The notes beneath the pieces were generated by a model that did no database searches, was not told the DNA's origin, and saw only the letters and a list, made by a program, of their open reading frames with translations. Below are positions 1-64,000 of a stretch of 64,000 nucleotides of DNA, in pieces; the first letter of the stretch is position 1, and every line of letters begins with the position of its first letter. The DNA comes from Terriglobia bacterium (GTDB taxonomy: Bacteria; Acidobacteriota; Terriglobia; Terriglobales; Acidobacteriaceae), in contig JAIQFT010000024.1 of the NCBI GenBank assembly GCA_020073185.1, positions 1 through 64,000 on the forward strand, written 5' to 3'. Both the position numbers and the translations under genes were made by a program.

Positions 1-1
1 G

Positions 2-85
2 GGCTGGAAGGACATCTGGCAACTGAGAGCAATCCTAGGAAGAGGAGAAACAGAAAAAGCTGCGACTAAGCAGGAGGTCGCGTAA
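2..85 (+). CDS. 3' end of an unidentified gene (partial)
   Basis: An open frame enters from the left edge and stops with TAA one base before the next ATG. Only 27 codons are visible, starting GWKDIWQLRAI and ending KQEVA. The ribosome-binding site of the next gene (AGGAGG at 72-77) lies inside its last codons, which fits a tightly packed operon. The fragment is too short to assign a function, and an open frame of this length could be chance. Confidence 0.3.
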   Translation, partial: GWKDIWQLRAILGRGETEKAATKQEVA

Positions 86-86
86 C

Positions 87-620
87 ATGATCCCGAGCGC
101 CGCTCTTCAACCTCCAACTAAAAGCGGGACACTCTCCGGTTTTGCGGCGTTGCCGACACAGCCCGGACTATCGACAGCCAACATTGTGCCTACTCCGGAC
201 GGACGCTTCCACCTGCTCGACACTTATGTCACATGGAATGCCACGTCAAAGCTCACCCTCGTGGGGGAAGCCGATTACGTCATCAACCGTTCGTTCGAGC
301 GCTCCGCGCCGGCGCACGTCACAGGCGGTGCAGCATACGCGCATTATCAACTCACACCTAAGGTGGCTCTAACGGCTCGGGCTGAATACCTGTCGGATCG
401 TGGCGGCCTGTTCAGCGGGGTAACGCAAGCGCTGAAAGAGACCACCTTCACTACCGAATACCGTCTCGCCGAGGGGTTCCTGATGCGCGGCGAATGGAGA
501 CGCGATTTCTCCAACCAGCCGTTTTTTCTCACCGACCTTGCCAATGTGCTGAAGAAGGAACGGAACACCGCGACTCTCGGGTTGATCTGGTGGTGGGGAC
601 AAAAACAAGGGACATGGTAG
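87..620 (+). CDS. C-terminal fragment of an outer-membrane beta-barrel porin
   Basis: The 177-residue product looks like the last part of an acidobacterial beta-barrel porin (OmpL-like/BBP2 type). It shows alternating amphipathic strands such as FHLLDTYVTWNATSKLTLVG and a barrel-closing strand near the end (TATLGLIWWW). Family members are usually about twice this length or more and carry a signal peptide. This one has neither an N-terminal half nor a signal peptide, and an in-frame stop sits at 24-26. Yet AGGAGG lies 9 nt before the ATG, so the fragment could be translated. Porins of this kind often stand next to kdp genes. It is probably a decayed gene, though a genuine short barrel protein cannot be excluded. 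Confidence 0.6.
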   Translation: MIPSAALQPPTKSGTLSGFAALPTQPGLSTANIVPTPDGRFHLLDTYVTWNATSKLTLVGEADYVINRSFERSAPAHVTGGAAYAHYQLTPKVALTARAEYLSDRGGLFSGVTQALKETTFTTEYRLAEGFLMRGEWRRDFSNQPFFLTDLANVLKKERNTATLGLIWWWGQKQGTW

Positions 621-638
621 TTGCAGGAGACAAGACTT

Positions 639-725
639 ATGCAGGACTTGATTTTCATCGTGGCGACCATCGCGTTCTTCGCAATGTCGATCGGATATGT
701 GCGGTTCTGTGACCGCGTGAAGTGA
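639..725 (+). CDS. Small single-helix membrane peptide upstream of kdpF
   Basis: A 28-codon frame starts MQDLIF, has one hydrophobic helix (about residues 3-20) and ends RFCDRVK. It follows a purine-rich GCAGGAGA site and ends 11 nt before kdpF. Short one-helix peptides ending in a charged cysteine-containing tail often precede kdpF in other bacteria, which supports it being real. It may be an accessory or stabilising peptide of the Kdp complex; that role is inference. It is too short for most gene finders. Confidence 0.55.
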   Translation: MQDLIFIVATIAFFAMSIGYVRFCDRVK

Positions 726-736
726 GGAAGAAACGT

Positions 737-826
737 ATGCATCTGGAATCAGCAATCATGCTTGCCGTCAGCGCGCTGATGACCGTGTACCTGGTCTACG
801 CGCTGTTGCGGCCGGAGAAGTTCTGA
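737..826 (+). CDS. kdpF: KdpF, small subunit of the K+-transporting ATPase
   Basis: A 29-residue peptide ([12 protein letters not shown]...LLRPEKF) with one transmembrane helix and the typical KdpF ending L-x-RPE-x-F. In other bacteria KdpF stabilises the KdpABC complex in the inner membrane. It sits directly before kdpA with one intervening base, and a GAGGAAG site precedes its ATG. Size, motif and position agree, so the call is confident despite the length. Confidence 0.85.
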
Positions 827-827
827 C

Positions 828-2630
828 ATGACAGCCAACGGATGGCTACAGATTGTCGTTTTCCTGCTATTGGTCCTGGCGGTGACCAAGCCGCTCGGGG
901 TCTACATGGCGCGCGTGTTCAACCGCGAGCGGACATTCATGGATCCGGTGTTGCGTCCCCTCGAGCGGCTGCTCTACCGCGTGACGGGCGTGGACGAGGA
1001 CCACGAGATGCGCTGGACCGAATACGCCGTCGCCATGCTGCTGTTCAGCCTGGTGTCGATGGTGGTGCTGTATCTGATGCAGCGGCTTCAGGGCTATCTG
1101 CCGTTTAACCCGCAGAAAATGGGCGCGGTCTCACCTCCAGCCCTGGCATTCAACACCGCTGCGTCGTTCACCACCAACACCAATTGGCAGAACTACGGTG
1201 GCGAAAGCACCATGAGCTACTTCACCCAAATGGCCGGCCTCGCCTACCACAACTTCATCTCGGCGGCGGTGGGCATTGCGCTGGCCATTGCCTTCATTCG
1301 CGGCGTCGCGCGCCGCCAGATGGAGACGATCGGCAATTTCTGGGTGGACATGGTCCGCAGTTGCCTGTGGGTGCTGCTGCCGTTCTGCATCGTGGGCGCG
1401 CTGGTCCTGGTTTCGCAGGGCGTGGTTCAGAACCTGAAGCCCTACGACACGGTCAAGCTGGTTGAACCGCAACAGGTGCAGAAGCTGGACGCGAATGCAA
1501 AGCCGGTGCTCGGCCCGGACGGCAAGCCCGTCATGGATGTGGTCACAGAGCAAACCATCGCCCAGGGGCCCGTTGCTTCGCAGGAAATCATCAAGGAACT
1601 CGGCACCAACGGCGGCGGCTTCTTCAACGCCAACAGTTCGCACCCGTTTGAGAATCCGACACCCCTGTCCAACCTGATTGAGTTGGTGTCTATTTTCGCC
1701 ATCGGCTCCGGATTGACTTACACACTCGGGCGGATGACAGGATCGCCGCGCCATGGGTGGGCGGTGTGGGCCGCGATGGCGATTTTGTTTGTGGCGGGCG
1801 TGACCGTGGCGTACTGGGCTGAGGCGCGGGGCAATCCGCTGTATCCCGCAGCCGTAGCTCAACACGCCAACTCGTCACAGCCCGGCGGAAACATGGAAGG
1901 CAAAGACGTTCGCTTCGGAATTGCCAACACCGCCCTGTGGGCGACGGTTACGACCGACGCAAGCTGCGGTGCGATCAACGGTTGGCACGATTCCTTTACC
2001 CCCCTGGGTGGCATGGTGCCGCTGGTCAACATCATGTTGAGCGAAGTCATCTTCGGCGGGGTGGGCGCCGGCATGTACGGCATGCTCATCTACATTGTGC
2101 TCGCCGTATTCATTGCCGGACTAATGGTCGGGCGAACGCCGGAGTACCTGGGCAAGAAAATCGAAGGTTACGACGTGAAGATGGCCATGCTCGTGGTGCT
2201 GGTGTTCCCGCTGGTGATCCTGGTGTTCACGGCGATTTCGGCGGTGAAGCCGTTCGGCACTTCAAGCATCCTGAATGCCGGGCCGCATGGACTGTCTGAG
2301 ATCCTCTACTCATTCACATCGCAGGCCGGAAACAACGGCTCCGCGTTCGCGGGACTCACCACCAATACCCTTTGGTACAACACCGCGGGCGCGTTCACCA
2401 TGTTGATTGGGCGCTTCCTGATGATCATCCCCATGCTGGCAATCGCCGGCAACCTGGCGCGCAAGAAATACGTGCCGCCTTCCCTGGGCACGTTCCCGGT
2501 GACGACGCCGCTGTTCACCGTACTGCTGATCGGCGTGATCCTGATCGTCGGAGCGCTCACGTTTTTCCCGGCTCTGAGCCTGGGCCCGATTCTGGAGCAC
2601 CTGCTGATGGGCGCCGGCAAGACTTTCTGA
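828..2630 (+). CDS. kdpA: KdpA, K+-binding and translocating subunit
   Basis: This 600-residue polytopic membrane protein matches KdpA in length and character. KdpA descends from a K+ channel and carries the selectivity filter of the high-affinity P-type K+ pump. Visible hallmarks are the N-terminal sequence with TKPLG-x-[17 protein letters not shown] near residue 110, and the loop [19 protein letters not shown] near residue 260. It follows kdpF by one base and precedes kdpB by 6 nt. In known systems Kdp is induced by K+ limitation through KdpDE; those genes are not in this window. Confidence 0.97.
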
Positions 2631-2636
2631 GGATTT

Positions 2637-4661
2637 ATGGCGAGACAAAAAGCGATTTGGGAATGGAAGATCGTGCGCCGCGCGATCTGGGACGCAATCG
2701 TGAAGCTGAACCCGCGCAAGATGATGGGCAATCCCGTTATGTTTGTGGTGGAAGTGGGCAGCGTGATCACCACCGTGCTGCTGTTCCGCGGCGGCACGGC
2801 CTTCAAGTTCAACCTGCAGATCACGCTGTGGCTCTGGTTCACCGTACTGTTCGCCAATTTCGCCGAGGCGATGGCCGAAGGACGCGGCAAAGCCCAAGCG
2901 GACACGCTGCGCAAGGCCAGGGCGGAAACGGTCGCGAACCGTTTGCTCGCTAACGGGCAGATAGAAAAAGTACCCAGTTCCAAGCTGCGTGCCGGGGACA
3001 TGGTCCTGGTTTCTGCCGGCGAGTTCATTCCCTCCGACGGTGAGATCACCGAGGGCGTGGCTTCGGTGGATGAATCGGCCATCACCGGCGAGTCCGCTCC
3101 CGTGATCCGCGAATCCGGCGGGGACCGCTCTGCCGTGACCGGCGGCACGCGCGTCCTTTCCGACCAAATCAAAGTCAAGATCACCTCGAACCCGGGTGAG
3201 ACCTTCCTCGATCGCATGATCGCCCTGGTGGAGGGCGCCGAGCGGCAGAAGACACCCAACGAGATTGCGCTGAACATTCTGCTGGCGGGCTTGACAATCA
3301 TCTTCCTGTTAGCGGTGGTGACCTTACAGCCGTTCGCGATTTACTCCGGCTCGCCCCAGACCGTGTTTGTGCTGGTATCGCTGCTGGTGTGCCTGATCCC
3401 GACCACCATCGGGGGCCTTCTGTCCGCCATCGGCATTGCCGGCATGGACCGGCTGATTCAGCACAACGTGCTTGCCATGTCCGGGCGTGCGGTGGAGGCG
3501 GCCGGTGATGTCAACACGCTGCTGCTCGACAAAACGGGAACCATCACACTGGGCAACCGGCAGGCCTCGCGCTTCATTCCCGCGCCCGGTGTTACCGAGC
3601 AGGAACTGGCGGATGCCGCCCAGCTTTCCTCGCTTGCCGACGAGACTCCGGAAGGCCGCTCGATTGTCGTGCTGGCCAAGGAGAAATATGGCCTGCGCGG
3701 ACGCGAGTTGGGAAAGCACGAAGCGGAGTTCGTGCCCTTCTCCGCACAGACGCGCATGTCGGGCGTGAACATGAATGGCTTCCAGATCCGCAAGGGCGCG
3801 GTGGACGCGATCGCCAACTTTGTCAAGCAGGGAGGCCGCGACTTCCCGGTTCAGGTGCAGGCTAGCGTGGAGCAGATCGCCCGCGCCGGCGGTACGCCTC
3901 TGGTGGTGGCGGAGAAAAGCCGCGGCGCGCTGGGAGTGATCGAGCTAAAGGACATTGTCAAGGGAGGCATGAAGGAGCGCTTTGACCAGCTTCGCGCCAT
4001 CGGCATCCGCACCGTCATGATTACCGGCGACAATCCGCTGACTGCTGCCGCCATCGCGCGCGAGGCCGGCGTGGATGACTTCCTCGCGCAAGCCACTCCC
4101 AAGGACAAGATGGATCTCATCAAAAGCGAGCAGGCGGGCGGCAAGCTGGTGGCGATGACCGGTGACGGCACCAACGACGCCCCGGCGCTGGCCCAGGCCG
4201 ATGTGGGCGTGGCCATGAATACCGGCACGCAGGCCGCAAAAGAGGCCGGCAACATGGTGGACTTGGATTCCAACCCCACCAAGCTGATCGAGGTGGTGGA
4301 AATCGGCAAACAATTGCTGATGACGCGCGGCGCCTTGACCACGTTTTCCATCGCCAACGATGTGGCCAAATATTTCGCCATCATTCCGGCGATGTTCGCC
4401 GGCACGTTCCCGGTGTTGAACGCGCTCAACATCATGCACCTGCAGACACCGCAGTCGGCGGTGCTTTCGGCCGTAATCTTCAACGCGCTGATCATCATCG
4501 CGCTGATTCCGCTGGCGCTGCGCGGCGTGAAGTACCGCCCCATGGCCGCCGCGGCGCTGCTGCGCCGCAATCTCTGGATTTACGGGGCGGGCGGAATCAT
4601 TGTTCCGTTCATCGGGATCAAGCTGATTGACATGCTGATCTCCAGCGTCCGTCTTGCATAG
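2637..4661 (+). CDS. kdpB: KdpB, P-type ATPase catalytic subunit
   Basis: This 674-residue P-type ATPase is the ATP-hydrolysing subunit of KdpFABC. The phosphorylation motif DKTGT lies near residue 298, the actuator motif TGES near 150, and the hinge motif [15 protein letters not shown] near 507. Transmembrane segments frame the cytoplasmic domains as in other KdpB proteins. A short gap separates it from kdpA and kdpC, so translation is probably coupled. Length is normal and no key residue is missing. Confidence 0.98.
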
Positions 4662-4670
4662 GAATTAGTT

Positions 4671-5261
4671 ATGAAGAAAAATTTAATCACGGCTGTTCTG
4701 ATGACCGTCGCCACCACCGTTCTCCTCGGCATCATCTACCCGCTGGTTGTGACCGGCATCGCCCGCGTCATTTTCCCGAACAAGGCCAACGGACAGCTGA
4801 TCCAGCGCGACGGAACAATTGTGGGATCGCGAATTATTGGCCAGCCATTCACCGGCCCTGGATATTTTCACTCGCGACCCTCGGCGGCCGGGACCAATGG
4901 CTACGATGCCGCCAACTCCGCCGGTAGCAACCTCGGCCCCACGAACAAGGCGCTGATTGACCGCGTCCGGCAGAGTGCCGATTCCTTGCAGGCGGAGAAT
5001 CCCGGCAAGCCTGTGCCCGTGGATATGGTCACGACGTCCGCGTCGGGTCTCGATCCCGAGATCACGCCCGCAGCGGCTGATTTTCAGGTGCGGCGCGTGG
5101 CGCACGAGCGCAGCATGAACGAGGACCAACTGCGCCAGTTGGTCGCAAAGCACACGGCGGGACGGCAGCTCCAGTTTCTTGGCGAGCCGCGAGTCAATGT
5201 ATTGGAACTGAATCTTGATTTGGACGCGACTTACCCCCTGCAGAAGAGGGCGTCAAAATAA
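4671..5261 (+). CDS. kdpC: KdpC, assembly and ATP-affinity subunit
   Basis: The 196-residue protein has one N-terminal transmembrane helix (about residues 7-27) and a periplasmic domain with the KdpC signature F-HSRPSAAGTNGYDAANSAGSN near residues 65-85. In known Kdp pumps KdpC is needed for complex assembly and K+ coupling. It is the last gene of the operon; the next gene is on the opposite strand and converges. No kdpD or kdpE follows. Confidence 0.97.
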   Translation: MKKNLITAVLMTVATTVLLGIIYPLVVTGIARVIFPNKANGQLIQRDGTIVGSRIIGQPFTGPGYFHSRPSAAGTNGYDAANSAGSNLGPTNKALIDRVRQSADSLQAENPGKPVPVDMVTTSASGLDPEITPAAADFQVRRVAHERSMNEDQLRQLVAKHTAGRQLQFLGEPRVNVLELNLDLDATYPLQKRASK

Positions 5262-5301
5262 TAACTGTTCAAAATGGCGTGACCGGATTTTCGGGCGTCT
5301 G

Positions 5302-6075
5302 CTACAGGTCATCGCTCTTATCGTTTTGCCGCGCCTGCTGAACCATCTCCACAAAAACGTTTCTGGTTTCCGCCGGATTGCTCGCTTCCCGCGAAAACGC
5401 AATGCGGCAGCCACGCACGCCATCCTGGGCCTTTAATCGCAGGTGAAACCCGAGCCGGTCGATCGACGTTACGGCTGCTTCCTGCGCTTCGATCCCGGCC
5501 AAAGCCCGCGCCAGTACAATCAGCGCATCCTTATGGTCTCGATTCATGTGCTCCATGATCCCGACGGCAGCGTCCGCCAGCGGGTCTGGTTGCGCGCCTT
5601 GATAGTCCGGGGCGGAGATCCAGCCCATCACGCCGAATCCACCAACGTAGTACACGTTCACCACGTCCATGCGGTAAAAGGCAAAATCCTCGAAGTCCAC
5701 CCAGTATCGGCTGTTCTCGTGGCGGGCCACGTAGAGTCTGCGCGCTTCGGCGATCTCCCCTTTTTTGCCTATCGCCAAAACATTTCCCAGCAGGGTGGCC
5801 CTGGAGGCGCCCAGGGGATCGCTGCTGGCATCCGGTTGTGTTACCAGCAGGCTGGCGCGCGGATCCGCCAGCAGATTGTGGGTGTGCATGGCCATTGTGC
5901 TGATCAGGAAGATGGGGCGCCCAACCTCGTCCAGGCCATAGGGCATCACGGAACCGAAGGGAAAGCCTGGCTGTTTGCGCGAGAGGGTGGAGAGGGTGCC
6001 AATGCGGCACAAGTACAACAGGGTGCGAGCGCGCTCGGCAAACGAGGGCTCGGGGATCGCCGGCTGGTCAGTCAC
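5302..6075 (-). CDS. HugZ/pyridoxamine-phosphate-oxidase-like flavin or heme protein
   Basis: The N-terminal part is a PNPOx-like split barrel (motifs TLSTLS, G-x-PFGSVMPYG, LADPRASLLV, about residues 25-180). The C-terminal part carries MEHMNRDHKDAL, typical of the DUF2470/HugZ C-terminal domain. Such proteins bind heme or flavin, and some release iron from heme. The open frame extends upstream to 6417, but that extension looks non-coding and would overlap the next gene's start. A GTG at 6075, just before TDQPAIPEPSFAERAR, is the best start; a GTG at 6102 is possible. It converges on kdpC. Confidence 0.85.
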   Translation of the reverse strand: MTDQPAIPEPSFAERARTLLYLCRIGTLSTLSRKQPGFPFGSVMPYGLDEVGRPIFLISTMAMHTHNLLADPRASLLVTQPDASSDPLGASRATLLGNVLAIGKKGEIAEARRLYVARHENSRYWVDFEDFAFYRMDVVNVYYVGGFGVMGWISAPDYQGAQPDPLADAAVGIMEHMNRDHKDALIVLARALAGIEAQEAAVTSIDRLGFHLRLKAQDGVRGCRIAFSREASNPAETRNVFVEMVQQARQNDKSDDL

Positions 6076-6301
6076 CGGACTACCGCTCGCGTGCTTCCTC
6101 ACCGACCTCACTCGCGGCTCTCCAGTCCGTTCAAATGATCTTGTGCATCGACGTTTCGTCGCTCCTGAATTCGATGAAGCGGCGGCGGCACGGGACGAGT
6201 TTAATTCAGAAAGGGAGAAAGCCGATAATGGGTAGCTCATGCAGGCGGATTCTTGGGTAGAATTTCCTTTTCGATGAATTCTTATCTTGTTCGGGGGGCT
6301 T

Positions 6302-7723
6302 ATGCGCAACCGACAGTGCCTCGTTCTCGCCGCCCTGCTCCTGTTATCCATTCCTGCTGCGGCCGACTCTAAGATCAAGACTCGCAACACCGTCATGGGC
6401 CACAACACGGAAAGCACGGTCTACATCAAGGGTGCCCGCGAGCGCACCGAGGGTGCGAGCATGGGCATGGGGCCCAGTCTGGTGACCGTCACGCAGTGTG
6501 ATCGGAAGCGGGTCATCACTATCAATCCGCAAGCGAACACCTGCATGGTGATGCCGCTGGGCGAAGAATCCGGTAAATCGACTGTCGCTCCTGCTGCCGC
6601 CACCGGAAGCAACCGCAAAGGCGGTACCATCACGTTCAACGTCAATATCGTCGACACCGGCGAGCGTCAGAAGATGCTCGGACTTACCGCGCGCCATATC
6701 AAGACCACGATGAACGCCGAGTCCAGCTCCGATGCCTGCTCGAAAAGCAGCCTGCACACCGAGAGCGACGGCTGGTACGCCGACATTGCACCGGCGTTCT
6801 CTTGCTCCTTGGGCACAATGCCTCCGCCCTCGCGCGGTCGAAGCGGCTGCCAGGACACGGTGCGCATCAAACGCTCGGGCGCTGCCTCTCCGGGCTATCC
6901 GCTGAAACAGACGACCACCGTGCAGGCCGAGGGCCACAGCTTTACCACGATTTCGGAAGTCGTCGAACTGACCAACACCCCACTGAATGCTTCGCTCTTC
7001 GAGATGCCGGCGGGATGCAAAGTCGTCGGCAGCTACCAGGAACTGCTGAGCATGGGAGACATGGCCGCCGAAATGATGGGCGGACGTCCACCGATACCGC
7101 CCACCACAGCGGCTGCTCCAGAACCCACCGCAGAGCCTGAGCCGCCGCCTGCGCCGGCGACTCCGGCGGCTGCACCGGCTCCCGCCGTCGCCGTTAAGTC
7201 CAGCGGCGTGGTGCGCGTCGGGGTGGTCAAGATCAAGGATGCGAGCGACCAGCATCTGCCCACCGAGAATCTCCGCATCAACCTGATGAGCGAGGTCACG
7301 GTGCGCCAGATGGAGGCCGTTCCGCTCGATGCCGACGGCGATCCGGCCATCGCCGCCGAAGCCGCGCTGAAAAACTGCGACTACATTCTCTACACCGATG
7401 CCAGTCAGGTGAAAGCACCGGGCACAGGCGTCGCGTTGCCCGCCGCGCTCCGCGGCGTCTCGCTGGATAAGAACAGGTACCAGGCGCTGCTCGCGATGAC
7501 GCTCTATCGCGTCGGCAAACCGCAGCCGGAGTTGAAGCAGGCGCCGCTGGCGGCTGATGGCGAGCAGATGGGCGTCAATGCGGTCATGGCCGCCTTCGAG
7601 AAGGAGGCGGACAAAGTCGCCGAGCAAGTGAAGAAGGATCGCGAGCCCGTGAAGCCGTCCAAGAAGTCACCGGCTCCAGTGAGAAAACCCGTGACGCCCA
7701 AGAAGCCGCTCACCCGCAACTGA
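6302..7723 (+). CDS. Secreted protein with Pro/Ala-rich linker, function unknown
   Basis: The product begins MRNRQCLVLAALLLLSIPAA, a clear signal peptide; this ATG follows GGGGGGC and is preferred to the one at 6287. Residues 20-250 form a beta-rich region with conserved cysteines that resembles DUF4412-type secreted proteins. A Pro/Ala/Glu linker lies near residues 265-300. The C-terminal domain (VVRVGVVKIKDASDQ...NCDYILYTDAS) resembles domains that collect small variable host factors, but I cannot name it. The end is lysine-rich. The protein is probably periplasmic. Confidence 0.75.
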   Translation: MRNRQCLVLAALLLLSIPAAADSKIKTRNTVMGHNTESTVYIKGARERTEGASMGMGPSLVTVTQCDRKRVITINPQANTCMVMPLGEESGKSTVAPAAATGSNRKGGTITFNVNIVDTGERQKMLGLTARHIKTTMNAESSSDACSKSSLHTESDGWYADIAPAFSCSLGTMPPPSRGRSGCQDTVRIKRSGAASPGYPLKQTTTVQAEGHSFTTISEVVELTNTPLNASLFEMPAGCKVVGSYQELLSMGDMAAEMMGGRPPIPPTTAAAPEPTAEPEPPPAPATPAAAPAPAVAVKSSGVVRVGVVKIKDASDQHLPTENLRINLMSEVTVRQMEAVPLDADGDPAIAAEAALKNCDYILYTDASQVKAPGTGVALPAALRGVSLDKNRYQALLAMTLYRVGKPQPELKQAPLAADGEQMGVNAVMAAFEKEADKVAEQVKKDREPVKPSKKSPAPVRKPVTPKKPLTRN

Positions 7724-7766
7724 GCGATGAATGATGGATACGTGAACGCTGCACCGTGTTGACCGG

Positions 7767-8291
7767 CTACTTGTCCGGATGGAACGACGCGATGAGCTGA
7801 TCGAATTTCTGCCGATTGGCGGCGATGGTCTTGGCCGGGCCGGTGAACTTGACGAACAGGTTGCCGTCCGAACCTTCGAGAATCGCCCCGAGCAGGCGAT
7901 AGTCCGCGACCGCCGGCTGAGCGGCAAGCGGACCGCCCATCCCGGAGTACGTGCCGGACGTGTCAATCGTGGTGATGGTCAATCCCTGCATCGTCCGCTT
8001 GGCGACCTGCGCCACTGCGGGTTTTCCGTCCGGCGCGCGGAACTGATCCTTCCACCGCTCGATGTTGGCATCAACGCTCCCGCCCTGGCCCGCGCCGAAG
8101 AAGTAGATGGCGCATTCGGCGCCGATCTTGTCCCCGGGTGCCGGCGCGACCGCGTACGTGGCCACCCGCATCGGGCGAGCGCCTTCGTTCTTCCAGCCAG
8201 CCGGGGCCGTCCAGCGCATGCCGGCGGCCGATTCGGCGACCACGGCAACCGATGTCACCGACAGCAACAGGAACACAATGAGTGTGCGCAT
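7767..8291 (-). CDS. Secreted protein of unknown function
   Basis: The chosen start gives MRTLIVFLLLSVTSVAVVAES, a good signal peptide. The open frame continues upstream to 8390, but that part is charged and lacks export features. The mature part (about 150 residues) starts with MRWTAPAGWKNE and ends with a phrase typical of small secreted acidobacterial proteins (TGPAKTIAANRQKFDQLIAS). No catalytic motif is visible. It converges on the gene ending at 7723. Confidence 0.7.
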   Translation of the reverse strand: MRTLIVFLLLSVTSVAVVAESAAGMRWTAPAGWKNEGARPMRVATYAVAPAPGDKIGAECAIYFFGAGQGGSVDANIERWKDQFRAPDGKPAVAQVAKRTMQGLTITTIDTSGTYSGMGGPLAAQPAVADYRLLGAILEGSDGNLFVKFTGPAKTIAANRQKFDQLIASFHPDK

Positions 8292-8487
8292 GTCGCAAGT
8301 ATACCGGCTCACGAATGGGCCGCGTTTCTCATCGTGCGCGGCTCCTTGGTAAGTCGCGTCCCAAGGAAGCCCAAGCGCATCCTTTTTCACTGATGGATTT
8401 CGTTCGGCTCGGAGGTATTCTATCGGACCGGGCGGGTAATTCTCGTAAGCTCATGGCGATCCTCCCCCAAGCGAGGAAACTTCAAGA

Positions 8488-8850
8488 ATGAAGCTCCGCA
8501 TTCTCTCCCTTAGTGCTGACCAGGAACTCACCCTGCTGCGCAAACGTGTTCTGGAATCGGCAGGACATGAAGTGCTCGCGCCGCTGTCGGACAAAGCAGC
8601 GCTGGAAGCTGCGTCCGGTGAGAACGGGTTCGACGTTGCCATTGTCTGCTACCGCATGTGGCCCGGAAAGGCGCGGCGAGTCATGCGCATCTTCCGCGAA
8701 CACAATCCCGAGGGAAGGTTTCTCGTGATGGTGCGGGTGTATGGGGAAGTGCCCGAGCTTGAGGGTGATCGCTACGTCGTCGGCGCCGATGGGCCAGACG
8801 CGCTCCTGCGTGTGCTGAATGAAATGCAGATACCCGGTAAAGGCATCTGA
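8488..8850 (+). CDS. Degenerate single-domain response-regulator receiver
   Basis: The 120-residue product has the alternating beta/alpha pattern of a CheY-like receiver (MKLRILSLSADQELTLLRKRVLESAGHEV). The acidic pocket is missing: SAD replaces the DD pair, and the phosphoacceptor strand reads DVAIVCYRMWPG, with no aspartate where LD-x-x-MP is expected. The switch lysine is also not evident. It is therefore probably a phosphorylation-independent pseudo-receiver. No output domain is present. It converges with the TfuA gene. Confidence 0.75.
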   Translation: MKLRILSLSADQELTLLRKRVLESAGHEVLAPLSDKAALEAASGENGFDVAIVCYRMWPGKARRVMRIFREHNPEGRFLVMVRVYGEVPELEGDRYVVGADGPDALLRVLNEMQIPGKGI

Positions 8851-8890
8851 GCCAGCGGGAAGGGAGCGGACACGGGCGGAGATGGCATCA

Positions 8891-10321
8891 TCAAGAAGGT
8901 GCACCACCGGCGCCGGAAGTCAGCGAGGCATCCTGTCGAGGTCGCGCCCCTCTTTGCCACTGCGACAGACTCGGTGCCTCGACGCTTTGATTGGTTAAGT
9001 AACAATACTCACGCAGGACTGCGCGTCGCAGGCTCATTTCGTCTTCGAAACCGCATTCGCGCGCGTAACGGGTCACATCCCCGGGTACCGGCTGGCCCAG
9101 GCGCTCTTCGAAGTACCAGCGGCATAGATCGTCCCACGGCACTCCCACCTCGGACAGGCTGGGATTCTGCAGCCCGACCGACTCAAGCGCGCGCTCCTTG
9201 TCGCCGGCCCGTGCCGCGAGCCGGTCGTACTCGCCCGTCATGAGCAACTCGTCGACAATCCGGCTGTCCACGTCCGGCACTCCCCAGCTCTTGGTCAACT
9301 GGAGTAGCGCCTCCTCCTTCAGCATCCGACTAAACGTTTCGATGGTCAGATCATGCTCGGTGAGCCAGCGTTGAAAACGCTTCAGGTCCGCCAGATCGCG
9401 TTTGTCCCGCCACCGATCGCCAGTCTCCTGGAGCTGCTCGGCGCTGAGCAAGATGTTTTGACGAGAAGCCTCGGTGGCAGCCAGGAAACGCACCAGCGCG
9501 CCTTGCGCGACGCGCCGGTACGAGGCTTCGATTTGCATCTCCTCGCGCAGGGTGGTGGGAAGCACGGTTGACCCGCCCTTGGCACTCTCCAGCGCGCCCG
9601 GCATGGAGCTTGCGACATGCCAAATGTGTGTGTTTTCCACCGGGTAGGAGACGCGCTTGGGAGTCAATCCCGCTGCGATGCGCTGCTGCATGATTGCCAG
9701 CATCGCGCGCGCATCCTCCCGTTTCTGGTCCACCTGACCGGTCGGCAGCCACTGCTCCAGGGCGCACAACTCCGCCGCCGGCAATCCATGCAGATGCGCC
9801 TGTCGGAGCACTTCCGGATAGCACCGCTCCGGGTAGAAGAGAGCCTTGGCGATTCGGAGCAGAGCCTCTAGTGAAGCTGCAGAGATTGCGCCCGTCGCTT
9901 GGGCCTTCTTGAGCGTAATTCTGATGTTGACCATGGCCTCCGATGCCAGGCGATACCCCGTGTCTGGGGGGCCATGTCTTACCGCGACCTCGTCGTCATC
10001 CTCCAGTTCGCCGCTGCGGAACGCCTCATAGACGGCGCCCACGCCTTCCATGCCGAAGGCCTCCAGTTCAACCGCGCGTAGCGCTCCCATGCTGGCGCTG
10101 CCAAACACGTGAATCCCATTCTTCATTGCCCAGAGGATCTCTTTGTGCCAGACCGACGGGACGCGTTCGAAGTAGCCGTCGATGATGCCGATCGCGCAGG
10201 GCTGCTTGCGAGCGGCACGGTACACGTCTCCCTGCGAGACCGGCGGCAGAAACACGGCATCCAGGTACTCTCGCGCCTGCTCAGGCGGCAAACTTGGGCC
10301 GGTGAAGACGTAAACACTCAT
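8891..10321 (-). CDS. TfuA-domain protein, YcaO partner
   Basis: The first 230 residues carry the TfuA core: VYVFTGPSLPPEQA, then AIGIIDGYFERVPSVWHKEI and GIHVFGSASMGALRAVEL. TfuA proteins act with YcaO enzymes in backbone thioamidation, in thioviridamide-type peptides and in methanogen McrA. They are thought to deliver or activate sulfur. The remaining 240 residues are helical and rich in charged residues and match no domain I recognise; they could recognise substrate. The ATG overlaps the YcaO stop by 4 nt (ATGA), so the pair is translationally coupled. It is the last gene of the operon. Confidence 0.9.
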   Translation of the reverse strand: MSVYVFTGPSLPPEQAREYLDAVFLPPVSQGDVYRAARKQPCAIGIIDGYFERVPSVWHKEILWAMKNGIHVFGSASMGALRAVELEAFGMEGVGAVYEAFRSGELEDDDEVAVRHGPPDTGYRLASEAMVNIRITLKKAQATGAISAASLEALLRIAKALFYPERCYPEVLRQAHLHGLPAAELCALEQWLPTGQVDQKREDARAMLAIMQQRIAAGLTPKRVSYPVENTHIWHVASSMPGALESAKGGSTVLPTTLREEMQIEASYRRVAQGALVRFLAATEASRQNILLSAEQLQETGDRWRDKRDLADLKRFQRWLTEHDLTIETFSRMLKEEALLQLTKSWGVPDVDSRIVDELLMTGEYDRLAARAGDKERALESVGLQNPSLSEVGVPWDDLCRWYFEERLGQPVPGDVTRYARECGFEDEMSLRRAVLREYCYLTNQSVEAPSLSQWQRGARPRQDASLTSGAGGAPS

Positions 10322-11559
10322 TGCTTCACTTCCATATGGGCAAGGGCACGCCGGCCATAACGGCAGTTTGGCACCACGCCTTTGGCTTCCAGACCGGGAA
10401 TGATGACTCGTGCCACCGGCAACCCAAATTCCGGCTTGGTCAGATCCACCACGAAAACGTGTTCAATGCCGATGCCCTGCAATCGCTTTAGTTCCCAGGC
10501 TACATCGCCATCGAGGGTATCTCCCTCCCAGGTCGGGACCTTACGGAAATCGCGACTTGGGGTGCCAGTGGCGAGCCGTTGCCGCAGGCCGTCGATAGCC
10601 TCGGGTGACATCGCCCGGTCATACATCGTACGAAACAAATCGTCGCGCGAGCCGGAGATGCAGGCGGCACGACTCTGGGCGGCCTCGGTCAGGGCGCGCA
10701 ACAGGGCGACCTCGCGTGCCGGATGACAGCCCGAACCACCGGCGGAATACAGGTCACGCAAGCCCTTGCTCTCCCGATCGACAATGCCGCATTCGAAACA
10801 GGGAAGCCCAACGTCGGTGGTCGATTCCCACACCCCAACTGTGACCCCCGCTTGCTCGTATTTGTCGAGCACCTCACGGCAACCTGGATCGTCGACTGTG
10901 TCCGGATCGATGCGCCGCCTGTCGCGCTCCTCCTCGGACAGCAGGAAGAACAGAGTTGTGGCATCCCGCTCGACGACCTCGCAGATGGCGTGGCTGATTG
11001 CCTCCAGCAAATGATTGCCGGAGGCTAAACCGTTGGATGAGGCCGCAAAATTTCCCGGACACAATGTCTTGTCCACGGTGTAAATCGTGTGCACCAGCTC
11101 GTAGGGCAGCCACACCGGCTCCTCGGCGAGAAGGTCGAAACCTTGTATCCACAGCAGCGGACGATCATGGTGGAAGAGGCAGGGATCCTCGCGCGCCATC
11201 TCCGCCACATCCGCTAAGCGGTGGGTCCGGCTCAGCTCAGCGTAGCTGTCGTACTTCAGAGGCAGAGTGGTCAAATACTCGGCGTGATAGCCCTCGACCG
11301 ACTCCATCAGGCCCGAAGCTTTGGCTGCCCACAAGTCCAGCCCCTTGCCTTGCGACACGGCTATGGATCGCGAGTTGGGCCGCACCACCATCACCACCGG
11401 AACGCCGATGCAGTCCAGCCCAGTTACGTCGGCAATCCGAGTGATCCCCATGCTCGCCATGAACGGGCGAACTCGCTCGACAGTCTCTTGCGGCGAGACC
11501 AGTCGGTGCGTGCCTGCGCGGTATGCCTTGGCAAGACCGGGAGTTAAGGATGTTGCCAT
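10318..11559 (-). CDS. YcaO cyclodehydratase/thioamidation enzyme
   Basis: The 413-residue product has the YcaO ATP-binding elements in order: GLMESVEGYHAE near residue 85, AISHAICEVVERDA near 190, and ALTEAAQSRAA near 290. YcaO proteins use ATP to activate a backbone amide, giving azolines, amidines or thioamides. Pairing with TfuA favours thioamidation. The C-terminus ends HMEVKQ and lacks the proline-rich PxPxP tail of azoline-forming YcaOs, which also fits the TfuA class. It starts 5 nt after the radical SAM gene and overlaps TfuA by 4 nt. Confidence 0.93.
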   Translation of the reverse strand: MATSLTPGLAKAYRAGTHRLVSPQETVERVRPFMASMGITRIADVTGLDCIGVPVVMVVRPNSRSIAVSQGKGLDLWAAKASGLMESVEGYHAEYLTTLPLKYDSYAELSRTHRLADVAEMAREDPCLFHHDRPLLWIQGFDLLAEEPVWLPYELVHTIYTVDKTLCPGNFAASSNGLASGNHLLEAISHAICEVVERDATTLFFLLSEEERDRRRIDPDTVDDPGCREVLDKYEQAGVTVGVWESTTDVGLPCFECGIVDRESKGLRDLYSAGGSGCHPAREVALLRALTEAAQSRAACISGSRDDLFRTMYDRAMSPEAIDGLRQRLATGTPSRDFRKVPTWEGDTLDGDVAWELKRLQGIGIEHVFVVDLTKPEFGLPVARVIIPGLEAKGVVPNCRYGRRALAHMEVKQ

Positions 11560-11564
11560 GCTTT

Positions 11565-13622
11565 CTATCCCTCTGTCGCTTTGCTGTCCGACTCAGGTCC
11601 GGACTCGACCCGCTCTGATCCGAGCAAAAGCCCTAGCATAGCTCGTTCTCTAGGGGTTAGCGCGCCGTCCCAGGCGTGCAGCTTCTCACCCAGTGCGCAG
11701 AGTTCGCTTTCATCCAACTCGATTCTCTTGCGTTCCGCGTCTTCGCGCTCGCTGGATCGCTGCGGCGGCAACGCCAGGGCGAGGTAACGGCCATCGGCTT
11801 TCGCCACCAGGCGCAACTCCATCCAGCGGCGCAGCAACGTCTCCACCTCCGCCTCCGTCCGCCCCAACTCGGCGGCCTCCTCCACCAGCGCCCTCCACGA
11901 GTGGTACCGATCAAGGAAGAGGTAGAGCGCCCGTTCTACTCCGCCCAGTCGCATCGTACGCTGAAGCGCTCCGACGCGATCATCCTGGATCGTGAGTGTG
12001 TTGCCATCGTCCCTGTGGATCAAACCGCTGCGGTTGGCATTCGCCTCCCAAGCGGCGACCGCTTCTTGAAGTCCGACGGTATAGGTGGAGGGATCGCGGC
12101 CGTCCGCGTAATCATGCTCGAAGTAATAAGCAAGGTTCGCCAGCTCGCTCTCCGGCAGGTCGTAGACGTAAGCGTACGACCGGTCGCAGCGCACGTTGCA
12201 CAATCCAAACTGCTCGGGATTGACGAAAAAGGGGCTAAACCGATCCACCCGGACAGGCCCGCACCCCTGCGGTGGCTCCAAGTGGTGCAGGCCAGCAATC
12301 AGCGAGACCATTTCTTCGTACTCGCTGGATTCCTCCCCCGGAAGCCCATACATTAAGTTCCAATTGCATTTCACTCCGAATTGCTTGCACCACTTCAGCA
12401 ACTCCACGTTCTGCAACGCAGTGGTACCTTTGCGGATCAGACTCAGCACGCGCGTACTGAAGCTCTCGATTCCGGGCTGAATGGTCCTAACCCCGGCCTC
12501 GCGGAGTAACGCCACCTGCTCCTTCCGCAGGTTCGCTTTGGTCTCGTAGAAGATATCGAGGGCAATTCCGCGCTTGATGAGTTCGGGAAACAAGTCGTGG
12601 AAATACTGCATGTCGAGAATGTTGTCGACCATTTCCACCTTGGGAGTTTGATAACGGGTGGTCAGCGCGATGATCTCATCCAGCGCCCGCTGCCAGCTCT
12701 TGACCCGATACTGCATGGAAAGCCCGTTGAGGCCGCAAAACGTGCAGTGCGCCTTCTCTCCCCACCAGCATCCGCGCGACGTTTCCATCAGCACGTGCCC
12801 GGAGCCTTCCGCAATCGGAGCACGGTTCTCCTCCGCGAAGTAGTCGTCATAGTCGGGATAGGGAAGCGTGTCCAGGTCCTTCACACGCTCCGGATGCAGG
12901 CTGGAAAAATAGCTGGTGCCGTCCTTGCGTGAGATCACGCCGGGAACGCCGTGTACGTCTTGCCCAGTGCGCATCCGCTCCAGTAACTGGGGAAAGCTGA
13001 TGTCGGCTTCGCCACTGCAGACGAAGTCAATCGCGGGAAATGAGCGGTGGAGTTGCAGTCCCATCGCACCTTCGCAGTTGGCCCCACCGAACACAATCGG
13101 GAGCTTTGGGTAGCGTTGCTTGACGCGCTGAGCCAGAGCCAGGGAGGGCAGATTCTGGGTGAAATTGGTGGTGAATCCCACAATGTCGTACGCTGCCCAG
13201 TCCACGGCGGCCATGCACCCGTCTAGAAATGCCGGCGCGGCATCGCGCGCGCGGCGCAGCTCAGCGAAGAACACGTCCTCTCTTTGGTGGAGCCACGGCC
13301 GATAACGCCCACCCAACATCTCCAGAAAATCGCGCTGGCGTGCCCCTGCTCCATCAAAGACGCACCCTGAGAATATCCAGTCGCCGATCAGGGCTTCCGG
13401 TGGGCTGAGCCAGGCCACGGTTTGGAAGAACTCATTCCCATGGCGTTCCGCATAGCGCAAGTTGAGGTAGAGCACCTCACTCGCGAACCCCACGCGCTGC
13501 AAAAGCGCTTTGAGCAGGCTGACGCCCATGGCGGGGCGGATGGAGCCAAACGGCATGTTAACGAAGAGCACTCGCACATCAGTCCCGCCGACTGCGCACA
13601 CTACAGACACCGGCCCAGGCAT
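11565..13622 (-). CDS. B12-binding radical SAM RiPP maturase (RiPP maturation radical SAM protein 1 type)
   Basis: An N-terminal cobalamin-binding-like domain (VRVLFVNMPFGSIRPAMGVS) precedes a radical SAM domain with CWWGEKAHCTFCGLNG near residues 284-298, a C-x7-C-x2-C cluster motif typical of this RiPP maturase family. Family members are predicted C-methyltransferases or other radical modifiers of ribosomal peptides. The last 60 residues include ELCALGEKLH and LTPRERAMLGLLL, which resemble the leader-like half of the small peptide encoded just upstream. The true start may be the GTG of VRVLF near 13574 rather than 13622. It lies 79 nt after the precursor gene. Confidence 0.92.
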   Translation of the reverse strand: MPGPVSVVCAVGGTDVRVLFVNMPFGSIRPAMGVSLLKALLQRVGFASEVLYLNLRYAERHGNEFFQTVAWLSPPEALIGDWIFSGCVFDGAGARQRDFLEMLGGRYRPWLHQREDVFFAELRRARDAAPAFLDGCMAAVDWAAYDIVGFTTNFTQNLPSLALAQRVKQRYPKLPIVFGGANCEGAMGLQLHRSFPAIDFVCSGEADISFPQLLERMRTGQDVHGVPGVISRKDGTSYFSSLHPERVKDLDTLPYPDYDDYFAEENRAPIAEGSGHVLMETSRGCWWGEKAHCTFCGLNGLSMQYRVKSWQRALDEIIALTTRYQTPKVEMVDNILDMQYFHDLFPELIKRGIALDIFYETKANLRKEQVALLREAGVRTIQPGIESFSTRVLSLIRKGTTALQNVELLKWCKQFGVKCNWNLMYGLPGEESSEYEEMVSLIAGLHHLEPPQGCGPVRVDRFSPFFVNPEQFGLCNVRCDRSYAYVYDLPESELANLAYYFEHDYADGRDPSTYTVGLQEAVAAWEANANRSGLIHRDDGNTLTIQDDRVGALQRTMRLGGVERALYLFLDRYHSWRALVEEAAELGRTEAEVETLLRRWMELRLVAKADGRYLALALPPQRSSEREDAERKRIELDESELCALGEKLHAWDGALTPRERAMLGLLLGSERVESGPESDSKATEG

Positions 13623-13701
13623 AGAGCCTTATCCGTGCCTTAAAGCGCCAGGATCGATCTCGATCAGATAGGGAGGCCGCTCAGCGATGAACTCGCTAAC
13701 C

Positions 13702-13983
13702 TCACTTTTCCACGAAAGTGCCTTTGATCTTGATAGAGATGGTTGGAAACGACATAGCTGCCTGCGGGCCGCCAGAACCCTTCTCTGGGCTGTACCCCTG
13801 CTCGTCATACTTCATGCCGTAGGCTTGGACTTCGCCACCCTTGGCCGCTTTGGCGGCGTTGTCCAGCACGTCGGTAAGGAAGGCATTCTCCTTCGGGCTA
13901 AGGTTGCCGCCAAGGGCCTTCAGCTTCTTTGCCAGCTCGGAAAACTCACGTTCGGTATACGGCTCCTGCCGCTCCTGAGTCAT
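13702..13983 (-). CDS. Candidate RiPP precursor peptide
   Basis: This 93-residue peptide is the first gene of the minus-strand operon, with AAGGAG 7 nt before its ATG and a strong promoter 49 nt further upstream. Residues 1-48 form a charged helical leader-like region (ELAKKLKALGGNLSPKENAFL). The rest is short and polar with Gly-Gly at 49-50 and GSGG at 69-72, then a tail AAMSFPTISIKIKGTFVEK. There is no cysteine, so thiazole formation or lanthionines are unlikely; backbone thioamidation or C-methylation remain possible. The precursor role is inferred from size and position and is not proven by homology. Confidence 0.75.
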   Translation of the reverse strand: MTQERQEPYTEREFSELAKKLKALGGNLSPKENAFLTDVLDNAAKAAKGGEVQAYGMKYDEQGYSPEKGSGGPQAAMSFPTISIKIKGTFVEK

Positions 13984-14031
13984 CGTCGTTCTCCTTGCGC
14001 TGCCCCCACATCCTGGGCGAACGAGACGCGT

Positions 14032-14060
14032 AATCTAGACTAGCTCCGTCTGCCTGTCAA
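14032..14060 (-). promoter_or_regulatory. Sigma-70-type promoter of the RiPP operon
   Basis: Read on the minus strand, TTGACA (14055-14060) is followed after exactly 17 nt by TAGATT (14032-14037). The -35 box is perfect and the -10 box matches 4 of 6. A transcript would start near 14025, leaving about 40 nt of leader before the precursor ATG at 13983. It points away from the MFS gene, so the region is a divergent intergenic control segment. Confidence 0.65.
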
Positions 14061-14135
14061 GGAGTGCAAGGGCCCTACGCTGAATCGCTCATCGGTTATG
14101 TAAAGTGCATTATCATTGCGCACCCAGGGGAATCC

Positions 14136-15404
14136 ATGACCTCTACGCCGGCTGCAGCTCCATCCCAGCCTGCAGTCCACCCGCTCAAGATCGGGTACTT
14201 CCGCACTCTGTGGATTGTCGCGACGGTCTCGCTGCTCGGCGACCAGTTTTTTCTGGTGGCCTTGCCCTGGCTGGTGCTGAAGCTGTCCGGATCGAGCCTG
14301 GCGCTGGGGACCATTCTCATGGCGGAAGCGGTTCCGCGGGCCGCGCTCATGCTGGTGGGTGGAGCAGTCACCGATCGGTTCCTGCCGCGGAAGGTGTTGA
14401 TCGCGACCGGCGCGATAAGAATTGTGCTGGTGGCAGCCATCGCCGCACTCACTGGGCTGGGAGTGATTCGGCTGTGGCACATCTACGTGTTGGCGTGCGC
14501 CTTTGGGGTTGCCGATGCTTTTTCGTCTCCCGCCAGCGCGGCACTGCTGCCCTCCCTGGTGCGGCCGGAGCAGTATGCAGCCGCCGACTCCATGCTTCAG
14601 GGCAGTGCGCAACTGACCACGATGATCGGACCGGCCCCTGCTGGATTGGCCATCAAACGTTGGGGTCTGGCGCCGGCCTTCTGGATCGATGCGGCCAGCT
14701 TTCTGGGTCCAGTTTTGGCGTTGCTGTGGATGCCGGATCAGCCGCTCCAACCAGGCGCGCCTGCAGCGGCAGCCCAGACTGTCGCACCGGCGATTGCTGC
14801 CCCGCCTAGCGTGCTGCGGTCGATCGCCGACGGGTTGCGGTATGTCGTTCAAGATCCCTCCCTGCGACTGCTGTTTGTCGTCTCAACCGTCTTGAACGTG
14901 TGCGTTGCCGGGCCGCTCGCGGTGGGGCTGGCGGCTATGGCCAACTTCCGTTTCGGATCGGCGGCGGCTTACGGGATCCTGCTCTCCTGTTTCGAAGGTG
15001 GCGCGCTGGCCGGCATGATCCTGGCGGGTGCGCTACCGCGCCTGTGGCACCGTGGTTGGCTCTTGACCGCGCTGACCTTCGCCACCGCGTTCGACCTGTT
15101 CGGTTTGGCGATGGTTTATCGGCTGGTCGCAGTGGGCGCATTGCTGGCGGTGATGGGCCTGAGTGCAGGCTTTGTGAACATCCAGATCATGTCGTGGATA
15201 CAGTCACAAGTGCCCCCGAATATGCTCGGCCGTTTGATGAGCGTCCTGATGTTCTCGGCGGTGGGCTTGACCCCCATCTCGTTCGTGCTGGCAGGAGCGG
15301 CGGCCGGGGCGCATCTGGCGGCGATGTACTTGGTGGCCGGGGCGCTTGTCCTGCTAACGGGGGCCGCGATGGTGCTCACCGGGGCCAGCAGAGCCATCAC
15401 GTAA
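14136..15404 (+). CDS. MFS transporter, probable exporter
   Basis: The 422-residue product has about 12 hydrophobic segments and the MFS loop-2 motif GGAVTDRFLPRKVL near residue 75. It resembles the enterobactin-exporter/MFS_3 group of drug and siderophore exporters. The ATG at 14136 follows CAGGGGAATCC and precedes a short hydrophilic N-terminus; the longer frame from 14064 is less likely. It is divergent from the RiPP operon across a 150-nt region, so it may export the mature peptide. That substrate link is inference from position. Confidence 0.88.
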   Translation: MTSTPAAAPSQPAVHPLKIGYFRTLWIVATVSLLGDQFFLVALPWLVLKLSGSSLALGTILMAEAVPRAALMLVGGAVTDRFLPRKVLIATGAIRIVLVAAIAALTGLGVIRLWHIYVLACAFGVADAFSSPASAALLPSLVRPEQYAAADSMLQGSAQLTTMIGPAPAGLAIKRWGLAPAFWIDAASFLGPVLALLWMPDQPLQPGAPAAAAQTVAPAIAAPPSVLRSIADGLRYVVQDPSLRLLFVVSTVLNVCVAGPLAVGLAAMANFRFGSAAAYGILLSCFEGGALAGMILAGALPRLWHRGWLLTALTFATAFDLFGLAMVYRLVAVGALLAVMGLSAGFVNIQIMSWIQSQVPPNMLGRLMSVLMFSAVGLTPISFVLAGAAAGAHLAAMYLVAGALVLLTGAAMVLTGASRAIT

Positions 15405-15447
15405 GCTAGATGGCAAAGCACAATGCCGGGTGCAATCCCGCCCGCTA

Positions 15448-15477
15448 TTGACAACGCTAACCGGGGTGGGGTATCAC
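15448..15477 (+). promoter_or_regulatory. Candidate promoter of the GAF-domain gene
   Basis: TTGACA (15448-15453) and TATCAC (15472-15477) are separated by 18 nt. The -35 is perfect and the -10 matches 4 of 6. It lies within a possible GTG-started N-terminal extension of the downstream frame, which argues for the ATG at 15511 as the real start. Confidence 0.4.
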
Positions 15478-15510
15478 GACCCGCAGAGCACCGCGGAAAA
15501 ACAAACCCTC

Positions 15511-16380
15511 ATGCCAGGAGGCGGACGGACGAAACGCCAACGCGCACAACCTCAGAAACGGCGTCGTGGCGCGCGCAAGGCCACATTCGTCCAGGAGTTG
15601 CGGCGGGCCATGAGCTTGGGGGCATCCGCCAACGTCATTGCCGCACCGGTTGCGCAATCCCAACTGCTGGAGATGATCGTTCGCACCGCGAGCCGCGTGA
15701 TCGATGCGCGCGCCGCTTCGCTTTGCCTGCTCGACGAAAGCGCAAAAGAGCTGGTATTCGAGGTGGTTCAGGGCGAGAAAAGCGAGGAGCTGCGCAAGAT
15801 CAGGGTACCGATGGGCCATGGCATTGTTGGACTGGTCGCCGCCACCGGGCAGGCCATGGCGATATCGAATGTGGGGAGCGATCCACGTCACGCCGCCGAC
15901 GTTGCTCGTCGCGTCGGCTACATGCCGCAGAGCATCCTTGCCGTGCCACTCCTTTATGCGGACCGCGTCATCGGTGTCCTCGAACTTCTGGACAAGAATG
16001 GAAAGGAATCTTTTGGCGCAGCCGACCTGGAGACCCTGGGCCTGTTCGCGAACCAGGCAGCCATCGCCATTCAGCAGTCACGCGCCCAGACTTCAATCAC
16101 CTCCATGCTGATGCAATTGATTTCCGCCTTCGGCCCGGTCTCACCCGGGCGCCAGCGAGGGATCGAGAAGGCGGCAGCCGCGGTTGCGCGAGACGTAAAC
16201 GATCCTGCGCACCGCCACGCCATGGAGTTGTCGGGGCTGATTCACGAGATCGTGCAATACGGAAACGGCGAAACCGCGGCCTGTCGCGCTTTGCTGGAAA
16301 GTTTCGCGAGCTACCTTCGGTCTCGCCTGGCCGGCGGGCCGCGGCGAGCCTCCGCCGACGGCGCCCTCCGCCGGTCCTGA
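15511..16380 (+). CDS. GAF-domain protein
   Basis: After a basic N-terminus (KRQRAQPQKRRRGARKA) comes a GAF domain, about residues 50-200. Recognisable pieces are SRVIDARAASLCLLDES, VPMGHGIVGLVAATGQAM, ISNVGSDPRHAADVARRVGY and SILAVPLLYADRVIGVLEL. GAF domains bind small ligands or mediate dimerisation. No kinase, cyclase or DNA-binding output is visible; the C-terminal 90 residues are helical. The last 70 nt overlap the end of the convergent subtilase gene, so one of the two C-termini may be over-extended. The frame is open from a GTG at 15430. Confidence 0.8.
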   Translation: MPGGGRTKRQRAQPQKRRRGARKATFVQELRRAMSLGASANVIAAPVAQSQLLEMIVRTASRVIDARAASLCLLDESAKELVFEVVQGEKSEELRKIRVPMGHGIVGLVAATGQAMAISNVGSDPRHAADVARRVGYMPQSILAVPLLYADRVIGVLELLDKNGKESFGAADLETLGLFANQAAIAIQQSRAQTSITSMLMQLISAFGPVSPGRQRGIEKAAAAVARDVNDPAHRHAMELSGLIHEIVQYGNGETAACRALLESFASYLRSRLAGGPRRASADGALRRS

Positions 16381-17225
16381 GTGCCGCCGTCGACACTGCG
16401 GCGTGCATTGCGAGCCGATGCGCGGAGCAGCGTCTTTACCTCGAATGGAGTCAGGTGCGGGTGCTTGCTGCGCAGCAAAGCCACCAGGCCGGTAATGTGG
16501 GGAGCGGCAAAGCTGTTTCCCGTGGCCGTAATGTAGCCGCCGCCCAACCATCCCACGCGGACGTTAATGCCGGGCGCTCCGAACTCCACCGGGGGAGAGG
16601 GATTACACCAATAATTGAGCACGTCGTCGTCGCTCGCGCCCTGATAGCAGGCCACGGAAATGACGGGTGCATACAGTGAGGGAGCGCTGAGCACCCGCAT
16701 GTTGTTGGCAGCGGTTACCAGAACCGTGCCACGGTAATAGGCTTGGTCGACCAGCTCGTAAAGTAGGTGGAAATAGTCCCGGACGGTTGTGCCCAGGCTA
16801 AGATTTACTACGTGCATGCCGTTCTCGACCGCCCACCGCAGCCCCTCGGCGAAGCTCTGCGCGCGCCCCACCAGGCCGGCGCCCAGCACTCGCACGCTGT
16901 AAAGCTCGGCCTCGGGCGCGATGCGATGCACTACCCCGGCGCATGCCGTCCCGTGCCCGAATGCATCCTCGTGTGGGGCGGTTTTAATCGTGAGCCCACC
17001 GTCTTCGCCGAATTCGGGTTCCACCCAACCGCGGACTGCGCCGGCCACCGCCGGGTGGGCATTGTCGACACCGCTGTCGACAATGGCGACCTTGACTCCG
17101 CGCCCAGTGCTTCCGCCGAAAACCTCCTCCGGAGTCGCCGATTCCAGGAACGGCGCGGTCTCGACAAAAGGGGTGGTCCCGGAAGGATCCTCACCCCAGC
17201 TCCATGCTGGCTCCATGTTCGCCAT
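16311..17225 (-). CDS. Subtilisin-like (S8) serine protease without signal peptide
   Basis: The catalytic triad is visible: Asp50 in AIVDSGVD, His91 in HEDAFGHGTACAG, and the serine in TGNSFAAPHITGL near residue 240; the oxyanion asparagine is in TAANN. At 304 residues it is a minimal S8 protease with no signal peptide and no prodomain, so it is likely cytoplasmic. Cytoplasmic subtilases cut leader or recognition sequences in some RiPP pathways, such as cyanobactins. Its position beside the YcaO-TfuA operon suggests leader removal here; that is inference. The basic last 35 residues overlap the GAF gene and may be spurious. Confidence 0.9.
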   Translation of the reverse strand: MANMEPAWSWGEDPSGTTPFVETAPFLESATPEEVFGGSTGRGVKVAIVDSGVDNAHPAVAGAVRGWVEPEFGEDGGLTIKTAPHEDAFGHGTACAGVVHRIAPEAELYSVRVLGAGLVGRAQSFAEGLRWAVENGMHVVNLSLGTTVRDYFHLLYELVDQAYYRGTVLVTAANNMRVLSAPSLYAPVISVACYQGASDDDVLNYWCNPSPPVEFGAPGINVRVGWLGGGYITATGNSFAAPHITGLVALLRSKHPHLTPFEVKTLLRASARNARRSVDGGTQDRRRAPSAEARRGPPARRDRR

Positions 17226-17330
17226 CGTGCGGAGAGTTTAGCACCGCTGCAACCCATCGTTGCTCGCCGTCGCTCTACGACGATGCTGCTGGCGACCGGT
17301 ATAGGATTTTCTGTATCGGTACCTGGGTGG

Positions 17331-17350
17331 CGCAGGCCTTTAGGCCTGCG
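17331..17350. repeat. Intergenic GC-rich palindrome with TTTA loop
   Basis: CGCAGGCC (17331-17338) and its complement GGCCTGCG (17343-17350) enclose TTTA. There is no T-run, so it is not an obvious terminator. It belongs to a group of short GC-rich hairpins with four-base loops found elsewhere in this window (25526-25545, 43395-43418). Confidence 0.6.
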
Positions 17351-17425
17351 GAAAAGCCATTACCATCATTCCGGCTTCAGCCGCTGAGGTACATGAGAGG
17401 GCCACTACACTATCTCGAATCCGTT

Positions 17426-17689
17426 CTAAGCCGCTTTCTCCGTGGAAGTCCGCAGACACGACGTAACCTCGTCGAGGACCTTCTCGTAGTCAGCGGTCAT
17501 GGCCCGTTCCACATGAATGCGGGCGCCCTTTACACCCGCTTCTTGCGTCAGCCGCTTAAAGTCAAACTGAAGAAAATTTTCCACTTGCTTCGGCGTCAGG
17601 AACGCGATGGTGACAGTGGCCGACTGGCCTGTCGAGGTCTCGATCTTCACCGAGTACGGGTATTCAGTCTGCTGCGTTTCCGGGGTCAT
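17426..17689 (-). CDS. Small protein of unknown function next to the RiPP locus
   Basis: An 87-residue frame starts MTPETQQTEYPYSVKIE. AGGAGG stands 5-6 nt before its ATG, the best ribosome-binding site in this region, so translation is likely; the open frame extends upstream but without such a site. The first half is beta-rich (ATVTIAFLTPKQVENFL) and the second half alpha-helical. It is transcribed toward the subtilase gene about 200 nt downstream. It could be a partner, immunity or recognition protein, or unrelated. No family is recognised. Confidence 0.6.
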   Translation of the reverse strand: MTPETQQTEYPYSVKIETSTGQSATVTIAFLTPKQVENFLQFDFKRLTQEAGVKGARIHVERAMTADYEKVLDEVTSCLRTSTEKAA

Positions 17690-18004
17690 GCGACACCTCC
17701 TCTTAAGCGACGAAAGGTGGCGGGAGAATCGGCGCTTTGTTGATCGACAAGAGTGGCGGGAAATGAATCTGTCAGATTTTAGCGCGACCCGCTGCATGAG
17801 TGGTGGTGCAGGAATCAAAAAGAGCAACCGTGCAGCAACCATCCAATGATCGGGATTATTATCCGGCTTCACCCGTGAGTTTCAGGCCCATAGCCTTGGT
17901 TAGGGCGACTAATCAACAGTGGCCCCAGACCTCGGAACCAGGACTGGAACGCTTGCGCCGTGCCTTGAGAACTAAACCGTAAAGGAACCGAAGCACGCAG
18001 GTCG
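17690..18004. other. Intergenic region without a recognisable gene
   Basis: The 315-nt stretch lies between the small gene starting at 17689 and the 3' end of the TonB receptor. Short frames in it show no coding character or ribosome-binding site. It presumably holds the promoter of the small gene, but I see no convincing -35/-10 pair. Confidence 0.4.
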
Positions 18005-20425
18005 TTATCTCTTCCTTCCCAGGAAGCGGATGCGGGCGGTGAAAGCGCGGCCGGTGGCGGCTTCGAACTGAAGAAAGTTGGGCGAATCAATGTTGTTGTT
18101 CACCGTGAAGGGATTGCGCCGGCCGGTGAGGTCCTCGAAACCGCCGCGCAGGGCGAGGTTGAGGCCGCGCAGGGCGAAGCGGCGCTCGAGGAAGAGGTTG
18201 AGCGCGAAGTAGTCGGGAAAGCGGCGCGAGTTGGGCGAGCCGACGATCTCCTGCTTCTGATTGACGACGCTGAAGGGGAAGCCGGTGTGCCAGTCGGCGG
18301 AGTATGCGATGTCCCACTTTTTCGTGCGGGGGAACGGTAGGAATCCCCAGGAGACGAGCTTGTTGGGCGAATCCCAGGGAAGGGCGCCGGAAGCTTGGGG
18401 GCTGAAGACAGGATTATCGAGGGTGAAATCCACGACTTCGTTGGAGCGGGCGCGTGAGCGCGTGTAGGCGATCAGGACTTCGTGGTTTTCACTGAAGGAG
18501 CGGCGGGCCGAGATCTGGAAGGCGCGGTAGTGGTCGCGGCGGGTGTTGGTGAGAAGGTACTGGCCGATGAGCGGGACGGTGGACAGGTTGGTGTACGCGA
18601 AGCCGTGCGAGCCGTCGCGCTGCATGTATTGCGCGTTGACCAGGATGGCGGCGGGCAGGCGGCGCTCAAGCCCGACGCTCCAGTTCAGAAAACGCGGAAC
18701 GGCGAGCGTGTTGCGATTCAGCGAAAACGCTGTGGGGAGCGGTGGCCCGACGATGGTGGTTCCGGTTGCGTCGTAGATGTACTGCAAGCGCCCGCCCTGA
18801 AGCGGCTGGGTGACGCGTTCAAGGTTGGTGGCGTCGTGATAGATGCCGATGCCGGCGCTGAGCTTGGTGTCGCCGCTGTTGCTGAGCTTGTAGGTGACGC
18901 CAAGGCGCGGCGCGACCATGGTGCGGCCGACGAAGCGGTCGTGGTCGAATCGGATGCCGGCCTGTACAAGCAGACGGTCGGTGGGCGACCAGCGGTCCTG
19001 CAGGTAGGCGCCGAGTTCGATGTTGTCCTGCGAAAACGTGTGCGGGCCGGTGAACACGATGTGGCTGTAGAGAGTGCCGTCGGCCCGCAGGATGGAAATG
19101 GGGCTGCGTTGGATGTGCTGGGTGTCGTCAAGGCGGTCGATAACGAGGCCGACGCGGATTTCGTGACGCCCGCCGAGGTGCTGCAGCGGCAGATACAAAT
19201 TGGAAATGCCTTCGATGCGGCGAGAACTGCCGCGCGTGCTCTCGAAGAAATTGCCGCGGGCCAGCCCGGGAGTCATGACATAGGGTAACGTGCCCATCGG
19301 GCGCGCGGTGTCGTCGTACTGGTTCACGGCGGCGCCGATTTCAAACAACATGCCGCTGGAAAAATAGTGCTGGTCCTTGATGGTAGCGAGGTAGGCGCCG
19401 TCGTCGCGGAGGAGGGTGGTCTCCTTCGGGGTGAAGAACGAGAGGCCGTCGAAGTCGGAGTGAAAATGATTTATCAGGTAACTGCCGCTGAGGATGTTCG
19501 CCTGCGTCAGGTTCACCTGCACCTTCGCGAGACTGCTGACGCGCCACAAAGGATTGGTGTCGGCGCCGGAGGGCAGGTCCTTGATGATGTTGTTGTCGTA
19601 CTCGCCGTCGGGGGCGAGCAGGAACCAGGCTTTGCCTTTGACGATGGGGCCGGAGAGAGTGGCACGCGGCGTCCACTTGTCGAAATTGAGCCCCTTCTTG
19701 TTCTGCACCGAGGGGATGAAGTTGGTGGCAGAGAAGCGAACCCGGTCGTCGCCCATGCCGGTGGCGAAGCCGATCACGCCGGCGGATGACTGGCCGAACT
19801 CGGTGGAGTAGCGGCTTCCCTGGACGTCAATCTCGCGGACGGCGTCAGAGCTGAAGCGCAGATCGAGCGTGCCGGTAACCGGATGGCCGATGTTGAAGCC
19901 GTCGAGGGTGTCCAGAGTTTCGCAGGTGGCGCCGCCGGCGACGTGCGCCTGGCCGGAGAAGTCACGCACGACGCCGGGAATCAGCGGCAGGGCTTCGCGG
20001 ATGTCGCGCGTGGTGGGGTACGGGATATCAATGATCTCCTGCGAGTCGAGCGACTGCGTGTTGGCGATCTGGGTGGGATCAATCTGCGGCGTGGAGGCGA
20101 CCACGTCCACGCTTTCCTTCACCTCCTGCACGTGCGCCAGGTTCAGATCGAGATGCGAGACCTCGGGGAGGCGGAGGTCCGTGCTCAGGGCGTAGAAGCC
20201 GTCCTTATTGATGGCGAGGCGATAGGACCCGGCAGGCGCGCGGAAGGAGCAGCGGCCGGCGTGGTCGGTTTCGCAACGCAGCGCCGCCGGGCCTTGCAGT
20301 TGGATGACAGCCCCGGGGACGCCAATGCCGTTTTCGTCGGTGACGGTGAGCCGCAACGAGGAGGATTGCCCGCTGGCGGAGGCGGCCAGCAGGAGCAGGC
20401 CAACAATGGCGCAGAGTCGGAGCAC
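18005..20425 (-). CDS. TonB-dependent outer-membrane receptor with carboxypeptidase-regulatory domain
   Basis: The 806-residue protein begins with a signal peptide (MLRLCAIVGLLLLAASASGQ). A carboxypeptidase-regulatory-like fold follows (about residues 25-100: VTDENGIGVPGAVIQLQG, SYRLAINKDGFY). A plug domain lies near 115-230 (EIIDIPYPTTRDIREALPLIPGV) and a beta-barrel fills the rest, ending FTARIRFLGRKR. The arrangement resembles the Oar-like TonB receptors that are abundant in Acidobacteriota. These import large substrates such as glycans or siderophores; the substrate here is unknown. It is a single-gene unit. Confidence 0.88.
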   Translation of the reverse strand: MLRLCAIVGLLLLAASASGQSSSLRLTVTDENGIGVPGAVIQLQGPAALRCETDHAGRCSFRAPAGSYRLAINKDGFYALSTDLRLPEVSHLDLNLAHVQEVKESVDVVASTPQIDPTQIANTQSLDSQEIIDIPYPTTRDIREALPLIPGVVRDFSGQAHVAGGATCETLDTLDGFNIGHPVTGTLDLRFSSDAVREIDVQGSRYSTEFGQSSAGVIGFATGMGDDRVRFSATNFIPSVQNKKGLNFDKWTPRATLSGPIVKGKAWFLLAPDGEYDNNIIKDLPSGADTNPLWRVSSLAKVQVNLTQANILSGSYLINHFHSDFDGLSFFTPKETTLLRDDGAYLATIKDQHYFSSGMLFEIGAAVNQYDDTARPMGTLPYVMTPGLARGNFFESTRGSSRRIEGISNLYLPLQHLGGRHEIRVGLVIDRLDDTQHIQRSPISILRADGTLYSHIVFTGPHTFSQDNIELGAYLQDRWSPTDRLLVQAGIRFDHDRFVGRTMVAPRLGVTYKLSNSGDTKLSAGIGIYHDATNLERVTQPLQGGRLQYIYDATGTTIVGPPLPTAFSLNRNTLAVPRFLNWSVGLERRLPAAILVNAQYMQRDGSHGFAYTNLSTVPLIGQYLLTNTRRDHYRAFQISARRSFSENHEVLIAYTRSRARSNEVVDFTLDNPVFSPQASGALPWDSPNKLVSWGFLPFPRTKKWDIAYSADWHTGFPFSVVNQKQEIVGSPNSRRFPDYFALNLFLERRFALRGLNLALRGGFEDLTGRRNPFTVNNNIDSPNFLQFEAATGRAFTARIRFLGRKR

Positions 20426-20579
20426 GTACTGCTTAGTTTAACCGTTCGACCACGCGCGAAAGCTTCTTATCCCCTCGCGCTACTCTGACACCCGCCATTT
20501 GACTGAGAACCTGCGCCGAAGCAGCATCTGGCAAGAGCGATTAGGAACTTAGAGGTAGGGAGTCGTAGAATCCGCCAGC

Positions 20580-21011
20580 ATGAGAGGAAGAGGACGACGT
20601 TGGATCGTTGCGGCCATTGGCGCTGCCTCGGGGGTTTGTTTTGCAGCCTTGGCCGCACGCAGCATCGGCGTCCTCGCGATAACCCCACACTTTTTCCGAG
20701 TTTCTTCAGTGGTATTCGCTGTTGTCACCGCCTGCCTGTCGTATCTGGCATTTCGGGCGGGTACATCGGGCCGGACAGATGAAGAGAGCTTCCTTCGAGC
20801 ATTGGTGGGTGGCGTCGGCGGGGCGCTGGTCGGCTTAATCATCGTAGTCGTTGCGTACGCCATGTTTCGCGGAGCGACCAGAGCTTATTTCGCCCACCCG
20901 CTCGGTTTGCACTTTGCGCAGGTGACGATGCCCCGATTGCTGGTCGCCTTTCTGTGCTTGGGGTTCGGTGCTGGGTTTGTACTCCGAATGCTAACCCTGC
21001 GGAACAGGTAG
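20580..21011 (+). CDS. Small integral membrane protein, unknown function
   Basis: The 143-residue product has about four hydrophobic segments (IVAAIGAASGVCFAALAA; VVFAVVTACLSYLAF; ALVGGVGGALVGLIIVVVAY; LLVAFLCLGFGAGFVL) and a basic N-terminus. No family is recognised. No strong ribosome-binding site precedes the ATG. It stands alone, divergent from the TonB receptor. Confidence 0.6.
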   Translation: MRGRGRRWIVAAIGAASGVCFAALAARSIGVLAITPHFFRVSSVVFAVVTACLSYLAFRAGTSGRTDEESFLRALVGGVGGALVGLIIVVVAYAMFRGATRAYFAHPLGLHFAQVTMPRLLVAFLCLGFGAGFVLRMLTLRNR

Positions 21012-21340
21012 GGCTCTGGTGGAGAGCACAAGGAATGCCGAATGGAGAGACCACTATCTCTGCGCTGCGCGGCGAGGATGCTCGTCCTGACCTTGTGGCT
21101 TCCGTCTTTCACTCCGACCATTGACGCGGGCCGTTATGCCGCCAGCGAGGATCACCAAAACTGGGATGGCGGAAAGGCTCGCGTCAATCTACCCGTCGCG
21201 CCGTTTTGGTGCGGCGGCGCAGCGGCAGGGCTGATCTGTGACACGCACTGCCACCAGCGAGTCGCCCGGCGCGTTATAATTTGCGGGAGAACTCCCCGCC
21301 CGTCTCTGCTCGGGGCTGATCTTGGGGACGCCGAAGTTCC
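21012..21340. other. Intergenic region before the PilZ gene
   Basis: No gene is supported in this 329-nt stretch. A perfect -10 element, TATAAT (21275-21280), lies 61 nt before the PilZ ATG, but no good -35 stands 16-18 nt upstream of it. A GC-rich dyad just before the gene (CCCCGCCC...CTCGGGG) may fold in the mRNA leader. Confidence 0.35.
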
Positions 21341-21658
21341 ATGTACACTCGCCTTGACCCTCGCCATTTAGTTCGACTGCGTGTCAGCCTTCGTGGAACG
21401 GATGGAAGCGGCCACCCGTTCGCGCAAACGGTCTTCACCCGCGATGTCAGTGCGCGTGGGGCACGCCTCTCGGGGGCACCGCCTCTTCTGGAACCTGCCT
21501 CGGTGGTCAAGGTGGAATACCGGGGCAAGGGGGCACGTTTTCGCGTGGTTTGGGTCGGCGGCATGGTTAATGACGAAGTCGGCTTGCTGAGTTTGGAACC
21601 CAGCAGATGCATCTGGGGGAAACCACTCCCCGGAAAGCCCGTCTCTGCCAATGTGTAA
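21341..21658 (+). CDS. PilZ-domain protein
   Basis: The 105-residue protein fits a stand-alone PilZ domain. It has basic residues in the first strand (RHLVRLRVSLRG) and the second motif as DVSARGARL, matching D/N-x-S-x-x-G. PilZ proteins bind cyclic di-GMP or act as allosteric adaptors of motility, exopolysaccharide or secretion systems. The first RxxxR motif is only partly matched, so c-di-GMP binding is uncertain. No pilus or cyclase gene is adjacent. Confidence 0.7.
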   Translation: MYTRLDPRHLVRLRVSLRGTDGSGHPFAQTVFTRDVSARGARLSGAPPLLEPASVVKVEYRGKGARFRVVWVGGMVNDEVGLLSLEPSRCIWGKPLPGKPVSANV

Positions 21659-21701
21659 GCTCGTAGGGATTCTGTGTATGATTTCTGTATCGACATGGGT
21701 T

Positions 21702-22019
21702 TTACAGATGGCCTTCGATGGTTGGCGGTTCAGCGGCAGAATGTTCTTTGGGGATTTCGCGGGTGACGTAAAGCACCGCAATTGTCCAGCTTGGCACGAG
21801 ATCGAGACCGGGTACCAATTCGGCAATAAATGACGGCAGAAACACCCAATGCCAGCCCAGCAGTTTCGTCAGCAGCCAAGCCACTGCAATGTCCAGCAAA
21901 TCGTCGAGCGGCGAGAGCGCGCCTTCGGCAAATAGTGGAAACAGTGCGATCTGAATCGCATCGGCAAGCACTGCGATCGTCAGTGCAGCTTTTCGCGGAT
22001 TTGACGGAAGCTCGATCAC
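21702..22019 (-). CDS. Small membrane protein, unknown function
   Basis: The 105-residue product has two or three hydrophobic segments (ALTIAVLADAIQIALFPLF; LLDIAVAWLLTKLLGW; FIAELVPGLDLVPSWTIAVLYV). It resembles small uncharacterised membrane proteins found in several acidobacteria, but no function can be given. It converges with the PilZ gene, with 43 nt between the two ends. Confidence 0.65.
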   Translation of the reverse strand: MIELPSNPRKAALTIAVLADAIQIALFPLFAEGALSPLDDLLDIAVAWLLTKLLGWHWVFLPSFIAELVPGLDLVPSWTIAVLYVTREIPKEHSAAEPPTIEGHL

Positions 22020-22229
22020 GGTGACTGTTCGCTGTGATTATGACACCCGGTCGGCCTGATTATTTTGGCGCAGATCGGAGAATCGCGGCCTATTCGCTAG
22101 GCCGCTCACAGATCAGATTTGCTACCGTCACATTAGCCAGTGTCGGATTCGCTCCCACTCGCCCCCTGCCGTCACAAATGCTCGAAACCAGTGTGCAGGG
22201 AAGTGAGCTAATCAATTGATTGGAAAGGT

Positions 22230-22304
22230 TGGTAGCGCTACCGGGAATCGAACCCGGGTTTGAAGATTGAGAATCTTCCGTCCTAACCCCTAGACGATAG
22301 CGCC
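22230..22304 (-). tRNA. tRNA-Glu (anticodon CUC)
   Basis: The minus strand folds into a full cloverleaf. The acceptor stem pairs GGCGCTA with TAGCGCT (one G-U pair). The anticodon stem GAAGA/TCTTC holds loop TTCTCAA with CTC at the anticodon position, and the T arm contains GGTTCGAATCC. The 3' CCA is encoded (22230-22232 on the complement). It decodes GAG. Confidence 0.95.
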
Positions 22305-22324
22305 ACTCGCGGGAACTCGTGGTG

Positions 22325-22354
22325 ATTGTAACAAGAAGTTTGCCGGCATGTCAG
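22325..22354 (-). promoter_or_regulatory. Promoter of tRNA-Glu
   Basis: On the minus strand CTGACA (22349-22354, 5 of 6 matches) and TACAAT (22325-22330, 5 of 6) are 18 nt apart. The predicted start lies about 15 nt before the tRNA 5' end. Quality and position suit a stable-RNA promoter. Confidence 0.6.
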
Positions 22355-22440
22355 CGGGTGCGCGGCCGAGGACATCCGCGTTGATATCAAATTAGTACAG
22401 CCATGGTCAAAATCTGTTTCCATATGCGTAAATAGCGATG

Positions 22441-22464
22441 AAAGCCGCCAGCAGAGCGGCTTTT
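22441..22464. terminator. Hairpin with flanking A and T runs, possible bidirectional terminator
   Basis: AAAGCCGC (22441-22448) pairs with GCGGCTTT (22456-22463) around a 7-nt loop, followed by another T. The short U-run makes it a weak intrinsic terminator in the plus direction. It would insulate imuA from upstream transcription. Confidence 0.4.
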
Positions 22465-22471
22465 CCCGCCC

Positions 22472-22500
22472 TTGACAACCCTCCCTTGGCGTCGCAAAAT
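22472..22500 (+). promoter_or_regulatory. Candidate promoter of imuA
   Basis: TTGACA (22472-22477) is followed after 17 nt by CAAAAT (22495-22500, 4 of 6). The start point would lie about 90 nt before the imuA ATG. ImuA-ImuB-DnaE2 cassettes are SOS-induced in other bacteria; I do not see a LexA box that I can name with confidence here. Confidence 0.45.
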
Positions 22501-22595
22501 AACTCTTGTAAGGCGAATAAAAAGCGAAACAACCCCTTCCGCTCGTCGGAAGCCCCCAGCTTCGCTTTCCGCGCCGTGCCATCCGAGGTTCTGCC

Positions 22596-23486
22596 ATGAA
22601 CGCCGCACCGGTCTCCGTCTCCTTGGAAGAAGAGGCTTCCCGTTGCACGTTGCAACTCTCACGCAGCGGAACTGCACGCGCGGTGGAACTTCCGCCGGTC
22701 ATGACCGCTTCACGGCTGGTAGACAGGCCGGCGACGGCAACCGTGCTCACCGGCATCGAGCCACTCGATGTCCTTACCGGAGGCCTGCCGCGCGGCGCAT
22801 TAACCGAGATCTGCGGACTGGCGTCGTCGGGGCGAACCAGCGTGTTGCTCGCACTGATGGCGGCCATGACCGCGCACGGCGAGGTCTGCGCCCTGGTGGA
22901 CACCTGCGACAGCTTCGATCCCAAGTCGGCGGAAGCGGCGGGCGTGGAACTGCCGAAGTTGCTGTGGGTGCGGTGTTCGAAGAACAGGTCGATGGCCGAT
23001 GGTCGATGGTCGATGGCAAAGACGGGGAACTCCGCGGCCATGGGTCATCGACCATCGACCATGGACTGCCTGGAGCAGGCGCTGAAAGCGACCGACCTGT
23101 TGTTGCAGGGCGGCGGCCTCGGCCTGGTGGTGGTGGACTTGGGAGACGTGCCGGCGCAGGCGGCGCGGCGGGTGCCGCTGACCTCCTGGTTCCGCTTCCG
23201 CCGCGCCGTCGAGAACACCCCGACCATGCTGCTGGTCATCGAGCAGGAGCCGTACGCGAAAACCTGCGCCTCGGTGGTTTTGCAGCTATCGGCTGTCCGC
23301 TCTCAGCTATCAGCCAGGCTTCAGACTTCGGGTTTCAGGCTTCAGGAAAAGCCGGAACCGGCGCACGGGCGAGTTTTGTCGGGGTTGGAGATGACAGCTG
23401 AAGTGTTGAGATCGGCGGCGCAAGGGAAGAAGCCGGTGCGGTCGGCGGGCGCGAGATTTGCCAGCCGCACGCAGTGGGCAGGGTGA
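22596..23486 (+). CDS. imuA: ImuA, RecA-like mutasome protein
   Basis: The 296-residue product has a RecA-like core: ATVLTGIEPLDVLTGGLPRGALTEI, a Walker-A-like LASSGRTSVLL and LGLVVVDLGDVPAQAARR. ImuA works with ImuB and DnaE2 in damage-induced translesion synthesis and mutagenesis. It is first in the imuA-imuB-dnaE2 cassette. Two segments do not fit the family. Residues about 131-157 (SMADGRWSMAK...GHRPSTMD) and 230-250 (LSAVRSQLSARLQTSGFRLQ) are translated palindromic repeat DNA inserted in frame. Whether the protein stays functional is unclear. Confidence 0.85.
   Translation: MNAAPVSVSLEEEASRCTLQLSRSGTARAVELPPVMTASRLVDRPATATVLTGIEPLDVLTGGLPRGALTEICGLASSGRTSVLLALMAAMTAHGEVCALVDTCDSFDPKSAEAAGVELPKLLWVRCSKNRSMADGRWSMAKTGNSAAMGHRPSTMDCLEQALKATDLLLQGGGLGLVVVDLGDVPAQAARRVPLTSWFRFRRAVENTPTMLLVIEQEPYAKTCASVVLQLSAVRSQLSARLQTSGFRLQEKPEPAHGRVLSGLEMTAEVLRSAAQGKKPVRSAGARFASRTQWAG
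22988..23064. repeat. In-frame palindromic insertion, GTCGATGG family, in imuA
   Basis: The left arm is built from GATGGTC-type units (22988-23016) and the right arm is its near complement CATCGACCATCGACCATGG (23046-23064). The element keeps the reading frame and adds a peptide of the DGRWSM.../HRPSTMD type. The same units occur in dnaE2, imuB and before rlpA. Confidence 0.8.
23284..23346. repeat. In-frame repeat insertion, AGCTATC/GGCTTCAG family, in imuA
   Basis: AGCTATCGGCTG, TCAGCTATCAGCC and tandem CAGGCTTCAG-like units fill this stretch without breaking the frame. GGCTTCAGG-type units recur in intergenic DNA at 35788, 38229 and 51841. Confidence 0.65.
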
Positions 23487-23488
23487 GG

Positions 23489-23596
23489 GAATTTGTGATT
23501 TGCGATTGCTGATTGGTGATTTGCCAACCGCTGATTGCAAAACTGCGCCGCGACCCGCATTAGCTGAGAGCTGACGGCTGATAGTTGAGAGCTTGT
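23489..23596. repeat. Intergenic degenerate repeats between imuA and imuB
   Basis: GATTTGCGATTGCTGATTGG-like units (23494-23541) and AGCTGAGAGCTGACGGCTG-like units (23560-23590) occupy almost the whole gap between imuA and imuB. They have no coding potential. Confidence 0.65.
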
Positions 23597-23598
23597 GT

Positions 23599-25389
23599 AT
23601 GCCTTTCGCCGCCATCTACGTGCCGGATTTTCCCGTCGAGGCCCTAGTGCGCGCCGAGCCGGAACTGCGCGAGCACGCCGTCGCGGTGGTGGAAGGCGCG
23701 CCGCCGCTGGTGCACGTCGTCGCGGTGAATGAAACCGCGGCGCAAGCAGGGGTTGAGCCGGGCATGACGAAGCTGCAGGCGGAGTCGATGGTCGACGTTC
23801 GTTGCTTGTGTGGCGCGGGCGCCCTCGCCCGCGAATCGATTCGCCAGAGATCCGCGGAGCGCGAGGCGGCGGCGCATGCCGCCTTGCTGGATTGCGCCTG
23901 CGGATTTTCGCCGCGCGTGGAAGATGCCGCGGCCGACACGGTGGTGCTGGATGTGGCCGGACTGGAACGCATCTTCGGGCCGCCGGCGAAGCTGGCGCAC
24001 GACATCACCCGGCGCTGCTCGGAACTGGGGCTGGAAGCCAATGTCGCGGTCGCGTCCAACCCGGACACGGCTGTGCTGGCGGCGCGCGGCTTTGCCGGCG
24101 TGACGGTTATCGCCGAAGGAAGAGAGGCGGAGCGGCTGGGCGAACTTTCGGTGGCAGTGCTGCTCGCGGCGGACTGGGGATCACGAGTTGCGAGTTCCGA
24201 GTTGCAAGTTGCGAGTAACGACAACTCGGAAATCGCAAACCGCCAATCAGAAATTCTGGACACGCTGGAGCGCTGGGGCGTGCGCAACCTGCGGGCGCTG
24301 GCCGCGCTGCCGGAGGTCGCGGTTACCGAGCGGCTGGGACAGCAGGGCCTGCGCTTGCAGAAGCTGGCGCGCGGCCAGGCGCGGCGTCCGCTGGTCGTCG
24401 CCGAACCGCCGCTGCGCTTCGAGGAGGCGGCTGAGCTGGAGTATCCGGTGGACCTGATGGAGCCGCTGGCGTTTTTGCTCAACCGCATGATCGAGCAGTT
24501 ATGCGCGCGCCTCGCCGCCCGCGCGCTGGCGACCAACGAAATCAGACTTCGCCTGGAGTTGGAATCGGAGCGCAATTGCGGAACTGTGGAACTACGGAAT
24601 TGCGGAATTGAAGATAACGCCGAGAGCAATTCGGCAATTCCGCAGTTCGGCAATTCCACAATTCATGAACGCACGCTGCGGCTTCCGGTACCCATGCTCG
24701 ATGCGAAGGTTTTTCTCAAGCTGCTGCAACTCGATTTGCAGGCGCATCCGCCGCCGGCGCCGGTGACGAAAATCTGGTTGCAGGCGGAGCCGGCGGAGCC
24801 GCGTCGCGCGCAAAACGGACTGTTCGTGCCGCAGGCGCCGGAAGCGGAAAAGCTCTCCGTGACGCTGGCGCGTATGGAGCGCGTGGTAGGGACGTCGACG
24901 GTCCCCTCGACTGCGCTCGGGGCAGGCTCTGGTCGGCGGTCTACGGCCGGTGGCCGGTCGCCGGGGATTGGTGGCCAGGAGCGCCGCGTTGGCTCGCCGG
25001 AGATTTTGGATACGCATCGGCCGGACGGATTTCGGATGCGCAAGTTCGTGGTGCCGTCGACCGTCGACCGTAGACCGTCGACGACAACGCAGCATTCGAA
25101 GTCTCCGCCCATCACCGCGCTCCGTGTCTTTCGTCCTCCGCTGGCGGCGGTCGTGACCCTGCGCGATGGCCGGCCGGCGCAGCTTGCCTCGCCGGACCGC
25201 CCCGCCATGCGCGGGGATGTCGTGTGGTGTGCCGGGCCGTGGCGCTCCTCCGGCGAGTGGTGGACCGAGCAAGTTTGGTCGCGCGCGGAGTGGGACGTCG
25301 CCGTGCGGAATGAAGAGGGAGTCGTCCTCTATCGCATATTTCGCGATGAGATCGGAGACAAATGGTTGGTCGAGGGAAGCTATGACTGA
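23599..25389 (+). CDS. imuB: ImuB, catalytically inactive Y-family polymerase
   Basis: The 596-residue protein has the Y-family fold: MPFAAIYVPDFPVEALVR, a finger region with AAADTVVLDVAGLERIFG, and a little-finger domain. The catalytic acidic residue of active polymerases (the D of HIDMD-like motifs) is replaced in IYVPDF, as is usual for ImuB. ImuB bridges the sliding clamp, ImuA and DnaE2. The ATG at 23599 gives a normal start; a TTG lies 6 nt upstream. Repeat-derived peptides interrupt it near residues 195-215, 325-355 and 485-495. The C-terminal 60 residues (VTLRDGRPAQLASPDR...YRIFRDE) are typical. Confidence 0.88.
   Translation: MPFAAIYVPDFPVEALVRAEPELREHAVAVVEGAPPLVHVVAVNETAAQAGVEPGMTKLQAESMVDVRCLCGAGALARESIRQRSAEREAAAHAALLDCACGFSPRVEDAAADTVVLDVAGLERIFGPPAKLAHDITRRCSELGLEANVAVASNPDTAVLAARGFAGVTVIAEGREAERLGELSVAVLLAADWGSRVASSELQVASNDNSEIANRQSEILDTLERWGVRNLRALAALPEVAVTERLGQQGLRLQKLARGQARRPLVVAEPPLRFEEAAELEYPVDLMEPLAFLLNRMIEQLCARLAARALATNEIRLRLELESERNCGTVELRNCGIEDNAESNSAIPQFGNSTIHERTLRLPVPMLDAKVFLKLLQLDLQAHPPPAPVTKIWLQAEPAEPRRAQNGLFVPQAPEAEKLSVTLARMERVVGTSTVPSTALGAGSGRRSTAGGRSPGIGGQERRVGSPEILDTHRPDGFRMRKFVVPSTVDRRPSTTTQHSKSPPITALRVFRPPLAAVVTLRDGRPAQLASPDRPAMRGDVVWCAGPWRSSGEWWTEQVWSRAEWDVAVRNEEGVVLYRIFRDEIGDKWLVEGSYD
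24183..24255. repeat. In-frame repeat insertion in imuB (GAGTTGCGAG units)
   Basis: Tandem GAGTTGCGAGTTCCGAGTTG-like units are followed by partly complementary ACAACTCGGAAATCGC. They translate to SSELQVASNDNSEIANRQSE, which is not part of the ImuB fold. The frame is kept. Confidence 0.7.
24572..24665. repeat. Palindromic in-frame insertion in imuB (GGAATTGC family)
   Basis: The left arm (24572-24610, units GCGGAATTG) and right arm (24628-24665, units GGCAATTCC) are near complements around a 17-nt centre. The translation is a Cys/Asn-rich peptide (NCGTVELRNCGIED) followed by its mirror-type sequence (SAIPQFGNSTIH). Confidence 0.8.
25055..25086. repeat. In-frame GTCGACCGTCGACC repeat in imuB
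   Basis: Tandem CGTCGACCGTCGACCG units continue to TAGACCGTCGACGACA. They belong to the same sequence style as the GTCGATGG family at 22988 and 28104. The translated peptide is VPSTVDRRPST. A second GTCGACGGTC-like patch lies at 24894-24915. Confidence 0.65.
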
Positions 25390-25390
25390 G

Positions 25391-25677
25391 GAGATTTGGT
25401 AATTGGGTAATTTCGTAATTTGGTAATTTGAAAACCAAAGCCGCTGGCATTCCTGCGGCGACAATCCCGGCCAAATTGCCCAATGACCAATTACTAGAGC
25501 TATCTCACAAATGGGTTTTGGGAAGGGCACGGCTTTCGCCGTGCCGCCCAGAGCCGCTAATAATGCGGGCTTTAGCCCCTGAGGGAATCCGCACTTTCCT
25601 GAAATGGTTCATTGTGAGATGTCTTCCAAATTACGAAATTACTAAATTGCCAAATTACGAAATCACTAAATTACCCG
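25391..25677. repeat. Repeat-filled intergenic region between imuB and dnaE2
   Basis: Tandem GGTAATTTCGTAATTTGG-type units (25391-25430) and their inverse AAATTACGAAATTACTAAA (25628-25675) bracket the region. Inside are GC-rich hairpins: GGCACGGC/GCCGTGCC around TTTC (25526-25545) and GGGC/GCCC around TTTA (25566-25577). The dnaE2 ATG directly follows the right arm. No gene is present. Confidence 0.7.
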
Positions 25678-28600
25678 ATGTACGTTGAACTTCATGCCGC
25701 CTCCGCCTTCAGTTTCCTCGCGGGCGCCAGTGTTCCCGAGGAACTGGCGGCGGTGTGCGCCGAGCGCGCCATGCCCGCCATGGCCGTGCTCGACCGCGAC
25801 GGCGTGTACGGCGCGCCGCGTTTTCACCTTGCCATGAAAAAGGCAGGCATGAGGGCGCACATCGGGAGCGAGATCACTTTTTCACGTGGATTAAGCCGCG
25901 TTCCTCTGCTGGTCGCATCCCGCGAGGGCTACCAGAACCTCTGCCGCCTGGTCACTCGCATGAAAGCGCGTGGTCCGAAAGATGCGCCCGCCGACATCAT
26001 CGCAGCCAGCGAAAACGATCTGCAAGAACATGCCTGCGGCCTGCTCTGCCTCACCGGCGGCGACGACGGCCCGCTCGCACTGGCGCTGCGCCGCGGCGGA
26101 CGTGAGGAAGGGAAGCGCGAGGTCGGGCGGTTGGTCCGCCTCTTCGGCCGCGACAATGTCTACGTCGAGTTGCAGCGCCATTTTCTGCGCGACGAAGAAG
26201 CGCGCAACCTCGCCCTCGTCGAGATCGCGCGCTCCCTTGGCCTGCCGCTGGTCGCCACCAACGGCGTGCGGCACGCCAAACCCGAAGAGCGCGAAATCCT
26301 CGACGTCTTCACCTGTCTCCAGCATCACCGCACGCTCGCCACCGCCGGCCGGCTGCTGGCGTGCAACCACGAGCGCCATCTCAAGTCGCCGTCCGCGATG
26401 GCGCAGCTTTTCGCCGATCTCCCGGAGGCCATCGCCAACACCAGGGAAGTTTCCTCTCGCTTGCAGTTCACCCTCGCCGATCTTGGCTACGAATTTCCGC
26501 GCTACCCGCTGCCCGAGGGCGAAACCATGATGTCGTTTCTGCGGCAGCGCACGCAAGAAGGCTTCCAGAAACGCTACGGGCGTGCGGCGCGCGACCTGCG
26601 GGCGCGCGCCCGCCGCCAGGTGGAGCGCGAACTCGCGCTGATCGAAAAACTCAAGCTCGAAGGATATTTCCTCATCGTCTGGGACATCGTGCGCTTCTGC
26701 CGCGAGCAGGGAATTCTGGTTCAGGGGCGCGGCTCGGCCGCCAACAGCGCGGTCTGCTACTCGCTCGGCATCACGGCGGTGGATCCCGTCGGCATGGACC
26801 TGCTGTTCGAGCGCTTCCTCAGCGAGGAGCGCGGCGAGTGGCCGGATATTGATCTCGATCTCCCCAGCGGCGAGCAGCGCGAGCGCGCCATTCAATACGT
26901 GTACCGCCGCTACGGCGAGCGCGGCGCCGCCATGACCGCCAACGTCATCACCTACCGCGGGCGCATGGCGGCGCGCGAAATGGGCAAGGTGCTCGGCTTC
27001 GACGAAGACACCGTCGGCCGCCTCTCCGCGCTGGTCGGCGCCTGGGAATACAAGGACCCGGACGATACGCTGGAAAAGCAATTTCGCTGCGCCGGCTTCG
27101 ATTTCCGCCATCCCCGCATGCGCAAATTCCTTGCACTCTGCCTCGCCGTTCAGGACTTACCCCGCCATCTCGGGCAGCACTCCGGCGGCATGGTCATCTG
27201 CCAGGGACAACTCGATTCGGTAGTGCCGCTGGAGCCGGCCTCGATGCCCGGCCGCGTCGTCGTGCAGTGGGACAAGGAAGACTGCGCCGACCTCGGCATC
27301 ATCAAAGTGGATCTGCTGGGGCTGGGCATGATGGCGGTTCTCGAAGATTCCATCCAGTTCATCCGCGATCGCTATGGCGAGGACGTTGATCTGGCGCGCC
27401 TGCCGCCCGACGACCCCACCGTGTATGCCGCTTTGCGGAGGGCGGACACGGTCGGCATGTTCCAGATCGAAAGTCGGGCGCAGATGTCGTGCCTGCCGCG
27501 CCTGCGCCCGCGGAAGTTTTACGACATTGTCGTCCAGGTGGCCATCATCCGCCCCGGCCCGATCGTCGGAAAAATGGTGAACCCGTTTTTGCAGCGCCGT
27601 CAGGGAAGAGAAAAGGTCACCTATCCGCATCCGTCGCTGGAGCCGGTGCTGGCGCGCACGCTCGGCGTGCCCCTGTTCCAGGAACAACTGCTGCGCATGG
27701 CGATGATCACCGCCGGCTTCAGCGGCGGCGAAGCCGAAGAGTTGCGCCGCGCCATGGGCTTCAAGCGCTCGGCAAAACGCATGCGCGACATTGAGGTCAA
27801 GCTGCGCGCGGGCATGACGCGCAACGGCATCGTCCCCGGTGCGCAGGAGCAGATCATTGACTCCATCACCTCGTTCGCGCTTTACGGATTTCCCGAGTCG
27901 CACTCGGCCAGCTTTGCCCTGCTCGCCTACGCCAGCGCCTACCTGAAGACGCACTACCTGGCAGCGTTCACTGCGGCCCTGCTCAACCACCAGCCCATGG
28001 GTTTTTACCACCCCTCCACCATTGTCAAGGATGCGCAGCGCCACGGGCTGAAGGTTCTCCCCGTCGCTGTAACAAAATCGGATTGGCTGTGTACGTTGGA
28101 GCCGTCGATGGTCGATGGTCGACGGTCGTTGGCCCATCCCGCCGCTAACGACCAACGACTAACGACCAACGACTTTTCCCGTGCCACCGGCCATCGACCA
28201 ACGACCATCGACCGCTTCGTCGTCCGTCTCGGCCTTCGTTACCTCCGCGGCCTCCGCCAAGACGCGGCCTGCGCCCTGCTGCGCGAACGCGAGAAGCGTC
28301 CTTTCGACTCCATCACCGATCTGGCGCGCCGCGTCCCCGAACTGCGCCGGACGGAGCTGGAAACCTTGGCCGAGATTGGGGCTCTGAACTCGATCGGAGA
28401 AGGCAATCCACCACGGAGACTCGGAGGCACGGAGAAGAATTTGCAATTTGCTACGGGTAATTTGCAAAGTGAAGGCCAACCGGGCAGCAAGGAAAATTAC
28501 ATATTACAAATTACAAATTGCCAATCCTCCGTGTCTCCGTGCCTCCGTGGTGGGAATGCAAGATTTCATCGCCGCGATGCGTTATGGCAGGTCGCGAGCG

Positions 28601-29085
28601 CCAGCCGCGGCGAGGGACCGCTGCTGCGAGACATCCCCGAACCCGACGCGCCTTCGCCGCTTCAGCCCATGGACCGCGAAGAGCGCCTGGTGGCCGATTT
28701 CCGCGGCACCGGCTTGTCCGTCGGCCCGCATCCCATGGCCTACCGCCGCGCCGAACTCAAAGCCAAAGGCATTCGCACCGCCGCCGAGCTGGAAAAAATT
28801 CCCCACGGACAATTCGTGCGCGCCGCCGGATGCGTCATCGCTCGCCAGCGTCCCGGCACCGCCCGCGGCTTTGTCTTCCTCAGCCTCGAAGACGAGACCG
28901 GCATCGCCAATGCCATCGTTACCCCGGATTTATTCGCGCAGCACCGCCTCCTCCTGGCCGGGGAAAAGTTCCTGCTCATTGAAGGCGTATTGCAGAACCT
29001 CGACAACGTGATTTCCGTCAAGGCCGAACGTGTCCTGCCCTTGCCGGTCACCGAAGCCGAAACCAAGTCGCACGATTTTCACTGA
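25678..29085 (+). CDS. dnaE2: DnaE2, error-prone C-family DNA polymerase
   Basis: The 1135-residue product is a DnaE2/ImuC polymerase. The N-terminal PHP domain starts YVELHAASAFSFLAGASVPEEL. The palm acidic motif PDIDLDLPSGEQRE lies near residue 392, and K-VDLLGLGMM, YGFPESHSASFALLAY and a C-terminal OB fold (FVFLSLEDETGIANAIV) follow. It synthesises across lesions with ImuA and ImuB. Two in-frame insertions of repeat DNA lie in the C-terminal half, near residues 810-845 and 910-960, and make the protein longer than usual. They fall between the polymerase core and OB domains, so activity may survive. Confidence 0.93.
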   Translation: MYVELHAASAFSFLAGASVPEELAAVCAERAMPAMAVLDRDGVYGAPRFHLAMKKAGMRAHIGSEITFSRGLSRVPLLVASREGYQNLCRLVTRMKARGPKDAPADIIAASENDLQEHACGLLCLTGGDDGPLALALRRGGREEGKREVGRLVRLFGRDNVYVELQRHFLRDEEARNLALVEIARSLGLPLVATNGVRHAKPEEREILDVFTCLQHHRTLATAGRLLACNHERHLKSPSAMAQLFADLPEAIANTREVSSRLQFTLADLGYEFPRYPLPEGETMMSFLRQRTQEGFQKRYGRAARDLRARARRQVERELALIEKLKLEGYFLIVWDIVRFCREQGILVQGRGSAANSAVCYSLGITAVDPVGMDLLFERFLSEERGEWPDIDLDLPSGEQRERAIQYVYRRYGERGAAMTANVITYRGRMAAREMGKVLGFDEDTVGRLSALVGAWEYKDPDDTLEKQFRCAGFDFRHPRMRKFLALCLAVQDLPRHLGQHSGGMVICQGQLDSVVPLEPASMPGRVVVQWDKEDCADLGIIKVDLLGLGMMAVLEDSIQFIRDRYGEDVDLARLPPDDPTVYAALRRADTVGMFQIESRAQMSCLPRLRPRKFYDIVVQVAIIRPGPIVGKMVNPFLQRRQGREKVTYPHPSLEPVLARTLGVPLFQEQLLRMAMITAGFSGGEAEELRRAMGFKRSAKRMRDIEVKLRAGMTRNGIVPGAQEQIIDSITSFALYGFPESHSASFALLAYASAYLKTHYLAAFTAALLNHQPMGFYHPSTIVKDAQRHGLKVLPVAVTKSDWLCTLEPSMVDGRRSLAHPAANDQRLTTNDFSRATGHRPTTIDRFVVRLGLRYLRGLRQDAACALLREREKRPFDSITDLARRVPELRRTELETLAEIGALNSIGEGNPPRRLGGTEKNLQFATGNLQSEGQPGSKENYILQITNCQSSVSPCLRGGNARFHRRDALWQVASASRGEGPLLRDIPEPDAPSPLQPMDREERLVADFRGTGLSVGPHPMAYRRAELKAKGIRTAAELEKIPHGQFVRAAGCVIARQRPGTARGFVFLSLEDETGIANAIVTPDLFAQHRLLLAGEKFLLIEGVLQNLDNVISVKAERVLPLPVTEAETKSHDFH
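28104..28213. repeat. In-frame GTCGATGG/AACGACC palindromic insertion in dnaE2
   Basis: GTCGATGGTCGATGGTCGAC (28104 onward) is mirrored by CCATCGACCAACGACCATCG (28191-28210); between them lie ACGACCAACGACTAACGACC units. The translation gives MVDGRRSLAHP, NDQRLTTND and GHRPTTIDR, the same peptide style as in imuA and upstream of rlpA. Confidence 0.8.
28408..28553. repeat. Nested inverted-repeat insertion in dnaE2 (CCACCACGGAG arms)
   Basis: The outer arms are CCACCACGGAG (28408-28418) and CTCCGTGGTGG (28543-28553), with further GGAGGCACGGAGA/TCTCCGTGCCTCC pairing. Inner arms are AATTTGCAATTTG-like and ACAAATTACAAATTGCC-like units. The whole 146-nt element is open in the dnaE2 frame and encodes about 49 residues that interrupt the protein. 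Confidence 0.8.
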
Positions 29086-29342
29086 TCCTCCGTCATTGAT
29101 CCCGGCCGCCGCGCGCTGCCATGCGCCGGCCAGCAACGAAATCCAAACCGAACTTTTTATCGGGAAGCAGCGTGAGATGATTCTTCGGCTCGCGGGCCGG
29201 CAAACGTGGTCGAGAATTTTTTTCCGCGCGCCCACAAAATCCACAGCCGGAAAGGTTATATTTGATAAATCACGACAAGCGAGTGAACCTGCTGTGAACG
29301 CCGGTTTTACCTCAGCTTTAAACCCCCAAGGAGTTCGGTGAA

Positions 29343-29573
29343 ATGGCCAGAGTAAAGCGTGCGCAAGTGACGAAATCCCCAGTCAAGCCGGCCAGTTCCG
29401 CTTCGGCTGAGCCAACCAACGGCAACGCCAATGCAGCTTCCGACGTGGAATCGGCGATTCGTGTCCGCGCCTACGAACTGTACGAGCAGCGCGGACGCGT
29501 CGAGGGCTTCGCCCAGGACGACTGGTTTCAAGCGGAGACGGAAGTGCGGTCACGTTTTTCGCGCACGGCGTAG
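29343..29573 (+). CDS. DUF2934-domain small protein
   Basis: The 76-residue protein has a basic, Ala/Ser-rich N-terminus followed by the DUF2934 signature IRVRAYELYEQRGRVEGFAQDDWFQAE near residues 37-65. DUF2934 proteins are short, common in Acidobacteriota and other soil bacteria, and of unknown role. AAGGAG lies 10 nt before the ATG. The 257 nt before it contain no gene; an A/T-rich patch near 29255-29275 may hold the promoter. Confidence 0.85.
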   Translation: MARVKRAQVTKSPVKPASSASAEPTNGNANAASDVESAIRVRAYELYEQRGRVEGFAQDDWFQAETEVRSRFSRTA

Positions 29574-29626
29574 CAGCGTTCCGCTTTGGCGGATGGGCCG
29601 AAAACTTCGTACCGGCGGCGCGGTGA

Positions 29627-29992
29627 TTGCGTAGAATCCTGCTCATTGACGACAGCCCGCAGCAACTCAGTGTGCGTGGGGCCGTGTTGCGCGGCGCCGG
29701 ATTCGAAATCTGCATCGCCACCACTGCGGAGAGCGCGCAAGCTCTGCTCCGCAGTGGACTGGCCTCCAGCATCGGCGCCATCGTTACCGATCACATCCTG
29801 CCGGGCGCCAGCGGCGCTCAGTTCGTCCGCCGGCTTCGCGAAGTGCAGCGCGACATTCCGGTCATCGTCATTACCGGCCTGCCGGAAGTGGAATCCGAAT
29901 ATGATGGATTGAACGTCATCTTTCGGCAAAAGCCCTGCCCGCCGCCGGAGCTTATCGCTCTGCTGCGCGATTCCATGAAGGACCACGCCTGA
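29627..29992 (+). CDS. Single-domain response regulator
   Basis: The 121-residue product is a CheY-like receiver. The acidic pair is in LLIDDSPQQ, the phosphoacceptor is in AIVTDHILPGASG near residue 55, and the switch lysine is in FRQKPCPP. The only start in frame is TTG at 29627, because TGA directly precedes it. There is no output domain, so it probably acts through protein contacts. It converges with another receiver gene ending at 30019. Confidence 0.8.
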   Translation: MRRILLIDDSPQQLSVRGAVLRGAGFEICIATTAESAQALLRSGLASSIGAIVTDHILPGASGAQFVRRLREVQRDIPVIVITGLPEVESEYDGLNVIFRQKPCPPPELIALLRDSMKDHA

Positions 29993-30018
29993 CCGTTGCC
30001 GGAGGGCGCGACTCGGTG

Positions 30019-30456
30019 TCAGGGGCTCTTCGCCGGGCGCAACAGCGTGCCACACGAGATCCCTGGCTTCGAACCCGGCGCAGGCGGCTGGATTCCCCCG
30101 GCAATTGCCACCGCTTGCACCAGATCGCGCGGGCCGAACGGCTTCAGCAGGTACGCGGTCGCGCCGCAGTTGCCCAGGCGTATATCAATTTCGGGTTCCG
30201 GAATGCCGGTGGTCAGGATCACCGGTATGTCGTGCGTGCGCGGCGTCGCCCGGATATCCCGCAGCAGGTCCAGCCCGAGTCCACTTCCGCCCAGCAGGCA
30301 ATCGAGAATGATTACGTCGGGCACGCGCTGCGCGATTTGCTCGGTGACTTCCTTCAGGGTGACGGCTTCCGCCACGGCGAAACCGACGCGCTCCAGCACT
30401 TGCCTGACCATCCGGCGCAGGTGCAAGTCTTGATCGATGACGAGAATGTTTGGCAT
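30019..30456 (-). CDS. Response-regulator receiver protein
   Basis: From the ATG at 30456 the protein begins MPNILVIDQDLHLRRMVRQV. The acidic pocket is partly changed (IDQD), the phosphoacceptor is present in VIILDCLLGGSGLG, and the switch lysine is in YLLKPFGPRDL. The tail of about 25 residues is Pro/Gly-rich without a domain. The open frame continues to 30516, but the extension has no receiver features. Partner kinases are not in the neighbourhood. Confidence 0.82.
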   Translation of the reverse strand: MPNILVIDQDLHLRRMVRQVLERVGFAVAEAVTLKEVTEQIAQRVPDVIILDCLLGGSGLGLDLLRDIRATPRTHDIPVILTTGIPEPEIDIRLGNCGATAYLLKPFGPRDLVQAVAIAGGIQPPAPGSKPGISCGTLLRPAKSP

Positions 30457-30773
30457 TTTTGATCCGGGTCGCGAGTTCTGAGCTGTACGCTCACTCTCAC
30501 CGTAGCTCAGCGCCACTCCGATTCATCCCGGAGACTCGGTTTAAAATACCCTTAAATTCCGATGTTGGGACGCGGTCCAGATTGGCATCGTCCTTCCTAC
30601 TGCGCCTCACGCCCGGCGCGCCGCTCCAAGAATTGGAATCGCCACGCGCCGGCACGGCATCTGCTACTTAGAAGCGAAGGAATTCGGCGCCCCCATTGCT
30701 GGGTCATGTCCCTCACCCAGTTGCCCAGGGCGTGAGTTTCTGCAAGAATAATTCCCACGGGTGAGTCCTCCTA

Positions 30774-32825
30774 ATGCCTCTACTGGGTAGTTTCTCGCTG
30801 GTCTTTGCTTTGGCCCTGAGCGTCTATTGTTTCGCTGCGGGCATAGTTGCGCTTTTTCGTCACGGCCCGAGTTATGAACGCCTGGGGGAAACCGCTCGCC
30901 GCGCCGGCATCGCCGTTTGGGCCTGCATCGCCATCGCCGCCGCGGTGCTGGTGGCCGCCAGCTTCCAGAACGACTTCTCCATCGCCTACATCCTGCACCA
31001 CAGCAATCGCGACCTGAGCGCGCCCTACAAGTTCGCCGTGTTGTGGTCCGGGCAGGAAGGCTCGTTGCTGTTCTGGTCGCTGCTGCTGGCCACCTACGGC
31101 CTGGTGCTGCGTATGCGCCACAAAGTCGACACGCGCCTGGTGGCCTATGCTTCGGTGATCATTGCTGCCGTGCAGGTCTTCTTTCTGCTGCTGGTGAACT
31201 TCGCCGCGCCCCCCTTCGCGCTCACCCAGGGCGCCATCCCGCCCGACGGCAACGGCCTCAACCCGCTGTTGCAGTATCCCGAGATGGTCATCCACCCCCC
31301 GATGCTCTACCTCGGCTACGTCGGCTTCACGGTACCCTTCGCCTTCGCCCTGGGGGCGTTGATCATGCGTTATCCCGGCGAGAAGTGGATCCACATCACC
31401 CGCCGCTGGACCATGGTCACCTGGGGATTTCTCACTTGCGGCATCTTTCTCGGCGCGCACTGGGCTTACTCGGTGCTGGGCTGGGGCGGCTACTGGGGAT
31501 GGGACCCGGTGGAGAATGCCTCGCTGCTGCCGTGGCTGACCGGCACGGCCTTCCTGCACTCGGTCATGATGCAGGAAAAACGCGGCATGCTGAAGATGTG
31601 GAACATGTGGCTCATCTTCTGCACCTTCCTGCTCTCCATCTTCGGCACCTTCCTGACGCGCAGCGGCGTGGTCAGCTCGGTCCATGCCTTCGCGCAATCT
31701 TCCATCGGCGACTGGTTTGTCGCCTTCCTGGCGCTTGCCTTCGCCACCTGCGTCTTCTTCTTCGTCAAGAACCGTTCGCATTTGAAGAGCGAACACCGCT
31801 TGGAATCGCTGGTCTCGCGTGAGTCCAGTTTCCTGTTCAACAACCTCATCCTTCTCGTCGCCTGCTTCACCGTGCTCTGGGGCACTCTGTTCCCCATCCT
31901 CAGCGAGTGGGTGCAGGGACACAAGATCACCGTCGGCCCGCCGTTCTTTAACCGCGTGAACATCCCGGTCGCTCTGCTGCTGCTGCTGCTGACCGCGCTC
32001 GGACCGCTGCTCGCCTGGCGCAGGACTTCGCTGGAGAGTCTGAAGCGCAACTTCCTGGTGCCGACTTTAGTCGCCGTGGCCGCCGCCGTCGTACTGATCG
32101 TGACCCCCTCGTCTTGGGGTGGGCCCTTCGGCATGCGCCCGTGGAAGGACATCTCGTATTTCTATTCGCTGATGACCATCACGCTGGCGGTGCTGGTGGC
32201 GGCGACCGTGACTTCGGAATTCATTCGCGGCGGCCGTGTCATCGCGCGTCACACCGGCTCCTCGCTGGCTGCCGGCATGGTGCAACTCACCCGCCGCAAC
32301 ACCCGCCGCTACGGCGGCTACATCGTGCACTTCGGCGTCATCGTCATCATGATCGGCTTCGCGGGTGCGGCCTTCAACCAGGACGTGGAACGCGAGCTCG
32401 GTAACGGCCAGCAGATGAGCGTCGGGCCCTACACGCTGACCTGTCGCTCCTATACCGACGACGACAATCCCAACTACAGCAGCCAGTGGGCCATCATTGA
32501 CGTCAGTAAGGACGGCAAGCCGCTGACTACCATGTACCCCGAACGCCGTTTTTACAAGGCTAGCCAGCAGACTGCCACCATGGTCGCCAACCGCTCCACC
32601 ATGCGCGAGGATCTCTACCTTGTATATAGCGGCCTCAACGACCAAACCGGCCGTCCCATTATCCGCGCGCACCTGAATCCGCTGGTGCTTTGGATCTGGA
32701 TCGGCGTGCTCATCGTGATCGCCGGAACAGGAGTGGCGCTGGTGCCCAACATGGCGCCGGCTCGCGTCGCCGCGCCGGCTCGCGTTGTCGCACCCGCCGG
32801 TGAACCCGTGGGAGCAGGCCGATGA
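30774..32825 (+). CDS. ccmF: CcmF, cytochrome c heme lyase subunit
   Basis: The 683-residue polytopic membrane protein contains the heme-handling WWD-type motif WGGYWGWDPVENASLLPWL near residue 240, FGTFLTRSGVVSSVHAFA near 295, and a periplasmic C-terminal domain. CcmF with CcmH ligates heme to apocytochrome c in System I. The stop overlaps the ccmH start by 4 nt (ATGA). CcmA-E are not in this window. The C-terminus ends in a Pro/Ala-rich tail. Confidence 0.95.
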   Translation: MPLLGSFSLVFALALSVYCFAAGIVALFRHGPSYERLGETARRAGIAVWACIAIAAAVLVAASFQNDFSIAYILHHSNRDLSAPYKFAVLWSGQEGSLLFWSLLLATYGLVLRMRHKVDTRLVAYASVIIAAVQVFFLLLVNFAAPPFALTQGAIPPDGNGLNPLLQYPEMVIHPPMLYLGYVGFTVPFAFALGALIMRYPGEKWIHITRRWTMVTWGFLTCGIFLGAHWAYSVLGWGGYWGWDPVENASLLPWLTGTAFLHSVMMQEKRGMLKMWNMWLIFCTFLLSIFGTFLTRSGVVSSVHAFAQSSIGDWFVAFLALAFATCVFFFVKNRSHLKSEHRLESLVSRESSFLFNNLILLVACFTVLWGTLFPILSEWVQGHKITVGPPFFNRVNIPVALLLLLLTALGPLLAWRRTSLESLKRNFLVPTLVAVAAAVVLIVTPSSWGGPFGMRPWKDISYFYSLMTITLAVLVAATVTSEFIRGGRVIARHTGSSLAAGMVQLTRRNTRRYGGYIVHFGVIVIMIGFAGAAFNQDVERELGNGQQMSVGPYTLTCRSYTDDDNPNYSSQWAIIDVSKDGKPLTTMYPERRFYKASQQTATMVANRSTMREDLYLVYSGLNDQTGRPIIRAHLNPLVLWIWIGVLIVIAGTGVALVPNMAPARVAAPARVVAPAGEPVGAGR

Positions 32826-33322
32826 CAGCGGCAACCCGAAACGTGAAACCTGCAACGTTGCGGTTTGCAGCGCGCCTGTTCGTGCTCCTCGCTGCGATCG
32901 TGTTGTTCATGGGCGCCGGCGACGACGCCTCCGGACGCTTCGACAATCTCGGCCACAAGCTCATGTGCCGCTGCGGCTGCAATCAGGTGCTGCTGGAGTG
33001 CAATCACGTCGGCTGCACTTACTCCGACGGCATGCGCAACGAGCTGATGGCTGGGCTGCAGCGCGGCGACAGCGACGATCTGGTCCTGCAGGGCTTCGTG
33101 CAAAAGTACGGCCCGACCGTGCTCGCCGCCCCCACCACCACCGGCTTCAATCGCGTCGCCTGGATCATGCCCTTCGTCGCCCTCACCGGCGGCCTGCTGC
33201 TGGTCGTGATGGTCGTCAAGACCTGGAATACGCGGCGTGCGGCGGTGGTTCGCATCCCCGCGGTTGACCCGGCCAAGCTCGACCGCCTCCGCCGCCGTGT
33301 CCACGAGGAGACCGAACTATGA
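32822..33322 (+). CDS. ccmH: CcmH/CycL-type thioredox subunit of cytochrome c maturation
   Basis: The 166-residue protein has an N-terminal signal anchor, a small domain with LMCRCGCNQVLLECNHVGC near residue 42, and a second transmembrane helix (WIMPFVALTGGLLLVVMVV). CcmH normally has an LRCxxC redox pair that reduces the apocytochrome CXXCH motif. Here four cysteines cluster, as in the CcmH variants with extra cysteines. It overlaps ccmF by 4 nt and the next gene by 4 nt. Confidence 0.9.
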   Translation: MTAATRNVKPATLRFAARLFVLLAAIVLFMGAGDDASGRFDNLGHKLMCRCGCNQVLLECNHVGCTYSDGMRNELMAGLQRGDSDDLVLQGFVQKYGPTVLAAPTTTGFNRVAWIMPFVALTGGLLLVVMVVKTWNTRRAAVVRIPAVDPAKLDRLRRRVHEETEL

Positions 33323-33612
33323 TTATCGCCGCCTGCGTGCTCATGGCCGCTGCGCTCTTCTTCTACATGTTTTCGCTGCCTTCGCAGGTCGATGCCGGCG
33401 AGGAGAAGACCCGCTTGGCGTTCCTCAACGAGCGCAAGGAAACCGTCTACGAGAATCTGCGCGACCTCAACTTTGAATTCAGGGCAGGGAAGTACCCCGA
33501 AGCCGATTACGAGGCGATGCGCGCGGCCCTGGAAGACGAAGCCGCCGCCCTGCTGGCCGAGATTGACGCGCTGGAAAACCCACCGCTGCAACCCAAAGGA
33601 GCGAGAGCTTGA
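33319..33612 (+). CDS. CcmI-like small membrane protein
   Basis: The 97-residue product has one N-terminal helix (IIAACVLMAAALFFYMF) and a charged coiled-coil-like region with EKTRLAFLNERKETVYENLRD and PEADYEAMRAALEDEAA. This resembles the N-terminal half of CcmI, the apocytochrome chaperone of System I. The TPR half is absent. It overlaps ccmH by 4 nt and shares bases with the next gene, so it belongs to the ccm operon. Confidence 0.75.
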   Translation: MIIAACVLMAAALFFYMFSLPSQVDAGEEKTRLAFLNERKETVYENLRDLNFEFRAGKYPEADYEAMRAALEDEAAALLAEIDALENPPLQPKGARA

Positions 33613-34979
33613 AGTACCGTTTCACGACCAGCCAACTGCTGGCGATCGCCTTTACCACGGCGGCTTTGTTTGCCTCCGCCGCATACGCCCAAACCCTGAG
33701 CGGTACTGTCAGCAACGCGACCACCGGCAAGCCCGCTGCGGGCGACGACGTTGTCCTGCTCACGCTCGCCCAGGGCATGCAGGAATCCGGACGCACCCAA
33801 ACTGATGCCCAGGGCAAGTTCACGTTTAACCTGACTGACTCCGGCGGACCGCACCTGGTCCGCGTCAATCACCAGGGCGTGAACTATTTCCCCGCTGGCG
33901 GCCCTACTCTTCCGGGCGCCACGACCACGGAGATCAAGGTGTACGATGCGGCCAAGAAGCTGGACGGCGTCGGCGAAAACGTGCGCGTCATGCGCGTGCA
34001 GGCGGCCGGCCAGGACTCGCTCCAGATCATCGAGCTGATTTCGGTGAAGAACAGCTCCGACCCGCCGCGCTCGTTGATGGCGGACCGCACCTACGAAATC
34101 ACTCTTCCTGAGGGTGCCAAGGTTGACTCGGGCATTGCGCAAGGGCCCGGCGGCATGCCCGTCAACACCGCGCCCGTGCCCGACGACAAGGTAAAAGGGA
34201 AGTATTACTTCATCTTTCCCATCCGCCCCGGCGAGACGCGCTTCGAGGTCGTTTATCACCTGCCCTACTCGGGCGAAGCGACGCTGAAGCCCAAGATCAC
34301 CGGCCGCCTCGAGCATTTTGCGGTCATGCTGCCCAAGAGCATGGAATTCGGCGCCAAGGTTCAAGGCCTGTTTTCCCCGGTGAGTGATGATCCGCAATCG
34401 AATTTGCAGGTCACCACGCAGGTTACTCCCGACAAGGACCTCAGCTTCCGTATCTCCGGAACCGGCGTGCTGACCGACCAGCAACAGGGCCAGGGCGGCC
34501 AGCAGCAGGCCGACACAGGCGGCGCCATGGGTGGCGGCGCCGCCGGTCGTCCCGGTGGAGGTTTGGGAACGCCCGAGGGCACTCCCGATCCTATTCACAA
34601 ATATCGTTGGGCTATACTCGCAGGTGGCCTTGCCTTGTTGGCTGCCGGTGGGGGATGGGTAGCTACTCGCAACCAGTCGGCTTCTGCCTCGCAACCCGCG
34701 GCCGCCGCCGTTCCGAAGCCTGTCCGTGCCGCCGCTCCGAAACCTGCGCGCGCTGCTGCCCCGCAACCCGCGCCCGCCTCCCTTCCCGGACCTCTGCTCC
34801 AGACCTACGTGCCGCAATCCGGCATGCTCCTCCAAGGCCTCAAGGAAGAGCTCTTCCAGCTCGAAATCGAGCGCCAGCAGGGCCGCATCACGGAGGAGGA
34901 ATATTTGCAAACCAAGGCCGCGCTCGATCAGACCCTGCGCCGGGCCTTGCAGCGAGCGAAGGGATTGGTTAACAGTTAG
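33609..34979 (+). CDS. Secreted/membrane protein with carboxypeptidase-regulatory-like domain, in the ccm operon
   Basis: The product starts at a TTG that overlaps the preceding stop (TTGA). A signal peptide (LLAIAFTTAALFASAAYAQ) is followed by a CarboxypepD-like fold (about residues 28-115) and a beta-rich periplasmic domain. A Gln/Gly-rich linker comes next, then a transmembrane helix near residue 345 (WAILAGGLALLAAGGGWVA). After a Pro/Ala linker comes a cytoplasmic helix with ELFQLEIERQQGRITEEEYLQTK. Similar proteins follow ccm genes in acidobacteria; the role is unknown. Confidence 0.75.
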   Translation: MKYRFTTSQLLAIAFTTAALFASAAYAQTLSGTVSNATTGKPAAGDDVVLLTLAQGMQESGRTQTDAQGKFTFNLTDSGGPHLVRVNHQGVNYFPAGGPTLPGATTTEIKVYDAAKKLDGVGENVRVMRVQAAGQDSLQIIELISVKNSSDPPRSLMADRTYEITLPEGAKVDSGIAQGPGGMPVNTAPVPDDKVKGKYYFIFPIRPGETRFEVVYHLPYSGEATLKPKITGRLEHFAVMLPKSMEFGAKVQGLFSPVSDDPQSNLQVTTQVTPDKDLSFRISGTGVLTDQQQGQGGQQQADTGGAMGGGAAGRPGGGLGTPEGTPDPIHKYRWAILAGGLALLAAGGGWVATRNQSASASQPAAAAVPKPVRAAAPKPARAAAPQPAPASLPGPLLQTYVPQSGMLLQGLKEELFQLEIERQQGRITEEEYLQTKAALDQTLRRALQRAKGLVNS

Positions 34980-35156
34980 TCCCGAGTCGCGAGCGCTCCG
35001 TGGAGTCTCGTTCGCGCCTCGTGACCTCTACGTCACTCGCTGTGGCCGGCCCTGCGGCAAGCCTGCAGCTATATCCCCTTGCCAGCAACCTAGGGTCTCC
35101 TCACCCTTACCTGTGACGAGCATCACGGCAGCCAGCCAACCTCCGGCGTACAAGGA

Positions 35157-35645
35157 ATGCGTGCGTCGAAGGTTCTTACGGGCATGAAGAATCAGCCGAA
35201 CGTTCGCGGCAAATCCGGCGAGGCCTTCACCGGCCATCCCGACCTGCGCGCCGGCTTCGAGACCCTTGCTCCCTCCACCTTCTACCCGCGAGGCACTACC
35301 CTTTTTCGCCAGGGTGAGCCCTCCCGCGGCGTCTATTTGCTCCTGCGCGGCAAGGCGAACCTCTCGCTGCGCGCCGACAACGGCCGCACCATGACCTTTC
35401 GCAACGTCGGTCCTGGTTACGTGCTCGGCCTTCCTGGCGCCATCCTCAACCGCACCTATCTCTTTACCGCCGAGTTGATTGATGACTCGCAGGTTGCCTT
35501 CATACCTGGCGCTGAGGTGGTGGAGTTCCTGAAGAAGCGCGGCGACCTCTGCTTTGAAATTGTGCAGATGCTCGGTGGCGAACTCCTGACTCTACCGCGG
35601 GTGGCGAACCAGAAGGCGACGCGCAAGAAGAGAACCAACGCTTAG
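35157..35645 (+). CDS. Cyclic-nucleotide-binding-domain protein without HTH
   Basis: The 162-residue protein carries a cNMP-binding beta-roll (about residues 35-140: FYPRGTTLFRQGEPSRGVYLLLRGKANLSL, then GPGYVLGLPGAILN). It resembles the N-terminal domain of Crp/Fnr regulators but has no DNA-binding helix-turn-helix; a lysine/arginine-rich tail follows. It may be a ligand sensor acting through another protein. The start may be the ATG at 35184 instead. Confidence 0.75.
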   Translation: MRASKVLTGMKNQPNVRGKSGEAFTGHPDLRAGFETLAPSTFYPRGTTLFRQGEPSRGVYLLLRGKANLSLRADNGRTMTFRNVGPGYVLGLPGAILNRTYLFTAELIDDSQVAFIPGAEVVEFLKKRGDLCFEIVQMLGGELLTLPRVANQKATRKKRTNA

Positions 35646-35787
35646 AGCCATCTCATCTTTTGTGTGGCCGATGTCATCCCGAGCGAGAAAGGGCTCCCGC
35701 GCGTTCTTACCGGGGTCCCCTGCACGCCTGCCTTTGCGTGCTGGGTGGTCGTGAGCGGGAAACCCGAGTCGAGGGATCTCTAACCTA

Positions 35788-35820
35788 AAGCCCGAAGCCT
35801 GAATCCCGAAGCCTGAAGCC
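35788..35820. repeat. Intergenic CCCGAAGCCTGAA repeats
   Basis: Tandem CCCGAAGCCTGAA units end at the stop codon of the PP2C gene. They match the GGCTTCAGG family in inverse orientation. The 170-nt gap between 35646 and 35819 holds nothing else recognisable. Confidence 0.6.
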
Positions 35821-37964
35821 TACCTCGGCCTCGCCAGCACCAGCGTCATGTCGTCGGGCTGCTCGCTGCCGCCAATCCAATCCAGCACCGCCGACATCAC
35901 CAGGTCGGAAATCCGCGCCAGCGGCAGATTCCGGTTTTCGCGCACCAGTTCCACCAGCCGCTGCTCGCCGAATTCGCCAAAATCATTTTCCGGTTCGGTG
36001 ATGCCGTCGCTGTAGGCAACAAGGATGTCGCCCGGCGAGAGCGCGACCTGCGTCTCGTCATAGTTCACGCCGTCGAACAGCCCCACCACCGTTCCCCCGG
36101 CGTCGAGCCGCGAGGCGGTGCCGTCGGCGTGGAGTACCAGCGGCGGCAGATGTCCCCCGTTGCAGTAGTTCACGGTGCAGCTGTGACCGTCATAGGTACC
36201 GAAGAACAGCGTTGCGTATTTCTCGCTCGGGGTGCTGCGATAGAGCTGCCGATTCAGCAGCGACATCAGCGCCGCCGGCGAAAGATCGCCATTGGCGTAC
36301 GCCAGCGCGCTCCCGTGAAACGCCGTCCCGCCGCCCCCGACCGAGGCCGGCAACGCCGGCGCCACCGCCGCTTCCAGGCTGTATGCCCGGACCGCGGAGT
36401 GGATTGTCGCCATCAACAGGGCCGCGGATATTCCTTTCCCGCTGACGTCGCCTACCGCCAGCCCGACTTTGTCGCTGTCCATCGGCAGGAAGTCGTAATA
36501 ATCGCCGCTCACCGTCCGCGCCGGACGGCAAATCCCGTGCAGCTCCAGCGCCGCCAGATCGGCTGATTCCCGCGGGAACAACTGCGCCTGCACTTCCTGC
36601 GCGATGACCAACTCGTTCTCTAGCCGCTGCTTCTCTTTCTGCTCCTGCAGCAGCCGTTCCAGAGACGTGGTCATGGAATTGAACGAGCTTTCCAGCGCCG
36701 CCAGTTGGTCTTCGCTGAGGATCTCGATGCGATGCGCGAAATCACCACGGTTGACTTGCTGCGTCCCGCGATACAGCGCCGCCACCGACCGGGTAATCGT
36801 CCTCGTCAGGCGCACCCCGATGAACAGCGCCAGCAGTTCGATCACTCCGAACAGCGCCACCACCGCCACCAGGACTGCCATAATGAACGTCGCCGACTGC
36901 CCCACCGTGCGGAACAGCCGGTCGTACAGCAGCGACGGCCGCGTCACCACCGCCAGCAGTGCCGTGCGTTCTTGGCCCGACTTCCAGTCCAGCACCTTCA
37001 GTAAACTTCCGCCGGTAATCTCGCGATCGAAGCGGTTCGCGGGCGGCGGCAGTTTCCCCGCCTTGACCGCTGCGGGTGTGTCGGCCGCCGCGTCACTCTT
37101 GATGTCCAACCGCTCATCTCCAATCACGATCTGCGGACGGTTGTTCGCGTCCTTGTCCTTCGCGTCTGTCGCCCTCCGCAACCGATTCGAGGAAAACAGG
37201 GACACCGACACCTCGCCGAGCCGCGCGCCCACTCGCGCCAGCAATTTCTCATCCAGGGGGACGTTCGAAATCAGTACCAGCTCGTCTTTGCCTGCGGGCA
37301 CGGTATCGGCGACCCGCAGCAGCAGCCGCCCCCCGTCCTGCGCGAAGTTACGTACTTCTTTTGCCCCGCGTGGCGGCGCTGCGGCCACGGCGTTCGCCGG
37401 CAGCACGTAGGATTTCCCGCGGTACCAGGCCGTGATCTCGCGGTCCAGGTACACGGGCTCACGTCCGCTGGCCTGCTGCAAAAGCGCTTCGCTCGGTGCC
37501 GCGCCCTTTGCGATGCGGTCGGCCATATTCACCGCGACCCGGTTATTCACCGCCGCGAGCGTCGATATTTCTGTGTGGAAATCGGACGTAGCGACGTACG
37601 TAGCGAATTGCCACGCAAACAGGTAGGCGGTGATCACCCCGATCGCCAGCAGCAGAATCACCGGAATCACGCCGATAAAAACATAGGTGACGATCAGCCG
37701 GTTCCGCAGCCGCCACATCACCTTGCGCCGCAGCCAACGCAGTCCCAACACCGCCGCCAAGCACCCGGTCACATAGGCCAGGAACCTCGCCCACCCGAGC
37801 AGACTCGCGCTCCCGCCCGGTTTCGCCAGCAGGGAAATAGACCAGATTACAAGCAGCAGCAGGTCCACTGCGGCAAAGTACGCCGTGACCCGGGCCAGAC
37901 GGCCCATCCACGGCCAGTACAGGTAGAACTGGCGGCGCACGTAACCATTGACGGCGGATAGCAT
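35820..37964 (-). CDS. Membrane PP2C/SpoIIE-type serine phosphatase with HAMP domain
   Basis: The 714-residue protein has several transmembrane helices in the first 140 residues and an extracytoplasmic region to about 350. A further helix and a HAMP linker (FIGVRLTRTITRSVAALYRGTQQVNRGDF) follow, then a coiled coil. The C-terminal phosphatase domain carries SGDYYDFLPMDSDKVGLAVGDVSGKGISAALLMA and the metal motif YSDGITEPEND. RsbU-like enzymes of this kind dephosphorylate anti-sigma-factor antagonists. No rsbV or rsbW is nearby. Confidence 0.92.
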   Translation of the reverse strand: MLSAVNGYVRRQFYLYWPWMGRLARVTAYFAAVDLLLLVIWSISLLAKPGGSASLLGWARFLAYVTGCLAAVLGLRWLRRKVMWRLRNRLIVTYVFIGVIPVILLLAIGVITAYLFAWQFATYVATSDFHTEISTLAAVNNRVAVNMADRIAKGAAPSEALLQQASGREPVYLDREITAWYRGKSYVLPANAVAAAPPRGAKEVRNFAQDGGRLLLRVADTVPAGKDELVLISNVPLDEKLLARVGARLGEVSVSLFSSNRLRRATDAKDKDANNRPQIVIGDERLDIKSDAAADTPAAVKAGKLPPPANRFDREITGGSLLKVLDWKSGQERTALLAVVTRPSLLYDRLFRTVGQSATFIMAVLVAVVALFGVIELLALFIGVRLTRTITRSVAALYRGTQQVNRGDFAHRIEILSEDQLAALESSFNSMTTSLERLLQEQKEKQRLENELVIAQEVQAQLFPRESADLAALELHGICRPARTVSGDYYDFLPMDSDKVGLAVGDVSGKGISAALLMATIHSAVRAYSLEAAVAPALPASVGGGGTAFHGSALAYANGDLSPAALMSLLNRQLYRSTPSEKYATLFFGTYDGHSCTVNYCNGGHLPPLVLHADGTASRLDAGGTVVGLFDGVNYDETQVALSPGDILVAYSDGITEPENDFGEFGEQRLVELVRENRNLPLARISDLVMSAVLDWIGGSEQPDDMTLVLARPR

Positions 37965-38013
37965 GATCGGTGAATCTGATTATAGCTTCACGCTGCTGCC
38001 CAAGCCGACGCGC

Positions 38014-38214
38014 TCAAATCTCCGGGTACAGGTCGAAAAATGCTTCCACGCTGAGGCGCAGTTGTTTCTCGATGTCTTCCTTGCTGCCTTCCAGGATGTG
38101 CAAAGAGACGCGCGCTGTGCGCTCGTGCTTCAGCTTGATCGTTGCATCGTTGACTTCCTCGATGTCCTCCGACGGCAGCAGGCGCATTCCGTACACTAGA
38201 CAAAGTTTTGCCAT
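38014..38214 (-). CDS. Small conserved protein, unknown function
   Basis: From the ATG at 38214 the product has 66 residues (MAKLCLVYGMRLLPSEDIEE...). It alternates strand and helix and ends VEAFFDLYPEI. Its compact charged pattern suggests a real small protein; upstream frame extension consists of repeat DNA. No domain is recognised. It lies 49 nt upstream of the PP2C gene on the same strand, so the two may be co-transcribed. Confidence 0.6.
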   Translation of the reverse strand: MAKLCLVYGMRLLPSEDIEEVNDATIKLKHERTARVSLHILEGSKEDIEKQLRLSVEAFFDLYPEI

Positions 38215-38228
38215 GCGGACGATTATAG

Positions 38229-38345
38229 GCTTCAGGCGTCGGGCTCCAGGCTTCAGGTTGCCCGGCATGAAGTACAAATCGGATGCTCGGACCAGCGTGC
38301 CTCGACGGTGGGTGCGCCTGTAGCCTGCAGCCCGAAGCCTGCACC
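38229..38345. repeat. Inverted GGCTTCAGG/CCTGAAGCC-type repeats between divergent genes
   Basis: GGCTTCAGGCGTCGGGCTCC units (38229-38260) are mirrored by CAGCCCGAAGCCTGCA (38328-38343). They occupy the gap between the small minus-strand gene and the next plus-strand gene. They match the family at 23284, 35788 and 51841. Confidence 0.6.
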
Positions 38346-38362
38346 TGGTTTAGAATGCAGCC

Positions 38363-39064
38363 GTGCTCCAACTCACCAGCGCGTTCCTGCTGATGTGCGC
38401 CGTCATTGCCTGCGCTCAGCAGCCGCCCAAGCCGTCGCCAGCGCAACCGCCGCCCATGCGCGTCAACGTCCTCAACGTCTGCGCGCCCACCGACGCCGAG
38501 CAAAAAGAGATCGCGGCGGCGCTGGCCCGCATCCCGCAGCGCGCCAGTTTCACCCGCGATTACGAAGTGACGCGCGGCCATACCACCGATGAGGGCGGCA
38601 ACGGCTCCGACTGGGTGCGCGTTCGACGTGAATTCCCCAAGGCCATGCCGTTGCTTGCGGTGCAGTTTTCCTACATTGCCGATGCCAAGGAGAGCCAGGA
38701 GACCGCGGTCTTTTATGCGCGCGAAAGCAAGAGCAACGGCGTGATGCAGGTCGCGATCGAGGACCGGGTCTCGGCCGGCGTCAGCGCGGCCAACGTGCTC
38801 GCCGCCGACACGCCCGTCGACCACATTCGCGTTGAGCGCTACGGTAAGTCGTCGCTGGTGCTGGCGCGCTGTCCCAATGACGACCAGACCGCGTACGAGC
38901 CGCTGTTTCGCACCGCGTCCCAGATCATGGCCGCCTACCGCGCGCGCCTCGACGTCAAGCGGCTTGTCCCGGCCGAACTGGGACGCCTATCGACAGGCAA
39001 CGGCGGGCGCCGCCCGATCAACGTCAAACCCATGGGCAGCCAGCGCGCGCCCGAATCGAAATGA
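38363..39064 (+). CDS. Secreted protein of unknown function
   Basis: A GTG start gives a signal sequence (LQLTSAFLLMCAVIACAQQ) whose cysteine could make it a lipoprotein. A proline-rich spacer and a domain of about 190 residues follow, with NVCAPTDAEQKEI and RGHTTDEGGNGSDWVRV. No catalytic motif is evident. It precedes trxB by 21 nt on the same strand, so they may be co-transcribed. Confidence 0.7.
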   Translation: MLQLTSAFLLMCAVIACAQQPPKPSPAQPPPMRVNVLNVCAPTDAEQKEIAAALARIPQRASFTRDYEVTRGHTTDEGGNGSDWVRVRREFPKAMPLLAVQFSYIADAKESQETAVFYARESKSNGVMQVAIEDRVSAGVSAANVLAADTPVDHIRVERYGKSSLVLARCPNDDQTAYEPLFRTASQIMAAYRARLDVKRLVPAELGRLSTGNGGRRPINVKPMGSQRAPESK

Positions 39065-39085
39065 GGAAAGCGTAATCCAACAAAC

Positions 39086-40018
39086 ATGGACAATGTCAAA
39101 AAGACAATCATTATCGGCTCCGGCTGCGCCGGGCTAACTGCTGCCATCTACGCCGCGCGCGCCAACCTCAAGCCGCTGGTCATTCAGGGGCACGAACCTG
39201 GCGGCCAGTTGTCGCTCACCACGCTGGTGGAAAATTTTCCCGGATTTCCCGAAGGCATCCAGGGCCCGGAGCTGATCGAAAACATGCGCCGCCAAGCCGA
39301 GCGCTTCGGCGCCGAATACCTCACCGGCGACCTCGTCAGCGCCGACCTGAAGAACTATCCGTTCTCCTTGCAGGTTGGCAAGGACGTTTTGCGCGCCGAA
39401 ACTCTGATCATCGCCAGCGGGGCCTCGGCGCGCTGGCTCGGCCTGCCCAGCGAGCACGCGCTCATCGGCCACGGCGTCAGCTCCTGCGCCACCTGCGACG
39501 GTTTTTTCTTCGGCGGCAAGGATATCGCTGTCGTCGGCGGCGGCGATTCCGCCATGGAAGAAGCGCTGTTCCTCACCCGCTTCGCCACCAAGGTCACCCT
39601 GATTCACCGCCGCGAGCAGTTCCGCGCCAGCAAGATCATGCTCGACCGGGCTCGCGCTCATCCGCAGATCGAATTCTTGCTCGACACCGTAGTGGACGAC
39701 GTCTACGACGTTTCCAAGAAAGAAGTGACCGGCTTGCGACTGCGCAACGTCAAGACGGGCGAGTCGTGGGACTTTCCCACCAGCGCCATGTTTCTCGGTA
39801 TCGGCCACATCCCCAACACCAGAATGTTCGCCGACCAGCTCGACCTCGACCAGGACGGCTACCTCATCACCCGCGACTACGTGTTCACCCGTGTCCCCGG
39901 CGTCTTCGCGTGCGGTGACGTGCAGGATCGCCGCTACCGCCAGGCCGTCACCGCCGCCGGAACCGGCTGCATGGCCGCCCTCGAGGTCGAAAAATTCCTC
40001 GAGGCTCGTGGGGAATGA
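39086..40018 (+). CDS. trxB: Thioredoxin reductase (NAD(P)H, FAD)
   Basis: The 310-residue protein has the FAD-binding motif IIIGSGCAGLTAAIYAARA, the redox pair CATC near residue 137, the NAD(P)H motif VVGGGDSAMEEALFLT near 151, and the C-terminal CGDVQD motif near 283. TrxB reduces thioredoxin. The usual GSGPAG is GSGCAG here, a variant with cysteine in the FAD-binding turn. The length is normal. A degenerate repeat region follows. Confidence 0.95.
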   Translation: MDNVKKTIIIGSGCAGLTAAIYAARANLKPLVIQGHEPGGQLSLTTLVENFPGFPEGIQGPELIENMRRQAERFGAEYLTGDLVSADLKNYPFSLQVGKDVLRAETLIIASGASARWLGLPSEHALIGHGVSSCATCDGFFFGGKDIAVVGGGDSAMEEALFLTRFATKVTLIHRREQFRASKIMLDRARAHPQIEFLLDTVVDDVYDVSKKEVTGLRLRNVKTGESWDFPTSAMFLGIGHIPNTRMFADQLDLDQDGYLITRDYVFTRVPGVFACGDVQDRRYRQAVTAAGTGCMAALEVEKFLEARGE

Positions 40019-40021
40019 AAT

Positions 40022-40126
40022 AAGTGTCGAGTACCGAACACTTAGCTTCGAGTATCCGTAGATCGACCCGCCGCGGGTTTCCGGCAAGCCACGGCAAACC
40101 GCCAACGACCAACGACTAACGACTAC
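40022..40126. repeat. Intergenic degenerate repeats after trxB
   Basis: GTGTCGAGTACCGAACACTT and GCTTCGAGTATCC units (40023-40062) are followed by AACGACCAACGACTAACGAC (40104-40123). The latter matches the family inside dnaE2 at 28146-28172 and before rlpA. Confidence 0.6.
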
Positions 40127-40218
40127 CAACAATCGCCCATCGGCCACAAACATCCCCCTGTGACGCGCATCCTACTCACCAACCTCCCGCCGTGTGATAA
40201 AAACATGAGTGCCTCCAG

Positions 40219-41133
40219 ATGCTACGGGAACTCTTCATAGGCCTCTCCACCAGCCGCGCGCTACGCGCTTTCGCTGAGCGTTCACCGATCGGGCAGAAGA
40301 TGTCACGGCGCTTTGTCGCCGGCACCACCGTCGAGGAACTGCTCGCCGCCGCCGAAGCCGTCAACGCCAAAGGCATGGCCGTCAGCGTGGACAATCTTGG
40401 TGAGAACGTCACCAACGCCGCCGAGGCCGAAGCCAGCGCCCAGCTCTACCACCGGTTGCTCGACCTCATCACCCAGCGTGGTCTGAAGGCCAACGTCAGC
40501 CTCAAGCTCACCCACATGGGCCTCGATGTGGACCCCAAGCTCTGTGAACAGCTCGTCTGCGATCTCGTGGACCACGCCCAGCGCCTCGACAACTTTGTCC
40601 GCATTGACATGGAAGGCGCGCCGTACGCCCAGCGAACTCTCGATTTCGTGCACGAATTACATCGTCGTTATCCCGGCCACACCGGCGCCGTTTTGCAGGC
40701 TTACATGCGGCGTAGCGAGGCCGACGCCGGAAAGCTGATTGCCGGCAAAATCCGCATCCGCCTATGCAAGGGTGCCTACAAGGAACCACCGGAGATCGCC
40801 TATCAGAAAAAAGCCGAGGTTGACGGCAACTACCTGAAGCTCGCGAAAATGCTGCTCCAGAGCGGCATTTATCACGGCATCGCCACTCATGACGAGCGTC
40901 TCATCCAGCAGATTATGCTGTTTGCGGAAAAAGAAAAGATTGCGCGCGACTCCTTCGAGTTCCAGATGCTCCACGGCATCCGCCGCGACTTGCAGGAGCG
41001 CATCGTGCGCGAAGGCTGGCGCATGCGCGTCTACATTCCCTTCGGCACCGAGTGGTATCCGTATCTTATGCGGCGCCTCGCCGAGCGTCCCGCCAACGTC
41101 TTCTTCATCGCGAAGAACATTTTCCGGGGATAG
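40219..41133 (+). CDS. Proline dehydrogenase
   Basis: The 304-residue monofunctional PRODH fits the FAD-dependent TIM barrel. Visible motifs are NVSLKLTHMGLD near residue 92, RIRLCKGAYKEP near 178, and FEFQMLHGIRRDLQ plus RVYIPFGTEWYPYLMRRLAERPAN near 255-295. It oxidises proline to pyrroline-5-carboxylate at the membrane. No P5C dehydrogenase is adjacent. A good ribosome-binding site is not obvious. Confidence 0.92.
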   Translation: MLRELFIGLSTSRALRAFAERSPIGQKMSRRFVAGTTVEELLAAAEAVNAKGMAVSVDNLGENVTNAAEAEASAQLYHRLLDLITQRGLKANVSLKLTHMGLDVDPKLCEQLVCDLVDHAQRLDNFVRIDMEGAPYAQRTLDFVHELHRRYPGHTGAVLQAYMRRSEADAGKLIAGKIRIRLCKGAYKEPPEIAYQKKAEVDGNYLKLAKMLLQSGIYHGIATHDERLIQQIMLFAEKEKIARDSFEFQMLHGIRRDLQERIVREGWRMRVYIPFGTEWYPYLMRRLAERPANVFFIAKNIFRG

Positions 41134-41157
41134 TCTTTTTAATCGGAAGGACATGCA

Positions 41158-41724
41158 ATGAAGTTTAATTTGCGAAACTTAGAGAAGTTCCTGAACAAGG
41201 CGTTGATTACGAAACTCGAACGCGATCTTCTCAAGCTGAGAATGGTAAAGGAAGCCGACCTTGAGTGCCGGGTCTACTATCACCTTTCGCATTTGCTTGT
41301 GAAGTACCGCGAGTGGAAACTTTTTGCAAGAAAGTATTCCAGGCACACAGGCACGTTTAGTGATTTTCTTTTGTTTGAAAACGAGCAGCCGCGTGTGGCC
41401 ATTGAACTGAAGTGGAACCGGTCAGAAATCTCTAAGAAGGACCGAAAAAGTTTGGGTCTTTGTATAAAACAGCTCCGTGTAAACAAGGCGTATTTTATTA
41501 CAACGCTTATTGGTGGCCGAAAGTACCGCAAGATCAGCAAACAAGCATCGGAAAAGAATTACTTATTCGAACTCGTTGTCCAACTTCCATTGGCAGGCTC
41601 TGAGTTGGAGCGTTGGAAACGCGAACGCGGATTGTACATGTCACAGATGCAGTTTCGAACAAGGAGACGGGACCGCGCCGTGAAGAACAAAGCTGTTCGG
41701 CGTAAGCGAAGTGGTAATTCCTAA
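41158..41724 (+). CDS. AT-richer gene with PD-(D/E)XK-nuclease-like motif
   Basis: The 188-residue product is lysine/arginine-rich. DFLLFENEQPRVAIELKW near residues 68-85 matches the core of PD-(D/E)XK nucleases (an acidic residue, then E-x-K). A glutamate in ADLECRVYYHLSHLL could complete the site. GGAAGGA lies before the ATG, 24 nt after proline dehydrogenase. Codon use and base composition are visibly AT-richer than the neighbours, which suggests recent acquisition. It may be a solitary restriction or repair nuclease. Its end overlaps the convergent gene by 4 nt. Confidence 0.6.
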   Translation: MKFNLRNLEKFLNKALITKLERDLLKLRMVKEADLECRVYYHLSHLLVKYREWKLFARKYSRHTGTFSDFLLFENEQPRVAIELKWNRSEISKKDRKSLGLCIKQLRVNKAYFITTLIGGRKYRKISKQASEKNYLFELVVQLPLAGSELERWKRERGLYMSQMQFRTRRRDRAVKNKAVRRKRSGNS

Positions 41725-43271
41725 TTCCAGTGCTTGTAGTGGCTCCAGACCTTTCGCAGGTCGAACTTCGCGCCCCGGCATAGATAGATAGGCGTGTTTT
41801 CTTCCGCCATCCCGAAGCGGTCGTAATGATCGAACGCCTGCCAACTCGCACAATTGTCCCGGACATCTTCCTGACTGAACTGCAGAAAGATGAAATTGCG
41901 GTAGTCCTCGGTGGGCGGGCCCCAGTACCAGTGAGTCTGGTGGCGGGAGAATGCGCGCGGGAGGCCATACTGGGGACCGAACATGTTCATGGCGCCGGCC
42001 TCGCCGTAGTTGCCGGCCAGGATGCCGGTCCGGGCGCGCTCCTCCGGCGGTAGTGCGTTGTAAATGTCGGCGACCTCACGCGCCATTTCCGGCCACCCGA
42101 ACTGGTCTCCGATCGGCTGCGGCAACGGGCCCGCGTGATTGACCTCCGCCTTGGGCGGCTTGAACCCCAGCGCCTTCGTGTACGCCATGTAACTCTCCGG
42201 CGAAAGCATCCAGGTCGCCAGCGGCAGTGTGGGCAGGGTGGCAATCAGTAGGATCGCCACCACCGCGGCTCTCGTCCATGCAGCGCGCGCCGCCAACCAC
42301 CGTTCGATCGCCACTCCGCCGGCGGCGAAGAGCATGGGGTATATCGGGAACAGGTAATAATCCTTGGCGTGCGCGGTTTCCATGCTCACGAAGAAAACCA
42401 GGAAGGTCAGCCCCAGCACGCGCCGCCGTTGCTCCCACAGCAGCCACATGAGCCCGGTCAGCCAAACCGGGAACAGAATTGGGTGCGTGGCGATGATCTG
42501 TTCCTTGGTAAAGGCCAGCGGACCGAGGACAACGTTCTTGCCTGACCGGCGAACGTTTTCCAGGTCTTCGATCGTCGGGAAATGGTGCCGGATTTGCCAG
42601 ATCAGGTTGGGTACGAATAGCGCCACCGCGAGCGCGCCCGCAATCCAGATCCACGGCTTCAGAAACTCCCGCCGATACTGGGTTAGCAGGAGCGCTACTG
42701 TCACCGCAAATCCGAAGAACAGCGTGGAGTGCTTGTTCTCCAGCCCCAGTCCGGCGAGCACTCCGAACCACACCCACAGGCGCGAATCGCCGCTGCGCAG
42801 CATGCGCGCGATCACCAATAAGCAGCCCATCCAGAACAGCGGCTCGAACGCGTTCATGGTCAACAGGCTGTTCATGACTAGCAGGCCGGGACACATCAGG
42901 ACGGCCAAGCCGGTGAGGAACTGGGCATAGCGTCCTCCGCCCAACTCGCGCGCGATCAGCATCGAGAGCGCCACCAGCGCCGTGCCCGCCAGCGCCGGCA
43001 GGATGCGCAGCGCCGCCAGCGATCCGCCCATCAGCAACGCTGCCTTGGCATACAACGCGATCAGCGGCGCGCAATCCACGTAGCCCCAGTCAAGGTGCCG
43101 CGCCAAGTCGAGGTAGTAGAGCTCGTCGCGAAAGTAGCCGTAGTGCCGCACGCTGGTGAAAATGTGCAGCAGCAGCTTGGCCGCGCACAGGCCGATCAAC
43201 GCTCCCGTTGCTATGCGTGGAAGCGGCTGGCTCTCGGTATCAACATGAATTTCTACGGCGCTGCTTGACAT
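41721..43271 (-). CDS. GT39/ArnT-like membrane glycosyltransferase
   Basis: The 516-residue product has about 11 membrane segments. The acidic GT-C motif is in YFRDELYYLDLARHLDWGYVDCAPL near residues 48-72, the periplasmic loop where polyprenyl-phosphate-sugar-dependent enzymes carry catalytic acids. The C-terminus is a soluble periplasmic domain. Such enzymes transfer sugars from undecaprenyl phosphate to lipid A, proteins or glycans; the acceptor is unknown. It stands alone. Confidence 0.85.
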   Translation of the reverse strand: MSSSAVEIHVDTESQPLPRIATGALIGLCAAKLLLHIFTSVRHYGYFRDELYYLDLARHLDWGYVDCAPLIALYAKAALLMGGSLAALRILPALAGTALVALSMLIARELGGGRYAQFLTGLAVLMCPGLLVMNSLLTMNAFEPLFWMGCLLVIARMLRSGDSRLWVWFGVLAGLGLENKHSTLFFGFAVTVALLLTQYRREFLKPWIWIAGALAVALFVPNLIWQIRHHFPTIEDLENVRRSGKNVVLGPLAFTKEQIIATHPILFPVWLTGLMWLLWEQRRRVLGLTFLVFFVSMETAHAKDYYLFPIYPMLFAAGGVAIERWLAARAAWTRAAVVAILLIATLPTLPLATWMLSPESYMAYTKALGFKPPKAEVNHAGPLPQPIGDQFGWPEMAREVADIYNALPPEERARTGILAGNYGEAGAMNMFGPQYGLPRAFSRHQTHWYWGPPTEDYRNFIFLQFSQEDVRDNCASWQAFDHYDRFGMAEENTPIYLCRGAKFDLRKVWSHYKHWN

Positions 43272-43394
43272 GGCTGAAATGGCATTTCCTCGCGGACTAT
43301 GCCGGTTCGATGGCCCTACGCGGCGAATTTATCCTGAGCAACAATTCTGCAGGCGATGCAGCGAAATCCGAGCCCCAGCGGGGCGAATGACAAT

Positions 43395-43418
43395 AACCCG
43401 CCGCTTCAGCGGCGGGTT
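43395..43418. repeat. GC-rich palindrome with TTCA loop
   Basis: Ten-base arms, AACCCGCCGC and GCGGCGGGTT, flank TTCA. A smaller hairpin GTGCC/GGCAC follows near 43440. There is no T-run, so a terminator role is doubtful. The 43272-43533 gap between two minus-strand genes holds no other recognisable feature. Confidence 0.6.
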
Positions 43419-43533
43419 GGAGTGGGAGGAATCGCTGGAGTGCCGTAGGCACGGCTGAAGTTCTCACACGGGCTCAGCAGTGCCGGAGACGCTCACCGGG
43501 CAAGGCCCGTTAAGGACGACCAGCAGGAATCCG

Positions 43534-44997
43534 CTAATCCGCCGCCGCCCGTTCCCCCGCTTCCTCGACGTACGGCTTGCTCATCATTTCCGGCAGGCAA
43601 TAGGCGACGAACGACACGCCGAACCCGACAAACCACGAATAGTCGTACAACACCCGCAGCGCCGGAACCACCAATCCAATCCACGCCGCGGCACAGCCCA
43701 GCAGCGTGGCGACGATTCCGCGCCGGTTCCATCCGCCATAGATGCCGTTGCCCAGGTAGAGATCGTCAACCTCGAGCCGCCGCCGGCGCACAAGCCAGTA
43801 GTCGGCGATGAGCACGCCCGCAATCGAGCCCAGCCCGCCGGAATATCCCAGCAGCCATTTGAAGATGTAGCCCGATGGATCGGCCAGCAGCTTCCAGGGC
43901 TGCATCGCGATTCCAATCAGCCCAGTCAGCAGCCCTCCGCGCCGGAAGGTGATGAGCCGCGGAAAGGCGTTGGCAAAATCGTTGGCCGGTGAAACCACGT
44001 TGGCGGCGATGTTCACCGACAGCGTCGCTACCACCACCGTGAACATCGAAATCGCCACGATCCACGGCTGGGTGAACTTTCCCACCAGCTCAACCGGGTC
44101 CCAGATCGCCTTGCCATAAATGATGGCGGTCGCGCTGGTGATCACCACGCCCATAAAGGCAAAAACCGTCATCGTGGTCGGCAGCGCAACCACCTGCCCG
44201 ACCGCCTGCTCGCGCTGGCTGCGGCCGAAGCGCGTGAAATCCGGCATATTCAGCGACAGCGTCGCCCAGAATCCGATCATCGCACTGAGCGACGGCACGA
44301 ACACCGGCCAAAATTCACGCCACGTCGCGAACTTGCCCTTCTGCGCCAAGATGGGTCCGAGCCCGTGCGCTCGCCCCAGCGCCCACCACACCAGCAGCGC
44401 GGTCATCACCAGCACAAACGGCGCCGCCCAGTTTTCCACCTTTCTCAGCAGGTCCATTCCCCGATAGACCACCAGGATATTCAGACCCCAGAACAGCAGG
44501 AAGGAAATCCATTCCGTCGGCGTGTGGCCGCCGAAGTTGCCGGGAATCGCCGTCGTCCATCCCGGCCAGAGCACGCGGAAGAACACGTGGAGCGCCTGCC
44601 CCCCGATCCAAGCCTGTATGCCGAACCAACCGCAGGCCACCAGCGCCCGCATCAGCGCCGGCAAGTTCGATCCGCGCGTCCCGTACGCTGCTCGCGCAAA
44701 CACCGGAAACGGAATGCCGTACTTGGTGCCCGCATGGGAATTGAGCAGGATCGGAACCAGCACGATGGTGTTGCCGAGCAGGATCGTCAGCAGAGCCTGT
44801 TTCCAGTCCATGCCCGCGCCGATCAGGCCTGAGGCCAGCATGTAGGTCGGAATGCAGTGCGCCATCGCGATCCACAGCGCGGCATAGTTGTACGTGCCCC
44901 AGGTGCGCCGCGCCGGATCGGTCGGCGCCAAGTCCTTGTTGTAGAGCGGGCTCGATTCAATCGAGCGCTTCGGCGGAGACATTCCTGAGAACCCCAC
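43534..44997 (-). CDS. NCS1-family nucleobase:cation symporter
   Basis: The 487-residue protein has about 12 membrane helices and the NCS1 hallmarks RRTWGTYNYAALWIAMAHCIPTYMLASGL near residue 30 and PVFARAAYGTRGSNLPALMRALVACGWFGIQ near 95-125. NCS1 carriers import cytosine, allantoin, uracil, hydantoins or thiamine with Na+ or H+. Substrate cannot be told from sequence. It is divergent from the MarR gene, with a palindrome between them. Confidence 0.92.
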   Translation of the reverse strand: MGFSGMSPPKRSIESSPLYNKDLAPTDPARRTWGTYNYAALWIAMAHCIPTYMLASGLIGAGMDWKQALLTILLGNTIVLVPILLNSHAGTKYGIPFPVFARAAYGTRGSNLPALMRALVACGWFGIQAWIGGQALHVFFRVLWPGWTTAIPGNFGGHTPTEWISFLLFWGLNILVVYRGMDLLRKVENWAAPFVLVMTALLVWWALGRAHGLGPILAQKGKFATWREFWPVFVPSLSAMIGFWATLSLNMPDFTRFGRSQREQAVGQVVALPTTMTVFAFMGVVITSATAIIYGKAIWDPVELVGKFTQPWIVAISMFTVVVATLSVNIAANVVSPANDFANAFPRLITFRRGGLLTGLIGIAMQPWKLLADPSGYIFKWLLGYSGGLGSIAGVLIADYWLVRRRRLEVDDLYLGNGIYGGWNRRGIVATLLGCAAAWIGLVVPALRVLYDYSWFVGFGVSFVAYCLPEMMSKPYVEEAGERAAAD

Positions 44998-45059
44998 GTT
45001 CAGGGCATTGTACCCGGGAAGACGAAGCGTCTCAGCGAAATTTTCTGCACCAACGTTAT

Positions 45060-45071
45060 ATGTATATACAT
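45060..45071. promoter_or_regulatory. Palindromic operator candidate between NCS1 transporter and MarR genes
   Basis: ATGTATATACAT is a perfect 12-bp palindrome, 10 nt before the marR ATG at 45082 and about 63 nt before the transporter start at 44997. MarR-family proteins usually bind such palindromes in their own divergent promoter region. It is the most AT-rich spot of the region. Confidence 0.55.
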
Positions 45072-45081
45072 CTATCTATCC

Positions 45082-45516
45082 ATGATCGCTACCTCGTTAC
45101 CGACGCTGGCTTGCATGTGCGCCAGCTTTCGCCGGGCGTCGCGGGCGCTCACCCAGCTCTACGACGAAGCGCTTCGGCCCGTTGGCCTGCGCGCCACCCA
45201 GTTCACCGTCTTGCAGGCACTCTCGCGGGCCGGGGAGGTATCGCAGGGCGAACTCGGCCGCATTCTGGCCATGGACAGCACGACGCTGACGCGGACGCTG
45301 GTCATCATGGCGAGACATCGCTGGATCGAGAAGGACCACGGCAAGGATCGACGGCAACGCCTGCTCCGCCTCAGCAAGCCCGGACATGAACAACTCAAGC
45401 GTGCACTTCCCGCTTGGCAGGACGCGCAAGTGCTGCTGCGCCGCCGTCTCGGAGGCGCACACTGGCGCGAACTGCTCAACCTGACCACCGAACTCACAAA
45501 GGTAGTTACAACCTAG
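45082..45516 (+). CDS. MarR-family transcriptional regulator
   Basis: The 144-residue protein has a winged-helix domain typical of MarR: LRATQFTVLQALSRAGEVSQGELGRILAMDSTTLTRTLVIM, then the wing KDRRQRLLRLSKPG. MarR proteins are dimeric, ligand-responsive repressors. It is divergent from the NCS1 gene and 10 nt upstream of a membrane protein gene, so either or both may be targets. Confidence 0.9.
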   Translation: MIATSLPTLACMCASFRRASRALTQLYDEALRPVGLRATQFTVLQALSRAGEVSQGELGRILAMDSTTLTRTLVIMARHRWIEKDHGKDRRQRLLRLSKPGHEQLKRALPAWQDAQVLLRRRLGGAHWRELLNLTTELTKVVTT

Positions 45517-45526
45517 GAGATCCGTT

Positions 45527-46159
45527 ATGACCAACTATGGAAAGTTCGCGATCACGCTGATCGCCGCCTGGTTTCTCGCTTCACTGGCCGCGTCAGCGGC
45601 ACATCTATTCGAGAGCGACAGCGCCCAGCTTGCGTTCCCGGTGGCAATAGCTGCGCTTACACCGCTCGTCCTGTTTGGGGTGTGGTTCGCCATCTCGCCG
45701 GGGTTTCAGCGGTTCACCCGCTCGCTGGATCCGCGCCTCCTCACGATCGTTCAGACTTGGAGGATAGGCGGCCTTGTCTTCGTCGTTCTGTATGCCTTCG
45801 GCCTCCTTCCCGGCGTCTTTGCGCTGCCGGCGGGCTGGGGAGACTTCGCCATCGGAGTGACGGCGCCCTGGATCGCGTGGAGGCTTGCCAGTCCCGGCCA
45901 CCGCATCGGCTTCATCCTCTGGCAAGTGCTCGGCATGATTGACTTGGTCAACGCCGTGTCGCTGGGCACGACCGCAAGGCTCATCAGCCCGAGTGCTCCG
46001 TCCATGCAGCCTTTGACTGTGCTGCCCCTGAGCATGATCCCGACCTTCGTCGTCCCCTTGCTCCTGATCTTCCACTTCATTTGCATTGCGCAAGCCAGGC
46101 AGTGGCAAGCGGACCGGAACTCAGCCGCCGGACGGCAGCTTCAGTCCTCCGCCGCATGA
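45527..46159 (+). CDS. Integral membrane protein, unknown function
   Basis: The 210-residue product has about six hydrophobic segments (ALTPLVLFGVWFAISPG; GGLVFVVLYAFGLLPGVFAL; IGFILWQVLGMIDLVNAV; MIPTFVVPLLLIFHFICIA) and a polar tail. AGGAGA lies just before its ATG, 10 nt after marR, so it is probably co-transcribed with and regulated by MarR. The function is unknown. Confidence 0.75.
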   Translation: MTNYGKFAITLIAAWFLASLAASAAHLFESDSAQLAFPVAIAALTPLVLFGVWFAISPGFQRFTRSLDPRLLTIVQTWRIGGLVFVVLYAFGLLPGVFALPAGWGDFAIGVTAPWIAWRLASPGHRIGFILWQVLGMIDLVNAVSLGTTARLISPSAPSMQPLTVLPLSMIPTFVVPLLLIFHFICIAQARQWQADRNSAAGRQLQSSAA

Positions 46160-46493
46160 GTGGCGACATGGCATGTCTCGGGAGAGGTTTAACGCGAGCT
46201 CAGGTCCGAGGACCGCTTGCAGTTAGTTCCTCTCCCCGTTGCCACTCTCGGTCCCGGATATCTTGGCAGCATCATTCTCGTACCCCGACATGTCGCTGGT
46301 GTGGCACGGATCCCGCGCGTTTTGCAACATGCTGCGAAAAGGTTCGGATTTCGAGGAGTAAGGAAGCGTTCCCGCCTTAGCGAGACTCTGTGGCGGAAGC
46401 AGCATGATCGGCAGGTTGGGTGGTTTGACTCTTTGCGCATCCATGAACGCTTCCGGCGGCCCTCGCCATCTCGTTTCTTGCTACCATGAGGTT
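46160..46493. other. Region without a supported gene
   Basis: Open frames cross this stretch on both strands but show no coding character. The SirB1-like frame is open from 46404, but its conserved part begins at the GTG at 46494. No promoter or hairpin stands out. Confidence 0.3.
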
Positions 46494-47351
46494 GTGCCGC
46501 GCGATCAACAATCCGGGGCCGTGGCGGAGGCCTTTGCCTCCCTGGTGGGCCCGCACGTCGACGATGAGCGCATTCCGCTGGATCGAGCCGCCCTGACCAT
46601 TGCCCGCACCGAATACCCCGATCTCGACTTCGACCCGTATCTTGGCCGGCTCGAGGAACTGGCGCGCTGCGCAAAAGCCCGCCTGCCGCGAGTTGCGGAG
46701 CCCGGCGAAACCATCGCCGCGCTCAACTACGTGCTGTTCGAGCAGGAGGGGTTCCGCGGCAATCGCGAGGACTACTACGATCCGCGCAACTCGTTCCTTA
46801 ACGACGTGCTCCAGCGCAAGCTCGGCATTCCCATCACCCTGGCGCTGGTCTACATGGAAGTCGCGCGGCGGATCGGGTTTCCGCTATTCGGTGTCGGCAT
46901 GCCGGGACATTTTCTGCTCAAGCACTACGATGTCGAAGGCCGCGAAACCCTGATTGACGCGTTCAACCGCGGCGCCATCGTGACCGCGCGCGAATGTCAG
47001 AATCGGCTGGACGAAATTTATTCCGGACAACTGCCACTGCAGCCGCAGTTCCTGCTCTCGGTGAGCCGACGGCAGATGTTGACCCGCATTCTGAACAACT
47101 TGAAAAACGTGTACCGGGCGGCGCGCAATCTTCGCAAGGCTCTGGTCGTAGTGGACCTGATCTGCGCGATTTATCCGCGCTCGCCCGAGGACGTGAAGCA
47201 GCGCGCGTTGCTGCGCTACAGCGTGGGCCAGTTGCGCGGCGCAGTCGAGGATCTGGAAGAGTATCTGAAAATGTCGCCGGACGCCTCCGATGCGGATGAA
47301 GTCCGCCACACCGCGCTGTCCATCCGGCGATCCCTGGCGACGAGGAATTAG
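46494..47351 (+). CDS. SirB1/transglutaminase-like protein with TPR-like C-terminus
   Basis: The 285-residue product has the SirB1 N-terminal domain (LNYVLFEQEGFRGNREDYYDPRNSFLNDVLQRKLGIPITLALVYMEV), a transglutaminase-like fold whose GMPGHFLLK and LIDAFNRG segments are conserved. A helical, TPR-like part follows. This family is widespread and poorly characterised. The GTG at 46494 is chosen because upstream residues (to 46404) do not fit the family. Confidence 0.8.
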   Translation: MPRDQQSGAVAEAFASLVGPHVDDERIPLDRAALTIARTEYPDLDFDPYLGRLEELARCAKARLPRVAEPGETIAALNYVLFEQEGFRGNREDYYDPRNSFLNDVLQRKLGIPITLALVYMEVARRIGFPLFGVGMPGHFLLKHYDVEGRETLIDAFNRGAIVTARECQNRLDEIYSGQLPLQPQFLLSVSRRQMLTRILNNLKNVYRAARNLRKALVVVDLICAIYPRSPEDVKQRALLRYSVGQLRGAVEDLEEYLKMSPDASDADEVRHTALSIRRSLATRN

Positions 47352-47394
47352 GCTCCGGTTTGCGGTTGTCGGTTTCAGGTACCGTTAAACCGCT

Positions 47395-48042
47395 CTACCG
47401 TGGCGGCGGTTGCGGCCCGCGATTGGGATTGGGTGTGATGCCGATCGTGCTCATGCCGCGCAGCAAGCCGCGCTCTTGTTCTGAATAGTTGTCGCGGTAC
47501 TCGGGCGAGTCGAGGACCTTCTGGCGCTCCTCGGGGCTCAAGCCCTGCAACTGCTGGAAGGCGCGATGCAGTTCATTCTGGCGGTCCTGCGGCAGGGCGC
47601 GGAACTGGTGGAACATCTCGCGCAGGCGCTGCCGCTGTTCGGGAGGAAGGTGCTCAAAGGTCTCCATGCGCTGCAGAATGCGGTCCTTCTGCTCTGGAGG
47701 AAGGTGGGTGAAGTTCTGCAGACGCTGGCGCATGCGCTGCTGACGCTCGGGCGCAAGGCGTAGGAACTCTGGGTCCTGCTCCAGTTTGCGCAACTGCTGG
47801 TCGGGCGGAAGGTTTTCATTGTGGCGGAGCCAGTCGCCCATGTGCGGGCCAGGACCACGAAACACGGGTCCTTGCGGCCGTACCGGAGAAACGAAGCGGG
47901 GCGCGCTTACCGGCGGCGGCGGCGGCGCGTCCTTGCGCTTCTCGCCTTTTTTCCCGGGCGGACCGCCACCCTGAGCCGCGGCCATGCCCACGCTCAAGGC
48001 GAGCACCCCGATCACGGCAATGAATTTCCGGCCCAACTTCAT
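47395..48042 (-). CDS. Secreted DUF3106-type protein, last gene of a sigma-factor operon
   Basis: A signal peptide (KFIAVIGVLALSVGMAAAQ) is followed by a proline-rich segment and helical repeats of the kind LPPEQKDRILQRMETFEHLPPEQRQRLREMF. DUF3106 proteins are periplasmic, helical and of unknown role. It lies 7 nt after the anti-sigma gene, so it is likely part of the same response. Confidence 0.85.
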   Translation of the reverse strand: MKLGRKFIAVIGVLALSVGMAAAQGGGPPGKKGEKRKDAPPPPPVSAPRFVSPVRPQGPVFRGPGPHMGDWLRHNENLPPDQQLRKLEQDPEFLRLAPERQQRMRQRLQNFTHLPPEQKDRILQRMETFEHLPPEQRQRLREMFHQFRALPQDRQNELHRAFQQLQGLSPEERQKVLDSPEYRDNYSEQERGLLRGMSTIGITPNPNRGPQPPPR

Positions 48043-48049
48043 CTCTCCC

Positions 48050-48523
48050 CTAATTCTGTACCGTAGCTGGTGTCATTTCCAAATCGTCAAGCATATCGAA
48101 ATCGGCCAGCAGATCGTGATTGCGGTCGAGATACTCCAGATCGCCGACCGCGGTGCCTGGCCTGAGCGCCACACTGGTCCGATTGGAGCCATTATCCTTC
48201 ACATCCCGGCTTCCCTGGAAGAGGCTGATGCTGGCAACCATGAGGACCATCAACGTGACCGCCCAGGCAGGCTTGCGAAACCAAGCCAGCCAGTTGGCGG
48301 GACGCGCCTGCTCCTCGCGCACACGGGCGCGTAGGCGCGTCATAAAATACGGGCTGAGGTCAGTCGGCGCTTTCCACTCTTCTAACAGCCCCATGGTCTG
48401 GCGCAGGGAAGCCAGTTCGGCGGCGCAGGAAGCGCACCCGGCCAGATGGTCCCGCAGTTCGCCGGGACCGGTCTCTCCGTCCATCAAGTCCAGCAGACGC
48501 TCGCGAATCTGTTTGCAGTTCAT
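48050..48523 (-). CDS. Zinc-finger anti-sigma factor
   Basis: The 157-residue protein has an N-terminal ZAS motif, with His and two cysteines in LRDHLAGCASCAAEL near residues 24-38. A single transmembrane helix lies near 88-104 (WAVTLMVLMVASISLF) and a periplasmic domain of about 50 residues follows. It should bind and inactivate the ECF sigma factor encoded 12 nt upstream. Confidence 0.88.
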   Translation of the reverse strand: MNCKQIRERLLDLMDGETGPGELRDHLAGCASCAAELASLRQTMGLLEEWKAPTDLSPYFMTRLRARVREEQARPANWLAWFRKPAWAVTLMVLMVASISLFQGSRDVKDNGSNRTSVALRPGTAVGDLEYLDRNHDLLADFDMLDDLEMTPATVQN

Positions 48524-48535
48524 GACAACACACCC

Positions 48536-49306
48536 TTAAATAAAATCCTTCAGCTTCTCGCGCAGCGTTTCGTAGGCGCGGAAAAGCAGCGACTTGGTCG
48601 CCGACTCGCTCAACTTGAGCACTTCGGCGATTTGCCGGTAGTCCATCCCCTGGTACTTGTGCATGAGCACGGCCAACCGCTGGCGTTCGGGCAGATTGTG
48701 CACGTGCTGGCGAATCGCAGCCAGCCTCTCCTGCCGCAACAGCACTTGTTCGGCGGAGGGAGCGCCGTCGGCGAGGTCAGGGGTCTGCCCGGTTTCGCTG
48801 TCGGCCTCGTCCAGGTGCACGGCTAGTTCCGGCTTCTCGTACTTCGTGTCGCGCGCGTGGTTCACCGCCAGGTTGGTGGCGATGCGGTACAGCCAGGTGC
48901 TGAACTTGGCTTCCGCATTGTAGGTGGCGCGTGAGCGATACACCCGCAGGAAAACTTCCTGCACCAGCTCTTCGGTCACCGAACTATTGCGCGCCATGCG
49001 GTACATGAAACTCAGCATGGGGCGGCGAAACTTGGTGACCAGGTACTCAAAGGCCGCGTCGTCGCCGTGTTTAACGCGGAGCATGACGTCGGCGTCGGTC
49101 ATGGCTTCATAGCTGACCGGCGCAGATACCTGCAACCCCGCCTCGCTGCGACGCCGGTCGCCCGGGAGCAACCCTCGGTCGATGGCCACGCTGCTCACAC
49201 CTGATCTAACCCCAATGGGGGAAGAAAGTTGTGGGTCGGAAGGGCGCCTGGGAGCGGGTCTGGGGCCGCTTTTCAGGGAGTCGGGTTTGGGTTTGAATTC
49301 GGCCAT
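48536..49306 (-). CDS. ECF (RpoE-like) sigma factor
   Basis: The C-terminal 190 residues are an ECF sigma factor. Region 2 spans AFEYLVTKFRRPMLSFMYRMARN through AKFSTWLYRIATNLAVNHARD, and region 4 is LPERQRLAVLMHKYQGMDYRQIAEVLKLSESATKSLLFRA. The ATG at 49306 (MAEFKPKPDS) gives a 256-residue protein with a 70-residue extension; another ATG is at 49336 and the frame is open to 49615. It heads the sigma/anti-sigma/DUF3106 operon. Confidence 0.9.
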   Translation of the reverse strand: MAEFKPKPDSLKSGPRPAPRRPSDPQLSSPIGVRSGVSSVAIDRGLLPGDRRRSEAGLQVSAPVSYEAMTDADVMLRVKHGDDAAFEYLVTKFRRPMLSFMYRMARNSSVTEELVQEVFLRVYRSRATYNAEAKFSTWLYRIATNLAVNHARDTKYEKPELAVHLDEADSETGQTPDLADGAPSAEQVLLRQERLAAIRQHVHNLPERQRLAVLMHKYQGMDYRQIAEVLKLSESATKSLLFRAYETLREKLKDFI

Positions 49307-49454
49307 TCGGACGGGGGTGAAACCCCGTTCCGACATTATCTCAAAGACGCGCAAAATTGCAGAATCGGCGCAGATCGCCATACTACCTCGACGATGGTGG
49401 CCGCATCTAATGGCAACTCGGTGGCACTGGTTTTGTGCCAGGCAGGGAGGCCGC

Positions 49455-49631
49455 ATGCCCGCAAACCCCGAGTACCTGAGCGTCCTCTCGCAAGTTGTTG
49501 CCTGCATCCGGCAAGCCCTGGACGATGCCAGGCTTCCCGATCTCACCCCCGAAGAAGTGGCCGACTGGCTGCACAGCATGACCGTCGAGGAGGTGCGCGC
49601 GGTCTGGCAGAGCAAAGGCCGCGCTGCTTGA
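49455..49631 (+). CDS. Small hypothetical protein, 58 residues
   Basis: The product starts MPANPEYLSVLSQVVA and ends VWQSKGRAA, a compact helical pattern with LPDLTPEEVADWLHSM. GGGAGG stands just before its ATG, which supports translation. It lies upstream of and antisense to the sigma factor frame extension. No family is recognised. Confidence 0.5.
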   Translation: MPANPEYLSVLSQVVACIRQALDDARLPDLTPEEVADWLHSMTVEEVRAVWQSKGRAA

Positions 49632-49705
49632 TTCTTGACCCATTTCCGCCCGCACGTACGCGAGTTGGCGCTCCCGCTCGCCCGCTCGAGGTGTCTAGAA
49701 ACGGT

Positions 49706-49733
49706 TGGACACCGGTTGCGAGTCCGGTGTAAT
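49706..49733 (+). promoter_or_regulatory. Candidate promoter before tRNA-Val
   Basis: TGGACA (49706-49711) and TGTAAT (49728-49733) are 16 nt apart; each matches the consensus at 5 of 6 positions. The tRNA begins about 78 nt after the -10, a long but possible leader for a processed tRNA. Confidence 0.35.
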
Positions 49734-49811
49734 CTGGCTTTGGGTGCGCGTTCTAAAGCGCGTAAGCCTTTTCTCCTCTGTACCCGCCGGAAGCACGAAG
49801 GCGCAGGCGTG

Positions 49812-49886
<75 letters not shown>

Positions 49887-49912
49887 TTTCTCAGGGCTTC
49901 GGCCTTTAGCCT

Positions 49913-50725
49913 TCAAGCGCGTGAGCCCGAGACGAGCCGAAGCACAGTATCCGCAACCGTAGCAAACGCCTTACTCCCCGGATCAATCACATCGAAGTGG
50001 TTGGCCTTCGGGAGGGGGACGAACTCCACCTGCTCGCCGCGGTTTTTTTTCACTGCGGCGTAATCGCGGCTGATGGCGACGGGCACGACCTCGTCGGCGA
50101 GGCCGTGCACGATCGCTTGGCGCGCGTTCTGGATGTTCAATTCCAGCGGCGACGCTTCGCGGTAGTACTCCGGCGCCTGCTCGGGGGTGCCGCCGAGGAA
50201 TTCGACGACGGCATCGTTGCTGAGGTGCAGTTGCCAAGCCCGCCGCAGGTCGAGGACACCGGCCAGCGAGATGCAGTGGCGGACGGTCTTCTCGTGGGCC
50301 GCAAGGCAGAGCGCCAACTGGCCTCCGGCGGAATGTCCGAGGATGACGGCGGGTGCGGCCGCGATGCCCAGTTCAGCAGCGCGCTGCATCAGGTCGCGAT
50401 AGGCGGAGCGGACATCCTGGAAGGTGCGCGGCCAGCTTGGAGATGGCAGGCCTTTGGGCCGAGACTCGGCCCACACCGAGCCGACGCGCCGGTATTCGAT
50501 GTTGGCGGTGTTGATGCCGCGAGCGGCCAGCGCGGCGCAGAAGGGGCTGGCGTGGATGAGGTCGTAAGCGGCGCGCCAGTATCCGCCGTGGAGGTTGATG
50601 GCCAGCGGGGCGCGCGACTTGTCGCAGGCGAAGTAGAGATCGGCGAATTGTTCCGGCTCGGGCCCGTAGCGGATGCGCTGGTCGGCTGGGGCAGGTGGCT
50701 CGCGGAGGATGTCGTCTCTTGGCAT
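49913..50725 (-). CDS. Alpha/beta hydrolase, kynurenine-formamidase-like esterase
   Basis: The 270-residue protein has the oxyanion motif INLHGGYWRAAYD near residue 45, the nucleophile elbow ILGHSAGGQLAL near 130, an aspartate in GLADEVVPV near 215, and the histidine in KANHFDVID near 245. The HGGYW motif is shared by bacterial kynurenine-formamidase-like esterases. The physiological substrate is unknown; no kynurenine gene is nearby. Confidence 0.85.
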   Translation of the reverse strand: MPRDDILREPPAPADQRIRYGPEPEQFADLYFACDKSRAPLAINLHGGYWRAAYDLIHASPFCAALAARGINTANIEYRRVGSVWAESRPKGLPSPSWPRTFQDVRSAYRDLMQRAAELGIAAAPAVILGHSAGGQLALCLAAHEKTVRHCISLAGVLDLRRAWQLHLSNDAVVEFLGGTPEQAPEYYREASPLELNIQNARQAIVHGLADEVVPVAISRDYAAVKKNRGEQVEFVPLPKANHFDVIDPGSKAFATVADTVLRLVSGSRA

Positions 50726-51178
50726 CGTTCATAGACCAGCGGATCGAGATTCGCCGCAACACGCGGACGCCACAGTACCGCCGAGTATATTCCGTCCCGA
50801 ACCGGGCTGGAATTCAGCCTTCCTTCCCTGGAGTGCTTCCAACCGCATTCGGCCCAGTTATGCCGCTGGCCCGGAGCACTTCATTAGGGGTAATGTCGTA
50901 ATAGAGAATTTAGACACTATTCCTCATTCGCATTGGGCTTGCGTTTCCATAGCGGCGGCGGGTAGTATCAATATCGGCTTCCGAGCGGTACTCTCCCGTA
51001 CCGCAGTCCGCGCGCAGCAATTGCCAAGCGTCAAGCGGACGAGAATGGTTCACGAGTTTCCATCCGCACCCGGAATGAAGGCATCCGGATAATGCGTGAC
51101 CAGTGGGCGTCTCCGACGGAGTGATTCAACTCAGCGTAAATAATGTTCCCGCTCCCCAGCGGGACTGAAGAGAGCATC
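50726..51178. other. Intergenic region with a hairpin before the next gene
   Basis: No gene is supported in this 453-nt stretch. A perfect 7-bp hairpin (TCCCGCT and AGCGGGA around CCCC, 51147-51164) ends 14 nt before the next ATG. It could shape ribosome access. Nothing else stands out. Confidence 0.4.
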
Positions 51179-51841
51179 ATGAATTTTGGACCGAAGCATC
51201 CCTCAGGCCACGGAGGGAAGGGCAAGCGCCGCCGCGGCCGTCGCGGCCCCGGAGGTCGCCCTGGCGGCTCCCAAGCCGGCAAGGGTCAGCACAAACAACA
51301 GCACAACAATCCCGGCGGAGTCTTTACCCATCCCATGGACCACAGCTACCGCGCCGCGCTGCAGGGCAACAACGTTCCCGGAAAACGCGCTGCCGGCACG
51401 CAGTATCTGCAGCCCGACCCGGAGCCGCTGCCGCAGCAACACGAGAACGCCGCCGCGCGCATCTTCGTTTTCATTGACGACCTGTTCTTCCTGGCCAAAA
51501 TCCAGGAGACGTCGCGCAAGCTGAACGTCAAGGTGGAATACGTCAAAACGGAGAAGGACATCCTGGAGCGGATGGCTCAGAACGGCAACGACAAGCCGTC
51601 GCTGATCATCTTCGACCTCAACAATGTCGGCGCCAAGCCTCTGACCACCATTCCCCGGCTGAAGAAAGAACTGAAGAAGGGCACCACCATCATCGGGTTC
51701 CTGTCGCACGTGCAGGGCGACCTGAAAGTGAAGGCGATGGAGGCGGGTTGCGACATGGTGATCCCGCGCTCCGCCTTTTCGCAGAACCTCCCGTCGCTGC
51801 TGCGCCGCCATGGCGCGCCGGAAGAGCAGGATATTCAGTAG
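51179..51841 (+). CDS. Receiver-like protein with basic Gly/Arg/His-rich N-terminus
   Basis: The first 70 residues are very basic and low-complexity (HPSGHGGKGKRRRGRRGPG), suggesting nucleic-acid binding. Residues about 100-215 fold like a receiver: IFVFIDDLFFLAKIQETSRKL, then SLIIFDLNNVGAKP with an aspartate on the phosphoacceptor strand. The switch lysine is not clear. The ATG at 51179 is preferred to one at 51143, because the hairpin lies between them. Confidence 0.7.
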   Translation: MNFGPKHPSGHGGKGKRRRGRRGPGGRPGGSQAGKGQHKQQHNNPGGVFTHPMDHSYRAALQGNNVPGKRAAGTQYLQPDPEPLPQQHENAAARIFVFIDDLFFLAKIQETSRKLNVKVEYVKTEKDILERMAQNGNDKPSLIIFDLNNVGAKPLTTIPRLKKELKKGTTIIGFLSHVQGDLKVKAMEAGCDMVIPRSAFSQNLPSLLRRHGAPEEQDIQ

Positions 51842-51905
51842 GCTCCAGGCTGCAGGCGCAAGGCTTCAGGCAGCTGTGTGCACCTGCGCGATGCCTGAAA
51901 GCTAA
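51841..51905. repeat. Intergenic GGCTCCAGGCTGCAGG repeats
   Basis: GGCTCCAGGCTGCAGG and AAGGCTTCAGG units start just after the previous stop codon; CCTGAAAGC-like inverse units follow near 51894. Same family as at 23284, 35788 and 38229. Confidence 0.55.
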
Positions 51906-51913
51906 AGGCTCCT

Positions 51914-52261
51914 TCATCCCGGCGGCCACTTCATGTCGCGCCCGCCGATCAAGTGCAGATGCAGGTGGAAGACGGATTGGCCGGAGCGCGGCCCGACGTT
52001 GTATACCGTGCGATAGCCGTCCTCGATACCGCGCTCCCGCGCGATCTGCGCCGCCACCCGGTGGGAGTGCCCGATGATCTGCGCGTCCTCCGGTGCTGCT
52101 TCCTTGAGCCCGCGGATGTGCTTCTTGGGGATGATGAGCACGTGCGTGGGCGCCTGCGGGCGGATGTCCTCGATGACCAAGACCTGCTCGTCTTCGAACA
52201 CCTTACGGCACGGCGTCTTGCCGGCGATCATGTTGCAGAACAGGCAGTCAGTGTGAATCAT
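51914..52261 (-). CDS. HIT-family nucleotide hydrolase
   Basis: The 115-residue protein has the histidine-triad motif QSVFHLHLHLIGG near residue 97 and the N-terminal CLFCNMIAG typical of HinT-type proteins. HinT enzymes hydrolyse adenosine phosphoramidates and acyl-adenylates. The two cysteines suggest a zinc-binding HinT. It stands alone. Confidence 0.93.
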   Translation of the reverse strand: MIHTDCLFCNMIAGKTPCRKVFEDEQVLVIEDIRPQAPTHVLIIPKKHIRGLKEAAPEDAQIIGHSHRVAAQIARERGIEDGYRTVYNVGPRSGQSVFHLHLHLIGGRDMKWPPG

Positions 52262-52432
52262 TAAGGAGCGCCAGTTTTTGTCTTGACTTCATATCCACTG
52301 TCCGCTTACAGCCATTCCCGCAACAAATGCAAAGGGCAGAGCGATCCATTCGAGAAACAACGAAATAGAAATGCTCAGCCACCGGAGATGCTTCATCCGC
52401 CACGCGTCAGGCACGAGTTTACTCGAACCCGA

Positions 52433-53191
52433 CTAGTCCAGTCTTACCAGAAACGTGTGCTCTCGCGCCGCGGGGCTGCTGCCGGCGACCTCCTCGGCGC
52501 GGTGCTTGTCGTCGCCCAGCACGCGCACCCGCACCCACCAATCGCCGACCGGGCTGCTGAAAGCCAGCACCTTGGCAGTGTGATAGCGGCGGGAGAGCTT
52601 GTCCTGGATGCGGCGCGCCTCTTCTTCTTCAGGGAAGCCACCCAGTTGCACCGCCCATCGTCCGCCGCTGCGAATGTCCGCCGGCGACTGCAGGACTTCC
52701 AGCTTGACCAGGGCCGTGCCGTGCCGCCACACGTCAATCGCCTTGGCGGCTGCCATCGAAAGATCGATGATGCGGTCCTCCACGAAGGGCCCGCGGTCGG
52801 TGATCCGCACCACTACCGCCTGCCCGGTTTTCATGTTGGTCACCCGCACGATGGAATTTAGCGGCAGCGTAAGATGCGCGGCGGTGAGCGCGTTCATGTC
52901 ATAGACTTCGCCATTGGATCCCTTGCGATTGTGAAAGGGCGCGCCATACCAACTCGCTTTCCCCATCTGCACAAACAATGGCTTGGCATTGGACGGCGCC
53001 GCCGGCTGCGCTTTCGCGGTCTCCTTCGGAGTTTCTACGGCGGGTGCAATCGGGGGCGGCGGCGGGAGTCTCTGCGCCTCCTTCTTATGGCCGCAGCCGA
53101 GGGAAAACAAGGCCACGAAGGCACAGAGCCACGGAAGAAACCAGGCAGCCGTCGATGGACGTTGGTCGTTAGTCGTTGGCCGCTTTGACAT
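52433..53191 (-). CDS. rlpA: RlpA-like lipoprotein with SPOR domain
   Basis: From the ATG at 53191 (MSKRPTTND) the protein has a lipoprotein signal (WLCAFVALFSLGCGHKK) and a proline-rich linker. A double-psi beta-barrel follows (GKASWYGAPFHNRKGSNGEVYDMNALTAAHLTLPLNSIVRVTN, then VRITDRGPF), and the C-terminal SPOR domain begins RWAVQLGGFPEEEEA. RlpA proteins act on septal peptidoglycan. The frame is open to 53620. The first 15 residues derive from repeat DNA of the AACGACCAACG type. Confidence 0.88.
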   Translation of the reverse strand: MSKRPTTNDQRPSTAAWFLPWLCAFVALFSLGCGHKKEAQRLPPPPPIAPAVETPKETAKAQPAAPSNAKPLFVQMGKASWYGAPFHNRKGSNGEVYDMNALTAAHLTLPLNSIVRVTNMKTGQAVVVRITDRGPFVEDRIIDLSMAAAKAIDVWRHGTALVKLEVLQSPADIRSGGRWAVQLGGFPEEEEARRIQDKLSRRYHTAKVLAFSSPVGDWWVRVRVLGDDKHRAEEVAGSSPAAREHTFLVRLD

Positions 53192-53319
53192 CCGAGAACT
53201 GGTTGGGGAATCAACCATCGGCACTTTGCAGGAAGGCGCCGCTAGCCTTCTTGCCATCGGACATCGACCATCGACCATCGACTGGCTGCCATCGGACATC
53301 GACCATCGACCATCGACTA
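53152..53319. repeat. Repeat cluster forming the rlpA 5' end and upstream region
   Basis: GTCGATGGACGTTGGTCGTT and TAGTCGTTGGCC (53152-53181) are followed by tandem CATCGGACATCGACCATCGA blocks (53254-53319). The last block runs into the stop codon of the next gene. Units match those inside imuA and dnaE2. The lipoprotein signal region of rlpA begins within the first cluster. Confidence 0.75.
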
Positions 53320-53550
53320 ACGGCCGGTTTTCTTCGTTTCTTCCAGGTAGTCGGCGAATTTCTCCAGCTCTTTGGAAGCTCGGCGCAGGCCGCGGCTGGA
53401 GTGCTCGCGAACTTCCGGCACTACCTCGTCGTTCAGGTACCGGATGAACTTCTCCGTCTCCTGCTCCAGACGACGGGCCGCTTCCTCTAGTTTGCGTCCG
53501 GCGTCCTCGAAAGGAGGGCGCGAAGATTGGCGCTTGTCGGATTGAGTCAT
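53317..53550 (-). CDS. Small coiled-coil protein
   Basis: From the ATG at 53550 the product has 77 residues (MTQSDKRQSSRPPFEDAGRK), mostly one long charged helix (LEEAARRLEQETEKFIRYLN, then LRRASKELEKFADYLEE). It suits a coiled-coil assembly or adaptor protein. The function is unknown. It precedes rlpA on the same strand, and its 3' end lies in the repeat cluster. Confidence 0.65.
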   Translation of the reverse strand: MTQSDKRQSSRPPFEDAGRKLEEAARRLEQETEKFIRYLNDEVVPEVREHSSRGLRRASKELEKFADYLEETKKTGR

Positions 53551-53989
53551 CGCAATAGTCCACGCTCGTGGCGCACAGCCAAGCTCGATCATTATCGGCC
53601 GCCATGAATTCTGAGGTCAATCTGTTCGTACCTTTTCTGTTACTGGCACTCTCAGTTAAGATGCCGACGTTCCCGGGCTGCTTTCGTCCCCCCAGGCGCC
53701 CGCCTCCGCCACATGCCTGCCGGATTTACCAATTCTCCTTGTTTTTCAAGCAGTTAGCCGCCGGATTGTGACGCCGTTTAATGCACATGAGTGCCACTAA
53801 GCAGCCAAATCTTTCCTTTTCATGCTTTCCGAATGAGGGAGCACGGGGCCAGCCAATATCATAAGGAGCGCGGGGTATTGCGCCGCCCGTGGGGACGGCA
53901 GGGTGAATTGGTTCATCCACGTTGGGGTGTATTTCATCAGTACGTCAGTACGTCGTAAATGCGTTGCCACCGCGAAGGGGTGATAGACG
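53551..53989. other. Intergenic region before the first radical SAM gene
   Basis: No gene is supported in these 439 nt. The base composition is more AT-rich around 53725-53870. A direct repeat CAGTACGTCAGTACGTCG lies near 53938-53956. It probably holds the promoter of the radical SAM gene; no clear -35/-10 pair is seen. Confidence 0.35.
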
Positions 53990-55981
<1,992 letters not shown>

Positions 55982-56117
55982 AGGAAAAACAGCCGGAAGG
56001 ATTCATCCCGCTGACCACTCTTGTTCCCGCCAACGGGAATGGAAACGGAAAGTCAAACGGGAATGGCGACGGTCACGCCAAGCACGAAGAGCAAGAGGCG
56101 GTGCTCGGCGACTGAGT

Positions 56118-56178
56118 TGGAGCGCGTTCGCCCTCGAACGCGATTGAAGAGCTGGAGCGCGTTCGCCCTCGAACGCGA
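56118..56178. repeat. Two direct REP units downstream of the transposase
   Basis: A 26-nt unit beginning TGGAGCGCGTTCG and containing GTTCGCCCTCGAAC occurs at 56118-56143 and 56153-56178, 35 nt apart. The unit is itself nearly palindromic (CGCGTTCG/CGAACGCG). An inverted copy lies on the other side of the transposase gene and another within the BNR-repeat gene. Confidence 0.85.
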
Positions 56179-56184
56179 CGAACA

Positions 56185-56670
56185 TCAATACGCAGGCTCA
56201 ACCCACGACCACGGATATTCTTCTTCCGTACGTGCCAAACCGCGCCGAACGGGATTCAAGCAGATGTAGTCCATATACCGCTCGAACTCGCCGTGGCGCA
56301 GCAGACGATCGAAAAAGTCGCGATCCCAAACCGGTCCACGACGCTTCAGGAGCTTATTGATCGCGTGCGCGGAGGGCCCGCGCAAGCCATTCATAATCTC
56401 AGCCAAGCCAAAACATTCGCCTGTCTGGTCCGGCAATGGTGCGAACAAGGCATGCACATGGTCGGGCATCACAACTGCGGCGTATAAGAACACCCGGTTG
56501 TTGTGCTCGCGCCGGAAATTGTCGAGAACAATTGTCCTCGCCTCGGGCGGCAGGACCCAGCGCTTTCGGGTGGTCATCGTGACAAAGAGAGTGGTTCCAC
56601 CGTTTTGCTTATGCGGAAGGTCTCGCCGGTACTCGGAGCGTCGCTCGATGACTGGAGACATCTGAGGCAT
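56185..56670 (-). CDS. REP-associated tyrosine transposase (RAYT)
   Basis: From the ATG at 56670 (MPQMSPVIERR) the 161-residue protein has the HUH motif VVMPDHVHALF and the Y1 motif YMDYICLNPVRRGLA. These are the catalytic pieces of IS200-like TnpA_REP enzymes. GPVWDRDFFDRLLRH is also typical. RAYTs bind and mobilise REP units, and REP units flank this one in opposite orientations. The frame extends upstream to 56904 through REP and foreign DNA, which is not part of the gene. Confidence 0.9.
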   Translation of the reverse strand: MPQMSPVIERRSEYRRDLPHKQNGGTTLFVTMTTRKRWVLPPEARTIVLDNFRREHNNRVFLYAAVVMPDHVHALFAPLPDQTGECFGLAEIMNGLRGPSAHAINKLLKRRGPVWDRDFFDRLLRHGEFERYMDYICLNPVRRGLARTEEEYPWSWVEPAY

Positions 56671-56735
56671 TCTATGGCGAGAGCACCGGGCTGTGACGTC
56701 CGCTTTACCGAAAATCGATGGCAATTCCCAAAAGG

Positions 56736-56761
56736 ACGCGTTCGGGGGCGAACGCGCTCCA
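56736..56761. repeat. Inverted REP unit upstream of the transposase
   Basis: A unit ending CGAACGCGCTCCA, the reverse complement of the 56118 copies with a few mismatches (GGGGG for GAGGG). With the downstream pair it forms inverted flanks around the transposase. Confidence 0.8.
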
Positions 56762-56765
56762 GCTA

Positions 56766-56861
56766 CTATTGATGAAGCTGCTGCTGTATCTTCTCTTGCA
56801 ATTCCTGCCACGCTTCCTGCGCCTGCTGCGTGGGGGCGGCGTCGGCGGTGTCCACTACCTC
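56766..56861 (-). pseudogene. Remnant of the C-terminal end of a second BNR-repeat protein gene
   Basis: The minus strand encodes EVVDTADAAPTQQAQEAWQE followed by LQEKIQQQLHQ and a stop. The intact gene at 58417 ends with the same 20 residues and then a different tail. The DNA is 62 of 64 identical over 56798-56861 against 58452-58515. Upstream of 56861 the similarity ends abruptly. It is a displaced gene end left by deletion, insertion or recombination between paralogs. Confidence 0.8.
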
Positions 56862-56942
56862 CACTGTAGCGCAGGGTTCTGATCCTGAGTCGAGACGCGG
56901 GCATAGCCGTATTTCATGCCCCTGGTGCTGAGACCGAAATTA

Positions 56943-57008
56943 TGAGACGTGCAAGCCCGCTGTTTACGGGCCTTCGCAGGTCGTCTCAGGTCCTACCCGT
57001 TGTGAGAC
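56943..57008. repeat. Structured inverted repeats before the orphan gene
   Basis: TGAGACG (56943-56949) pairs with CGTCTCA (56982-56988); inside, GCCCG (56955-56959) pairs with CGGGC (56967-56971). TGAGAC recurs at 57003. The nested stem could be a mobile-element end or an RNA structure upstream of the gene at 57054. No known element is recognised. Confidence 0.45.
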
Positions 57009-57053
57009 ACTGGGAGCGTTGAGGTGCTGCAAAAGTAGGCCCGGGGGTACGGA

Positions 57054-57935
57054 ATGCAACGGCAAGCGTATTTAGGCCAGTCAGACGTTCTAGACTTCGT
57101 CAGTTGGCTTTCCAACCTGCTCACTAAAAGCACGCCGAAACATCAATATTCTGAGCCTCGCAAAGCTAGCGTGACGTTTGACGGGCTGTGGGGTGCTCGT
57201 GATAAGTACAAGTGGAAGTTCTCGTTCAAGGCACCGGGCGGGAACGGTGACATCCAGGGTTCTAGTTATATGGACAACGATAAGGCGTTGACCGTGCTCA
57301 AGAATGGCCTTACGAGCGCATTGAGCGTCGTCCCCCCGGGGAAGGCAGATGTCGCTGCCCGCGATTGGGCCAAGGCCATTATGAAATGGGGCGGGGTTAC
57401 GAGCGGAAACGCCAAGTGGCTTGACGCAAACAGCAACGGTTTAGCGAAGCGCCTAGCGGACACGCGGAGCATCCTCTCTCTCGACGACGATGAGGTGACA
57501 GACGACCGCGTTGGGCGATTTACTGTGGGGATGTCGAAGGCATACTCTTTGCTCGTAGATAAATTTATTATTTACGACAGCCGCGTTGCTGCGACACTGG
57601 CGTGGCTTGTCGCGTTGTGGTGTCAAGAGACTAGCAGAGCGTGCGTACCGCCTTTGCTTCGCGTGGGATGTTTGCCCGCCAAAGAGGGGGAAAACGCCCA
57701 CAAGTTACGGAATCCCAGCTGTACTCATTTCAGCTTTCCGTGGGTAAACAACAGTCCAGCCCAGCACGTTCGTTGGAATCTTCGTGGGAGTTGGATTCTC
57801 TCCAGCGCATTAGCTTCCTCAAAAGAGGCGAAGTTCCATGCCGATACGCAGCCATTACGAGCGCTAGAGGCGGCGTTCTTCATGTGGGGCTATGATGTAG
57901 CCGGAATACCGGCGTGCTCAGTGTGTCACTTGTAG
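57054..57935 (+). CDS. Orphan gene of unknown function in AT-richer DNA
   Basis: The 293-residue product starts MQRQAYLGQSDVLDFVSWLS. It has no recognised domain; RWNLRGSWILSSALASS and FMWGYDVAGIPACSVCHL suggest a globular, partly helical protein. Codon use and base composition differ from the flanking genes. Together with the remnant gene end at 56766 this suggests an inserted segment between two copies of a host gene. No strong ribosome-binding site precedes the ATG. Confidence 0.55.
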   Translation: MQRQAYLGQSDVLDFVSWLSNLLTKSTPKHQYSEPRKASVTFDGLWGARDKYKWKFSFKAPGGNGDIQGSSYMDNDKALTVLKNGLTSALSVVPPGKADVAARDWAKAIMKWGGVTSGNAKWLDANSNGLAKRLADTRSILSLDDDEVTDDRVGRFTVGMSKAYSLLVDKFIIYDSRVAATLAWLVALWCQETSRACVPPLLRVGCLPAKEGENAHKLRNPSCTHFSFPWVNNSPAQHVRWNLRGSWILSSALASSKEAKFHADTQPLRALEAAFFMWGYDVAGIPACSVCHL

Positions 57936-58227
57936 GGTCGAAAACCGTGTGGCAGTTCTTTCGTATAGTTTGTGACGATAGACTTCGGAGATCGCGGCTT
58001 TTGCGGGTACCTAGGGGGTGCACTCGCGTGCGCTTTCTCATCCGCCATCGTCGTGCCGTGCCTCTGCATATCGACGACTTTCACGGGAGGGGCTGAAATC
58101 TTGCCGGGTGAAAATTCCCGTTTGTTGTGGGGGGTGCCTAATTAGCGCTTCCGTTTGGTTGGGAAAGGATTTAATGCGGCCTGACCTGATTACGTGGTGA
58201 CAGCTGGTGTGTGCTCCTCACCAGCGC
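57936..58227. other. Foreign-looking DNA without a supported gene
   Basis: The stretch between the orphan gene and the BNR gene contains only short frames. CCGGGTGAAAATTCCCG near 58104-58120 can form a hairpin and recalls intron or riboswitch stems, but no larger fold is evident. The composition resembles the orphan gene. Confidence 0.3.
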
Positions 58228-58416
58228 TTAACCTGCGGGGAACAGTGCGAAGTAAACCTCCAGCATGCCGGTGCGCTTGTAATACTCGTAAAGTTCGCCC
58301 CGGCCCATGCGTTTAGAAAAACCTGCGGTTCGGCGCGGCAACTGGCTGGGTGCGGTGAGGGCGTCGTAAAGGCCAAGCCTTCCGACTTCCGGAGTCCCGT
58401 AGCGTAGGGACGGCAC
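58228..58416 (-). CDS. Possible small protein directly after the BNR gene
   Basis: A 62-residue frame starts at a GTG immediately after the TGA of the BNR gene (MPSLRYGTPEVGRLGLYDAL). It ends GMLEVYFALFPAG. Stop-start contact would allow coupled translation, and the composition looks protein-like. It could also be non-coding element sequence. No family is recognised. Confidence 0.3.
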   Translation of the reverse strand: MPSLRYGTPEVGRLGLYDALTAPSQLPRRTAGFSKRMGRGELYEYYKRTGMLEVYFALFPAG

Positions 58417-61400
58417 TCATTTGCGCTGAAGTTCTTGAGCCAGTTTCGCCCGCAATTCCTGCCACGCTTCCTGCGCCTGCTGGGTGGGAGCGGCGTCGGC
58501 GGTGTCCACTACCTCGAGCAAGCTCGCCAGATTGTTGAGCGTTCGGGCGAGCGGGTTGCCTTCTCCCGGCGTCTGAGGCTGCTTTGCCGACGCGAGTTGT
58601 CCGCGCTGCTCCAAAGCTGCGTACGCCTGCTGCACCGCCGCACCGATCTCTGTTTCCAATTCGAACTCCTTTTGCAGGTCGGCAGTGCTGACCTTTAACC
58701 GCGGGTCAAGCTTCACCATCAGCGGCTGTGAATAACTCTTACCGTCGACAGTCAACCTCACTTCGTACTTGCCCGGCAATACCAGCGGTCCGCGCGGCAG
58801 GCCGGCTGCGCCGACGGCGTACACCGCCGAGATATCGTAATTCTTGTGCAGGCTGGGCGGGTCGGGAAAGCGCAGGTCCCAGACGAAACGATGCTCGCCG
58901 GCTGTCGGCTGCAATTTTGGCGGCGGTGCGAACCAGTCACTTGAGAAAGCGACGTTGCTCTCCGGCGGCACGGGTTTGTCGGCGGAGGAGAACCGTCGCA
59001 CCAGCTTGCCGGTGCTGTCCAGAATCTCCAGCGCGATTTCCTTCGCCGGCGCGCCGAGATAGTAGTCGAAGATTGCGCCCGCGGGCGGATTCTGGCCGGC
59101 GGGTTCGTCGGCGGGAATCGGGGTGTCGCGGGCGACGTCGCTGCGCACACGCATCGCGGTCCGCGGTGCAAAAAAATGCGCGGCGGATTTCGACATTTCT
59201 GGCGTGATTTGTCGCAGCGGCGCGAGGTCGTCCAGAATCCAGAACGAGCGCCCGTGCGTGGCGATCACCAGGTCGTCGTCATGCACGACGAGATCGTGCA
59301 CCGGCGCGACCGGCAGGTTGAGCTGCAACGACCACCATATCTCGCCTTCATTAAGTGAGACGTACACACCACCCTCTGCGCCCGCGTATAAGAGCCCCAT
59401 CCGCTTCGGGTCCTCGCGAACGGCATGAACGTAGCCTGGCGTCGGCGTCGAATTGCTGAGGTTGATGGCACCGCCTACAAATCCGGGTGTGTCAGGGTTG
59501 GCTTTCTTGAACGGTCGGCCGTGATAAATCGAATTCTGCCGCCACGTCTGCCCGTAATCGAGGGTGCGAAAAACATACGCTTGGTAATCATCCAACCGAT
59601 GCCGATCAACTGCTATGTATGCTGTACCGGGGCTAAAATGTGACGCCTCGATCATGCTGATCTTGCTCCACGGCTGCAGATCGTGGCCGGTCACATCGTT
59701 CCATGTCTTCCCGCCATCGTGCGTCAGCCAGATCCGCCCGGTATCCGTGCCCGCCCAGATCACATTCGCGTCCAGCGGCGACGGCGCGATCGTGTACACC
59801 ACGCCATGGCAGCGCGAAGCGGCGTTCTGCGTCGTAACCGGCTCGTTCGCGTTCGAGGGCGAACGCGCTCCATCACTCGAGTTACCCACATGACTTGGTT
59901 TAGTTACATCGCATCCCGTCAGATCCGGGCTGATCTTCTGCCACGAATTTCCGCGATCGGTCGAGCGCAGCACGTATTGCGCGCCCATGTAGAGCGTGTG
60001 CGAGTCCTGCGGCGAGAACACTACCGGGGATGTCCAGGTAAAACGTAGCTTTTTCGCCGTGATTGGCGTGGTCCACTCTTCTACAGCGGTCGGCGAGATG
60101 TCGTGCGACTGGCCCGTGATTTTGTCCCAGCGAAACAGCCGCCCGTAGGTGTCCCCGGCATAGACGGTGTTGGGATCGGCCGGATCGGGCGCGATGTATC
60201 CCGCCTCGCCTCCTCCCACCGAATACCAGTCGCGATAAGTAATCGATCCGTAATCGCTGCGGCTGGTGGTCGCCACCGTGCCGCTGTCCTGTTGCGCGCC
60301 GTACACGTGATACGGAAACTGGTTGTCGGTGGCGACGTGGTAGAACTGCGCCGTCGGCTGGTTGAACCACGCCGTCCACGTCTTGCCACCGTCCACGCTG
60401 ACAATCGTTCCTTGATCGCTGGCCACGATCATGCGCGCCGCATCGTCGGGATCGAGCCACAGGAAGTGGTAATCGTCGCCACCGGGCCCGCCCTTGAGTG
60501 CAGCAAACGTCTTGCCGCCATCGCTGCTCTTGTAGAGCGCCACGTTGGGGATATAAACCACGTCGGGGTCGTGAAGATCGGCAGTGATCTCGCCAAAGTA
60601 CCATTGCCTCCCGAAGATGCGCTTGTCATTGCTGACGCGCCGCCAGGTCGAGCCGCGATCGTCGGAGCGGTACAGGCCACCCTCGGCACCCTTCAACACG
60701 TCGAGCAGCAAATACACCACCGCGCGTGACGTCGCAATCCCGGCGCGCCCCCAGTCCGCTGCCGGCAGGCCGTTGCCTTTGATCTGCGTCCAGGTGGTTC
60801 CGCCATCGGTTGACTTGTATAAACCGCTGCCCGCGCTTTGAATCGGCGCATAGGTGCTCCAAGGCGGGCGGTGCGCATTCCACAACGTGGCGTAGACGAT
60901 CTTCGAATTTTCCGGGTCGAACGCCAGGTCAATGGCGCCCGTGTTCTCGTCTTTGTAGAAGACCTTCTGCCACGAGCGACCGCCGTCGCTGCTGCGGAAG
61001 ACGCCGCGCTCCGCATTCGGCCCGTAGGCATGGCCAAGCGCCGCGACGAAAACGATGTTGGGATCTTTGGGATCAATCAGCACCCGGCCGATGTGGCGCG
61101 TGTCTTCCAGGCCGATGTGGGTCCAGGTTTTCCCGGCATCGGTGGACTTGTAAACCCCGTTGCCGAACGATATGTCGGAGCGGATGGAAGCCTCGCCGCT
61201 TCCGACATAAATAATGTTGGCGTCCGATGCCGCCACCGCCAACGATCCGATCGAGGCAATCGGCTGCGCATCGAAAATCGGCTGCCAGGTTCGCCCGCCA
61301 TTGGTGGTCTTCCACACTCCGCCGCCCACCGCGCCGAAGTAGTAGACGTCGCGCTGCCCGCGCAGGCCGGCGGCAGTCAAGCTGCGCCCGCCGCGGAATG

Positions 61401-61530
61401 GGCCGATCATCCGCCAGCGCATTCCGGAATACAGGTTGGGAGTAACGTTTTGGCCGGTAACGGCAAGCGCCAAAAGGAGAACGGCGAGTATCGGCCATGC
61501 GGCGCAACGCGCGAATTCTTGTCGGTGCAT
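58417..61530 (-). CDS. Large secreted VPS10/sortilin-type BNR (Asp-box) repeat protein
   Basis: From the ATG at 61530 the protein has a signal sequence (CAAWPILAVLLLALAVTGQN) and then many Asp-box motifs of the S-x-D-x-G-x-T-W kind: YKSTDAGKTW, FRSSDGGRSW, YKSTDGGTTW, YRSDDRGSTW, WLTHDGGKTW. They form a beta-propeller, as in sialidase-like and VPS10 proteins. A C-terminal beta-sandwich and a helical end follow. The substrate is unknown. A REP unit inside the frame (59847-59872) adds SSDGARSPSNANEP. The end is duplicated as a remnant at 56766. Confidence 0.88.
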   Translation of the reverse strand: MHRQEFARCAAWPILAVLLLALAVTGQNVTPNLYSGMRWRMIGPFRGGRSLTAAGLRGQRDVYYFGAVGGGVWKTTNGGRTWQPIFDAQPIASIGSLAVAASDANIIYVGSGEASIRSDISFGNGVYKSTDAGKTWTHIGLEDTRHIGRVLIDPKDPNIVFVAALGHAYGPNAERGVFRSSDGGRSWQKVFYKDENTGAIDLAFDPENSKIVYATLWNAHRPPWSTYAPIQSAGSGLYKSTDGGTTWTQIKGNGLPAADWGRAGIATSRAVVYLLLDVLKGAEGGLYRSDDRGSTWRRVSNDKRIFGRQWYFGEITADLHDPDVVYIPNVALYKSSDGGKTFAALKGGPGGDDYHFLWLDPDDAARMIVASDQGTIVSVDGGKTWTAWFNQPTAQFYHVATDNQFPYHVYGAQQDSGTVATTSRSDYGSITYRDWYSVGGGEAGYIAPDPADPNTVYAGDTYGRLFRWDKITGQSHDISPTAVEEWTTPITAKKLRFTWTSPVVFSPQDSHTLYMGAQYVLRSTDRGNSWQKISPDLTGCDVTKPSHVGNSSDGARSPSNANEPVTTQNAASRCHGVVYTIAPSPLDANVIWAGTDTGRIWLTHDGGKTWNDVTGHDLQPWSKISMIEASHFSPGTAYIAVDRHRLDDYQAYVFRTLDYGQTWRQNSIYHGRPFKKANPDTPGFVGGAINLSNSTPTPGYVHAVREDPKRMGLLYAGAEGGVYVSLNEGEIWWSLQLNLPVAPVHDLVVHDDDLVIATHGRSFWILDDLAPLRQITPEMSKSAAHFFAPRTAMRVRSDVARDTPIPADEPAGQNPPAGAIFDYYLGAPAKEIALEILDSTGKLVRRFSSADKPVPPESNVAFSSDWFAPPPKLQPTAGEHRFVWDLRFPDPPSLHKNYDISAVYAVGAAGLPRGPLVLPGKYEVRLTVDGKSYSQPLMVKLDPRLKVSTADLQKEFELETEIGAAVQQAYAALEQRGQLASAKQPQTPGEGNPLARTLNNLASLLEVVDTADAAPTQQAQEAWQELRAKLAQELQRK
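59847..59872. repeat. REP unit inserted within the BNR-repeat gene
   Basis: This unit is the exact reverse complement of the copies at 56118 and 56153. It is open in the minus-strand gene frame and encodes part of DGARSPSNANEP. It therefore sits in coding DNA without breaking the gene. Confidence 0.85.
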
Positions 61531-61803
61531 AGTGGAGTTATGGAGTATAGCAACGGGTTGGTGCGCTGGCTGAAAGCTGACAGCCGACTGCTTCTTTGTG
61601 ATCCGCCTCACATCCATGCGTGACGAACCTTCCCTCCCGGTCGTTTTCTCGGTGTGAACGGCGCCTCACTGCAGCAAACGGCTCAGGCCCGCATTGGAGT
61701 GCTTTTGGGGATTTGTTCCCGCCGGGGTTCTAATCAGGCAGTCACCGAAAGTGTGCCTCTGTTGGCACGCACCGAGGACCAGCCAATCGAGGAGGCCCCT
61801 GCT

Positions 61804-63480
61804 TTGAGCACACAGACCTTGCCCTCATCGCCGAAACCGGCGTTCCTGCCCGGCCGCCGCCCGGACTTCAAGATCGCGCAGCCGCAGACCACCTACTCCG
61901 GCTCGCCGATCGTCCCGGTGCAAAAAGGCTTGCCGCGCACGACCCAGTCGCTGTGCCCGGATTGCAGCGAGTTGATCGAGGCGACGCTGCTCGAGGACAG
62001 CGGCAAGGTTTACATGGAGAAGTCTTGTGCCGCGCACGGGCGCTTCCGCGACCTGATCTCTCCCGACGTGAAGCTCTATCTGAAGATGGAGAACTGGCAC
62101 TTCGGCGACAACCGCGGGGTCAAGAATCCGGCCATTGCCAACGCCACGCGCTGCCCGGAGCAGTGCGGCCTGTGCTCGATGCACATCTCGCACACCGTGC
62201 TCGCCAACGTCGATCTCACCAACCGCTGCAACCTGACTTGCCCGGTCTGCTTCGCCAACGCCAACGTGCAGGGTTATCTCTACGAGCCCGACATTAACCA
62301 CGTCCGCCGCATGTTGCAGGCGCTGCGCGACGAGCAGCCGGTAGCCGGGCGCGTGGTGCAGTTTTCCGGCGGCGAGCCCACCATCCATCCGCAGTTCATG
62401 GAAATCTGCGCGATGGCGCGCGATATGGGCTTCTCGCATATCCAGGCCGCGACTAACGGCATCATGCTGGCCGACCTGGAGTTCGCGCTCAAAGCCAAGG
62501 CGCACGGCCTGAGCACCCTGTATCTGCAGTTCGACGGCATCTGTGACGACATCTACCGGCGCACGCGCGGCGCATCGTTGATGGAGAAAAAAGTCGCGTG
62601 CATCAAGAACTGCCGCGAGGCGGGCATCAAGATCGTCTTTGTGCCCACCATCGTGCGCGGCGTCAACGATCACCAGATTGGCGATATCGTGCGCATGGCG
62701 ATTGACAACATCGACTGCGTCTCCGGCATCAGCTTCCAGCCCGTGGCTTTCACCGGGCGCATCAACCGCAATGAACTGGAAGCCAAGCGCTTCACCCTCG
62801 GTGACTGGGCCCATGCCATGGCCGATCAGACCGGCATCTTCGAGCCGCTGCAGGATTTCTTCCCGCTGGCTTGCGTTTCGCCTTTCTCGCGGCTGGCCTC
62901 CGCCATGCGCGGCGAGGAGGTGCCGACGCTCACCTGCAACCCGCACTGCTCCATGGGTACGTACCTGTTCATCGATGAAAAGACCAAAACCGCGGTACCG
63001 ATAACGCGGTTCGTCGATGTCGGCGCCATGTTGCAGGACATGGAAGAGTACTCGCGCACCACGCGCCGCTCGATTTTGCAGATCTTTACCAAGGTGAAGG
63101 CGTGGAGCTCGCTGCAACGCCACTTCAAGCCGCAATTCGCGCCGCCGGGACTGACTTTTACCAAGTTTCTGCAAACCTTGCAGGGCATGACCGACAAAAA
63201 GCTCGGCCGCGACGGCATGGACGGCAAATATACCTACCGCACGCTGCTGGTCGCCGGCATGCACTTCATGGACCTGTACAACTACGACGTCGAGCGCGTG
63301 AAGCGCTGCGTCATTCATTACGCCGCCCCTAACGGCCTCATCTATCCCTTCTGCGCCTACAACTCCGGCCCCACTTTCCGCGAGAAGATCGAGAAGCAGT
63401 ATTCCGTGCCGCTGGACAAACCACTGCACGCGGTCAAGGAGCAAGTGGTTTCGTGCGGAGGCTGCGGCTCCGCCGATTAG
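61804..63480 (+). CDS. Radical SAM protein related to tetraether/membrane-spanning lipid synthases (second paralog)
   Basis: Residues about 50-75 form a rubredoxin-like metal site (TTQSLCPDCSEL, SCAAHGRF). CPEQCGLC near residue 117 adds a second cysteine cluster. The radical SAM motif CNLTCPVCF lies near 143, followed by FSGGEPTIHPQF and LQFDGICDDIYRR. C-terminal motifs are VAGMHFMDLYNYDVERVKRC and YPFCAYNSGP, and it ends VSCGGCGSAD. This closely matches archaeal Tes and its bacterial homologs, the candidate makers of membrane-spanning lipids. The TTG at 61804 is preferred because GAGGAGG lies 8 nt before it; the frame is open from a GTG at 61654. Confidence 0.9.
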   Translation: MSTQTLPSSPKPAFLPGRRPDFKIAQPQTTYSGSPIVPVQKGLPRTTQSLCPDCSELIEATLLEDSGKVYMEKSCAAHGRFRDLISPDVKLYLKMENWHFGDNRGVKNPAIANATRCPEQCGLCSMHISHTVLANVDLTNRCNLTCPVCFANANVQGYLYEPDINHVRRMLQALRDEQPVAGRVVQFSGGEPTIHPQFMEICAMARDMGFSHIQAATNGIMLADLEFALKAKAHGLSTLYLQFDGICDDIYRRTRGASLMEKKVACIKNCREAGIKIVFVPTIVRGVNDHQIGDIVRMAIDNIDCVSGISFQPVAFTGRINRNELEAKRFTLGDWAHAMADQTGIFEPLQDFFPLACVSPFSRLASAMRGEEVPTLTCNPHCSMGTYLFIDEKTKTAVPITRFVDVGAMLQDMEEYSRTTRRSILQIFTKVKAWSSLQRHFKPQFAPPGLTFTKFLQTLQGMTDKKLGRDGMDGKYTYRTLLVAGMHFMDLYNYDVERVKRCVIHYAAPNGLIYPFCAYNSGPTFREKIEKQYSVPLDKPLHAVKEQVVSCGGCGSAD

Positions 63481-63830
63481 GCTCAACGCTCAAACCCATA
63501 GTGTTCCGTTTCTGGAAATTTGGCGGCCAACCGGCAGGACTCCCTGTTGGGTGACCTCTATCAGAAATAAGGAGATCACATGGCTGGGTTCGTTTTTCGG
63601 AACAGACTCCAGATTCCTTGTGAGTGAGTAATGAGCGAACGCTAGCCTATACTGTGTGGCGACGTTGCCGCGGGCGAGTCGCCCGTCGGGAACTTTGGTC
63701 GCGTCTGCCGTCAGCGTCACCTGATCGTGTATGGTGCAACTTGTGTAGTCATCGGCCGGGCTCGGAGTGCCGCGACTTCCCCAAGGTATAAGTCCTCATT
63801 GGCGTGCGTATCCCAGGAGAGGGGCTCGTT
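63481..63830. other. Intergenic region after the second radical SAM gene
   Basis: No gene is supported in these 350 nt. The open frames on the minus strand have no coding character. AGGAGAGGGG near 63813-63823 is the ribosome-binding site of the gene that runs off the right edge. Confidence 0.35.
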
Positions 63831-64000
63831 ATGCATACGAAGGTTTTTCTGTTTGCCGCTGCCTTGTTTGCTCTTTCCGCGCTCGATGTCCGGGCCGACA
63901 CTGCCGTCAAGTGCTCCTTCAAGACCCTTGCCTCATGTCCGACGATTGGGTGTTCCAAACCCGGCTCTCCGCTGGCGGCAACCAACACCCAGAAACGGAC
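63831..64000 (+). CDS. 5' part of a secreted-protein gene (cut by the window edge)
   Basis: The frame starts MHTKVFLFAAALFALSALDV, a clear signal peptide, after AGGAGAGGGG. Then a cysteine-bearing segment follows (KCSFKTLASCPTIGCSKPG) before the sequence ends. The cysteine pattern C-x(8)-C-x(4)-C recalls a group of secreted acidobacterial proteins with nuclease-like domains, but too little is visible to name it. Confidence 0.6.
   Translation, partial: MHTKVFLFAAALFALSALDVRADTAVKCSFKTLASCPTIGCSKPGSPLAATNTQKR

Follow-up and report, generated by a model that had tools for sequence, protein, structure and literature searches.

The minus strand of the window (the whole stretch of DNA analysed, 64,000 nt from an acidobacterium) carries a small ORF, pep93, followed in order by genes for a TIGR03975 B12-type radical SAM protein (rSAM), a YcaO and a TfuA (Table 1). 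pep93 lies 79 nt ahead of the rSAM gene; the two gaps after this maturase, 5 nt to YcaO and -4 nt between YcaO and TfuA, are exact, and every gene named in the original prediction was located through family profiles and coordinates. Its central claim, a RiPP-type locus combining YcaO-TfuA with a B12-type rSAM, is well supported by the profile matches. The divergent MFS gene and the S8 gene reported beside the enzyme genes were also both found, together with a GAF-domain gene that overlaps the S8 gene by 70 nt. The S8 motifs VDSG, GHGT and GNS were intact at residues 49, 90 and 236. Against the QhpE model the S8 protein scored 107.5 bits, below the cut-off of 165, and a by-eye reading of its N-terminus suggests a cytoplasmic enzyme.

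Table 1 Features of the candidate RiPP locus, in window coordinates.
Feature	Position	Strand	Basis
Block, 8.6 kb: TfuA, YcaO, rSAM, pep93, MFS, GAF, S8	8852..17425	.	Alignment with genus-mate G001
TfuA, 476 aa; TfuA domain residues 1-217, remainder helical extension	8891..10321	-	PF07812 161.3 bits
TfuA C-terminal extension, residues 218-476, all helical in model	8894..9670	-	Model pLDDT 84.3 overall
YcaO, 413 aa	10318..11559	-	PF02624 269.9 bits
B12-type radical SAM protein (rSAM), 685 aa	11565..13622	-	TIGR03975 666.9 bits, cut-off 281.85
rSAM tail segment, residues 638-663, resembles pep93 leader	11634..11711	-	Ungapped alignment, score 52
pep93, candidate precursor, 93 aa	13702..13983	-	Codon usage, AAGGAG, position directly upstream of rSAM
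pep93 leader segment, residues 11-36, resembles rSAM tail	13876..13953	-	Ungapped alignment, score 52
Promoter-like match TTGACA-17-TAGATT, just upstream of pep93	14032..14060	-	Sequence match
MFS transporter, likely exporter (alternative ATG 14136)	14064..15404	+	PF07690 88.6 bits; within block
GAF-domain protein	15430..16380	+	PF01590 E 2.9e-20; within block
S8 (subtilisin-type) protease, 304 aa, likely leader protease	16311..17225	-	PF00082 114.7 bits; within block

The limits of the cluster were given by a genus-mate. Contig C138 of genome G001 matches window positions 8369-8851 and 17426-17843, and only 63 bp separate both flanks there; the stretch between them is therefore present or absent as one unit. 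This empty site was found in one of three genus-mates, the remaining two having no contiguous flanks, and TfuA was absent from G001. GC content gave no support for transfer (0.619 in the block versus 0.609 and 0.615 in the flanks). The all-or-none behaviour of the block provides independent support for the membership of the exporter and the protease, which had been put forward as an inference. It also excludes an 87-aa ORF (17426-17689), so that the right end of 17689 first assigned to the locus was set too far out. The idea that this ORF is a second precursor was dropped because of its place beyond the block edge and its conservation next to the empty site of G001; further 90% matches to it occur at G001:C226 and G002:C9.

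Both YcaO and TfuA have McrA-thioamidation models as their best NCBIfam matches. YcaO scored 230.3 bits against TIGR03266, below the cut-off of 365, and TfuA scored 224.4 bits against NF033432, just below the cut-off of 235.2. The assembled genome as a whole encodes a single YcaO, and its best solved relative was MJ1094 (6pe3). The predicted TfuA domain nearly superposes on Methanosarcina acetivorans TfuA (6xp8; TM 0.93 by target length, 40% identity), and S77 and K200 are invariant in 17/17 aligned rows. This invariance fits the Ser-Lys pair described in PMC13185837, a comparison made at the level of residue type. The helical extension of TfuA was alignable in three further loci (L145, L148 and L133); it gave a weak match to TIGR04500 (23.7 bits versus 180), and no PDB match was found outside the TfuA domain at E 0.001. 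The genome contains three ThiS-family matches.

In rSAM, C285, C293 and C296 form the predicted C-x7-C-x2-C motif; none of the three varies across the 47 rows of the family alignment, so this spacing is a family property. The predicted model (pLDDT 89.6) has the cobalamin radical SAM enzymes OxsB, TsrM, TokK and CysS as its nearest folds. Counting against the explanation we favour below, the PF02310 score of rSAM (28.6) falls short of the Pfam gathering score (32.1). One study, according to PMC9426513, set aside TIGR03975 cluster calls as likely false positives. Residues 534-602 are predicted with high pLDDT as three strands followed by three helices, the arrangement of a PqqD-like RRE; the PqqD profile matched 1/47 rSAM relatives weakly (E 0.064) and gave no match to the window protein. 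The B12-rSAM ApyD is stated in PMC10635010 to contain an RRE. The type of radical reaction probably is C-methylation. A different chemistry, for instance a C-C crosslink, would depart from the favoured explanation in chemistry only and is unlikely: the closest relatives of rSAM (50-52% identity) lie in clusters without a known product, leaving room for it, whereas the NCBI family name is RiPP C-methyltransferase. ApyD likewise methylates a Tyr of a RiPP (PMC10635010), yet the window protein scored 88.7 bits against the ApyD model, for which the cut-off is 750. 

pep93 is preceded by AAGGAG, 7 nt ahead of its ATG, and its frame has the best codon usage of the six (-3.90 versus -4.18), similar to that of the neighbouring genes. 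As a precursor, the peptide would begin with a helical leader, continue through a linker rich in Gly and Ser, and end in a core. The promoter assigned to it earlier was indeed present as a sequence match, but such sites are no commoner in the region than chance (2 observed versus 2.0 expected), and it is therefore position alone that speaks for this one. NCBIfam yielded nothing for pep93 at E 0.1, and Pfam nothing better than E 0.07. No homologue was found in viral contigs (pattern scan) or plasmids (tblastn), and phmmer against 8,146 locus ORFs returned pep93 itself, with the runner-up at E 2. A profile of its leader run over 396 genomes gave weak matches in 3 of the 395 others (E 0.002-0.01 per genome), all three in open frames of 284-463 aa. 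By these searches there appears to be no convincing pep93 homologue, which we count against the favoured explanation. It would be compatible with pep93 not being a precursor at all, the true substrate being encoded elsewhere or the cluster decaying. We regard this as quite improbable given the start signal, the neighbour-like codon usage, the position before rSAM and the link to the rSAM tail described next; the three enzymes and S8 also retain their motifs.

The C-terminal tail of rSAM resembles the N-terminus of pep93 in sequence, a likeness that is new here. The tail-leader score was reached by 2/20,000 shuffled tails and 3/20,000 shuffled peptides, and by 4/3,000 and 2/3,000 shuffles against the whole enzyme; the segment ranked best of 5,547. 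In a blind test of 22 tailed rSAMs, including that of the window, pep93 was the top match to the rSAM tail among 82 neighbouring small ORFs, and 1/200 shuffles equalled it. At the 21 other loci, 9 to 199 of 200 shuffles were as good, none being so extreme as the window. These figures argue against the likeness being due to chance or to a generic helix-turn-helix pattern without function. That alternative nevertheless keeps appreciable weight, although we lean against it: the likeness covers only 26 residues and was spotted before being tested, phmmer with pep93 against the 8,146 ORFs placed rSAM at E 2.8, the tail was modelled at low pLDDT (~31-63), and codon position 3 was identical at 10/26 positions. 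The last observation also indicates that there was no recent copying between tail and leader.

The combination of YcaO-TfuA with a B12-type rSAM was also detected in two other sampled genomes. The same gene order was present at one other locus (L130, genome G782). pep93 has no homologue there, which in part matches the finding that had been named as a refutation, although a different 58-aa ORF occupies its place. The three rSAMs of YcaO-TfuA loci did not group as a single clade (AU p 5.7e-6; quick tree method), L130 being a long branch. According to the rSAM tree, distinct rSAM lineages were joined to YcaO-TfuA on separate occasions. This reading rests on the rSAM side; the YcaO tree is weakly supported, and a single origin there may be possible. 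Repeated pairing suggests that thioamidation and radical chemistry are modular and compatible. At two related YcaO-TfuA loci, L010 and L145, the small ORFs lying upstream of YcaO are of a different kind, which again counts against the favoured explanation. The motif DGxLYxxP of these ORFs was considered as a general leader and rejected, being absent from the small ORFs of the window.

These upstream ORFs also bear on the possibility that pep93 serves rSAM only, with YcaO-TfuA placing the thioamide in a different peptide or in a folded protein of the cell, much as its archaeal counterpart modifies McrA. The sub-threshold McrA-type matches of YcaO and TfuA point the same way, and the tail likeness links pep93 to rSAM and not to YcaO (best scores of pep93 34 against YcaO and 32 against TfuA). 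However, YcaO and TfuA follow rSAM almost without a gap and share the all-or-none block with pep93, and we judge such a division of substrates rather improbable.

Our favoured explanation, held with moderate confidence, is that the block is a self-contained RiPP cluster in which pep93 is thioamidated and radical-modified, trimmed by S8 and exported by the MFS transporter. It draws on the tight gene order, the strong family matches, the TfuA fold with S77/K200, the cobalamin-type folds of rSAM, the all-or-none block, the three ThiS-family matches, a tail match specific to pep93 and the precedent of the std cluster (PMC13174530). Using ATP, YcaO would activate an amide of the peptide backbone, and TfuA would free sulfide from thiocarboxylated ThiS, giving the thioamide, while rSAM would modify the pep93 core, most likely by C-methylation. 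S8 would then cleave off the leader and the MFS protein would export the product, for which a RiPP with a thioamide and a radical modification, probably C-methylation, is the likeliest identity. That both enzymes act on pep93 is our inference, and so are the kind of radical reaction, the places modified and the parts played by S8, MFS and GAF.

A more specific and speculative proposal, which we consider doubtful, is that rSAM carries within itself a copy of the leader found on its substrate. The tail and this leader would dock on one partner, which could be TfuA with its extension, YcaO or the rSAM domain that resembles an RRE. Such docking would let one peptide be thioamidated and radically methylated within a single complex, or keep rSAM closed until the precursor displaces the tail. 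The resulting small peptide would bear a C-methyl group as well as a thioamide in its backbone. Since the closest rSAM relatives share their operons with a gene for a proline-rich precursor-like protein, methylation in pep93 might fall on the proline within AMSFPTIS. A maturase with a leader-like tail would shed new light on the way in which unrelated enzymes are recruited to a single peptide.

Several known systems share parts of this arrangement. The std cluster of Streptomyces thermodiastaticus, as described in PMC13174530, likewise has YcaO-TfuA, an S8/S53 peptidase domain and an MFS permease, but an MNIO and a carbamoyltransferase stand in place of the radical SAM enzyme and the precursor is another one. 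Bottromycin clusters (PMC5103208) also combine YcaO proteins with radical SAM C-methyltransferases; there, two YcaO proteins are reported, with a macrocyclic amidine and a thiazole, whereas the block has one YcaO with TfuA. Like rSAM, ApyD of the apy cluster is a B12-rSAM, and on its RiPP precursor it makes beta-methyltyrosine; unlike in the window, the apy enzymes named in the available text of PMC10635010 do not include YcaO-TfuA. In methanogen McrA, thioglycine occurs together with C-methylated Arg/Gln (PMC7581889); there, YcaO-TfuA and cobalamin radical SAM methylases share a single target, which is a folded enzyme subunit, and the window YcaO and TfuA fall below the McrA-model cut-offs. 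In the literature searched, we found no characterised small-peptide product of YcaO-TfuA with a B12 radical SAM enzyme. A match for the enzyme combination is provided by gene cluster families of Bradyrhizobium and Desulforegula, predicted to make thioamidated RiPPs, in which Malit et al. 2021 (PMC8120280) report YcaO-TfuA with a B12-binding radical SAM near a predicted precursor. Compared by description, those precursors are CCRG-2-like or Nif11-like; pep93 gave no NCBIfam or Pfam match at the levels stated above. The locus can thus no longer be called an undescribed combination: the pairing of enzymes is already published (PMC8120280), and it is the likeness between maturase tail and precursor leader that is new.

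In genus-mate G001, the alignment to the window stops at position 8851 and resumes at 17426, the two flanks lying 63 bp apart, so TfuA, YcaO, rSAM (a TIGR03975 B12-type radical SAM protein), pep93 (a 93-aa candidate RiPP precursor), the MFS protein, the GAF protein and the S8 protease form a single 8.57-kb unit that is either wholly there or wholly missing. Of three genus-mates, one showed the empty site; in the other two the matching stretches had no contiguous flanks. This all-or-none block is the best evidence that the exporter and protease belong to the locus, a membership that the original prediction had offered as inference and that is now supported. The right-hand end first proposed, 17689, took in an 87-aa ORF (17426–17689) that we excluded as a member because it lies beyond the limits defined by G001. 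This ORF recurs at ~90% DNA identity at several genus-mate places, including G001 contig C226 and G002 contig C9, and profile families gave no match worth naming. TfuA was absent from all three genus-mates (0/3), so it seems more likely that this lineage gained the block than that it was lost several times; its base composition was of no help on this point. A dispersed repeat (17299–17428), found in numerous partial copies across the genus (four genomes), lies at the block's right edge and may be connected with the arrival or departure of the block.

Features of the YcaO-TfuA/rSAM locus (window coordinates)
Feature	Position	Strand	Remarks
pep93, 93 aa	13702–13983	-	First in transcription order
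rSAM, 685 aa	11565–13622	-	TIGR03975, 666.9 bits (cut-off 281.85), full profile covered
YcaO, 413 aa	10318–11559	-	Strong match to its Pfam family
TfuA, 476 aa	8891–10321	-	Strong match to its Pfam family
MFS protein	start 14064 or 14136, end 15404		Divergent from pep93
GAF protein	15430–16380		After MFS
S8 protease	16311–17225	-	

Coordinates and family matches bore out the predicted gene order and the gaps of 5 and -4 nt after the maturase (pep93/rSAM/YcaO/TfuA: 79, 5 and -4 nt, minus strand, transcription order). The C-x7-C-x2-C motif noted in the maturase was also found, and as its cysteines were invariant in all 47 rows of the rSAM alignment, the motif is the TIGR03975 family's own. The genome assembly contained one YcaO, one TfuA, three ThiS-family matches and four TIGR03975 matches, one of them above the cut-off. 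One study discounted clusters called by TIGR03975 as probable false positives (PMC9426513); the adjoining YcaO-TfuA disfavours that reading here.

The rSAM model (pLDDT 89.6) was closest in fold to OxsB, TsrM, TokK and CysS. Its residues 534–602 were predicted as three strands then three helices, and RRE domains are described in these terms in PMC10635010; PqqD matched one of 47 relatives (E 0.064) and not the window rSAM. In the TfuA model, residues 1–217 matched Methanosarcina acetivorans TfuA over the length of 6xp8 (TM 0.93), followed by a helical extension with no PDB match that also aligned in loci L145, L148 and L133.

The ATG of pep93 is preceded at 7 nt by AAGGAG, and its frame was the best of six by codon usage of nearby long ORFs, neighbours behaving much alike. 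A promoter-like match lies directly upstream, such matches being no commoner in the region than by chance. Searches of viral contigs and plasmids yielded no relatives, the best match other than pep93 itself in a set of 8,146 ORFs from the loci collected at that stage had an E value of 2, and with a leader profile 3/395 other Acidobacteriota genomes matched weakly. Leader, linker and core borders are provisional readings of the sequence.

The most interesting point, absent from the original prediction, is a moderately supported resemblance between the rSAM tail and the pep93 leader. Residues 619–685 of rSAM extend past the family profile, and residues 638–663 aligned without gaps to pep93 11–36 (score 52), a score reached by 2/20,000 shuffled tails and 3/20,000 shuffled peptides; when the entire enzyme was used, 4 and 2 of 3,000 shuffles did so. 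The tail was the best of 5,547 67-residue segments from the loci collected at that stage, a set containing three instances of the same place. In a peptide-blind test, every small ORF up to 4 kb away was compared with the tail of each rSAM whose tail had at least 25 residues (22/47, 25 left out); the window tail picked pep93 as best of 82, with 1/200 shuffles as good, compared with 9 to 199 of 200 for the other 21. Genome-wide, a joint profile found only these two places, and as it was built from them both were bound to be recovered. DNA agreement at codon positions 1, 2 and 3 (18, 17 and 10 of 26) indicates that the likeness is old or kept by selection rather than a recent copy. Counting against it, phmmer with pep93 as query recovered rSAM from the 8,146 ORFs only at E 2.8, the likeness was noticed before testing and the tail was modelled with low confidence.

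Across the phylum Acidobacteriota, TfuA occurred in 4/396 genomes and TIGR03975 (E up to 1e-60) in 26/396; G000 and G420 had both, the latter on separate contigs. Of the 25 other genomes with TIGR03975, 22 supplied 26 rSAM regions (G151, G088, G101 and some further matches left out); these held no TfuA match and, in G132 only, a distant YcaO match. No rSAM match lay beside five other Acidobacteriota TfuA loci within the stretch retrieved, and neither YcaO nor TfuA lay near 16 further rSAM relatives (0/16), two of which had TfuA elsewhere in the genome. TIGR03975 was found in 20/391 genomes of the Xanthobacteraceae (family of L014), where one of 20 rSAM neighbourhoods (a further partial match in G790 left out), that of G782, had rSAM, YcaO and extended TfuA in the window's order. 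TfuA occurred in 11/282 Myxococcota genomes (phylum of L013), with one case, G856, of a divergent rSAM beside YcaO-TfuA; the G856 and G1047 stretches start at contig ends. Since G782 was found via rSAM and G856 via TfuA, these counts are not co-occurrence frequencies. The rSAMs of the window, G782 and G856 did not group as a single clade (AU P = 5.7e-6 from a quick tree, with G782 on a long branch), and the weakly supported YcaO tree does not settle the YcaO side of the pairing. The G782 locus (L130:2276–10091) also encodes a methyltransferase, a cupin/JmjC-type protein, a DUF6445 protein and a possible 58-aa precursor (8589–8765); no clear precursor was picked out at the G856 locus (L147:261–4329).

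The closest rSAM relatives were from Microvirga, Hamadaea and Nannocystis (L011:5245–10001, L012:5444–6163, L013:6149–7785). These loci open with a precursor-like protein with a helical leader, a long proline-rich tract (in part reading N in L011) and a conserved C-terminus, followed by a TP_methylase-type protein; they look like loci for a modified polyproline peptide across three phyla. The L012 protein matched PF14407 weakly (19.5 bits vs 48), and L011 additionally encodes a Stf0 sulfotransferase, a 2OG oxygenase and a short-chain dehydrogenase. In two phyla, the small ORF immediately preceding YcaO-TfuA (L010:9662–9949, L145:3225–3551) carries a DGxLYxxP motif, perhaps a leader of that YcaO-TfuA group. 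At L071:2850–8481, perhaps an azole-type cluster, an rSAM lies next to a distantly related YcaO (24% identity) and an ORF with abundant Cys-Val/Gln repeats (8077–8481). The ORF at 2850–3602 resembles a nitroreductase by eye alone. Five TIGR03975 proteins occupy ~13 kb of G080 (L075:4505–17820).

Most likely, pep93 would be held through its helical leader, thioamidated by YcaO using sulfide freed by TfuA (chemistry as described in PMC13185837 and PMC7581889), C-methylated by rSAM, cut by S8 and its product exported by MFS. Methylation is the most likely reaction going by the family name, other radical reactions being possible. The observations behind the original prediction were confirmed and its interpretation was supported in part. 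The combination it proposed as a candidate undescribed one, YcaO-TfuA with a B12-binding rSAM, already appears in Malit et al. 2021 (PMC8120280); the literature searched yielded no characterised small-peptide product of YcaO-TfuA with a B12 rSAM. McrA of methanogens bears both kinds of modification (PMC7581889), bottromycin combines YcaO proteins with radical SAM methyltransferases (PMC5103208), and the std cluster pairs YcaO-TfuA with an S8/S53 protease domain and an MFS permease (PMC13174530).
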